From IMG/VR virus record IMGVR_UViG_3300036398_000569, positions 1 to 36,201 of that record: a stretch of 36,201 nt of DNA. One strand, given 5' to 3'. This document shows, one piece after another, positions 1 through 36,201 of this stretch; the stretch's first letter is position 1; every line of letters begins with the position of its first letter. The position numbers and the translations under genes were made by a program. The DNA comes from a virus. Below the pieces are notes generated by a model, which saw nothing but the letters and a program-made list of their open reading frames with translations, had not been told where the DNA came from and did not search any database.

Positions 1-219
1 GACTCTCTTGCACAAGGCGTTAAGTACTTTACCGATGCTATGGGTATCTCTGCCCAAGAAACGGTAAAACAACGTAAAATGGAAGAGTGGAACGACATGC
101 TTACAGCATTTATTGACGACCCTCAATCTGAGACAAACCATCTTGTACTGGGTATGTCCTTAGACCAAAAAAGACAAGCAAGAGGGTTTTCTAAAGGTCA
201 GTCTATGACTTGGATTTGA
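1..219 (+). CDS. Terminase large subunit, C-terminal end (partial)
   Basis: Frame 1 is open from the first base to a TGA at 217-219, giving 72 residues that begin DSLAQGVKYFTDAMG and end in MTWI. The opening segment resembles the end of the phage terminase nuclease domain, where a D-x-L-A-x-G-V stretch follows the last acidic catalytic residue of the large (ATPase/nuclease) packaging subunit. The catalytic parts lie outside the window. In T7-like cyanophages the terminase is normally the last late gene, and the strong terminator just downstream fits that. The identification rests on a short tail sequence and on position, so another late gene is possible. Confidence 0.68.
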   Translation, partial: DSLAQGVKYFTDAMGISAQETVKQRKMEEWNDMLTAFIDDPQSETNHLVLGMSLDQKRQARGFSKGQSMTWI

Positions 220-220
220 C

Positions 221-241
221 AGGTCCCTGACTTATACAGGG
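221..241 (+). repeat. 21-bp imperfect repeat with dyad (copy 1)
   Basis: AGGTCCCTGACTTATACAGG plus one G lies directly after the terminase stop. It matches 5884-5904, inside the RNA polymerase gene, at 20 of 21 positions. Each copy contains the dyad CCCTG-7 nt-CAGGG. The TTATACAGGG part also resembles the initiation half of T7-type promoters (TATAGGGAGA), so a phage promoter is one reading and a processing hairpin another. The stretch 235-247 (TACAGGGGAAGGG) additionally recurs exactly at 6227-6239 in the same polymerase gene. Confidence 0.5.
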
Positions 242-270
242 GAAGGGAGGGTGGACCCGACTCCTGTGTT

Positions 271-305
271 GAGGGAGACAATCAAAAATCTCCCTCTTCT
301 TTTCT
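271..305 (+). terminator. Rho-independent terminator after the terminase gene
   Basis: A perfect 8-bp stem, GAGGGAGA (271-278) with TCTCCCTC (289-296), closes a 10-nt A-rich loop and is followed by the pyrimidine run TTCTTTTCT. It sits 51 nt after the terminase stop and would end the late transcript before thyX. Confidence 0.75.
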
Positions 306-389
306 ACGGTAAACCGAATAAGGTTTTATTTTTCCTCCCCATTAAACAAAATACGGTTATTTCCGTTTTACTACTGTCTGTCTAACTTA

Positions 390-1055
390 ATGAGTACCAC
401 CCACTCCGTTCAACCTTTGTCTCACTGCGTTCAACTGATCCACATCACACCCGATGCAGAAGAACTAATAGCTTACATGGCTAGAGTTTCTAACCCATCT
501 AATCAAAACAACACTAAGACAAGTGCTAAGTTAATTAGATACCTTATTGAACACAAACATTGGTCACCGTTTGAAATGGTGAACATGTGTGTACGAATAG
601 AAACTACTAGAAGTATAGCTGCACAGATCCTTAGGCATCGCTCCTTTAGCTTTCAAGAGTTTAGTCAGCGGTATGCACGGGTAAATGAAATACCTCAAGT
701 ACCTAACCTTAGAACTCAAGACCTAAAGAATCGTCAGAATAGTATTGATAACTTGGATGAGGTGCTAGCTAAAAAGTTTGAGTTTGAAATCAATAAACAT
801 TACCTGGATGCTTACCGGCTTTACACTGATATGGTTGATGCTGGCATTGCTAAGGAGTGTGCAAGAGATGTGCTTCCTTTGGCAGCTCCAACGAAGATGT
901 ACATGAATGGAACCATTCGGTCTTGGTTGCATTACTGTGACCTACGGACTGCTCATGGTACTCAAAAAGAACATGCACAGATAGCTGGTCAAGTACAAGA
1001 CCTGCTGTATCAACACCTTCCTAATGTTTGTGAGGCTATGTGGAATGATGACTGA
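390..1055 (+). CDS. thyX: FAD-dependent thymidylate synthase ThyX
   Basis: This enzyme methylates dUMP to dTMP using methylene-tetrahydrofolate, with FAD and NADPH as the redox partners. The ThyX signature R-H-R-x7-S-x-R-Y is complete as RHRSFSFQEFSQRY at residues 82-95. The C-terminal helix region RSWLHYCDLRTAHGTQKEHA (about residues 178-197) carries the arginine-rich dUMP-binding segment. At 221 residues it has the usual family length. The ATG at 390 is the first good start after the terminator; no Shine-Dalgarno sequence is obvious (CTAACTTA precedes it). Its last codons overlap the next small gene by 11 nt. Flavin-dependent ThyX is common in cyanophages and supplies thymidine for replication. 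Confidence 0.96.
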   Translation: MSTTHSVQPLSHCVQLIHITPDAEELIAYMARVSNPSNQNNTKTSAKLIRYLIEHKHWSPFEMVNMCVRIETTRSIAAQILRHRSFSFQEFSQRYARVNEIPQVPNLRTQDLKNRQNSIDNLDEVLAKKFEFEINKHYLDAYRLYTDMVDAGIAKECARDVLPLAAPTKMYMNGTIRSWLHYCDLRTAHGTQKEHAQIAGQVQDLLYQHLPNVCEAMWNDD

Positions 1056-1194
1056 ATTGTCAGACGATGATCTTGATGAGTTTGCCATCTTTTGGTGGGG
1101 ACCAGAAAGCGACAGTTTTACAGTCACTGAGGCAATTGAAAGTGGACAGATGACTGCTTTTATTCGTGCCCTTTCTACTTGGTTAACTGAGTAA
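1045..1194 (+). CDS. Small acidic hypothetical protein (49 aa)
   Basis: The frame starts with two consecutive ATGs (1045 and 1048) inside the end of thyX, shifted in phase, and ends at TAA 1192-1194. The product starts MMTELSDDDLDEFAIFWWG and is rich in D/E and aromatic residues, with no lysine. The overlap with thyX and the 8-nt gap to the next gene suggest translational coupling in one operon. No family is recognised. The gene is supported by its filling an otherwise empty interval in a tightly packed genome, and by the small acidic early proteins common in T7-like phages. Confidence 0.6.
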   Translation: MMTELSDDDLDEFAIFWWGPESDSFTVTEAIESGQMTAFIRALSTWLTE

Positions 1195-1202
1195 TTTTCT
1201 TT

Positions 1203-1436
1203 ATGTCTGATCTTTCACCTGCTGCACAAGCAATTCTGGATGCCTACCAGTTTGCACCAATCGAAGACCACCTTACGGCTGCTGCTGTCTTAAGAGCTGC
1301 TGCCGATCAAGTGGTCCCGTATGACGACTTAAAAGGTAGCGATCCTGATGCTTGGACACGAGACGACATTCGTTGTGAACTCCTCGCCATCGCCGCTGAA
1401 CTGGAGCAACTTAATGAGAGAACTAAAACTCAATGA
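1203..1436 (+). CDS. Conserved hypothetical cyanophage protein (77 aa)
   Basis: The product starts MSDLSPAAQAILDAYQF, then has a helical LTAAAVLRAAADQVVP segment and a C-terminal IRCELLAIAAELEQL helix. This is the pattern of a small alpha-helical protein family that I recognise in cyanophages but which has no known function. The ATG at 1203 follows TTTTCTTT rather than a Shine-Dalgarno sequence. Its end overlaps the start of the next gene (1414) in another phase. Cyanobacterial genomes carry similar short helical proteins, so it may be host-derived. Confidence 0.7.
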   Translation: MSDLSPAAQAILDAYQFAPIEDHLTAAAVLRAAADQVVPYDDLKGSDPDAWTRDDIRCELLAIAAELEQLNERTKTQ

Positions 1437-1743
1437 GTTCCACACACTCTATGTGACGTGGAAACAAGGCATCCCTTGGTTTGATCACCTGCTGCTTGGC
1501 CTGCTTGTCTGGATTGAACAATGGGTGATTGATAATCGGATTAAAACCGATTTAGACACCGCTATTAAGCAGTTTCATGCTGAGGTTAAAGCGGTTGAAC
1601 CTGATTACGTGACTCCTATTTACACAGAACAGCCCGGAAAGGGGTCTTTAAGCGTCTCTGAGCTGCGTTTAACCGCTCCTTGGTATAGAGAGGGCTTAGA
1701 AGGGGTAGAACGCGATACAGAGGCTTCTAGAGGGGTCTCATAA
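1414..1743 (+). CDS. Hypothetical protein (109 aa) with hydrophobic segment
   Basis: The ATG at 1414 sits inside the end of the previous gene; the frame is also open upstream, but only over that gene's coding sequence. Residues 20-40 (about GIPWFDHLLLGLLVWIEQWV) form an amphipathic or weakly membrane-inclined helix with two tryptophan clusters. The rest is charged and ends in an E/R-rich tail. No family is recognised. A membrane-associated function cannot be excluded, but the hydrophobic run holds D and E and is not a clean transmembrane helix. It is the last gene before the 750-bp structured region. Confidence 0.55.
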   Translation: MRELKLNEFHTLYVTWKQGIPWFDHLLLGLLVWIEQWVIDNRIKTDLDTAIKQFHAEVKAVEPDYVTPIYTEQPGKGSLSVSELRLTAPWYREGLEGVERDTEASRGVS

Positions 1744-2493
1744 AATCCGACAAAAATCTTTCTGGTCTATTAACGGATACGGCGGGGCGCACAACCCCCG
1801 TGTGGGGGTGGCCGTAGGCGCACGCGCGTTGTAACCCGCCCCCATGCCCGCTTAGCGCCGGTGCAACGCCCGCCCTCGCCCGTAGTAACCCGCGCACAAC
1901 GGGTGGTGGGCTGGCTCTGAACCGTGCTTGACCGGCTGAAACCGCCTGGCCTGCCTAGAATCTGGTGCGATCTGTTGCGCCTTCATTAGCACTGCTGATG
2001 AGACCGATAAGCAACGGTTATAACCACTGCGCTGCAACGGTTTAACGCCAGTCATCCACCACCATTGTGCCACTTCAACCGACTGTCCACCGCTCAACCG
2101 GCTCCAGAGGCTGTATGATGACCCTTGGATGAGTGGTTGATGATCTTGATCTCGACTCTCCCTGTTAAGGGGGAGGAGAGTCTCGATCTTCAATCACCAC
2201 TCACCACCTCGCCGAACCTTGACAACTGCATAAGCACACCGCTTCCGGAGCAACCGGTAGGCAGCGACGACCGGCATGGGTACTTGACCGGGAGGTGTGG
2301 TAGACACGTCACAGTGGCTCGTAGCCACTCGCCTGGCGCCGAGCCTCAGGCGCCTTACAAGTATGCTCAAGGCACCGGCCATGCCCTGCACCGACAGGCT
2401 GCCCGTTTGAGTCGGGCTATGGTCATTGCGATCACAGAGGTAGCTCGCTAGCTCGCAAGGTCGCAACACATTCCATCATTACACTTTCACAAC
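1744..2493. other. Gene-free, G+C-rich region rich in inverted repeats
   Basis: No convincing gene lies between the stop at 1743 and the ATG at 2494, a gap of 750 bp in a genome whose genes otherwise touch. Over 1781-1900 a hand count gives about 74% G+C, far above the flanks. Inverted repeats include CCCCC-GTGT-GGGGG (1795-1808) inside a wider GGCGGG/CCCGCC and ACAAC/GTTGT pairing (about 1781-1840), the palindrome GGTTATAACC (2016-2025), the long hairpin 2131-2202, GTGGCT-CGT-AGCCAC (2314-2328), GGCGCC pairs near 2335-2354 and a tandem TAGCTCGC near 2442-2457. GCAACGGTT occurs twice (2011, 2034). Frames on either strand here are short, basic and match nothing I recognise. A structured RNA, an origin or acquired DNA are the options. 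Confidence 0.7.
2131..2202 (+). repeat. Long imperfect hairpin (72 nt)
   Basis: The outer arm GAGTGGT (2131-2137) pairs with ACCACTC (2196-2202). The inner arm GACTCTC (2154-2160) pairs with GAGAGTC (2176-2182), with GATC-containing partial pairing between. The apex is CCTGTTAAGGGGGAG. There is no U-tract after it, so it is not a standard terminator. It is the strongest single structure in the gene-free region. Confidence 0.65.
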
Positions 2494-2727
2494 ATGCCTA
2501 CTTTCAACATTGCTCCTCGTACCTCTGATGCTGTCTCGTATCTGCAGGTTGACCCGTTCAACGGTGTTGCCTACGTTACGTTTGAGAACGGCTACGAGTA
2601 TGAGTACACCAACGTTAGCCGCCGGGCTATCATGAACCTGTTGCTCAATCCCAACATGTCGCTTGGGTTCTGGGTTAACAAGAACTGCGTTAACACTAAG
2701 CGTACTTCTTATCTTCAACTCGTCTGA
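2494..2727 (+). CDS. KTSC-like small protein (77 aa)
   Basis: The product runs MPTFNIAPRTSDAVSYLQVD and then has the pattern V-x-Y-V-T-F-x-N-G-x-x-Y-E-Y-x-N-V at about residues 26-43, followed by a helix and G-F-W-V-N-K-N. This resembles the KTSC domain, a short beta-rich domain found at the ends of nucleic-acid-associated proteins and as stand-alone phage proteins of unknown role. The ATG is preceded by the A/C-rich leader TACACTTTCACAAC rather than a Shine-Dalgarno sequence, a feature shared with the next two genes. It is the first gene after the structured gap and probably belongs to the early transcript. Confidence 0.7.
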   Translation: MPTFNIAPRTSDAVSYLQVDPFNGVAYVTFENGYEYEYTNVSRRAIMNLLLNPNMSLGFWVNKNCVNTKRTSYLQLV

Positions 2728-2744
2728 TCTTCAGTCCTGTTGGT

Positions 2745-2798
2745 TACACTTAAGCGTCACTTATCCGACGCTTTCCTGTAGCCTACAAGCTACACTTA
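2745..2798 (+). promoter_or_regulatory. Leader with two hairpins and TACACTTA motifs
   Basis: In the 94-nt gap before 2822, AAGCGTC (2752-2758) pairs with GACGCTT (2767-2773) and TGTAGC (2777-2782) pairs with GCTACA (2789-2794). TACACTTA occurs at 2745-2752 and 2791-2798. The region then runs A/C-rich to CATACAAC-ATG. A very similar arrangement precedes 3219, and a weaker one precedes 2494, so a repeated regulatory module is likely (promoter, processing site or translation element). Confidence 0.5.
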
Positions 2799-2821
2799 CG
2801 TTCACTTGCTTCACATACAAC

Positions 2822-3133
2822 ATGTCCAACATGCACACCGCTCTCGCTGCTCGCTTCACCGATGCAGATGAGATCAAGGACGTAGCCGAACACGGCTGCG
2901 CCGGAGGTGTCTCTGGCTTCATCTATTACTCCGAGACTGAGAAGTTCTTCGATGAGTATGAGGATGAGATCTACGATTACCTCAACGATTGCGGGTTCTC
3001 TATGAAGAACTTTGTTGACACTGGTTCTACTATCTCCACCCTCAAGAATGAAATGGTGTGGTGTGTAGTTGAGTGCTGGTGTCAAGCACAACACATGGGC
3101 AATGAGCTTGAGCGTGAGGCTCTCGCTGCCTAA
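2822..3133 (+). CDS. Conserved phage hypothetical protein (103 aa)
   Basis: The ATG at 2822 follows CATACAAC. The product starts MSNMHTALAARFTDADEIKD, then carries HGCAGGVSGFIYYSETEKFF (about residues 24-43), an acidic stretch EDEIYDYLND, and a cysteine-containing helix WCVVECWCQAQHMGNELE. The H-G-x-x-x-G-x-x-G-F-x-Y-Y-x-[DE]-T pattern is one I recognise from small uncharacterised proteins shared by many phages. It carries no catalytic motif I can name. The gene stands alone between two hairpin leaders, so it may be expressed separately from its neighbours. Confidence 0.72.
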   Translation: MSNMHTALAARFTDADEIKDVAEHGCAGGVSGFIYYSETEKFFDEYEDEIYDYLNDCGFSMKNFVDTGSTISTLKNEMVWCVVECWCQAQHMGNELEREALAA

Positions 3134-3180
3134 GCCTGACGATTACACTCAGGGATGCACAGCAATGTGTCTCCTTTTCT

Positions 3181-3213
3181 GTAGTCCTCATGACTACGTG
3201 TTCTTTACACTTA
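3181..3213 (+). promoter_or_regulatory. Leader hairpin with TACACTTA motif
   Basis: GTAGTC (3181-3186) pairs with GACTAC (3192-3197) across a 5-nt loop, followed by TACACTTA at 3206-3213 and CAACC-ATG at 3219. This parallels the hairpin and motif before 2822. The rest of the 85-nt gap (3134-3180) shows nothing else. Confidence 0.45.
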
Positions 3214-3218
3214 CAACC

Positions 3219-3470
3219 ATGGATGTCGTTACCCTCAGTCGCATCTGCCAGTATGATGGCAGTCAAGTAATTTGCGGTGTGTTTGAGAACATGGACGCAG
3301 TGCTTGAGCGTCTTCGTCTCACTGCTGAACACATGGACTCAGGTGATGAGTACCGCATTGAAATGTTCACTGTTAAATCTTATCTCAACCAGAAGAAAGA
3401 GACAGCTGAATGTCTCAAGTCTCGTGCTGAGTATAAGAAACGTCAACAACAATCAACGGAGAATAACTAA
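3219..3470 (+). CDS. Hypothetical protein (83 aa)
   Basis: The ATG at 3219 is chosen because it follows the leader hairpin and because the longer upstream frame would run through the end of the previous gene. The product starts MDVVTLSRICQYDGSQVICG, continues with a helical stretch FENMDAVLERLRLTAEHMDS and ends in a K/R/Q-rich tail. The mix of a short strand pair and a helix suggests a small compact early protein. No family is recognised. Its stop codon TAA overlaps the next ATG (TAATG). Confidence 0.62.
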   Translation: MDVVTLSRICQYDGSQVICGVFENMDAVLERLRLTAEHMDSGDEYRIEMFTVKSYLNQKKETAECLKSRAEYKKRQQQSTENN

Positions 3471-3613
3471 TGTCCAACATTGAATACCTACGTCAGCAAC
3501 TTGAGTATGCAGAAGAGCAACTCATGATCGCTGATGACATGTACACCAAGGTCACATGGGGCAACCGATGTGACATGCTTGAAGCTGCCCTTGCTGATGC
3601 TGAGGTAGCTTGA
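3470..3613 (+). CDS. Small helical hypothetical protein (47 aa)
   Basis: It starts at the TAATG junction and has a Shine-Dalgarno-like GGAG nine bases upstream, one of the clearer ribosome binding sites in the early region. The product MSNIEYLRQQLEYAEEQLMI... is almost entirely alpha-helical with heptad-like L/Y/L spacing, so a short coiled coil is likely. It ends at TGA 3611-3613, which overlaps the ATG of the following gene (TGATG). No family is recognised. Confidence 0.65.
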   Translation: MSNIEYLRQQLEYAEEQLMIADDMYTKVTWGNRCDMLEAALADAEVA

Positions 3614-3786
3614 TGCAGTACCAAGTTCTTTACACCAAGGGTCGTGATGTCTGTGCCTGTGAGTACGTAACTGCTCGCTCAGTTATGGAAGCATGGAGCA
3701 TGGGTGATGCACGAGCACAAGGACATGAGCGTGTCCTTGATGTTGTCCCGATGAACACACATCTGCACACTTACAAGGAGTTCTGA
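3613..3786 (+). CDS. Small hypothetical protein (57 aa)
   Basis: Start and stop both sit in TGATG junctions with the neighbouring genes. GAGG upstream of the ATG provides a modest ribosome binding site. The product starts MQYQVLYTKGRDVCACEYVT, with a short C-x-C pair at residues 14-16, and ends HTYKEF. The beta-strand then helix pattern (YQVLYTK ... ARSVMEAWSMG) is reminiscent of small alpha/beta early proteins, but no family is recognised and the two cysteines alone do not make a metal site. Confidence 0.62.
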   Translation: MQYQVLYTKGRDVCACEYVTARSVMEAWSMGDARAQGHERVLDVVPMNTHLHTYKEF

Positions 3787-3953
3787 TGACCTACTACATC
3801 AACCGTCAAGTTACTGGTCTTCGTGACCAAACATGTGATGAGTATGAATCACACATGGAAGCACACTTGATGATGCGTAAGTATCAAGTAGCCGATCATG
3901 GCCGTGCTTACTACTACTTGTCCACCACATGTAAGGAGAATTGGAATGACTGA
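3786..3953 (+). CDS. Small hypothetical protein (55 aa)
   Basis: It starts at a TGATG junction with AAGGAG upstream inside the preceding gene. The product starts MTYYINRQVTGLRDQTCDEY and has a histidine-containing middle (ESHMEAHLMMRKY), ending TCKENWND. Its beginning resembles that of the gene before it (short strand, turn, then helix), so the pair could be diverged duplicates, although identity is low by eye. Its own last codons hold the AAGGAG that serves the next gene. Confidence 0.62.
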   Translation: MTYYINRQVTGLRDQTCDEYESHMEAHLMMRKYQVADHGRAYYYLSTTCKENWND

Positions 3954-4059
3954 TGAAGAATACATGAAACAGATTGAACTGGAGTGGTCACGTATTGATG
4001 ATGACCCCGACATGTTTGATGAGCTTGCATTCTTTGAGGATCTTTTAACTGATGACTGA
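3946..4059 (+). CDS. Very small acidic protein (37 aa)
   Basis: The ATG at 3946 has a strong AAGGAG seven bases upstream and overlaps the previous gene by 8 nt. The product MTDEEYMKQIELEWSRIDDD continues with an acidic helix DELAFFEDLLTDD; about 40% of residues are D or E. It would mimic a charged surface and is a plausible small host-protein inhibitor, but that is inference from charge alone. The ribosome binding site and the overlap with the next gene (8 nt) support its being translated. Confidence 0.6.
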   Translation: MTDEEYMKQIELEWSRIDDDPDMFDELAFFEDLLTDD

Positions 4060-4237
4060 ACATTCCACTGCAATCAAAGTACCTACATTCCCTGATGAGT
4101 TTAAACCTATCATCAAGGTACTCAATCGTGCATGTTGTAATGATGACATTATGCAGCATGTAACTGAGGAGGAGGCTGGTCTTATTAGTGGCTGGCTTGA
4201 TGAATTTAAAGACCTTGCATTGGAGTTTGCTGAATGA
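4052..4237 (+). CDS. Small acidic hypothetical protein (61 aa)
   Basis: It overlaps the previous gene by 8 nt and the following one by 4 nt (ATGA). The product starts MTEHSTAIKVPTFPDEFKPI, has CCNDDIMQHVTEEEAGLISG in the middle and ends in a helix DEFKDLALEFAE. It is helical and acidic, with no known motif. The back-to-back overlaps point to translational coupling in a run of small early genes. Confidence 0.65.
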   Translation: MTEHSTAIKVPTFPDEFKPIIKVLNRACCNDDIMQHVTEEEAGLISGWLDEFKDLALEFAE

Positions 4238-4512
4238 CTGAAACACTTACTCGATCCCGTGAATGGCTGCTACTTAATGCAGTCGAAGCTTGGCTGCATA
4301 ACTACGAAAGTGTAGGTAATGTTGCTACAGTTGAGCAGTACAAACTACTGCGTAATGAGTTCCATGATGCGTACATGCAAACTTTGGGCATGGACGTAGT
4401 TGAGCACAGCGAAACACCAGTGGAACCCACACCTACAGTTACACCTACACGTACCACATCTACCCGCAAAGGTAAAACAAATGGTTCACAATCATCAGCC
4501 AAAGCTGTATGA
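4234..4512 (+). CDS. Hypothetical protein with T/P-rich basic tail (92 aa)
   Basis: A helical N-terminal half (MTETLTRSREWLLLNAVEAW to about residue 55) is followed by a low-complexity tail rich in threonine and proline (about residues 62-78), which ends in a basic S/K segment. Such a tail suggests a flexible linker or nucleic-acid-touching end. No family is recognised. The start is at an ATGA overlap with the preceding gene, and the tail overlaps the start of the next gene by 32 nt in another phase. Confidence 0.62.
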   Translation: MTETLTRSREWLLLNAVEAWLHNYESVGNVATVEQYKLLRNEFHDAYMQTLGMDVVEHSETPVEPTPTVTPTRTTSTRKGKTNGSQSSAKAV

Positions 4513-4642
4513 AGTCACGCTAAGTTCAGGCACTATTCATCTATTAGCGCCCGATTCTGAGTCTGCTGCATGGCTGGCTTTAGAATTGTCCCATGAACGC
4601 AACGACGAACTAATCAATGTGAGGCAATCCGATGAGTGGTAA
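4481..4642 (+). CDS. Conserved small cyanophage protein (53 aa)
   Basis: The ATG at 4481 is used because the conserved part YEVTLSSGTIHLLAPDSESA begins just after it; the frame is open further upstream but only within the preceding gene's low-complexity tail. The following segment AAWLALELSHERNDELINVR and the end SDEW recur in cyanophage small proteins as I remember them, without known function. A beta-hairpin followed by one helix is the likely fold. Its end overlaps the next gene by 11 nt. Confidence 0.7.
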   Translation: MVHNHQPKLYEVTLSSGTIHLLAPDSESAAWLALELSHERNDELINVRQSDEW

Positions 4643-4946
4643 GCGTTACTATCCCAACAACTGGGACATGTTCAAGGACGCACCAGATGAAGCATTTGAG
4701 CGTCATTCTTTTGAGGAAGTAATGGACTGGAAGGTAGCCGGTTGGGAGTTACCTTCGTCTGTATGTTGTATCATTCGTGTGCGTGACACCAAGACCTACA
4801 AGGTTCAGGAACACGTCTACATGCGTGAATCAGCAGCACAAAACAAGGTCAGGCAGCTCATGCGTACACCTGACATTGAGTTCACTGTTTGTGATCACGA
4901 TTCTATCCACCACCTTGTTATCGGACACCCTGACAATGACGACTAA
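4632..4946 (+). CDS. Hypothetical protein (104 aa)
   Basis: The product starts MSGKRYYPNNWDMFKDAPDE and has an E/F-rich helix, a strand VCCIIRVRDTKTYKVQEHVY (about residues 44-63), and an arginine-rich helix MRESAAQNKVRQLMR before an acidic end. The alternating strand, hydrophilic turn and strand looks like a small mixed alpha/beta domain. No family is recognised. Both ends overlap neighbours by 11 nt, as usual in this block. Confidence 0.65.
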   Translation: MSGKRYYPNNWDMFKDAPDEAFERHSFEEVMDWKVAGWELPSSVCCIIRVRDTKTYKVQEHVYMRESAAQNKVRQLMRTPDIEFTVCDHDSIHHLVIGHPDNDD

Positions 4947-5091
4947 AGTTTACTATCGCCGGTTGCACGAATTGTGTGCACAACTTCAGAATCATCCCCA
5001 TCGTGATGAGATCCTACAGCTGGCTATGGACCAGCTTGCTGATGACACCGACACTGTAGACTGCGCCTATGCCAACACCTGCACAAATTGA
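4936..5091 (+). CDS. Small helical protein (51 aa) before the RNA polymerase
   Basis: The ATG at 4936 lies inside the end of the previous gene. The product starts MTTKVYYRRLHELCAQLQNH and continues as helix, ending in a cysteine- and threonine-containing tail. It shares 23 nt with the RNA polymerase start, so ribosomes leaving this gene could reach the polymerase start. The function is unknown. It is the last of the run of tiny early genes. Confidence 0.6.
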   Translation: MTTKVYYRRLHELCAQLQNHPHRDEILQLAMDQLADDTDTVDCAYANTCTN

Positions 5092-7411
5092 GGAGCAAGT
5101 ACTTCTTGAACGTGAACAAATACGTCAAGGACTCAAGGCATTACGTGATAACACACGTAAGCTAGAGGAGAAAGATTACGCCAGTGCTTCTGTCTATGGT
5201 GTAGCATCAGTTCAAACACTGATTCCGCTTGTTGTTAACCGTATCAACAAAACAGCTGAACGCCGTATTCATTCGGGATGTGTTGGTGTAGCCTTTGCTG
5301 AGATTCAACACTATCTATCTGACATTGAACCTGAAGTAGCAGCAGCTATTGCCTGTAAGGTCACCTTTGATAAGGTGTTTTCCATTACTCCATCTGCATC
5401 TAAGGTACAGAATGTATCTGATGCAATCGGTCAAGCACTTGAGAATGAGTGCATGATGCGTCATTATGAACGCACTGTACCTGGACTGCTTAACGTACTG
5501 AAAGAGAACTATTGGCACAAGTCCATTGGTACTCATCAGAAGGTCAAGGTTATTACTACCTTGATGAATCGTTATGATGTTGAACATTGGAAAGCCTGGG
5601 GTATAGCCAACCGCATCAAATTAGGTGGTTGGTTACTCGATTGCATCTGCGAAGCTACGAATTGGTTCATGCGGGATGTTCGTAGGGAAGGACGCAAGAC
5701 ACATCAGTATGTCGTAGCCACACCTGAGTTTCTTGAAATCAAGGACGAGGTAGTAGCCACCGCTGAACTGTTCAGTCCGATGGCTTGGCCTATGCTCATC
5801 CCTCCCAATGATTGGAGCCTCACGACACCTGGCGGATACCTGCTTAATGAGGTGATGCGAGGCCATGACATGGTGCGTCGGGGAGGTCCCTGCCTTATAC
5901 AGGGAGAAACACCGATCAAGTTTCTGAACAAGATTCAGAAGGTTGCCTACCGTATTAATCCGTTTATTACTGAGGTTGCTGAAACCTTAATGAGTAAACA
6001 GATAGAGGTAGGTAAGTTTGTCCCTATTATTGAACTTCCCCTACCGCCTAAACCGGTAGACATTGCGGAGAACAAAGAGAGTAGAAAAGATTACAGAAGA
6101 AGAGCAGCTGAGATTATGAACATCAATGCACAGTCTTTTCAACGATCATGCCGTACACGTATGACGATGAATGCAGTGCAGGTGTTCAAAGATCGAGAGC
6201 AGTTCTACATTCCGTGGTCTTTTGATTACAGGGGAAGGGCTTACCCAATCCCAGCTTTTCTTACTCCGCAAGATACTGACTTTGGTAAATCCTTACTAAA
6301 GTTTCATGATGAGGCTTTTGTTGATGACTACGCCTGTGATTGGTTAGCTTTTCAGGTCGCTACTACGTACGGTCTTGATAAAGCCACCATGGCTGAGCGG
6401 TTAGCATGGACGCTAGATAATCATCAACTCATCACACTCATCGCTACTGACCCGATTGCTAATCTGCATAACTGGGAAGGTGTCGATGAACCTTGGCAGT
6501 TTCTTGCTGCCTGTGAAGAGTATTACCATTGTGTGATTGCATGTGATCGTTCACATACTTCACTCATGGTCGCTACAGATGCGACATGCAGCGGTCTTCA
6601 GATACTCGCTGGATTGGCCCGAGATGCCTCTACAGCACGCCTTGTCAACGTCTTACCATCCGATGTACCTCAAGACGCTTACAAGGTCGTTGCAGAGGCT
6701 GCTACACCACACTGTCCTAAGTCCATTCAGCCTTACATGGATCGGAAAACGGTTAAACGTGTGGTGATGACCGTTCCTTACAATGCCAAGCCGTATTCCA
6801 ACCGTGGATACATTCGTGCAGCATTGAAAGAGAAGAACGTAGAGATCGAAAAGGAGGATCTCACTGCTACAGTCAAGGCAGTCAGAGACGCAATGAACGT
6901 TGTAGTCCCTGGACCTATGGCTGTAATGACATGGATTGAAAGTGAGGTAGCTGAAGCTGTAAAACGTGGTGCAACGGAGATAACTTGGACAACTCCTTCT
7001 GGCTTTGTAGTTACTCAACGGTTGATGAAACCCGAGTTCTTACAAATTGAACTCCAGTTACTTGGTCGTTGTCAAATCAAAGTTGCAACAGGTGAATCTG
7101 ATAAGGTTGATCTACTTCACCACAAGAACGCAACAGCTCCTAACCTCATCCATTCCCTTGATGCATCGTTGCTGCACTTAGCTGCGCTACGCTTCGATGC
7201 ACCGATTGCCCTTATCCATGACTCTGTGTTATGCAGAGCCACGGACATGTCCACGCTATCTACCTTGGTACGTGAGACATACATGCACCTGTTCGCAGAG
7301 CATGACTTTCTCAATGACTTCGCATCTCAAATAGGTGCGGAGACTGCCCCACCGATCATTGGCGATCTTAAGCCTGAGTCGGTTATCGAATCCACCTACT
7401 TTTTCTGTTAA
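5069..7411 (+). CDS. T7-type single-subunit RNA polymerase
   Basis: This enzyme transcribes the middle and late phage genes. T7-family landmarks are in order: WSFDYRGRAYPIPAF (about residues 384-398), the first metal-binding aspartate in DATCSGLQ (D504, equivalent to T7 D537), the helix with K563 and Y571 in VKRVVMTVPYN (same eight-residue spacing as T7 K631/Y639) and the second aspartate in HDSVLC (D718, T7 D812). It has 780 residues against 883 in T7; the N-terminal promoter-binding part is shorter, as in other cyanophages. It ends in TYFFC where T7 ends in FAFA. No Shine-Dalgarno sequence precedes the ATG at 5069, which overlaps the previous gene by 23 nt. Its stop TAA abuts the SSB gene. 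Confidence 0.97.
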   Translation: MPTPAQIEEQVLLEREQIRQGLKALRDNTRKLEEKDYASASVYGVASVQTLIPLVVNRINKTAERRIHSGCVGVAFAEIQHYLSDIEPEVAAAIACKVTFDKVFSITPSASKVQNVSDAIGQALENECMMRHYERTVPGLLNVLKENYWHKSIGTHQKVKVITTLMNRYDVEHWKAWGIANRIKLGGWLLDCICEATNWFMRDVRREGRKTHQYVVATPEFLEIKDEVVATAELFSPMAWPMLIPPNDWSLTTPGGYLLNEVMRGHDMVRRGGPCLIQGETPIKFLNKIQKVAYRINPFITEVAETLMSKQIEVGKFVPIIELPLPPKPVDIAENKESRKDYRRRAAEIMNINAQSFQRSCRTRMTMNAVQVFKDREQFYIPWSFDYRGRAYPIPAFLTPQDTDFGKSLLKFHDEAFVDDYACDWLAFQVATTYGLDKATMAERLAWTLDNHQLITLIATDPIANLHNWEGVDEPWQFLAACEEYYHCVIACDRSHTSLMVATDATCSGLQILAGLARDASTARLVNVLPSDVPQDAYKVVAEAATPHCPKSIQPYMDRKTVKRVVMTVPYNAKPYSNRGYIRAALKEKNVEIEKEDLTATVKAVRDAMNVVVPGPMAVMTWIESEVAEAVKRGATEITWTTPSGFVVTQRLMKPEFLQIELQLLGRCQIKVATGESDKVDLLHHKNATAPNLIHSLDASLLHLAALRFDAPIALIHDSVLCRATDMSTLSTLVRETYMHLFAEHDFLNDFASQIGAETAPPIIGDLKPESVIESTYFFC
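5884..5904 (+). repeat. 21-bp imperfect repeat (copy 2) inside the RNA polymerase gene
   Basis: AGGTCCCTGCCTTATACAGG plus one G matches 221-241 at 20 of 21 positions and forms the same CCCTG/CAGGG dyad, here followed by AGAA. It encodes part of the G-G-P-C-L-I-Q-G-E stretch of the polymerase. Confidence 0.5.
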
Positions 7412-7983
7412 TGGCACAAACCATCCACAAGACCGAACAGCCTGTTGTCCTTGAAGGGTTCCAAGCTGTACTGAAACCTGGCAAGTTTGGTTACAAACTG
7501 TCTGCCCTGGTTGATCAAGACACGATTAACACGCTTGAAGATGAGCGTACTGAACTGCTCAAGTGGGCAGAATCCAAACTGAAGAACCCCAAGCGAGCCA
7601 CCCTCAAACCTGAGCCTTGGGAAGAAGTTAAAGACGGACAATACCAAGTTCGTTTCAGTTGGAATGATGAGAGCCGTCCGCCTGTTGTGGATACGGAAGG
7701 CACCCTCATCACGGATGAGAACACTCCGCTGTATGGTGGATCGAAAGTCAAGCTTGCATTCCGTCAGAAACCCTACATCCTGAAGGATGGCGTTACTTAC
7801 GGCACAAGTCTGAAGCTTGCTGGTGTGCAAGTGATCACCCTTAACACCTCTGCTGGTGTTGACACTGGTGATCTGGATGATGCATCGGTGGCTGAGTTGT
7901 TTGGTAAGACTGCTGGCTTCAAGGCCGCTGATCCCAACGTAACTCCGGCTGTTGCTGATGTAACTGAGGATGATGACTTCTGA
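7411..7983 (+). CDS. Single-stranded DNA-binding protein (T7 gp2.5-like)
   Basis: Position right after the RNA polymerase and the acidic C-terminal tail TEDDDF with a terminal phenylalanine are the marks of T7 gp2.5, which coats ssDNA and binds polymerase and helicase through that tail. The core (about residues 15-150) is beta-rich (GFQAVLKPGKFGYKLSALVD ... VKLAFRQKPYILKDGVTYGT), as expected for an OB fold. It has 190 residues against 232 in T7. It starts directly at the polymerase stop, with the last A of TAA serving as the first base of ATG, and ends in a TGATG junction with the endonuclease. Confidence 0.88.
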   Translation: MAQTIHKTEQPVVLEGFQAVLKPGKFGYKLSALVDQDTINTLEDERTELLKWAESKLKNPKRATLKPEPWEEVKDGQYQVRFSWNDESRPPVVDTEGTLITDENTPLYGGSKVKLAFRQKPYILKDGVTYGTSLKLAGVQVITLNTSAGVDTGDLDDASVAELFGKTAGFKAADPNVTPAVADVTEDDDF

Positions 7984-8333
7984 TGTTTAGATCGGGCTTA
8001 GAGGGCAAGGTCGCTGACCTGCTCTCTAGCTTGAAAGTTAAGTACGAATACGAATCACGTAAACTCGCATACATTCTTGAATGCAACTACATCCCCGACT
8101 TTCTTTTGCCGAATGGCGTCTACTTAGAAGTGAAAGGACGCCTGACGAGCGAGGATCGCCGCAAGATGATCGCAGTGAAGAAGAGCAATCCAGACTTAGA
8201 TATTCGATTTGTCTTTCAAGCACCCTTTAACAAAATCTACAAAGGGTCTAAAACCACCTATGCGAAGTGGTGTGAAAAGCACGGCTTCCCATGGTCTTCA
8301 TACCAATCCATCCCAATCTCATGGCTAACTTGA
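7983..8333 (+). CDS. Endonuclease I / Holliday junction resolvase (T7 gp3-like)
   Basis: The enzyme cleaves branched DNA, breaks down host DNA and resolves junctions before packaging. The PD-(D/E)xK active site is visible as IPDF with D39 and E-V-K with E49 and K51. The 10- and 2-residue spacings equal those of T7 (D55, E65, K67). It has 116 residues against 149 in T7. An FRSGLEGKVADLL helix opens the protein as in T7 family members. It sits between SSB and primase-helicase, the same order as in T7. TGATG joins it to the SSB gene, and its end overlaps the next gene by 13 nt. Confidence 0.93.
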   Translation: MFRSGLEGKVADLLSSLKVKYEYESRKLAYILECNYIPDFLLPNGVYLEVKGRLTSEDRRKMIAVKKSNPDLDIRFVFQAPFNKIYKGSKTTYAKWCEKHGFPWSSYQSIPISWLT

Positions 8334-8530
8334 ATTACGGCTCCCTTGAGTGGTATTCTGAGCAGTTCTCTGACATTCTTGCTGAGGTAGATGCAAGTTC
8401 ACCTGAAACAAACGATAACATCCTTAACGGGTTTCTCCGTGCTTTGGATGAATGGCTGACCTACCACAAAGAACAAGCAGATGCATACGCCCAACTCCGA
8501 GAGCGAGTTTGTAAGGCACTTACCGTGTGA
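8321..8530 (+). CDS. Conserved hypothetical cyanophage protein (69 aa)
   Basis: The ATG at 8321 is preferred over the upstream in-frame ATG (8291) because the latter lies deep in the endonuclease gene. The sequence MANLNYGSLEWYSEQFSDIL leads into ETNDNILNGFLRALDEWLTY and a helix DAYAQLRERVCKAL, a pattern I recognise from other cyanophage podoviruses between the endonuclease and primase genes. It is an all-helical protein of unknown role. The gene overlaps primase-helicase by 50 nt, so the two are presumably co-translated. Confidence 0.72.
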   Translation: MANLNYGSLEWYSEQFSDILAEVDASSPETNDNILNGFLRALDEWLTYHKEQADAYAQLRERVCKALTV

Positions 8531-10067
8531 CACTTGTGGCTCATCAGATGCAAACTCTTTGTATTCTGATGGGCACACTTTTTGTTTCTCGTGCAATGCG
8601 TACGGTCACACTGAAGAAGATGTTCACACTCACAAAATGACCACCAATGTACAGTTACGCGGATCAGCCGAACGGCTGCAAAAACGACGTATCTCAGAAA
8701 AAGTCTGCAAGCAGTACCGGATACACAAGGACGGAGACGTTCTACGGTTCTATTATTTCAGCGATGCTGGAGTACTTGAAGGCTGTAAAGTAAAAACTAA
8801 AGACAAGGTATTCACCTACGAAGGCAATGTCCCAGGTACACTCTTTGGACAACATTTGTTTCCCGCCACTGGAAAACGAGTTGTCATTACAGAAGGCGAA
8901 CTCGATGCAGTTTCATGTCAAGAAGCTATGCCGGGGTGGCCGATGGTGTCTTTACCTAGCGGTGCCGCAGCGGCCAAGAAGTCGATTCAACGGGCTATCC
9001 CCTGGCTCCAGGGTTATGAGGAGATTGTCCTGTTCTTCGACAATGACGAGGCAGGCCGTAAGGCGACGGAGGAGGCAGCAAGCGTACTCCCACCTGGCAA
9101 GTGCAAGATTGCATCACTCCCGGATGATTACAAAGATGCGTCAGACGCCCTTGTTGCCAATGACGCTCAAGCGATTCGTGAGTCTATTTGGAATGCAAAA
9201 CCTTACCGTCCAGATGGGATCATTGATGGGAAGAGCCTCTTTGAACTCGTAACCACTCCACTTCCACCTTCTGATCATGACTACCCTTTCTCCGGACTAC
9301 AACATAAACTTCACGGGATCCGATACGGGGAGCTTGTTACAATTACTGCAGGATCTGGCATTGGTAAATCCAGCTTCTGTAGAGAGTTGGCAACTCACCT
9401 TCTCAATTCCGGTGAACGAGTTGGATACCTGGCTCTCGAAGAGTCCAATCGCCGCACAGCTCTCGGACTGATGTCCGCAGCAGTTGGTAAATCACTACAC
9501 CTTGGAGAACATGAACGATCTGATCTCACCAAAGCATATCAAGACACTCTTGCTAATTGGAACCTCTTTCTTTTCGACGGCTTTGGTTCTTTTGATCCTG
9601 ATCTCATCTACAACCGAATTGAATACCTGGCAACAGGTCTTGATGCGCGGATCATCTTTCTAGATCACCTCAGCATCTTGTTATCTGGTCTTGATGGCGA
9701 TGAACGCCGCATGATCGACACTACCATGACACGCCTACGTTCTCTTGTTGAACGTACTGGTGTTGCCATGTTCCTCGTCTCCCACCTCAGGCGAACATCA
9801 TCAGATACAAACCATGAAGAGGGAGCACGTGTTACACTTGGACAGTTGCGAGGAAGTGCAGCTATTGCACAACTGTCTGACGGAGTTATTGCACTTGAAC
9901 GAAATCAACAGAGCACAAGCAAACAGTCTGATACGACTGTTAGAGTCCTCAAGAATCGCTATTCAGGCGAAGTTGGCGTCGCGTGTAATTTAACTTATGA
10001 TCTTTCCACCTGTAAGTTCAATGAAACTCAACCAGAACAAGAGTTCGATCCAACCACAGACTTTTGA
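8481..10067 (+). CDS. DNA primase-helicase (T7 gp4-like)
   Basis: A fused enzyme that lays primers and unwinds the fork. The zinc-binding module has C16-x2-C19 and C35-x2-C38. The TOPRIM domain shows E138 in ITEGELDAV and D187/D189/E190 in FFDNDEAGRK. The RecA-like helicase has Walker A GSGIGKSS (K296), Walker B IIFLDHLS and the arginine-bearing LVSHLRR; the C-terminus has the conserved R-G-S-A-A-I-A-Q-L-S-D segment. Its length of 528 is close to T7's 566. The ATG at 8481 is inside the preceding gene and places the zinc module at the expected position. Because both primase and helicase parts are present, it is the full-length form. Confidence 0.95.
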   Translation: MHTPNSESEFVRHLPCDTCGSSDANSLYSDGHTFCFSCNAYGHTEEDVHTHKMTTNVQLRGSAERLQKRRISEKVCKQYRIHKDGDVLRFYYFSDAGVLEGCKVKTKDKVFTYEGNVPGTLFGQHLFPATGKRVVITEGELDAVSCQEAMPGWPMVSLPSGAAAAKKSIQRAIPWLQGYEEIVLFFDNDEAGRKATEEAASVLPPGKCKIASLPDDYKDASDALVANDAQAIRESIWNAKPYRPDGIIDGKSLFELVTTPLPPSDHDYPFSGLQHKLHGIRYGELVTITAGSGIGKSSFCRELATHLLNSGERVGYLALEESNRRTALGLMSAAVGKSLHLGEHERSDLTKAYQDTLANWNLFLFDGFGSFDPDLIYNRIEYLATGLDARIIFLDHLSILLSGLDGDERRMIDTTMTRLRSLVERTGVAMFLVSHLRRTSSDTNHEEGARVTLGQLRGSAAIAQLSDGVIALERNQQSTSKQSDTTVRVLKNRYSGEVGVACNLTYDLSTCKFNETQPEQEFDPTTDF

Positions 10068-10296
10068 TCCTTGGAATCTTCGGGGTCGTCTTCCCATGAC
10101 TCCTGTCTGGAAGGATTCAAATAAAACTGAGTATCGCCGTATGGCTACTGATGGTTATCCTCTTTACATCAAACCTGAGGATGATCCTTACACTTACTTG
10201 AAAAGTCCAAATCCACCCAAACCTGAAGATGTCGAAAAAGCTCAGTTCATTGACAAAACCTACCGAGGATGGACCGACACTCGTATTCGATCTTGA
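10021..10296 (+). CDS. Small protein between helicase and DNA polymerase genes (91 aa)
   Basis: The ATG at 10021 overlaps the helicase end by 47 nt; ATGs at 9997 and 10096 are alternatives. The product contains KTEYRRMATDGYPLYIKPED and a KSPNPPKPEDVEKAQF segment, proline-rich and hydrophilic. Its end runs 68 nt into the exonuclease domain gene in another phase. No family is recognised. The position between helicase and polymerase suggests a replication accessory role, but nothing in the sequence proves it. Confidence 0.55.
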   Translation: MKLNQNKSSIQPQTFDPWNLRGRLPMTPVWKDSNKTEYRRMATDGYPLYIKPEDDPYTYLKSPNPPKPEDVEKAQFIDKTYRGWTDTRIRS

Positions 10297-10792
10297 AACC
10301 GACGGGTTCCTGAATGATGTTACCCGTATCCACTGTCTGGCTATCTATGATCTCCAGGCGGAGCAAATGCTGGTTTACAACGACGAAGGGACTGAGGAAC
10401 CGATTATTCGCGGCATTGAATACCTTGAAGACGCCGCGTGTATTGTTGGTCACAACATTATTGGTTACGACTGCCCTGTTATTCGTAAACTCTTTCCTTG
10501 GTTTTCTCCTAATGGTTTGGTTGTTGACACTTTGATTCTATCTCGGTTGTATCATACCGATCTTCTCAAGATAGATCAGAAGCGAGCCTGGAAACACATG
10601 CCTGTCCAACTGTATGGACGCCACTCCTTGGAAGCCTATGGTTACCGCCTGGGTGAATACAAAGGGAACTTCTCCAAGACAACTGACTGGAAAGAGTGGT
10701 CACAGGACATGCAAGATTACTGCGTTCAAGACGTTACTGTTACACACAAACTATGCAAACATTTCCACCCATACCTGAGTGGGTTGCGCTAG
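10229..10792 (+). CDS. DNA polymerase, 3'-5' exonuclease domain (first part of a split gene)
   Basis: The three proofreading motifs are present: Exo I VFDLETDG (D21, E23), Exo II VGHNIIGYD, and Exo III YCVQD (Y164, D168). The frame then stops at 10792, 40 nt after the start of the polymerase part, which lies in the -1 phase. In T7 (704 residues) both halves are one protein; here they are 187 and 420. The ATG at 10229 overlaps the preceding gene; TTG 10250 is an alternative. The product could associate with the polymerase subunit, or the reading frames could be joined by frameshifting or be a sequence artefact. No classical slippery heptamer is visible in the overlap. Confidence 0.9.
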   Translation: MSKKLSSLTKPTEDGPTLVFDLETDGFLNDVTRIHCLAIYDLQAEQMLVYNDEGTEEPIIRGIEYLEDAACIVGHNIIGYDCPVIRKLFPWFSPNGLVVDTLILSRLYHTDLLKIDQKRAWKHMPVQLYGRHSLEAYGYRLGEYKGNFSKTTDWKEWSQDMQDYCVQDVTVTHKLCKHFHPYLSGLR

Positions 10793-12015
10793 AACACAGG
10801 GTCGCTCAAATTCTTACTGAACAGGAGATACATGGATGGTACTTTGATGAGTCTGCTGCATGGAAACTTGAATCAACTCTCCGACAAGAGCTTGAAGGGC
10901 TTACTCAAGTACTACGAGACAGGTATCCTCTCATCAAAGGATCGGAGTTTACTCCTAAACGATCTAACAAAACCAGTGGCTACGTCGAAGGAGCTACTTT
11001 CTCTCGACTAAAGGAGTTCAATCCTACATCCAGGGATCACATTGCCTGGGTGATGGAGTGGCACTACAAATGGGAGCCAACTCAATTCACCGATAAAGGT
11101 AAAGCCACTATTGATGAAGTAGTTCTGAAAGACATTGGTACGCCGATTGCTCTTCAGTTCTTCCGTTGTCTTGAACTAACCAAGCAACTTGGCATGTTGT
11201 CGGAAGGCATCAATGCCTGGTTGAAGTTAGTGAGAAACAACCGTATTCATCACCACTGTTCTGTATCAACCAACACTTACAGATGTGCTCACCGCAAGCC
11301 AAACCTTGCTCAAGTACCCAGTGACGCTAATTTTAGAAAGCTATTCTGCGCTACTCCTGGCCTTGTTATGGTTGGTGCTGATCTCGCAGGCATTGAACTC
11401 AGAATGCTTGCCCACTATCTGGCTCGATATGATGGAGGCAGGTATGCAGACGTTCTTCTCAACGGTGACATTCACCAGGAGAACGCTGACAAGATCGGCA
11501 TTAGCCGTAAACAAGTCAAGACAGTAACGTATGCCTTTTTATACGGGGCTGGTGATGCCAAGTTGGGAAGAAGTTATGATCCTCAACTCAATGAAAAAGA
11601 TGCAAAGAAAAAGGGTAAAGAGATACGTCAAGCTTACATGGATGCAGTTCCTGGACTTGAGAAGTTGGTTACTGCGGTTAAGTCCAAGGCAGAATCTGGC
11701 TACATCAACCTGTGTGACGATCGCCGCTGCATTGTTGATGGTAGCCACAAAGCCCTTAACTACCTCTTGCAAGGATCCGCTGGTGTAATTGCCAAGCGGT
11801 GGATGCTTATTAATTACGACAACACACGTGAGCTATGCTGCTCACAACTAGCTTTTGTACATGACGAATTGCAATTTGAATGCGACCCAGGACACGTGGA
11901 TCAACTACGAGCATCCTTGGTACACTCAGCTGAAGAGGCTGGACGCTATTACAACCTACGAATACCTATCGCCGCTGAAGCACAAACAGGTGCTAACTGG
12001 AGTGAAGTCCACTAA
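10753..12015 (+). CDS. DNA polymerase family A, polymerase domain (second part)
   Basis: The conserved part opens with EWVALEHRVAQILTEQEIHG, matching the T7 thumb region. Motif A is GADLAGIELRMLAHYLARYD (D210), motif B (finger helix) is KQVKTVTYAFLYGAGDAKLG and motif C is VHDEL (D371). The end GANWSEVH parallels the T7 terminal histidine. The start is placed at ATG 10753, because upstream codons to 10696 are only an out-of-phase reading of the Exo III segment. It lacks the exonuclease domain, supplied by the gene upstream. In T7 the polymerase uses host thioredoxin as its processivity factor through a thumb insertion; no large insertion is obvious here. Confidence 0.93.
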   Translation: MQTFPPIPEWVALEHRVAQILTEQEIHGWYFDESAAWKLESTLRQELEGLTQVLRDRYPLIKGSEFTPKRSNKTSGYVEGATFSRLKEFNPTSRDHIAWVMEWHYKWEPTQFTDKGKATIDEVVLKDIGTPIALQFFRCLELTKQLGMLSEGINAWLKLVRNNRIHHHCSVSTNTYRCAHRKPNLAQVPSDANFRKLFCATPGLVMVGADLAGIELRMLAHYLARYDGGRYADVLLNGDIHQENADKIGISRKQVKTVTYAFLYGAGDAKLGRSYDPQLNEKDAKKKGKEIRQAYMDAVPGLEKLVTAVKSKAESGYINLCDDRRCIVDGSHKALNYLLQGSAGVIAKRWMLINYDNTRELCCSQLAFVHDELQFECDPGHVDQLRASLVHSAEEAGRYYNLRIPIAAEAQTGANWSEVH

Positions 12016-12152
12016 TGGCAGTCAAATCTAAAACCACCCTTGGACGAGTTCAATTCAAGTCTCGTGCCAAGTTCAAACGCACCCATCAAGGTAACGGCAC
12101 CCGCAGTCTTCCTTCGCATGGGCGGAAGCTCAAGCGAGGACAAGGTAAATGA
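12015..12152 (+). CDS. Tiny basic protein (45 aa)
   Basis: It starts at a TAATG junction with the polymerase gene and ends in an ATGA overlap with the exonuclease gene. The product MAVKSKTTLGRVQFKSRAKF ... GRKLKRGQGK has about fourteen lysine/arginine residues and a single hydrophobic core patch, so nucleic-acid binding or charge neutralisation is plausible. The stop/start overlaps at both ends support a real, coupled gene. I know similar short basic proteins from this position in cyanophages, without assigned function. Confidence 0.65.
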   Translation: MAVKSKTTLGRVQFKSRAKFKRTHQGNGTRSLPSHGRKLKRGQGK

Positions 12153-12916
12153 GTCTTCTGATTGATGCAGACTACATTGTCTACAAGTGCTGTGCAGCAG
12201 CCGAAACCGAAATCGACTGGGGAGATGATGTCATCGTCGTCTCAAGTAAGTTCAACGAAGCCTACGATAAAGTACAACGAGAGTTATACAGCATCGCAAC
12301 CGATCTTGGATGCTTCGATGATTCTATTTTGTTTTTTACTGATAGTGTCAACTTTCGTAAACGTATTGACCCAGCGTATAAAGGACATAGAAATCGAAAG
12401 AAGCCGTGTGGTTACCGCCGGGTCATCAACAAGCTCAAGAAAGAATACAACGTTGTTGTGATGCCTGAGTTAGAAGCTGATGATGCTCTTGGCATCTACG
12501 CTACTAAAGAGCAGGGACACATTATCTGCTCACCTGATAAAGACATGAGACAGATACCTGGAGACCTTTATGATTTATCTACTGGAGTTATCACAATCAC
12601 CAAAGAAGAAGGTGAGCGTTGGCACTTCATTCAAACGCTGGCTGGCGACCAAACTGATGGCTACAGCGGAGTTCCTAGCTTCGGAATCAAACGAGCAGTA
12701 TCCTTCTTTGAAGAGAACGGGTATTCGTGGGAGTCAGTCGTCAAAGCTTTTGCCAGCAAGGATCTTGATGAGTCCGTTGCACTTCAAAACGCCAGGCTTG
12801 CAAAGATCCTTCAATGTACCGATTATGACTTCACCACCAACACCATCAAACTTTGGACCGCCTCCTCCGATTGTCGAACTGACAATGGAACAGCAGTTCA
12901 AGATGCGTCAAATTGA
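12149..12916 (+). CDS. 5'-3' exonuclease (T7 gp6-like, FEN family)
   Basis: It removes RNA primers and degrades host DNA. FEN-family acidic residues are seen in LLIDADYIVYK (N-terminal), ELEADDALGIYA (about residues 110-121), SPDKDMRQIPG (about 133-143) and GDQTDGYSGVPSFGIKRA (helix-hairpin-helix part, about 172-189). The basic KGHRNRKKP lies in the arch region. It has 255 residues against 300 in T7. The ATG at 12149 is in an ATGA overlap with the preceding gene. Its last 92 nt are shared with the next gene in another phase. Confidence 0.92.
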   Translation: MSLLIDADYIVYKCCAAAETEIDWGDDVIVVSSKFNEAYDKVQRELYSIATDLGCFDDSILFFTDSVNFRKRIDPAYKGHRNRKKPCGYRRVINKLKKEYNVVVMPELEADDALGIYATKEQGHIICSPDKDMRQIPGDLYDLSTGVITITKEEGERWHFIQTLAGDQTDGYSGVPSFGIKRAVSFFEENGYSWESVVKAFASKDLDESVALQNARLAKILQCTDYDFTTNTIKLWTASSDCRTDNGTAVQDASN

Positions 12917-13112
12917 GGATGCACTGAATAAGTCTAAGGGAGAGGTTGATTCTATTATCACTCTCTTCCTTGCTCTTCAAAAGCAATGCTTTGTACTTGG
13001 CAACTCACTTTCTAATCTCGTAAAACATTGGCCAACACCAACTCAACTGGACCCAACTACTATCAACGAGGTTCTATCCAAGTTTGGGATTTCATCCGAG
13101 ACCAAGGACTAA
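12825..13112 (+). CDS. Conserved hypothetical protein with proline-rich start (95 aa)
   Basis: The product begins MTSPPTPSNFGPPPPIVELT and continues as helices with ALNKSKGEVDSIITLFLALQ. A proline-rich N-terminus leading into E-L-T-x-E-Q-x-F is a pattern I recognise in cyanophage proteins of unknown function. The ATG at 12825 is chosen for that; ATG 12885 would give 75 residues. The gene starts 92 nt inside the exonuclease gene, in another phase, and overlaps the following DUF3310 gene by 85 nt. Confidence 0.65.
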   Translation: MTSPPTPSNFGPPPPIVELTMEQQFKMRQIEDALNKSKGEVDSIITLFLALQKQCFVLGNSLSNLVKHWPTPTQLDPTTINEVLSKFGISSETKD

Positions 13113-13327
13113 ACTTCCACCTCGGTAACGCAATTAAATACATCTGCCGTGCGGGATATAAAGAAAGCCGCATCTCTGATCTTCGTAAAGCAATCCACTA
13201 TCTACAGAATGAACTTGAAAACGAAATCCTTCATCAGCGACCAAGCAAAGGAGTTCCGGAAAAGTTTCCAGGTCAGCAACAGTATGAGTCCAGCTTCACG
13301 GACTGGTCAGAGGACTTTGATCGTTGA
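13028..13327 (+). CDS. DUF3310-like protein (TTG start)
   Basis: The segment YYQRGSIQVWDFIRDQGLNF, then HLGNAIKYICRAGYKESRIS and DLRKAIHYLQNEL, matches the DUF3310 pattern found in many phages near nucleotide-metabolism genes. The core is compact and helical, with conserved G-N-A-x-K-Y-I-x-R-A-G. The frame has a stop just upstream and contains no ATG or GTG before the domain, so TTG at 13028 is the only reasonable start. Function is not established for the family; the MazG neighbour points to nucleotide handling. It overlaps the genes on both sides by 85 and 119 nt. Confidence 0.82.
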   Translation: MANTNSTGPNYYQRGSIQVWDFIRDQGLNFHLGNAIKYICRAGYKESRISDLRKAIHYLQNELENEILHQRPSKGVPEKFPGQQQYESSFTDWSEDFDR

Positions 13328-13598
13328 AGAGTTCAAGGAGTTTCTTGATGCTGAAAACCAGCTCCTCAAGGACTACACTGTTAACGCTTCTGAATGTTTA
13401 AAAGAGCTTGCAGACCTTGTTTATGTCTGCTACCAATACGCTGAGAATCTTGGATGGGATCTTGATGAAGCTCTCAACCGAGTACATCTCAGCAACATGA
13501 CCAAACTCGGTGAGGATGGTCAACCTATCCGCCGTGAAGACGGCAAGGTCTTGAAAGGACCAAATTATCAACCTCCTACTCTTATTGATTTAGTTTAA
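13209..13598 (+). CDS. MazG-like nucleotide pyrophosphohydrolase
   Basis: MazG-fold enzymes hydrolyse NTPs to NMP plus pyrophosphate and may alter the host alarmone or nucleotide pool. The four-helix pattern is present: FRKSF, then EEFKEFLDAE (E-E-x2-E metal ligands, about residues 41-50), KELADLVYVCYQYA (E and D ligands) and the end GKVLKGPNYQPP, typical of the phage branch. It has 129 residues. The ATG at 13209 is required to include the first helix and lies 119 nt inside the DUF3310 gene. MazG homologues are frequent in cyanophages. The substrate here is not deducible from sequence. Confidence 0.85.
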   Translation: MNLKTKSFISDQAKEFRKSFQVSNSMSPASRTGQRTLIVEEFKEFLDAENQLLKDYTVNASECLKELADLVYVCYQYAENLGWDLDEALNRVHLSNMTKLGEDGQPIRREDGKVLKGPNYQPPTLIDLV

Positions 13599-13600
13599 TA

Positions 13601-15004
13601 ATGTCCGCTCCACAAAAAGAATTGATCGCCCGCACTGGGCGAGTGCAGTCTTGGATTGACGACCCCACCTCCCGCCTACCTGTCTCCTGCACTGTTTTTG
13701 TGGTGGAGGATGAAATGGAGGGTCCAAATGGAATTGAAGCCAGCTGGCGTTTTGTTAGTCATGCTCTTCGCTATGGCGCTGGTGTTGCAGTGCACTTGTC
13801 CAAACTCCGTCCCAAAGGGGATGAGAATGGCAAGGGACTTGTAGCGTCTGGTCCTGTGTCCTTTGGTAAAATCTACTCGACTCTGAATGAAATCCTTCGT
13901 CGTGGTGGTATTTACAAAAATGGGGCAGTAGTACTGCACCTAGATTTGAACCACCCAGATGTTCTGGAGTTCATCACTGTAAGCCGAGTTGATCTGCCTT
14001 GGGTCAAACGTTGTGTTAACATCAACCCACACTGGTGGAATAAAGCAACACAACAAGTAAAGAGCGCCCTGCTTGAAGGCATTAAGCGTGGTGACATTTG
14101 GCTCAACAAAACTAAAGTTGATCGTAATGGAAATCGAATCCGGGGAAACGTTTGCCTGGAGGTGTACTTGCCCTCACGGGGAACCTGTTTACTGCAACAT
14201 GTCAACCTCGGTCAATGCGAACTCAATGACATTCAAAATGCATTTGTCAACGGAATGTCCGAGTTGTGCGCCCTCCATGCCAAAACAGGCGTTGAATCTA
14301 GCGGAGAGTACCTCCCTTCGGAGACGGATCGCCAGGTCGGTCTGGGAATGCTCGGACTGGCTAACCTGCTCCGTAAATCCGGTGTGACATATGCGGAGTT
14401 TGGTGAAGCCCTTGAGGCAATCAACTCCAAACAGCCCCACCCCCACACTCCTGCATCTATCCTTGCCCACGAACTGCTGGCTGGTATCCAAGCCGCTGCT
14501 CACGTGGCTAAGGTGAACAACATGGAGCGAGCCTTTGCTATTGCTCCTACAGCGTCCTGTAGCTATCGCTATACGGACCTTGATGGGTACACCACCTGCC
14601 CAGAGATTGCTCCTCCTATTGCCCGCCATGTGGACCGTGACAGCGGTACGTTTGGTGTCCAAAGCTTTGACTACGGCCCTGTTGAGATCGCGTCTGAGGT
14701 TGGCTGGGAGGCTTATAAGAAAGTCGCTGATGGCATCATGACGATGCTTAACAGCACGGGACTTCTTCACGGTTACAGCTTCAATAGTTGGTCTGATGTG
14801 ATCACCTATGACGAAGCGTTTATCGAAGAGTGGCTTGCTTCATCGCAAACCTCCCTTTACTATTCGCTTCAGGTTATGGGTGATACACAAGATAAGACCA
14901 GTGCATACGCTGCATTGGAGGAATCAGAGGTTACCGATTACCTGGAGTCGATTCTCTATGATAGAGATGATGATCCTGCTCCTGATTGTAATTGCGGCGA
15001 ATGA
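13601..15004 (+). CDS. nrdA: Ribonucleotide reductase alpha subunit, class I-like (short form)
   Basis: It reduces ribonucleotides to deoxyribonucleotides. Catalytic residues are all visible: C30 in PVSC, N183-x-C185-x-E187 in NVCLE, the partner C196, the tyrosine pair Y420-Y421 and the C-terminal redox cysteines as C463-x-C465. The tyrosine pair is the electron-transfer route of class I enzymes. It has 467 residues; typical alpha subunits are 700-800, so the N-terminal ATP cone and part of the barrel edge are missing. As I recall, the P-SSP7 enzyme of this type was once called class II and later re-annotated as class I with an adjacent beta gene; the same arrangement is here. ATGA joins it to nrdB. 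Confidence 0.92.
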   Translation: MSAPQKELIARTGRVQSWIDDPTSRLPVSCTVFVVEDEMEGPNGIEASWRFVSHALRYGAGVAVHLSKLRPKGDENGKGLVASGPVSFGKIYSTLNEILRRGGIYKNGAVVLHLDLNHPDVLEFITVSRVDLPWVKRCVNINPHWWNKATQQVKSALLEGIKRGDIWLNKTKVDRNGNRIRGNVCLEVYLPSRGTCLLQHVNLGQCELNDIQNAFVNGMSELCALHAKTGVESSGEYLPSETDRQVGLGMLGLANLLRKSGVTYAEFGEALEAINSKQPHPHTPASILAHELLAGIQAAAHVAKVNNMERAFAIAPTASCSYRYTDLDGYTTCPEIAPPIARHVDRDSGTFGVQSFDYGPVEIASEVGWEAYKKVADGIMTMLNSTGLLHGYSFNSWSDVITYDEAFIEEWLASSQTSLYYSLQVMGDTQDKTSAYAALEESEVTDYLESILYDRDDDPAPDCNCGE

Positions 15005-15717
15005 ACCCTTATCAAAAACTCCTTAATCGTAAAAGAACCTGGACCCCTGTTCAAACTACTGCAGGCACACTTGTAGAAGGTGCTGAAGAAACCATCTACC
15101 GTGCATTGGCTATCCGTCACATGGAACTGCCTGTGGGTGATTTTATTAATGAAGCTCTAAAGAATGAAGTTCCGGCAACGTCGGTGGATCTCCTACGATC
15201 CAATATCAAAGACGAGGAGAAACACGACCTTGCGCTCGGTTACATCGCCAACGCTTTGGGCGTGGATGAAAAAGCTGAATCCGAAGCCATCCGTCTTCGG
15301 GATGCATGGATTGCACATCCAGATCACACGGTGCTCAAAGCAATGGTTGCCGAGCGTGCAATTTTTTTCGTCCTACTACCCTTTTTTCGTTTCAACGGAG
15401 ACGCTGGACTGAGGACTGTAAGCGCAGACATTTCTCGTGATGAACAAGTACACGTGGCTACAAATAGTCTTGTGTGTAGGGAGCTCGGTCTTGATTGGAG
15501 CCCTTCTCTTGACAAGCTCCGTAAAGCAACTATAAATTGGGTGATGCAACCCCTTTCTGGGGTAGACTCCAATAAGTATTTGAACAAAAAATTTTGGCTG
15601 GATGCAAGTGATCGCCTGATGTATGAAGGTAAAGCTCCTGAGCTTTCCGATACCAAGCGAGCACGGATGCCAGCGTTCTTTGAACATGCAAACCCTAACC
15701 TCCCTCAATACGCTTAA
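15001..15717 (+). CDS. nrdB: Ribonucleotide reductase beta subunit, class I-like, lacking the radical tyrosine
   Basis: Metal ligands of a ferritin-like subunit are visible: E72-x2-H75 (DEEKH), E118 (AERA) and E148-x2-H151 (DEQVH), plus an N-terminal acidic ligand near E42. The position four residues after H75, where class Ia enzymes have the radical tyrosine (ExxHxxxY), is leucine (L79). So the radical probably sits on the metal centre, as in class Ic, or on another residue; that is inference. It has 238 residues, shorter than a typical 320-375. The ATG overlaps the alpha stop codon (ATGA), as expected for co-expressed subunits. Confidence 0.85.
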   Translation: MNPYQKLLNRKRTWTPVQTTAGTLVEGAEETIYRALAIRHMELPVGDFINEALKNEVPATSVDLLRSNIKDEEKHDLALGYIANALGVDEKAESEAIRLRDAWIAHPDHTVLKAMVAERAIFFVLLPFFRFNGDAGLRTVSADISRDEQVHVATNSLVCRELGLDWSPSLDKLRKATINWVMQPLSGVDSNKYLNKKFWLDASDRLMYEGKAPELSDTKRARMPAFFEHANPNLPQYA

Positions 15718-15871
15718 CCTTCTGACTGTTGAAAAGTTGTTGGCTGAGCTAGAGGAACTTTATCCACCCATCAACCCTACTCCTGACACTTCGCTTAACC
15801 AGATCATGTATCGATCTGGTCAAGCAAGTGTTGTGGAATGGATACGAACACGTCTTACCCAAGAGGATTAA
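15686..15871 (+). CDS. Conserved small cyanophage protein (61 aa)
   Basis: The ATG at 15686 lies inside the end of nrdB, and the upstream part of the open frame is only antiphase nrdB sequence. The product runs MQTLTSLNTLNLLTVEKLLA, then ELEELYPPINPTPDTSLNQI and MYRSGQASVVEWIRTRLTQE. The LYPPxNPTP turn followed by M-Y-R-x-G-Q-x-S-V-V-x-[WF]-I helix recurs in this phage group as I remember it. No function is known. It is the last gene of the DNA-metabolism block. Confidence 0.75.
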   Translation: MQTLTSLNTLNLLTVEKLLAELEELYPPINPTPDTSLNQIMYRSGQASVVEWIRTRLTQED

Positions 15872-15874
15872 ATT

Positions 15875-16219
15875 ATGTGTGGAGGCAGACCACAACATCA
15901 TATCGAAGAAGAAAAGCGCCGTGCTGCTGCTGAAGCCGGAGCAATGAGAGAAATTGCCGAACGTGAGCGCCGTGCTCAAGAAGAGCGTATGAGAGCTTTT
16001 CAAGAGGAAGCCAACAAACAACAAGTGGCTGCTCTGCAGATGATTGCAGAGTCTTCTAAAGCTCCTGTAAAAGTTAAAACAGCTACTGAGGCTACAACTC
16101 CGCTAATGCGTACCAGGCAAAAGGCTCCTGGTAAAACCGCTAGTGTTTCTTCTCTTCGTATTAATCGTACTCCTGGTACTAACATTGACCTGGGTACAAG
16201 TGGAACTAACGTTGGTTAA
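15875..16219 (+). CDS. T7 gp7.3-like tail/virion assembly protein (114 aa)
   Basis: The protein begins MCGGRPQHHIEEEKRRAAAE, then has a long charged helix with a strong coiled-coil look (about residues 10-65), and ends in a basic G/K/T/S segment: APGKTASVSSLRINRTPGTN. The S-L-R-I-x-x-x-x-G-x-N-I ending is shared with small proteins just upstream of the portal gene in podoviruses, including T7 gp7.3. Those are involved in tail assembly and host range. Its position immediately before the portal supports this. Length is near the T7 protein (99). The N-terminal MCGG is not a lipobox. Confidence 0.6.
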   Translation: MCGGRPQHHIEEEKRRAAAEAGAMREIAERERRAQEERMRAFQEEANKQQVAALQMIAESSKAPVKVKTATEATTPLMRTRQKAPGKTASVSSLRINRTPGTNIDLGTSGTNVG

Positions 16220-16223
16220 TTAG

Positions 16224-17801
16224 ATGAACGCTAAATCAAGGTACGATCATCTAAGTAGTTACCGTACTAACTTTCTCCAAACTGCGGTTGAATGCTCTGA
16301 GCTTACGATTCCTTATCTTATCCAACGTGATGAGCATAGGATTTCCCACAAGTCCCTTAAGCAGCCTTGGCAATCAGTAGGAGCTAAGTCGGTAGTCACG
16401 TTGGCAGCCAAGCTTATGCTTGCATTGCTTCCTCCTCAGACTACCTTCTTCAAGCTTCAAATTCGTGATGATAAGCTTGGCACTGAGTTGCCTGCTGAGA
16501 TCCGCTCTGAACTTGACCTGAGTTTTGCCAAGATTGAACGCATGGTGATGGACTCGATTGCTGCTTCCAGTGATCGTGTTGTCGTTCACCAAGCCATCAA
16601 ACATCTTGTTGTTGGTGGCAATGCACTTATCTACATGGGCAAGGATGGGCTTAAGCATTATCCATTGAACCGCTACGTAGTGGATCGAGACGGTAACGGT
16701 AACGTAATTGAGATCGTCACCAAAGAATTGATTAACAAGAAGCTTCTTCCTAAAGAGCTTCAAGAAAAAGACTATCAAGTTAATGAACGCAACTACGCTC
16801 ATGAAGATGACGTAGAAGTGTATACCCACGTGCGCCTTGATAACAACCGTTGGTTGTGGCATCAAGAAGCGTTTGGTAAGCGAGTCCCTGGCACTGAAGG
16901 CAAGGCTCCTAAAGATGCTAACCCTTGGTTGGTTCTCCGGTTTAACTCTGTTGACGGTGAGAACTACGGACGAGGTAGAGTCGAAGAGTTCCTGGGTGAT
17001 CTCAAGTCTCTTGATGCACTTTCTCAGGCACTCGTAGAAGGCTCTGCAGCAGCCGCTAAGGTCGTCTTCGTGGTATCACCCTCAAGCACCACTAAACCCC
17101 AGACAATCGCCCAGGCAGGCAACGGTGCAATCGTTCAAGGCCGACCTGATGACATTGGTGTTATCCAAGTTGGTAAGACCGCTGACTTCAGCACAGCTGC
17201 TAACCTTGCAGCATCCCTTGAACGTCGCATCTCTGAAGCGTTCCTTGTTCTTACTGTGCGTCAGTCTGAACGAACAACTGCTGAAGAGGTACGTCTTACT
17301 CAGATGGAGTTGGAACAGCAACTGGGTGGCCTGTTCTCCCTGTTGACTGTAGAGTTCCTGATCCCTTACCTCAACCGTAAGCTTCTGGTGTTGCAACGTA
17401 CTGGTGAACTACCTAAGATTCCTAAGGATCTGGTTAACCCAACTATCGTTGCTGGCATCAACGCTCTTGGTCGGGGTCAAGATCGTGAGTCTCTTACTAC
17501 CTTTATTGCTACAATTTCTCAAGCACTTGGTCCTGACCAGATGCTGCAGTTCATCAATGCAGACGAAGCAATCAAACGCTTGGCAGCTGCACAGGGTATT
17601 GATGTACTGAACCTTGTCAAGTCGATGGATCAACGTCAAGCTGAACGTCAGCAAGCACTTGGACAACAGCAACAGATGCTGCAAATGCAACAGATGCCTG
17701 ACATGCTCAAGACTCCTATTGCTGACCCATCCAAGAACCCTAACGCAGAAGATACTATTGCCCAATACATGGCTAGTCAATCTGCTCCACCAATGCAGTA
17801 A
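16224..17801 (+). CDS. Portal protein (head-tail connector, T7 gp8-like)
   Basis: A dodecameric ring at the DNA entry vertex. The N-terminal part has PWQSVGAKSVVTLAAKLMLA followed by LLPPQTTFFKLQ (residues about 50-80), the usual signature of the T7-type portal. The C-terminal third (about residues 460-520) is glutamine/methionine-rich and probably flexible (QQQQMLQMQQMPDML). It has 525 residues, close to T7's 536. It begins 4 nt after the previous stop and is followed by the scaffold gene, as in T7. Confidence 0.93.
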   Translation: MNAKSRYDHLSSYRTNFLQTAVECSELTIPYLIQRDEHRISHKSLKQPWQSVGAKSVVTLAAKLMLALLPPQTTFFKLQIRDDKLGTELPAEIRSELDLSFAKIERMVMDSIAASSDRVVVHQAIKHLVVGGNALIYMGKDGLKHYPLNRYVVDRDGNGNVIEIVTKELINKKLLPKELQEKDYQVNERNYAHEDDVEVYTHVRLDNNRWLWHQEAFGKRVPGTEGKAPKDANPWLVLRFNSVDGENYGRGRVEEFLGDLKSLDALSQALVEGSAAAAKVVFVVSPSSTTKPQTIAQAGNGAIVQGRPDDIGVIQVGKTADFSTAANLAASLERRISEAFLVLTVRQSERTTAEEVRLTQMELEQQLGGLFSLLTVEFLIPYLNRKLLVLQRTGELPKIPKDLVNPTIVAGINALGRGQDRESLTTFIATISQALGPDQMLQFINADEAIKRLAAAQGIDVLNLVKSMDQRQAERQQALGQQQQMLQMQQMPDMLKTPIADPSKNPNAEDTIAQYMASQSAPPMQ

Positions 17802-17807
17802 TTTTTT

Positions 17808-18590
17808 ATGGCAGAAATTTTGAGCTACGACGCTACTCCTGATGCAGAAGTAATGTCGTCCATTCAATCCGACGAAGCTGATTCCCTTGCTATCGGTGAA
17901 GAGCTGATGGCTCAACACGAGGGTATGCTGGCTGGTAAGTACAAAAATGCCCAGGATCTTGAGAAAGCTTACATGGAGCTTGAGAAGAAACTGGGTGGTA
18001 ACAATCGTGAGGAATCTGAAGAAGAGACCTACGATGAAGAACCAGTTGAAGAAGAAAGTCGGGACTACAGTGACCTGTCTGAGTTGCTTTCACTTGCCGG
18101 TGATGAGTATTCAGAGAAAGGGGAACTGAGTGCAGAGACACTTGAAGCGTTCTCTCAAATGTCATCTCAGGATCTGGTGCAAGCCTACTTTGAGATGCAA
18201 GCTAACCAACCGTCCGTTCAAGGCCGTGAGCTTAGCAACCAAGAAGTCAATCAACTTCAAAACTCTGTAGGCGGTCAAGCCGCTTACAATCAGCTGACCA
18301 GTTGGGCAGCAGAAAATTTCAGTGAAGGTGAGATCGAAGCTTTTGATTCTCTCATTGAATCTGGTAACACTAACGCTATCCAGCTTGCACTGCAAGCACT
18401 ATACTATCGCTATACCGACGCTATGGGAGTTGAAGGAGAACTGCTGAGTGGTAAACCCGCTCGCTCACAAGATGCATTCCGTAGCCAAGCTGAGCTGGTA
18501 CGTGCTATGTCCGATCCTCGTTATGATAACGACCCGGCTTATCGTCAGGATGTGATCGAAAAGCTTGAACGTTCTGATGTAGAGTTTTGA
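17808..18590 (+). CDS. Capsid assembly scaffold protein (T7 gp9-like)
   Basis: The protein directs prohead assembly and is not kept in the mature head. It is strongly acidic: residues about 65-95 are mostly E and D (EESEEETYDEEPVEEESRD), and the C-terminal segment is helical with many R/E pairs. It has 260 residues against 307 in T7. No sequence motif is diagnostic; the assignment rests on composition, length and position between portal and capsid. Unlike T7, accessory genes (hli to psbA) separate it from the capsid gene. Its stop codon overlaps the hli start (TGATG). Confidence 0.85.
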   Translation: MAEILSYDATPDAEVMSSIQSDEADSLAIGEELMAQHEGMLAGKYKNAQDLEKAYMELEKKLGGNNREESEEETYDEEPVEEESRDYSDLSELLSLAGDEYSEKGELSAETLEAFSQMSSQDLVQAYFEMQANQPSVQGRELSNQEVNQLQNSVGGQAAYNQLTSWAAENFSEGEIEAFDSLIESGNTNAIQLALQALYYRYTDAMGVEGELLSGKPARSQDAFRSQAELVRAMSDPRYDNDPAYRQDVIEKLERSDVEF

Positions 18591-18763
18591 TGAACGACAC
18601 TAACCTTTGGCCTATTGAACCCACCATGTACACTGACAAAGATTACACTGTTCCCCACAATGAGCGAGCCGAACTCCTTAACGGTCGCCTGGCTATGCTT
18701 GGCATCATGGCTGCTCTTGGCGCTTACGCGCTGACTGGTCAAATTATCCCCGGTATCTGGTAA
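18590..18763 (+). CDS. hli: High-light-inducible protein (Hli)
   Basis: A single-helix relative of plant light-harvesting proteins that binds chlorophyll and protects photosystem II from excess light. The defining helix motif E-x2-N-G-R-x-A-M-x-G is present as ELLNGRLAMLG, followed by the hydrophobic stretch IMAALGAYALTGQ and the short tail IIPGIW. It has 57 residues, the usual phage Hli size. The ATG at 18590 overlaps the scaffold stop (ATGA) and its own stop overlaps the next start (TAATG). The gene is an auxiliary metabolic gene acquired from the host. Confidence 0.95.
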   Translation: MNDTNLWPIEPTMYTDKDYTVPHNERAELLNGRLAMLGIMAALGAYALTGQIIPGIW

Positions 18764-18900
18764 TGCCTGCTAAGAAAATGATGACTGAGTATGGTGGCAA
18801 AGAGAAGTACACTTCCAAAGCTGCCATGAAGAAGCACGAAGGTAAAGAGTCCAAAAAGATGGAAGCCAAGGAGAAACGCGGTGCCTCTAAAAAAAGGTAA
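18763..18900 (+). CDS. Tiny lysine-rich protein (45 aa)
   Basis: It starts at a TAATG junction with hli. The product [20 protein letters not shown] ... [10 protein letters not shown] is about one-third lysine/arginine with no hydrophobic core, so it is likely disordered or nucleic-acid bound. Similar MPAKK-starting short basic proteins occur in many tailed phages near head genes, so a DNA- or head-associated role is possible. Its end overlaps the following GTG start by 20 nt in another phase. Confidence 0.62.
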
Positions 18901-19015
18901 GTCTGACAAAGCTGTCTCCGCTAACATCAGCAAATTGAAGGGAGAGGGTTATCCTCAAAAGCAAGCTGTTGCCATTGCTCTTAACAAAGCTGGTAAATCT
19001 AAGAAGAAAAAGTAA
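18881..19015 (+). CDS. Tiny basic protein (44 aa), GTG start
   Basis: The product starts at GTG 18881: [20 protein letters not shown], then [20 protein letters not shown]. The pattern N-I-x-K-L-x-x-E-G-Y-P-x-x-Q-A-V-A-I-A-L is strongly conserved in small phage proteins as I know them, with no established function. GTG is the only possible start near the conserved N-terminus. Its stop codon forms TAATG with the next start. Although tiny, the conservation pattern makes it one of the best supported of the small genes. Confidence 0.8.
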
Positions 19016-19164
19016 TGGCTAAGCCTGGTCTTTATTCAAACATCCACGCCAAGCGGAAACGCATTGAAGAAGGCAGTGGTGAAAAGATGAGGAAACCCGG
19101 CACTGCTGGTGCTCCCACTGCTAAACAATTCAAACAAGCAGCTAAGACTGCTAAAAAGAAATAG
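19015..19164 (+). CDS. Tiny basic protein (49 aa)
   Basis: [20 protein letters not shown] followed by SGEKMRKPGTAGAPTAKQFK and a K-rich end. The Y-x-N-I-H-A-K-[RQ]-x-R-I-x-x-G-S-G-E-[KR]-M-R-K-P-G core is recurrent in phages and is among the most conserved of short phage proteins as I know them, again without known function. It starts at a TAATG junction. The final G of its TAG stop is the first base of the pseudoknot-forming element downstream. Confidence 0.82.
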   Translation: MAKPGLYSNIHAKRKRIEEGSGEKMRKPGTAGAPTAKQFKQAAKTAKKK

Positions 19165-19202
19165 CGCAGTACTCCCGTCATTACTGCGCGTGTTGTGACG
19201 GG
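19164..19202 (+). ncRNA. H-type pseudoknot-forming element (two interleaved inverted repeats)
   Basis: GCGCAGTA (19164-19171) is perfectly complementary to TACTGCGC (19182-19189). CCCGTCA (19174-19180), inside that loop, is perfectly complementary to TGACGGG (19196-19202), downstream. The crossing arrangement is that of an H-type pseudoknot: stem 1 of 8 bp, loops of 2, 1 and 6 nt, stem 2 of 7 bp. The loop lengths are sterically feasible. It follows the last basic small gene and precedes the RlpA gene. It might end or stabilise the upstream transcript; the interleaved dyads could instead act at the DNA level. Confidence 0.6.
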
Positions 19203-19237
19203 ATTATGTAGTAAGCAATATAAAAGTTCTTTGCTTA
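19195..19237 (+). promoter_or_regulatory. Candidate host-type promoter with a dyad around the -10
   Basis: TATAAA (19219-19224) is one base from the sigma-70 -10 consensus. GTGACG (19195-19200), 18 bp upstream, is a 4-of-6 -35. The perfect dyad TAAGCAA (19212-19218) / TTGCTTA (19231-19237) encloses the -10, as an operator would. It would drive the RlpA-like gene and psbA. The -35 is weak, and the arm/loop could instead be a 12-nt-loop hairpin in RNA. Confidence 0.45.
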
Positions 19238-19243
19238 TTTATT

Positions 19244-19540
19244 ATGATTCCTGTTCTAACTACTCTGTCGGTGATCACCAGTTGGTATGGTCCTGGCTTC
19301 CACGGAAACCTCACCGCTAACGGTGAACGGTACAATCAAAACGGCCTTACTGCAGCGCACAAGACACTCCCATTTGGAACTAAGCTTAAAGCTTGCTTCA
19401 AACGGTGTGCCGTTGTTCGGGTCAATGATCGCGGTCCTTATGCTCATGGCAGGGGATTGGATCTCAGTAAAGGTGCGGCTGATGCTATCGGTCTCACTAA
19501 CTCTGGAGTTGGAAGGGTAAAAGTAACCCGTCTTAACTAA
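19244..19540 (+). CDS. RlpA-like double-psi beta-barrel protein (putative lytic transglycosylase)
   Basis: The RlpA core is nearly intact: [50 protein letters not shown]. The acidic residues E28, D62 and D73 occupy the places used by RlpA-type barrel transglycosylases, which cleave peptidoglycan glycan strands lacking stem peptides in Pseudomonas aeruginosa. It has 98 residues: the barrel alone, without a signal peptide ([10 protein letters not shown] is a short hydrophobic start) and without an SPOR domain. Cytoplasmic folding then poses the question of how it reaches the wall. Preceded by the pseudoknot/dyad region and only 8 nt from psbA, with which it probably shares a transcript. Confidence 0.87.
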
Positions 19541-19548
19541 CTTCAACT

Positions 19549-20628
19549 ATGACTGCTATTCTTGCAGCCCCTCGGTCTCAGTCCAACTGGGACCGTTTTT
19601 GTGACTGGGTAACCAGCACCAACAATCGTCTTTATGTTGGGTGGTTTGGAGTCCTTATGATTCCTTGCCTGCTTGCAGCAACCACCTGTTTTATTCTTGC
19701 ATTCGTTGCGGCTCCCCCTGTCGATATTGATGGCATTCGTGAGCCCGTAGCCGGGAGCCTTCTTTATGGAAACAACATCATATCGGGAGCCGTCGTTCCG
19801 AGCAGCAATGCCATCGGACTTCACTTCTACCCAATTTGGGAAGCTAGTTCACTTGATGAATGGCTCTACAACGGGGGTCCATTCCAACTCACAGTGTTCC
19901 ACTTCCTCATTGGCATCTATGCTTACATGGGACGAGAGTGGGAACTTAGCTATCGATTAGGGATGAGGCCCTGGATCTTTGTTGCATACTCCGCCCCTGT
20001 CGCAGCCGCCACGGCTGTTTTCCTTGTCTACCCGTTTGGTCAAGGTAGTTTCTCCGATGCTATGCCTCTCGGTATATCGGGTACCTTCAACTACATGCTT
20101 GTCTTCCAAGCCGAGCATAACATCCTTATGCACCCCTTCCATATGTTGGGTGTCGCTGGGGTGTTTGGTGGGTCGCTATTCAGTGCAATGCATGGTTCGC
20201 TTGTTACGTCCTCGCTTGTGCGTGAAACTACTGAAGAGGTATCTCAGAACTACGGTTACAAGTTTGGGCAAGAGGAAGAGACCTACAACATCGTAGCCGC
20301 TCATGGTTACTTTGGCCGTCTGATCTTCCAATACGCTTCGTTCAATAACTCTCGTAGTCTGCACTTCTTCCTGGCTGCTTGGCCGGTAGTTGGCATTTGG
20401 TTTGCTGCTCTTGGCGTGTCTACCATGGCCTTCAACCTGAATGGGTTTAACTTTAATCAATCGCTTCTTGACAACAAGAGCCACGTGATTAATACTTGGG
20501 CAGATATTCTGAACAAGGCTAACCTTGGTTTTGAGGTAATGCACGAGCGCAACGCTCACAACTTCCCTCTTGATTTGGCTGCTGCTGAAACTACTCCTGT
20601 GGCTCTGGTAGCTCCTGCTATTGGTTGA
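19549..20628 (+). CDS. psbA: Photosystem II reaction-centre protein D1
   Basis: Complete 359-residue D1, no intron. It sits in the thylakoid membrane and replaces photodamaged host D1 so photosynthesis continues during infection. Residue 130 is glutamate (MGREWEL), the high-light isoform; the Yz tyrosine lies in SGTFNYML, the D170 region is SFSDAMPLG, and H190 lies in [10 protein letters not shown]. Five hydrophobic helices are evident. The C-terminal extension [15 protein letters not shown] after DLA is the cleaved tail of pre-D1. The gene lies 8 nt after the RlpA gene. Confidence 0.98.
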
Positions 20629-20630
20629 GC

Positions 20631-20744
20631 GTGGCACATCAATCCTCCCAGCTTCAGGCTTTTGTAACTCGTTACAGTCCTGAGCCTGAAGTGCAAGAAG
20701 AAGAACAAACTGAAGAAGAAGAGACTCAGGAAGAATCTGAGTAA
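20631..20744 (+). CDS. Small protein with acidic tail (37 aa), GTG start
   Basis: GTG at 20631, two bases after the psbA stop, opens MAHQSSQLQAFVTRYSPEPE and then EVQEEEQTEEEETQEESE to TAA 20742-20744. The tail is half glutamate. The first 11 bases after the start-codon first base (TGGCACATCAA) are identical to the start of the capsid gene (20909-20919), so the N-terminus MAHQ-S/T is shared. This could be a remnant of a duplicated capsid start or a chance match. No function known; a GTG start with no ribosome binding site keeps confidence modest. Confidence 0.5.
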   Translation: MAHQSSQLQAFVTRYSPEPEVQEEEQTEEEETQEESE

Positions 20745-20907
20745 ATCGTAGGGAGAGCACCTCAGAGTCGGACTCTCCCTTCCTTGGCTGAGGCCGGTAC
20801 GCCGACACCCTTAGCCGTTGACAGTCGGAAAGACGACAACACAATAAGGCTACACATTTTTTTCCAAACGTTTGGAGAGCAAGTAAACAACTTCTTTCTC
20901 TCTTTCA
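20745..20907 (+). promoter_or_regulatory. Structured leader of the capsid gene
   Basis: The 163-nt gap holds GGGAGAG (20751-20757)/CTCTCCC (20773-20779), a second stem GGCTGAG (20786-20792)/CTTAGCC (20810-20816, one wobble) enclosing CGG-TACG-CCG, and the palindrome CCAAACGTTTGG (20864-20875) after a run of seven T. TTGACA (20818-20823) is a perfect -35, but the -10 at the right distance (CACAATA) is poor. A processing or attenuation leader for the highly expressed capsid gene is likely. No strong Shine-Dalgarno sequence is near the ATG. Confidence 0.5.
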
Positions 20908-22029
20908 ATGGCACATCAAACTTCTACCCTGACCACGAGCCTGACTCGTCCTGGTCAGGATAATGGTGCGGGCGACGCCCGTGCTCTTTTCCTGAAACTG
21001 TTTTCGGGTGAAATGTTCAAAGGCTTCCAGCACGAGTCGATTGCTCGTGACCTGGTTATGAAGCGCACTCTGAAGAACGGCAAGTCTCTTCAGTTCATCT
21101 ACACTGGCCGTACCACGGCTGAGTTCCACACCCCTGGCAACGCTATCCTCGGTAACACCGACGGTGCGCCTCCGGTGGCTGAGAAGACCATCACCTGTGA
21201 TGACCTTCTGATTAGCTCGGCTTTCGTGTATGAGCTGGATGAAGTGCTGGCTCACTACGACCTGCGTAGCGAAATCAGCCGCAAGATTGGTTATGCTCTC
21301 GCTGAGAAGTATGACCGTTATATCTTCCGTGCTATCGCTCGTGGCGCTCGTCAAGCCAGCCCGATCACCAAGGCCAGCTTCGTTGAGCCTGGTGGTACCC
21401 AGATCCGTGTTGGTTCTTCTGCCAACGATTCCGATGCTTTCGATTCCGCCAACCTGGTGGCTGCGTTCTATGACGCTGCTGCTGCGATGGATGAGAAGGG
21501 CGTGTCCAGCGATGGTCGTGTGGGTGTTCTGAACCCCCGCCAGTACTATGCGCTGATCCAAGCCATCGGTTCTAACGGTCTGGTGAACCGCGATGCTCAG
21601 GGTGATTCCCTGCAGCGCGGTAACGGCATCATCGAGATTGCCGGTATCAAGATCTACAAGTCCATGAACATTCCGTTCCTGGGCAACTACGGCACCAAGT
21701 ACGGCGGCACCACTGGTGAAACCTCGCCTGGTAACGTGGGTAGCTTCGTTGGTCCTGCTCTTGAGAACGCTGCTACCGGCAGCGGTGTGAACAACGACTA
21801 CGGTACTGCTGCTGAAGTGGGTACCAAGTCCTGCGGCCTGATCTTCCAGAAGGAAGCTGCTGGTGTGGTTGAGGCCATTGGTCCTCAAGTGCAAGTGACC
21901 AGCGGCGACGTGTCGGTGATCTATCAGGGCGACGTGATCCTTGGCCGTCTGGCTATGGGCGCTGATTACCTGAACCCGGCTGCTGCTGTTGAGCTGTATG
22001 TGGGCGCTACCGCTCCTTCTGCTTTCTGA
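20908..22029 (+). CDS. Major capsid protein (T7 gp10-like)
   Basis: The head shell protein, 373 residues against 345 in T7 gp10A. It begins MAHQTSTLTTSLTRPGQDNG, then has FLKLFSGEMFKGFQHESIAR (N-arm/E-loop), GKSLQFIYTGRTTAEFHTPG (about 54-73) and the spine YEKYDRYIFRAIARGARQ-type helix; the pattern R-x-G-V-L-N-P-R-Q-Y-Y recurs in the family. Codons end in C or G more than in neighbouring genes (many CTG, GGC, AAC, ACC), typical of a very highly expressed gene. No alternative frameshift form is evident. A strong terminator follows 18 nt after the stop. Confidence 0.95.
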   Translation: MAHQTSTLTTSLTRPGQDNGAGDARALFLKLFSGEMFKGFQHESIARDLVMKRTLKNGKSLQFIYTGRTTAEFHTPGNAILGNTDGAPPVAEKTITCDDLLISSAFVYELDEVLAHYDLRSEISRKIGYALAEKYDRYIFRAIARGARQASPITKASFVEPGGTQIRVGSSANDSDAFDSANLVAAFYDAAAAMDEKGVSSDGRVGVLNPRQYYALIQAIGSNGLVNRDAQGDSLQRGNGIIEIAGIKIYKSMNIPFLGNYGTKYGGTTGETSPGNVGSFVGPALENAATGSGVNNDYGTAAEVGTKSCGLIFQKEAAGVVEAIGPQVQVTSGDVSVIYQGDVILGRLAMGADYLNPAAAVELYVGATAPSAF

Positions 22030-22047
22030 TTCTTTGTAATCAATCTT

Positions 22048-22073
22048 GGGGGAACTTCGGTTCCCCTTTTTTT
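22048..22073 (+). terminator. Rho-independent terminator after the capsid gene
   Basis: GGGGAAC (22049-22055) and GTTCCCC (22060-22066) form a 7-bp stem closed by the extra-stable tetraloop TTCG, followed by seven T (22067-22073). It is the clearest terminator in the window and would attenuate transcription from capsid into the tail genes, as the T7 Tphi terminator does at the same gene. Confidence 0.92.
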
Positions 22074-22090
22074 ATCTTCTGATAGGTACT

Positions 22091-22708
22091 ATGCCCTTTC
22101 CTACATATGCTGCGTCCACCGAACTGGATGCTGTTAATCAAATTTTAAGCTCTGTGGGACAGGCTCCTGTCACCACGCTGGATCTACAGAACCCCGAAGT
22201 CTCCATTGTCCTTAACACTCTTCGTGAGATTAATCGACAAGTCCAATCTGAAGGTTGGATCTTCAATACGGAGCGGGATTATGTGATGCAACCTGATGCC
22301 AGCACCAATGAAATTATTTATCCGTACAACATTCTACAGATGGATGCTAATGTAGAACACCATAAAAATGACTACGATCTTGTACGTCGTAATGGTAAGT
22401 TGTACGACCGTCTCCATCACACCTTTGAATTTACTGAGGATATTCATGCGGATATTACTTGGTACTTTGACTTCACTGATGTACCGCCTGCTGTCCAGAC
22501 ATACATCGTTGCACGTGCTGCTCGCATGTGTGCCACTAAACTAATTGGTGATCAAGAAATCAATAAACTCCTTGCTGAACAAGAAGTCTACACCCGTGCT
22601 GCTGCCATTGAATATGAATGCAACCAAGGTGATTACTCCATGTTTGGGTTTAGGGATGGTCACAACTATTACACAAGCTATCAACCTTATCAAGCTTTGA
22701 TGCGATGA
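22091..22708 (+). CDS. Tail tubular protein A (T7 gp11-like)
   Basis: It joins the portal to the tail tube. The start at ATG 22091, after the terminator, gives MPFPTYAASTELDAVNQILS with SVGQAPV, a well-known N-terminal pattern of this family; an upstream in-frame start would lie inside the terminator. The region VLNTLREINRQVQSEGWIFN (about 38-57) is the usual second signature. It has 205 residues against 196 in T7. It overlaps tail tube B by 4 nt (ATGA), so the two are co-translated. Confidence 0.93.
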   Translation: MPFPTYAASTELDAVNQILSSVGQAPVTTLDLQNPEVSIVLNTLREINRQVQSEGWIFNTERDYVMQPDASTNEIIYPYNILQMDANVEHHKNDYDLVRRNGKLYDRLHHTFEFTEDIHADITWYFDFTDVPPAVQTYIVARAARMCATKLIGDQEINKLLAEQEVYTRAAAIEYECNQGDYSMFGFRDGHNYYTSYQPYQALMR

Positions 22709-25632
22709 GCACAATCAGCCAACGAATCCCAAACCTTTTTCTTGGTATTTCACAACAGCCTGATAGCAGGAAGTTTCCTGGACAAGTCCGTGATGCTGTA
22801 AATACCCTACCTGACTTTGCGTTGGGTATGTTGAAGCGCCCAGGTGGTGAATACATTGAGTCGTTGACAAACGCTACCACCACTGGTCGTTGGTTTTCGA
22901 TTCTTAGGGATGAAGAAGAGAAGTACGTTGCTCAGTATGCTAACAATGTATTTCGCATCTGGAGTCTTACAGATGGTTCTCCCCGCGCTGTTAACATGGG
23001 GACCAATACTGGTGTCCCTGGTGGGTGTGTTATTGCTAATGTCAAAACCACACTGGCTAACTACAATACTGCAGTAGCTTTTAGAAAGGTTAAGCTGACT
23101 GAACTCCACAATGCTCAGTCTACCTACGCTGAAACCCTTGCTGGTCAAACCGGTACAACTGAAGAGTTGTTTGATGTAAAGTACAACTATACTCCTCCTA
23201 GCTCTCCTAACTCTTTCCATGATGTGTACCTGTATTCAGGTATCACTAAAAATGCAGCAGGTCTTTATGTAGTCAAGAACGCTGACACAGTGGTGTCTAC
23301 AAGCGTCTCCTTGCCCGCTGGATACACTCTGGGTACCGAACGTACAGATGAGCACCCAAGGCTTGCTGCAGAGGGCTACAGGGTCTTTACAGCGATTCGT
23401 GCTGTAGCTGCTACACACAATGCTGGTCAGTTGTCAGCAGCCTTAGCTGCAATGAATACGGCACAGACCAACTATAACAATGCTGTGTCGGATGAAGCTA
23501 CTAAGCTTGGACTGTATAACACTCAGGTTAATAACTGTGCTATTACCACGGTTCCTGCTAATGCGTACCTTAAGGATGCAGCTCCTGAGGACATTGAGGT
23601 TCTGACTCTTAATGACTACACCTTTGTTTTAAATAAAGCAAAGACCGTAGCAATGGATACAGCTACAACTACAGCAGCCTTACCTAATCAAGCTTTTGTT
23701 GTTCTTAGCGTTGTAGGTACCGGGCACTATCAAATTAAACTTGATGGAACCTTGCGTGGTACTCACAACGCTGGTACAGGTGGTGATGTTGATTCCATCC
23801 TTAATGACCTTGTTGGTGATATTCACAACCAAGTTTTTGGTGGTAAGACCTACACCGCTATACGAGTTGGTGCTGGTATTTACATCAGTTGTACCGCTTC
23901 CTTTACCATTGAAGTTACGGGCGGCCCTTCTCAAGATGCATTGTATGCCTTTCAGGATACTGTTGCAACGGTTTCTGTTTTGCCGGGCCAAGCTAAAGAT
24001 GGATATGTTGTAAAGGTTGTTAACTCTGCTGATGTTGAAGTAGATGACATGTGGCTTAAGTTTAACACATCTTCCGGAGCAACCTACGGGGTAGGCACTT
24101 GGGAAGAAACTGTTGGACCTGGCATTACATATCGGTTTGATCCGCTGACAATGCCCCATCAACTGGTACGCCAATCTGATGGATCATTTACTTATCAAGC
24201 TGTTACCTGGGATGAAAGATTGATTGGTGATCTTACCACTAATCCTAACCCCAGCTTTGTTGGTACAACGATCCGACACATGTTCCTTTATCGGAACCGT
24301 CTTGGATTCTTGTCGAATGAAACAGTAACAATGAGCAGAGCTGGTGACCTGTTTAACTTCTTTAACACCACAGCTCTTACTTCAACTGATGATGACCCGA
24401 TTGATATTTCGGCATCAACTGCTAAACCAGTTACTCTTAATTATGTACGGCCTACAGCTGTTGGTCTGATTCTATTCGGAAATACCGAACAGTTTCTTCT
24501 TAGCACTGACTCTGATATTCTGAGTCCTAAGACGGCAAAGATTAACACAATGTCGTCGTATGAGTGTGAGGCTCATCTTGAGGCTGTGTCCACTGGTATT
24601 TCTACAAACTTTATTGCTAAGACTCCACTTTACACCAAACTGTTTAATCTTGTGGAGATTAGGAATGATAGTCCGCCTCTTGCAGAAGAGCTGACCTATA
24701 ACATTCCTGAACTGATTCCAAGTACTATTGATAGCTTTATTTCTTCTGCAGCTGCATCAATTATTTCATTGGGCACTATAGGGAGCAGCACTGTCTATCA
24801 ATACCGATTCTTACAACTCAGTGAAAAAAGGGTACAGTCCTGGTACAAATGGACGTTGACTGGTACTTTGTTGGATCAATTCTTTGATCAAAGTACTTAC
24901 TACACTGTAGTGGCTAATGGTAGTGAAGTAGAAGTACAAGCATTCAATCTCCGTCAATCAAGTGATGAAGGGTTCCTTACTCTTCCTACGGGTGAAAAGA
25001 CTGATGTGTTTCTAGATTACTGGTCCATTAACCCATACCGTACCTATGACTCTAATGCTGATACTACTCGTATCTTCTTGCCATATGATACTGCAAGTGG
25101 TAAGACCTTTGTAGTTGTAGCCCTTGGTGGGTATATTGGCGGCAGTAACGTTACCTCTAGCCAATCCGTTGGTGCTGTTTTAGAACCAACTGTGGCTGGT
25201 ACAACCGGTGCTTATTATGCTGACATTCCTGGTGATTATCGTGGACGGGATCTAATCATTGGATACCAATACGAAATGTCTATGGAACTTCCCACATTTT
25301 ATATCACTAAAAATGAAGGAAGTTTTGTTAGCAGTGATCAAACCGCTGATCTTGTTATTCACCGAATCACAGTTGCAACGGGTCTTAGCGGTCCAGTAAC
25401 TTATGAAATTGATTTGACTGGGATTCCCACTTGGGAAAATGTTGTGTCTACCACACTGCCCAACACTTACGTACTAAACAACGTTAACCTTTCTGCTACT
25501 TCGCTGCATGTTGTTCCAATTTACCAGCGAAACCGAAACATCTCTATTAGGATTATTGGAGATACTCCATTCCCAGTAAACTTGTTGGACTTGACGTGGG
25601 AAGGTAAATACAGCAACCGCTTCTACAGATAA
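22705..25632 (+). CDS. Tail tubular protein B / nozzle (T7 gp12-like)
   Basis: The tail nozzle protein. The beginning MSTISQRIPNLFLGISQQPD and then RKFPGQVRDAVNTLPDFALG are the classical N-terminus of T7 gp12 homologues. The C-terminal part contains RNRNISIRIIGDTPFPVNLL and ends KYSNRFYR. It has 975 residues against 794 in T7; the extra length is largely in the middle (about residues 100-290), which includes a repetitive A/T/N-rich stretch with YNTAV/YAETLA-type helical repeats. The ATGA overlap links it to tail tube A. A T7-promoter-like 12-mer occurs within the gene (24774-24785). Confidence 0.93.
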   Translation: MSTISQRIPNLFLGISQQPDSRKFPGQVRDAVNTLPDFALGMLKRPGGEYIESLTNATTTGRWFSILRDEEEKYVAQYANNVFRIWSLTDGSPRAVNMGTNTGVPGGCVIANVKTTLANYNTAVAFRKVKLTELHNAQSTYAETLAGQTGTTEELFDVKYNYTPPSSPNSFHDVYLYSGITKNAAGLYVVKNADTVVSTSVSLPAGYTLGTERTDEHPRLAAEGYRVFTAIRAVAATHNAGQLSAALAAMNTAQTNYNNAVSDEATKLGLYNTQVNNCAITTVPANAYLKDAAPEDIEVLTLNDYTFVLNKAKTVAMDTATTTAALPNQAFVVLSVVGTGHYQIKLDGTLRGTHNAGTGGDVDSILNDLVGDIHNQVFGGKTYTAIRVGAGIYISCTASFTIEVTGGPSQDALYAFQDTVATVSVLPGQAKDGYVVKVVNSADVEVDDMWLKFNTSSGATYGVGTWEETVGPGITYRFDPLTMPHQLVRQSDGSFTYQAVTWDERLIGDLTTNPNPSFVGTTIRHMFLYRNRLGFLSNETVTMSRAGDLFNFFNTTALTSTDDDPIDISASTAKPVTLNYVRPTAVGLILFGNTEQFLLSTDSDILSPKTAKINTMSSYECEAHLEAVSTGISTNFIAKTPLYTKLFNLVEIRNDSPPLAEELTYNIPELIPSTIDSFISSAAASIISLGTIGSSTVYQYRFLQLSEKRVQSWYKWTLTGTLLDQFFDQSTYYTVVANGSEVEVQAFNLRQSSDEGFLTLPTGEKTDVFLDYWSINPYRTYDSNADTTRIFLPYDTASGKTFVVVALGGYIGGSNVTSSQSVGAVLEPTVAGTTGAYYADIPGDYRGRDLIIGYQYEMSMELPTFYITKNEGSFVSSDQTADLVIHRITVATGLSGPVTYEIDLTGIPTWENVVSTTLPNTYVLNNVNLSATSLHVVPIYQRNRNISIRIIGDTPFPVNLLDLTWEGKYSNRFYR

Positions 25633-25640
25633 GGTTAACC

Positions 25641-26096
25641 ATGACTAATTCCACCCAAGGGTTTAGGGTACGCCCTGCAACCTTAGAAGATGTACCTGTG
25701 ATAGCAAAGGATCTATTAGAGGAAGGTATAGCAGACTTCTTTAGAGCTGGTATCAATCCAGTTCTATGTATGGCTGCTGATACTCTTTATAGTAAAACCT
25801 TCCTTTTAATCAGTCCTGATGATAAACCTGCTGCATTATTTGGTGTAGATGATTATGGGTGCATATGGATGAACATGACGCATGAAGTTCGTAAACACCC
25901 TAAATCGTTCATCAAATGGGCCAGAGAGTTTGTTAAAACCTTGGGACCAATGCTTTGGAACAGAGTAGATATTCAGAACAATAATCTAAGAAAGTTCTTG
26001 AGACTTATTGGTTTCAAGGTTATTAACGTCGTTCTATGCGACACACGAAACATCTATTATGTGGAATTTGCAAAACTAAATTATGGTAGCATTTGA
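25641..26096 (+). CDS. Internal virion protein A-like (T7 gp13-like, GNAT-type fold)
   Basis: The product MTNSTQGFRVRPATLEDVPV ... resembles an acetyltransferase start (RPATLEDV), followed by FGVDDYGCIWMNMTHEV and NLRKFLRLIGFKVI. This parallels T7 gp13, which has a degenerate GNAT-like look (the RFLKTIG stretch matches KFLRLIGF) and is needed for virion assembly rather than acetylation. It has 151 residues against 138 in T7. The position between tail tube B and gp14 is the same as in T7. Whether it binds acetyl-CoA cannot be told; no clear Q/R-x-x-G-x-G/A motif is seen. Confidence 0.78.
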   Translation: MTNSTQGFRVRPATLEDVPVIAKDLLEEGIADFFRAGINPVLCMAADTLYSKTFLLISPDDKPAALFGVDDYGCIWMNMTHEVRKHPKSFIKWAREFVKTLGPMLWNRVDIQNNNLRKFLRLIGFKVINVVLCDTRNIYYVEFAKLNYGSI

Positions 26097-26772
26097 ACCC
26101 GTAAGCGCCAGTATTATGGGTGTGCTGTCTATTGGACAGTCACTGTTTGGTGCAAGCCAAGAAAGCGCACAAAGACAACAACAATACCAACAAGAAAAGG
26201 AGAGGGTTCAGCGTCAGAATGAGCTTAATGCTAAACTAGTTGCTGCATCCAATAAGCGTACTGCTGACATTTATGGTTACCAAACCGGTCGCTTTACACA
26301 GAACCTTGGATTTATTCAAGAAGATTTTTCACGTGCTGGTGAAGACCTGCAACGTGAACTGGGTGCTGCCTTTGCTCAATCAGCTTACTCCAGGCAAGGT
26401 CAACTGACTGCATTGTCACAGGCTGTGGGTTTTAACCGTGCAGCTTTTGAAGGGGTTAGTCGCTCACGAGAACGTGCTGATGTTCTTGGAACTCTTGGTG
26501 TGTTTGGCCGTAATGCTGCTATGGAAGCCGAACGCCTTTCTGGTGTTGTTGGTCAAACTGGAAGGAGTCGCCAAGCACTTGGTCGTCAAGCTGCTCAATC
26601 CGTTTTCAATGCTTATGGAGATCTTGGTATTCTTCCTGAGCTTCAACAGTTTATTCCAGCAGAAATGCCTAATGCTCCATTCCAGCCTAATGCAGGTTTG
26701 ACAATTATGAGCGCATTAACCAGTGGTGCTTCTACTGCTATGTCCGTTGGACGAACAATGGCAAAGGGTTAA
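26083..26772 (+). CDS. Internal virion protein B (T7 gp14-like)
   Basis: It forms part of the ejected internal core that crosses the outer membrane. The N-terminal segment VSASIMGVLSIGQSLFGASQ is hydrophobic, and the following QQQYQQEKERVQRQNELNAK is a charged helix, the standard architecture of the family. It has 229 residues against 196 in T7. It overlaps the preceding gene by 14 nt and is followed after 4 nt by the gp15-like gene. The identification is by position and architecture. Confidence 0.82.
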   Translation: MVAFEPVSASIMGVLSIGQSLFGASQESAQRQQQYQQEKERVQRQNELNAKLVAASNKRTADIYGYQTGRFTQNLGFIQEDFSRAGEDLQRELGAAFAQSAYSRQGQLTALSQAVGFNRAAFEGVSRSRERADVLGTLGVFGRNAAMEAERLSGVVGQTGRSRQALGRQAAQSVFNAYGDLGILPELQQFIPAEMPNAPFQPNAGLTIMSALTSGASTAMSVGRTMAKG

Positions 26773-26776
26773 ATAA

Positions 26777-29653
26777 ATGGCACTATCTAAAGAACTACAA
26801 CTACAACAGGGTTATCAAAGCCCGATAGAACGCCAAGGTTTCAATCCTCTTCAACTGACTGACCAAACAGATCAGCTTGAGCGCAACAAACAGGTTGAGC
26901 TTTCTAATATCCAAGCAGAAGGAAGTGCAATCAATGAAACCGCAAAACTGCAAGACCTTGCTAATCGTCTTAATCTAGAAGAAAGCGCCCGAATTGTTCA
27001 ATTTTCTGAAACCTTGGGTAAGGTAGTAGGCGAAGGCGTCAAGATGTACGCTGAAGCTGGTATTGAACGTGGCATGAATAAAGCACTAGATGCTGGTGCT
27101 ACCTTTGAAGAATGGCAGGAATATACTGAAAGTCTAAACCGAGCTAAGCTTGGTGATGCCGCTATGCAAGTTGCTGCTAATGATTCACTTGCCAAAGGTG
27201 AACCATTTGAAGTAGCAAACCTGTACAAGAAGCTTGGTCATTATGAGAAGATTGGGTTTACCCGAACAATGGCTAAGCAAGCTGGTGATGCTTACAAGCC
27301 TTGGCTAGAGGAGCAACTTCAAAGTAATAACACCCTTCAAATTCGATTGAAAGATGGCACAGTCTTTACTCCATCTGAATCGAAGGGTGATCCAATTAAA
27401 ACTGCTCAAGCTGTTCGTGCACTCAATTCTGAGTTTTATAAACAGTATGGCCTTGTAGGTGTTAATACCACACTTCTTAATGAGCACGCTTTTCCTTCAA
27501 TGCGGAAAGCCCGTAGTGAAGTTATTGGTGAAGCTCGCTTTCAATTTGCTCAAGAAGAATCGTTTAAAGCACGAGAGCTTGCTGATGCACAGCTGCTGAC
27601 TGATGAAGGCCGTGATCCCTTGGCTTGGATCCGAAGAATGTCTGCCACTGTTGATGCACGTGGTAATCACCTTGGAATGCGTGGTGCTTGGACAGAGTTT
27701 TGGAAACACCTGGGTAACTTAGATAAAGCCGGGCAATTAGACCTTGAAACGTTTAACAACATTAAAGGGTCGGTTGATCCCGAATCAGGTAAAACCGTTG
27801 GTGCTCGTTGGGAAACTCAATTCAGAGCTTTTGAAAAAGAACGAGCAGCTAATGCACGTGCTAATTTTGCTGCAGATGAAGCTGACCGTGAAATGCTTGC
27901 TAAGCAAGGTGAGCAGCAACTAGAGACCTATTTCCGTGATAACCCTGATGAAGCTACTGAAGCTAACATCAAAGGTGCTCAACAGGAATACTTCAATAAA
28001 TACGGTAGAGAGAGTTCTTACCTAAAGAACCTTGAATCTACTTATGGTATGGATGCTCGGGCCAAGGACGAACTAAATGATCGTTTTCAAAAGCTTGCTG
28101 AGCAGAATCTTCTTACCACTGAAATGGTTGCTCGTGCTCCTTGGGATATTCAAACCAAATGGATGTCTTCGGCCAAGCAACAAGAAGCAGGTAGAACAGC
28201 TACTTTTAAAACTCAACTCAAAGCTATTGAGAACCACGTTAAAACTGATCCTCGTGTGAAAGTTTCACCTGATGGTTCTACCAGTGGCATGGCAACACTT
28301 GTGATTGGTGAACTTCAAGCTAAGTTTAACCGCAAGGTGTCTGAGTACGTTGGTGCTGGCATGAGCCAAACTCAAGCCGCTAACCAAGCCGTTGCTGAGG
28401 TAATGTCTGAGTTCAAGACTGATCCTCGTTATGCAATGAATAACATGGGTGAGTTCTCTAACTTCACTCTTGGCACTGCTAAAACCTCTGCTGCTATCAA
28501 TCATAAACTAAACACCATTCGTTCTAGTATTCTTGGTGGTGGTAAATCTTCTCTTAACAAGAAACCTGGCCTTATCTTCAATGCTGCAGAATTAACTGCC
28601 ATGGAGGATGGTTACGGTGAAGCCGGTTGGAAGATGCCTTTGGAGGCTCAATACTGGGGATCTAAACTTGGTATCAGTGGTCTTGAAGTCATTAACCGAC
28701 AACGTGAAGCCGCTGGCATGAGGCCATTGATTACTCCTGCTTCTATGGAAGTAGCAAACAAATCAATGTCCGTTCAGATGCAAGCGTTGCTTAATCGTCT
28801 ACCTACGTATAACCGCTCTGTACGGGCGCTGAGCAGCATGGGAAGCTTCCAGCCTACTATGGTGCCTAAGGGCTTCGGAACGGTTGTACAGAAGGCTGCA
28901 AGGGCCAATGGCATTGATCCTGCAATCCTTACTGGTATTCTTGAAGTAGAATCAAACTGGCGTGATGATGTTATCTACGGTAGAACTCAGTCTAATGCAG
29001 GCGCTAGAGGTATCGCTCAAATTATGCCGGAGTATCATCCTGGTGTAAATTATAACGATCCCATTGCAAGCATTAACTACGCAGCCAAACACCTTAAGGG
29101 TTTGATTGCAGCTACTAATGGAGATGTTAATCGTGCCATTCAAGCTTATAACGCAGGTTTAGGCGGTATTGGAAAGTCTCAAGAGAACAGGGATTATCTT
29201 CCTAAAGTTCTTAAATCAGCTGCTAAGTACGGCTACGGTCAAGCTTGGCGTGATCCTGCAACCATGCGTCCTTCTGTTGTTTATAAGATTGGCAGTCTTG
29301 GATATGGATCTACGGGTCCACATCTTGATGTGAAACGTGTTGCACGAGGTACTACTGCTACTACTGGTTCTGTTCCAATTAAACCCAATGAAGTTGATAA
29401 CTTTGTTGAAGTGAACGTGAATGGTAAGTGGAAGCCTCTTTCTAAAGGTACAACTCTGACTGATACTGAAGCTCGTCATCGTGCACGAGGTTCGTATGGA
29501 GTTGATTATGCAGCCCCCTCTGGTACGCCAGTAAGGCTGAAAAACGGAGCACAAGTCGTTGATACGTTCAAAGGTCATGAAGGTACAGACCATATGATCA
29601 TTGAACTTCCTGACGGCAGACGGTTCCAATTCCTACATGGTACAAAAGTATAA
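26777..29653 (+). CDS. Internal virion protein C-like (T7 gp15 position) with SLT and M23-like segments
   Basis: A 958-residue ejection protein. Residues 1-690 are helical and match the position of T7 gp15 (747 residues). The C-terminal third holds a lytic transglycosylase domain: RANGIDPAILTGILEVESNW with catalytic E725, then NAGARGIAQIMPEY and IQAYNAGLGGIG. After it come GSTGPHLDV (H849, D851) and SYGVDYAAPSGTPVRL (D910) and GRRFQFLHG, M23 peptidase-like pieces in a permuted order and with the first zinc ligand missing. In T7 the transglycosylase is on gp16, so the domain appears to have moved to this gene. It would open the cell wall during DNA ejection. Confidence 0.88.
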   Translation: MALSKELQLQQGYQSPIERQGFNPLQLTDQTDQLERNKQVELSNIQAEGSAINETAKLQDLANRLNLEESARIVQFSETLGKVVGEGVKMYAEAGIERGMNKALDAGATFEEWQEYTESLNRAKLGDAAMQVAANDSLAKGEPFEVANLYKKLGHYEKIGFTRTMAKQAGDAYKPWLEEQLQSNNTLQIRLKDGTVFTPSESKGDPIKTAQAVRALNSEFYKQYGLVGVNTTLLNEHAFPSMRKARSEVIGEARFQFAQEESFKARELADAQLLTDEGRDPLAWIRRMSATVDARGNHLGMRGAWTEFWKHLGNLDKAGQLDLETFNNIKGSVDPESGKTVGARWETQFRAFEKERAANARANFAADEADREMLAKQGEQQLETYFRDNPDEATEANIKGAQQEYFNKYGRESSYLKNLESTYGMDARAKDELNDRFQKLAEQNLLTTEMVARAPWDIQTKWMSSAKQQEAGRTATFKTQLKAIENHVKTDPRVKVSPDGSTSGMATLVIGELQAKFNRKVSEYVGAGMSQTQAANQAVAEVMSEFKTDPRYAMNNMGEFSNFTLGTAKTSAAINHKLNTIRSSILGGGKSSLNKKPGLIFNAAELTAMEDGYGEAGWKMPLEAQYWGSKLGISGLEVINRQREAAGMRPLITPASMEVANKSMSVQMQALLNRLPTYNRSVRALSSMGSFQPTMVPKGFGTVVQKAARANGIDPAILTGILEVESNWRDDVIYGRTQSNAGARGIAQIMPEYHPGVNYNDPIASINYAAKHLKGLIAATNGDVNRAIQAYNAGLGGIGKSQENRDYLPKVLKSAAKYGYGQAWRDPATMRPSVVYKIGSLGYGSTGPHLDVKRVARGTTATTGSVPIKPNEVDNFVEVNVNGKWKPLSKGTTLTDTEARHRARGSYGVDYAAPSGTPVRLKNGAQVVDTFKGHEGTDHMIIELPDGRRFQFLHGTKV

Positions 29654-29655
29654 CA

Positions 29656-32600
29656 ATGTACAATCCTTACGAGGACTTCAACGCTAAGGATGAGCCTTTG
29701 AGCGATGATATTAAAAATCAACTGCTTCAAGAAAAGGCTCAATCCGAACAAACTGTTATGAATATGAAGGCAGCCGAACAAGCTGCCTTACAACCTGCTA
29801 CTGCTGCTGCTGGTACGCCCAGTAAGCAGCAACCGGCACAAGCTAAGCAAACGCCGACAGATGCTGAAAAGCAAGAGCCTAAAGATGCAGGGGATTATGC
29901 CCGTGATGTTCTAGAGTTGGGATTGGCTGTGCCTACTGGTACAGTTGATTGGGCTGTTGACTTGTACAACGTCCTTCCTACTCCTGATCTTCCGAAGATC
30001 CCTAAGTTTAAGAACGAAGTATTCCAAGCTGCACGTGAAATCTCTTCCTTTGTAGTTCCTACTGTTCTCCTTACTCGTGGTCTTGGTGGAGCAGCTTCGG
30101 CTGCCAATGCCAAGGTCAAGTGGGAGATGGGCAAGAATGCACTGGTTAAGTGGTTGGGTGAAGCTGGTATTGCAGCTGGTTCTGGTGCATTTGTTGATGC
30201 TACTAACAAGATTAACGAGACCGACGATAACCTTCAAGGGACTCTCAAAAAGATGTTCCCTAAGACCTTTAGCTGGATCTCTGATGACTGGGCTACCGTT
30301 GATGGTGACTCTCCTGATGTGATTCGTGCTAAGAACATCAATGAAGGTGTCGGTCTTGGCATCTTTACTGACCTGTTGGTTGGTGCTGGTAAACTTCTTC
30401 GTGCTACACAAAAGACAAAGGAAGCTACTAACTTCATCCCCATGGATGAAAAGGCAGTTAACTTCAAAAAGCAACACGAAACTGGAACAGTAACAGCAGA
30501 AGATGAAGTCCTTGAATCAGCTGGTCGTCGGGAAGAACTCCTAGATGAACGAGCTGATTACGGCCTTGCTAACAACAAAGAGGGTGCTTACCTTGGTATC
30601 CACGATGTATTCGATGTTGAAGAAGCTGGTGTCCGTGGTGTTGATCCAATGGGCGTTGTTGGCGCTGGTATTGACCAGGTGCGGATTGCTAAGAATTATG
30701 GAACCGTTTATGGACGACTTCGTAATTTTATGTCTGAGCCTGCTGCAAAGTATGTGCTCAGAACTGCTGATCCAGCTACCTTTGATGAAGTAGACCAATC
30801 ACTGAAGCAAGCGTTTGATTCTGCTGGTAAGTATAAGGTGATGCTTGGCGATGAAGCCACCATTACTTATAAAGATGTAGTTGCAGAGGGTGATAACCTT
30901 AGCAAAGTTCTTCTAGATCCTCGTATGGATGTAGAGGAAATGAAAAAAGTCTTTACCGAGTTCTCTGATACCGTTGATGGTACTGAGCGGCTTTCTGTCG
31001 GTACTCGTGGTGACATTGCCTTTGCAGGCTCACTGCAGGCTCTTCGTCAGCTTCGTGATGAATACATCAATCTGGATACTGTCCGTGCTCAAGGGTATCT
31101 GGCTACTTCCTTTGCTGGTCAAATCTCTGACCTTGCAGAGGGTGCTCGTCTGATGGACGGCACTGCTGCCATTGAACGTGCTCAGGAACAGATCCTGGAT
31201 AAGGTTGAGTATCTTACCATTGTTCAAGGCCGAGCCAAGCAGCTGCGTGGTCAAGGTCTGAATAGCCTGAAGCAAATCTATGCTCATCTTAATGAGAAAG
31301 ATTTTACCAAGGTACAGAATATGGTTGATAGCTTCAACGAAACCAAAAAGGCTACTGACCAAGAAATCATTGATCGCGCTAAGCGTACTGTTGATACTCT
31401 GCGTCAAGTATCTAAGGAGCGTCCTGAATATCTAGTGCCGTTGCAAATGGCATGGGAGTTTACGGATGGTAACATTGATACTATGGCTAAGCTAAACAGG
31501 TATGTTGATCAAAGCCTGGGGGACTGGTTCCCTAAGTTTTTTGTTGACGGCAATCCTGAGATGCCTAACGTCATTGTGCAGGGCATGTGGAGTAACATCT
31601 ACAACTCTGTGCTTACCTCTGTGTCTACCCCACTAAAGGCTGGGTTTGCTAACGCTGCTCTGTTGCTTGAGAAGCCTATCACCGTTCTTGGTGGTGCTGT
31701 CATTGGTGGTGATGTTAAGACCCTAAAGCGTGGGTGGTATCAATACTCGGCATTTGTGGACACCTTTCAAAAGGGTCTGAAGCACATGACCGATGTGTAC
31801 CGTAAAGCTGCTAATGATCCGACTTCTGTTGGATACATCATGCGGGATGACCTGGTTAAGAAGAATGAGCAAACGATGGATATTCTCCATTCGTATGCCA
31901 TGGCTTCTCAGCAGCGTGGTAATGAAGGTCCAATGGCCTTGTATCACAAAGCCGAAGCTCTTAACGACATGGCTAACAATCCCTGGCTTCGTTTTGGTGC
32001 TAACGCTATGACGGCATTGGACGGCTTTGCACGGGCTATGATTGCCAACGCTGAGTCCCGTGGTAGGATCTACGACAAGTTCATTGATGGTGGTCGAAAG
32101 CTTGATGCTGATGGCATTAAGAAAGCTTTGGATGATCAATACAATGAGATGTTTGATTCCACCGGTATGATCACCAACACTGCTGTTGATTATGCTAGCC
32201 GTGAAATCGCTATGAACCTTGACAGCCCTGCTGTTGATGGTTTGTCTCGTTTGATTGAACAGTATCCTGCTATGAAGCCGTTCTTGATGTTTCCACGTAC
32301 GAGTGTGAACATTCTTGATATGGCTAATAAGCACAGCCCTATCTCGATCTTTGCTAAGGAATACAACGAGATTGCCTATAAGCCTCTTAGCAACTTTACC
32401 ATTGATGAAGTTGAATCTATTCTTACCAAGCGTGGTCTACCCGTTGATGAGAATATGATGGATACCTTCAACACCCTTCGTGCTGAGGTGCGTGGCCGTA
32501 AGGCTGTAGGGACTATCACCATGATGACTGCTGCAGGCATGTTCCTGAACGGTGGTCTGCGTGGTAATGGTCACTACGATAAAGAGCGTAACCGTGTTCG

Positions 32601-33537
32601 TCAAGAGCTTGGTTGGAAACCTCGTACGTACAAAGGCTGGGATGGTAAGTGGTACAGCTATGACGGTCTTGGTCCTATCTCTGACTTCCTGGCTTTAACA
32701 GCTGATGTGATGGATAACTTTGATTCCATCACCGAGAATGATCTTGAGACTACCATTAACAAGCTTGGCTTTATCATTAGCGGTAACTTGACCAACAAGT
32801 CCATGCTTGCAGGTATTGAGCCGATGAATGATGTTCTGGCCGGTAACCCTGCTGCATTGAATCGTTGGGCTGCCTCTTTTGCTTCTTCCCTTGCACCGCT
32901 GTCTGGTGCACGTAATGAACTTGGTCGCCTTATGGCTCCTTCTCTTCGTGAGTTGGATATGGAGTTCACTCAACTTCTTCGTAACCGTAACAAGTTTATG
33001 GATGTTGTTGACTCTAAAGGTGCACTACCTGATAAGCACGACTGGATTGATGGTACTAAAGTTGGTTACCCTGAAAACTTCTTTGTACGGGCATGGAATG
33101 CTGTGTCTCCTATGAAGGTGTACGAAGGTCAATCTGCTGAACGTCAATTCTTGCTGGATATTGAATACGATTCCCGCCCGAGTTTCAACAAGAGCACCAA
33201 AGGTGTGGAGTACACTCCTAAGGAACGCTCTAAGTTGTTCTCATTGATGGGTCAACAGGGTTACTTCAAGCGTGAACTGAGCCGCATTATGCAAGGTACT
33301 GATGCTCAAATGTGGCGTGAATCCATTAAGACTGAACGTGGTAACGGTTCTCGCATTGATCCTAATCAATGGATGAACCTGTATCGTCAAATTGATGTCG
33401 CTTTGGATCGTTCTAAGCGTATGGCTGAAGTTCAGCTGAGCAACCGTGATGAAGTGATGCGTCGTCAATACGAACAAGGTCTTGATAAAACCTATCAGCA
33501 GCGTGGTGTTTCCATTCTGCAATGGCAAAATAAATAG
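29656..33537 (+). CDS. Internal virion protein D (T7 gp16-like)
   Basis: The largest ejection protein, 1293 residues against 1318 in T7, with a similar position just before the tail fibre. The first 90 residues are low-complexity (QPATAAAGTPSKQQPAQAKQ). Hydrophobic patches such as SVSTPLKAGFANAALLLEKP (about 654-673) suggest membrane insertion during ejection. The N-terminal transglycosylase of T7 gp16 is not visible here, consistent with the domain in the previous protein. It begins 2 nt after the previous stop. Assignment by length, order and helical composition. Confidence 0.88.
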   Translation: MYNPYEDFNAKDEPLSDDIKNQLLQEKAQSEQTVMNMKAAEQAALQPATAAAGTPSKQQPAQAKQTPTDAEKQEPKDAGDYARDVLELGLAVPTGTVDWAVDLYNVLPTPDLPKIPKFKNEVFQAAREISSFVVPTVLLTRGLGGAASAANAKVKWEMGKNALVKWLGEAGIAAGSGAFVDATNKINETDDNLQGTLKKMFPKTFSWISDDWATVDGDSPDVIRAKNINEGVGLGIFTDLLVGAGKLLRATQKTKEATNFIPMDEKAVNFKKQHETGTVTAEDEVLESAGRREELLDERADYGLANNKEGAYLGIHDVFDVEEAGVRGVDPMGVVGAGIDQVRIAKNYGTVYGRLRNFMSEPAAKYVLRTADPATFDEVDQSLKQAFDSAGKYKVMLGDEATITYKDVVAEGDNLSKVLLDPRMDVEEMKKVFTEFSDTVDGTERLSVGTRGDIAFAGSLQALRQLRDEYINLDTVRAQGYLATSFAGQISDLAEGARLMDGTAAIERAQEQILDKVEYLTIVQGRAKQLRGQGLNSLKQIYAHLNEKDFTKVQNMVDSFNETKKATDQEIIDRAKRTVDTLRQVSKERPEYLVPLQMAWEFTDGNIDTMAKLNRYVDQSLGDWFPKFFVDGNPEMPNVIVQGMWSNIYNSVLTSVSTPLKAGFANAALLLEKPITVLGGAVIGGDVKTLKRGWYQYSAFVDTFQKGLKHMTDVYRKAANDPTSVGYIMRDDLVKKNEQTMDILHSYAMASQQRGNEGPMALYHKAEALNDMANNPWLRFGANAMTALDGFARAMIANAESRGRIYDKFIDGGRKLDADGIKKALDDQYNEMFDSTGMITNTAVDYASREIAMNLDSPAVDGLSRLIEQYPAMKPFLMFPRTSVNILDMANKHSPISIFAKEYNEIAYKPLSNFTIDEVESILTKRGLPVDENMMDTFNTLRAEVRGRKAVGTITMMTAAGMFLNGGLRGNGHYDKERNRVRQELGWKPRTYKGWDGKWYSYDGLGPISDFLALTADVMDNFDSITENDLETTINKLGFIISGNLTNKSMLAGIEPMNDVLAGNPAALNRWAASFASSLAPLSGARNELGRLMAPSLRELDMEFTQLLRNRNKFMDVVDSKGALPDKHDWIDGTKVGYPENFFVRAWNAVSPMKVYEGQSAERQFLLDIEYDSRPSFNKSTKGVEYTPKERSKLFSLMGQQGYFKRELSRIMQGTDAQMWRESIKTERGNGSRIDPNQWMNLYRQIDVALDRSKRMAEVQLSNRDEVMRRQYEQGLDKTYQQRGVSILQWQNK

Positions 33538-33572
33538 ACTAATCCACCAATTCCCAACTACTTACTAGCGTA

Positions 33573-36201
33573 ATGGCTGTAACTGAAAACTTTTACACAG
33601 GGAATGGTTCTACCACTTCCTATTCGTTCACTTTCCAATACATTGACGAGGATGACATTAAGGTAACTCTTAATGGCACTCTTACAACTGCATACACTCT
33701 TGCCAACGCTACAACTGTCTTGTTTAACTCTGCTCCTGCTAATGGAGTGGCTATTAGGATTTATCGGGACACAAATACTGATAGCTTGAAGTCTACATTT
33801 TTTGCTGGTTCCGCTATTCGGGCACAGGATCTTAATGAAGACTTCTTGCAGAATAACTATGCTGTCCAAGAAATCCAAAACTATACTTGGGATAACGAAA
33901 CTCAAACCATCCATAGTGATGAGCCGTGGGTTAGTTCTGATTCGCAAATTGCAACTACCGCTGCTATTGATGCACGGTTCCAGGATGAACTGAATGAGAC
34001 CATCACCTCGGCTGAGGTTTGGCCGGATAATGATGATACCGTAGCTACGACTGCTGCTATTGATAACCGAATTGATAGTAAGATTGATGCTGCTATCACT
34101 GGTGATATTGGTACAGATGGCACTGGTATTACGGTCACCAATGATGGTGATGGTACGATTACTCTTGGCCTTGGTACTGGTACGATTGATCTTGATCGTA
34201 TCAAAGACGAAGACATTCTTACCTATGCTGAGCAGAACGCTGGTTCTCCCTCTTGGGATAGTGATGGTCGCATTGCTACAACCTATGCAGCTGCACGTCG
34301 GTTTGATACCCTTGTTCAAACTTCAACTCCTGTTGGAACTAACTGGGCAGTTGGTAAGACCTGGCTTCAAAATGATGCTAACCTGACCCTTTCTGTTTGG
34401 AACGGTTCTGCGTGGCTTGGTATTGCTTCTGGTGGTACGTTTACTAACCAACCCAAGGTTGTTTACGTGGATGCTACTGCTGGTGATGACAACAATGATG
34501 GTCACCGTGTTAGCCGTCCTAAGGCTACCATTAAAGCTGCTGTTAACCAGATCAATGCTGATGCAGCTTATGGTGAAGGTTCTGTAGTTGTTGTGGCTCC
34601 TGGTGTTTATCAGGAAGTAGCTCCTATCGACATTACCAAAAAGGATGTGTCGATCATCGGTCAAGCTCTTCGTAGCTGTATTGTTCACCCGACTGCTGCC
34701 ACTGAAACCAATAGCCTGTTCCGCCTTAACAGCGGTTCTTACATCGCTAACCTTACCCTTACGGGTATGAAGGCAAGCGGTACTCGTGGTAACAGTACCA
34801 TTGATAATGATGCTACCTACGGTCTGCCTGAGAACCAAGGATGGAACTTCTCCTTCTATCCTGGGGCTATGATTTATAAGTCTCCGTATATTCAGAATTG
34901 TACTAACTTCTCTGATTCGGAGATTAATAACAGCAGCCTTACTCCTCATACTCCTGCTGGTGGTGCTGGTGGTGATACCGACTCTGCCATGACTGGTGGT
35001 GGCTTGTTGATTGATGGTTCTACACCACACTCTACCAGTCCACTTCGGTCCATGGTGTGTGACAGCTATACTCACGTTGGTCTTGATGGTCCTGGTATCC
35101 TGGTTACCAACAACGGTTACTGCCAAGCAACTAGCAGTTATTCCTTCTTTACCCATTACCACATCAAGTGCCGTAATGGTGGTCAGGCTAACCTGGCTGC
35201 TTCTACCACTGACTTTGGTCGGTATTCGCTCGTGGCTGATGGTCGTTCCCAAAACGCTATCTTTACTGCTACTACGACTGCTCTTGCCAACAGTGGATCC
35301 ACTACGTTTACCATTGGTGCTCCAACTGCTGGTAGTCCCTGGCATGGTACTGCTACCCGTCCTCAAAGCAATATGCTTGTTGACATTGGGGGTAATACCT
35401 ATCCAATTCTGTCTGCTACAGCAGCTGGTGCTGGTTGGACTGTAACCATTAGCCGTCCTGATCCTGCTAATAAATCTAACAACCTTGGTCTTAATGGATC
35501 GGTTGCAGGTGGTTCTGCAGTTTCTTTCTATCTTCGTTCTATGATCGCTTCTAGCGGTCACACGATGGAGTATGTCGGCTCTGGTACTAACTATACCGCT
35601 CTTCCTGAAAACGGTGGTGTACCTATTGAAGCCAATCAAGTTATTGAGTTGAACAACGGTAAAGTTTGGGCTGCTATTACTGACCACAACGGTAAGTTCA
35701 AGCTTGGTGATACGCTGACAGTTGATCAACAGATTGGATTTGTTACTATTCCATCTGGTTCGATTGCATTTGACCTTGCATCTGACCTTAGCCCACAGCT
35801 TGGTGCAAACCTTGATGTTCTTAATAGGACTATCTCTAGTAGCACTAATAACGTAAGGATTGATGATACTTTAGAGGTTAATGCTGGTAGTGCTGGAACC
35901 CCTGCTATTACATTTAACGGCGATACTAACACCGGTATCTATAGTCCTGGCGCCGACCAAGTAGCCATCTCAACTAATGGCACTCAGCGCTTATTGATTG
36001 ATTCCACCGGAACGATATCAGCAAACAGCGATGTTGCTGTCCCGAATACTAAAGCCTACATGGTGCGTGATAGTGGCGGCACAAGTCGATACGCCATGTA
36101 TATGTCTGGCTCGCTTTCGCCGAGTGCGGGCAATGACTTGTTCGTTGGCAATACTCTGAACAATAATCTAATCTTTTATACAAACGGGACTGAGCGTGTT
36201 C
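33573..36201 (+). CDS. Tail fibre protein, T7 gp17-like N-terminus (partial)
   Basis: Open from ATG 33573 to the end of the window (876 codons plus one base), truncated by the window edge. The N-terminal domain MAVTENFYTGNGSTTSYSFT, then FQYIDEDDIKVTLNG and RAQDLNEDFLQNN (about residues 85-97), is the T7-fibre attachment domain that docks to the tail tube. Beyond it come beta-rich repeats with IDGST/YTHVGLDGPGI, and near the right edge TFNGDTNTGIYSPGADQVAI, a phage fibre-type repeat. This part recognises the host surface and is expected to vary. Upstream, 35 nt separate it from gp16; no terminator or clear promoter is seen. Confidence 0.92.
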   Translation, partial: MAVTENFYTGNGSTTSYSFTFQYIDEDDIKVTLNGTLTTAYTLANATTVLFNSAPANGVAIRIYRDTNTDSLKSTFFAGSAIRAQDLNEDFLQNNYAVQEIQNYTWDNETQTIHSDEPWVSSDSQIATTAAIDARFQDELNETITSAEVWPDNDDTVATTAAIDNRIDSKIDAAITGDIGTDGTGITVTNDGDGTITLGLGTGTIDLDRIKDEDILTYAEQNAGSPSWDSDGRIATTYAAARRFDTLVQTSTPVGTNWAVGKTWLQNDANLTLSVWNGSAWLGIASGGTFTNQPKVVYVDATAGDDNNDGHRVSRPKATIKAAVNQINADAAYGEGSVVVVAPGVYQEVAPIDITKKDVSIIGQALRSCIVHPTAATETNSLFRLNSGSYIANLTLTGMKASGTRGNSTIDNDATYGLPENQGWNFSFYPGAMIYKSPYIQNCTNFSDSEINNSSLTPHTPAGGAGGDTDSAMTGGGLLIDGSTPHSTSPLRSMVCDSYTHVGLDGPGILVTNNGYCQATSSYSFFTHYHIKCRNGGQANLAASTTDFGRYSLVADGRSQNAIFTATTTALANSGSTTFTIGAPTAGSPWHGTATRPQSNMLVDIGGNTYPILSATAAGAGWTVTISRPDPANKSNNLGLNGSVAGGSAVSFYLRSMIASSGHTMEYVGSGTNYTALPENGGVPIEANQVIELNNGKVWAAITDHNGKFKLGDTLTVDQQIGFVTIPSGSIAFDLASDLSPQLGANLDVLNRTISSSTNNVRIDDTLEVNAGSAGTPAITFNGDTNTGIYSPGADQVAISTNGTQRLLIDSTGTISANSDVAVPNTKAYMVRDSGGTSRYAMYMSGSLSPSAGNDLFVGNTLNNNLIFYTNGTERV

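Follow-up and report, generated by a model that had tools for sequence, protein, structure and literature searches.

A predicted circularly permuted M23/LytM-like domain behind changing glycosidases on the gp15-type ejection protein of cyanopodoviruses

Introduction

After ejection, gp15 of T7 forms a periplasmic tunnel (PMC8954989). The SLT transglycosylase of this phage is carried at the N-terminus of gp16. Lysozyme activity has been assigned to the gp15-type proteins of SP6 (gp36), K1E (gp35) and K1-5, and gp36 of phiKMV bears a C-terminal lysozyme (PMC8954989, PMC5380687); neither source mentions an M23-like domain in connection with the proteins of SP6, K1E or phiKMV. According to a 2017 review, every virion lysin known by then to combine two lytic domains belonged to a phage of a Gram-positive host (PMC5380687).

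The M23 peptidases are major wall enzymes of phages and bacteria and follow a strict order of motifs. In LytM the zinc is bound by H210, D214 and H293, and catalysis involves Tyr204 together with H260 and H291, two water-activating histidines that are both required for it (PMC4594094). No description of a permuted M23/LytM domain was found in open-access text, where the only wall peptidases mentioned as circularly permuted are of the NlpC/P60 types. The text of the P-SCSP1u cryo-EM paper does not discuss wall domains in the core proteins.

Here we analyse the viral record IMGVR_UViG_3300036398_000569, a linear fragment of 36,201 bases, referred to below as the window. Its gp15-position protein carries an SLT domain followed by a C-terminal domain that appears to be an M23/LytM homologue with its two halves in reversed order.

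Results

The major capsid protein encoded in the window is 84.5% identical to that of Synechococcus phage S-TIP37 and 82% identical to that of P-SSP7, and the virus is accordingly a T7-like cyanopodovirus. The order of nozzle, small internal, gp14-position, 26777-29653 and gp16-position genes (Table 1) matches the order 12, small protein, 14, 15 and 16 of P-SSP7, and places the reading frame of interest between gp14- and gp16-type genes, where gp15 lies in T7. A full-length profile of its family matches the gp15-position proteins of S-TIP37 (gp38, 1e-74) and S-B28 (4e-42), as well as those of S-RIP2, S-SBP1 and P-SSP7 at 1e-19 to 1e-22 (1e-19 for P-SSP7 gp15, a name itself based on synteny and size). 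Synteny and homology thus firmly identify the protein as gp15-type among cyanopodoviruses. A PDB profile search gave no direct match to T7 gp15 itself, and the relation to that protein is one we infer. The full-length AlphaFold2 model has a pLDDT of 76 and a pTM of 0.34, and residues from about 30 to 690 are predicted to be mainly helical.

Elsewhere in the window, the DNA polymerase (10229-12015) appears as two overlapping ORFs that do not share a frame: one is exonuclease-like (RNase_H_2), and the other, which matches DNA_pol_A, begins with the GTG at 10696. Genes of nucleotide metabolism lie at 390-1055 and 13601-15004, with a ThyX-type thymidylate synthase and a match to the ribonucleotide reductase barrel domain.

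Table 1. Predicted features of the ejection-protein region and of the gp15-position protein, in window coordinates
Feature	Position	Strand	Basis
Tail nozzle (gp12-type), 975 aa	22705..25632	+	PF25675, 5e-174
Small internal virion protein, 151 aa	25641..26096	+	phrog_308, 4e-22
gp14-position protein, 229 aa	26083..26772	+	P-SSP7 synteny; phrog_29086, E=6e-4
gp15-position ejection (internal virion) protein, 958 aa	26777..29653	+	ORF; full-length profile of the family; P-SSP7 gene order
SLT lytic transglycosylase domain, residues 695-825	28859..29251	+	PF01464, 5e-16; model superposition on Slt/MltC (Z 15-16.5) and T7 gp16
Predicted catalytic Glu of SLT, E725	28949..28951	+	ES motif aligned with T7 gp16; kept in SLT-bearing homologues
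Permuted M23-like domain, first block (residues 835-857, GSLGYGSTGPHLDVKRV)	29279..29347	+	Corresponds to the canonical M23 C-terminal hairpin; profile alignments
H849-L-D851	29321..29329	+	H849 = LytM H291; D851 replaces zinc ligand H293; 67-domain alignment
Linker between the two blocks, residues 858-892	29348..29452	+	High rotation score wherever the linker is cut
Second block, residues 893-958	29453..29650	+	Corresponds to the canonical M23 N-terminal half; Pfam M23 profile positions 3-51; hhalign
H901, nine positions ahead of D910; may be a replacement ligand or take part in catalysis	29477..29479	+	Invariant in 67 sequences; F..H..[RK]GSxGxD motif shared with a canonical-order M23 in Microbacterium tectiviruses
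S906, in place of LytM zinc ligand H210	29492..29494	+	Invariant in 67 sequences
D910, equivalent of LytM zinc ligand D214	29504..29506	+	67-domain alignment
H954, equivalent of LytM H260 (water activation), FLHG motif at the C-terminus	29636..29638	+	67-domain alignment
gp16-position ejection protein, 1293 aa	29656..33537	+	phrog_6651 internal virion protein, 1105 bits

A preliminary description, made from the sequence, had placed a transglycosylase with E725 as its catalytic residue in the C-terminal third of the gp15-position protein, and the SLT domain proves genuine. PF01464 matches residues 704-805 with 58.7 bits against a curated cut-off of 21.3, and E725 is the first residue of an ES motif that aligns with the TES motif of T7 gp16. 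In the full-length model, the segment 678-825 resembles the structures of Slt, MltC and MltF (Z 14-16.5); the best superposition (Z 16.5, 2.1 A over 126 residues) is with a Slt-type enzyme of lysozyme-like fold, and the N-terminal domain of T7 gp16 follows with Z 12.5 and 33% identity. Pfam and phrog profile searches found no SLT domain in the gp16-position protein. The wall enzyme therefore resides, as had been proposed, on the gp15-type rather than the gp16 protein, unlike in T7. This is an ordinary and already known part of the finding, as the same location has been published for SP6, K1E/K1-5 and phiKMV, C-terminally in the last of these.

The M23/LytM-like domain occupies residues 835-955, at the C-terminus of the protein. 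Within the last 130 residues GSTGPHLDV comes first and is followed by SYGVDYAAPSGTPV...FLHG, so that HLD (849-851) lies ahead of GVDYAAP (908-914), exactly as the preliminary description had read it. A profile built from 11 relatives aligns with the solved M23 peptidase 5kqb in two blocks of opposite order (overall 5.5e-6). The order was tested by comparing a profile of 67 permuted domains with one of 58 canonical phage M23 domains: the profile-profile score rises from 46.8 in native order to 63.4 after rotation (E 9.7e-11, 92 columns), a value reached by none of 100 shuffles of the moved N-block (47.2 +/- 1.4, maximum 53.8). The score remains high for any cut within the linker and drops for cuts elsewhere. 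We rely on this test with random shuffles because the gains seen in doubled domains and single sequences are weak or inflated. PF01551 gives 12.1-18.2 bits in native order, below its curated cut-off of 28.7; on the doubled domain the Pfam M23 profile reaches 34.2 bits, partly by counting one half twice; a single sequence with the first block appended once scores 22.1 bits, compared with 18.4-19.2 when any of four hand-scrambled blocks is used instead; and the rotated order exceeds all 20 shuffles in only 15 of the 67 single sequences.

The weakness of the single-sequence signals is what could be said for the permuted order being an artefact, arising from chance likeness of short motifs or from a misassembled contig. 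Against this stand the shuffles and the recurrence of this arrangement in about 98 different domains spread over many contigs. Misassembly is excluded by the isolates P60, S-CBP1 and DSL-LC07, which have the same order, and an artefact of either kind is extremely improbable. At the profile level the evidence for permutation is strong, and the comparison supports reading the C-terminal domain as an M23/LytM homologue in circularly permuted order. The predicted fold, which the preliminary description had regarded as decisive for the M23 assignment, gives a divided answer. The domain model is confident (pLDDT 94.8, pTM 0.88) and the sequence profiles favour M23, but Foldseek found no M23 match for it in the PDB. 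Order-dependent aligners are expected to struggle with a circular permutation, and we take this as a missing match that does not speak against such a fold. Its best VIA match is a lectin (Z 4.1), with M23 chains absent among the matches listed, and in the viral library Foldseek matches it to P60, to the tape measure of an uncultured phage and to S-TIM5.

Compared with M23 peptidases of the LytM/lysostaphin type (PF01551), the permuted domain retains both blocks, the equivalents of D214, H260 and H291, and the GxDYAAPxGTPV motif, whereas the blocks are reversed, the canonical linker between the middle His and HxH is absent, and two of the three zinc ligands are replaced. In the usual HxH zinc motif, here HLD, the first His is kept and the second has become D851; the motif HxGxD reads SYGVD, with S906 at the position four residues before D910. 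The replacement of the first zinc ligand by serine, noticed at the outset in this one sequence, extends to all 67 aligned sequences. H901 perhaps corresponds to LytM Tyr204 by alignment, and H954 lies four residues before the C-terminal residue 958. Sixteen positions, mostly polar or glycine, are invariant across these 67 diverse domains, among them H849, D851, K853, D874, H901, R904, S906, G908, D910, H954 and G955. No other part of the gp15-position protein is as well conserved as the permuted domain: identity is 67% in the HLD block and 57% in the second block, against 25% in the SLT domain and 18-20% elsewhere, across 22 distant homologues that were found by searching with the permuted domain, which favours that domain, and that do not all carry SLT. 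The highest conservation in the protein and the invariant site residues are at odds with decay of the domain.

Beyond ejection proteins, the permuted order with HLD occurs in tail proteins from Moraxella Mcat phages, in Acinetobacter siphophage tape measures such as that of R3177, and in the 'peptidase M23' of S-EIV1. These domains lie on a tail tape measure or on a separate gene and keep the first zinc His (HRGID, HKGID and HEGID), in contrast to Ser906 on the ejection protein. The alignment of the ejection-protein profile with the tape-measure profile runs from end to end (E 1.1e-8, 109 columns), and the tape-measure-type group likewise gains from rotation against canonical M23, from 74.1 to 102.2, with none of 100 shuffles reaching that score. 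The change from HLH to HLD thus belongs to the whole permuted family. As the HLD-bearing relatives retain the first zinc His, Ser906, accompanied by His901, is a fixed change specific to the ejection-protein clade.

The enzyme ahead of the permuted domain varies among SLT, glucosaminidase (PF01832), a Phage_lysozyme2-like domain, an endolysin-type domain (phrog_90) and no recognised enzyme. The Synechococcus phages P60 (gp33), S-CBP1 and DSL-LC07 have the same gp15-position protein with the permuted domain, and S906, D851 and H954 are conserved in them; in place of the SLT domain seen here, the partner is Phage_lysozyme2-like in P60, just under its cut-off, or a glucosaminidase. A tree of 98 permuted domains, built on few columns and with many forks unresolved, shows at least 12 changes of partner class. 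Thirteen members (L094, L099, L104, L166, L169, L172, L173, L176-L179, L184 and L186) keep the domain with no recognised glycosidase ahead of it, the full-length ones measuring about 845-890 aa; in the two whose adjacent ejection genes were checked, L094 and L104, those genes showed no glycosidase either. Judged by these profile matches, the glycosidase has been exchanged repeatedly ahead of a constant permuted domain.

Other phages of the group carry different enzymes at the gp15 C-terminus: a SleB-type Hydrolase_2 in S-RIP2 and S-SBP1, seen below cut-off in S-B28, and a canonical M23 domain with an intact site in S-SRP01 and without HLH in S-CBP4. By domain content, the C-terminus of cyanopodovirus gp15 is an exchange site that may carry SLT, glucosaminidase, other lysozymes, SleB-type hydrolase or canonical M23, or no enzyme at all.

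Discussion

The combination of a gp15-type protein, an SLT domain and a permuted M23-like domain with a role directed at the cell wall is, catalysis by the latter domain set aside, a probable reading of this locus. The helical region of residues about 30-690 would provide the periplasmic tunnel, and the C-terminal third would act as a wall-opening head composed of an exchangeable glycan-cutting domain, here SLT, and the permuted domain behind it. On leaving the capsid gp15 would assemble across the periplasm, the SLT domain would cleave the glycan strands, and the permuted domain would engage, and probably cleave, the stem-peptide cross-links, through H849, H954 and a reorganised site made up of D851, D910 and possibly H901 or S906. 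The tunnel role, the contact with peptidoglycan and its timing are what we infer, with T7 gp15 as the model.

On whether the permuted domain cuts or only binds, its site residues point both ways: the retained water-activating histidines argue for catalysis, the two replaced zinc ligands for binding only. The preliminary description had suggested a possibly inactive peptidase serving to bind peptidoglycan. Of its two parts, inactivity finds support in the replaced ligands but is somewhat disfavoured by the position of the domain as the best-conserved region, with both LytM water-activating histidines and the zinc Asp invariant. The binding role stays a live alternative, in which a pseudo-peptidase serves for binding or targeting, keeps the neighbouring glycosidase, or the tip of the tunnel, attached to the wall, and performs no hydrolysis. 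It accounts for the serine found throughout the clade at the position of the first zinc His, as well as for the Asp in HxH, and the retention of the domain behind several different glycosidases is expected of a general wall-binding module. Degenerate LytM domains that are not enzymes have precedents in EnvC and NlpD. On the other side, the invariant histidine pair and zinc Asp are not obviously needed for binding alone, and the tape-measure relatives, permuted in the same way, still have the first zinc His. We consider such a binding module quite possible, though short of an even chance. As both LytM water-activating histidines are retained, we lean narrowly towards a functional domain whose metal site has been reorganised, hydrolysis standing slightly ahead of binding alone. 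That this rebuilt site would make the permuted branch an active cross-link-cutting enzyme, forming with the interchangeable glycosidase a two-enzyme wall-opening head on the cyanophage ejection tunnel, is offered tentatively.

Hydrolysis might also be explained by another form of the site, in which H901 compensates for the loss at Ser906 as a first metal ligand displaced five residues upstream, leaving an active H/D/D metallopeptidase. H901 is invariant, and the permuted relatives with His at the position four residues before the Asp have no His at the 901 position. A further hint that His901 could take over as metal ligand comes from a single case, the peptidase of a Microbacterium tectivirus (L189, 2794-3426), a canonical-order M23 domain with the same F..H..KGSxGID motif, in which Ser replaces the first zinc His, a His is present five residues farther upstream, and YAHL and HLH are intact. 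This canonical-order family is the only one with the motif: the IMG/VR motif search returned 73 matches, all of them permuted members, with no further canonical-order M23, and genome contigs gave nothing useful. H901 may match Tyr204 of LytM instead, and we regard the compensation as rather unlikely. A purely structural use of the domain, in core packing or portal docking, with M23 ancestry and no wall function, is less probable still: it would fit an internal core protein and the 13 members that keep the domain with no recognised glycosidase, but the sister phages place other wall enzymes, Hydrolase_2 or canonical M23, at the same site.

Standard annotation would miss a conserved permuted branch whose ligands are altered, as it falls below the Pfam cut-off, and such a branch would probe which M23 residues are truly required. 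If active, the SLT domain with the permuted module here, and the glucosaminidase with intact M23 in S-SRP01, would be exceptions to the statement on virion lysins with two lytic domains (PMC5380687). The gp15 C-terminus of cyanopodoviruses, as a hot spot of wall-enzyme swapping, offers a handle on phage adaptation to different cyanobacterial walls.

Two further proteins of this position deserve mention. That of S-SRP01 (L026, 1244-4399) combines the glucosaminidase with a canonical-order M23 domain having all motif residues (HEGND, AHLS and HVH). The C-terminus of P-SSP7 gp15 (L349, 2059-4572) has no recognised wall enzyme and contains two repeats of the form W-K-I-P-N-x-I-G-Y-[YF]-V-[YW]...SGQ[KR]GK.
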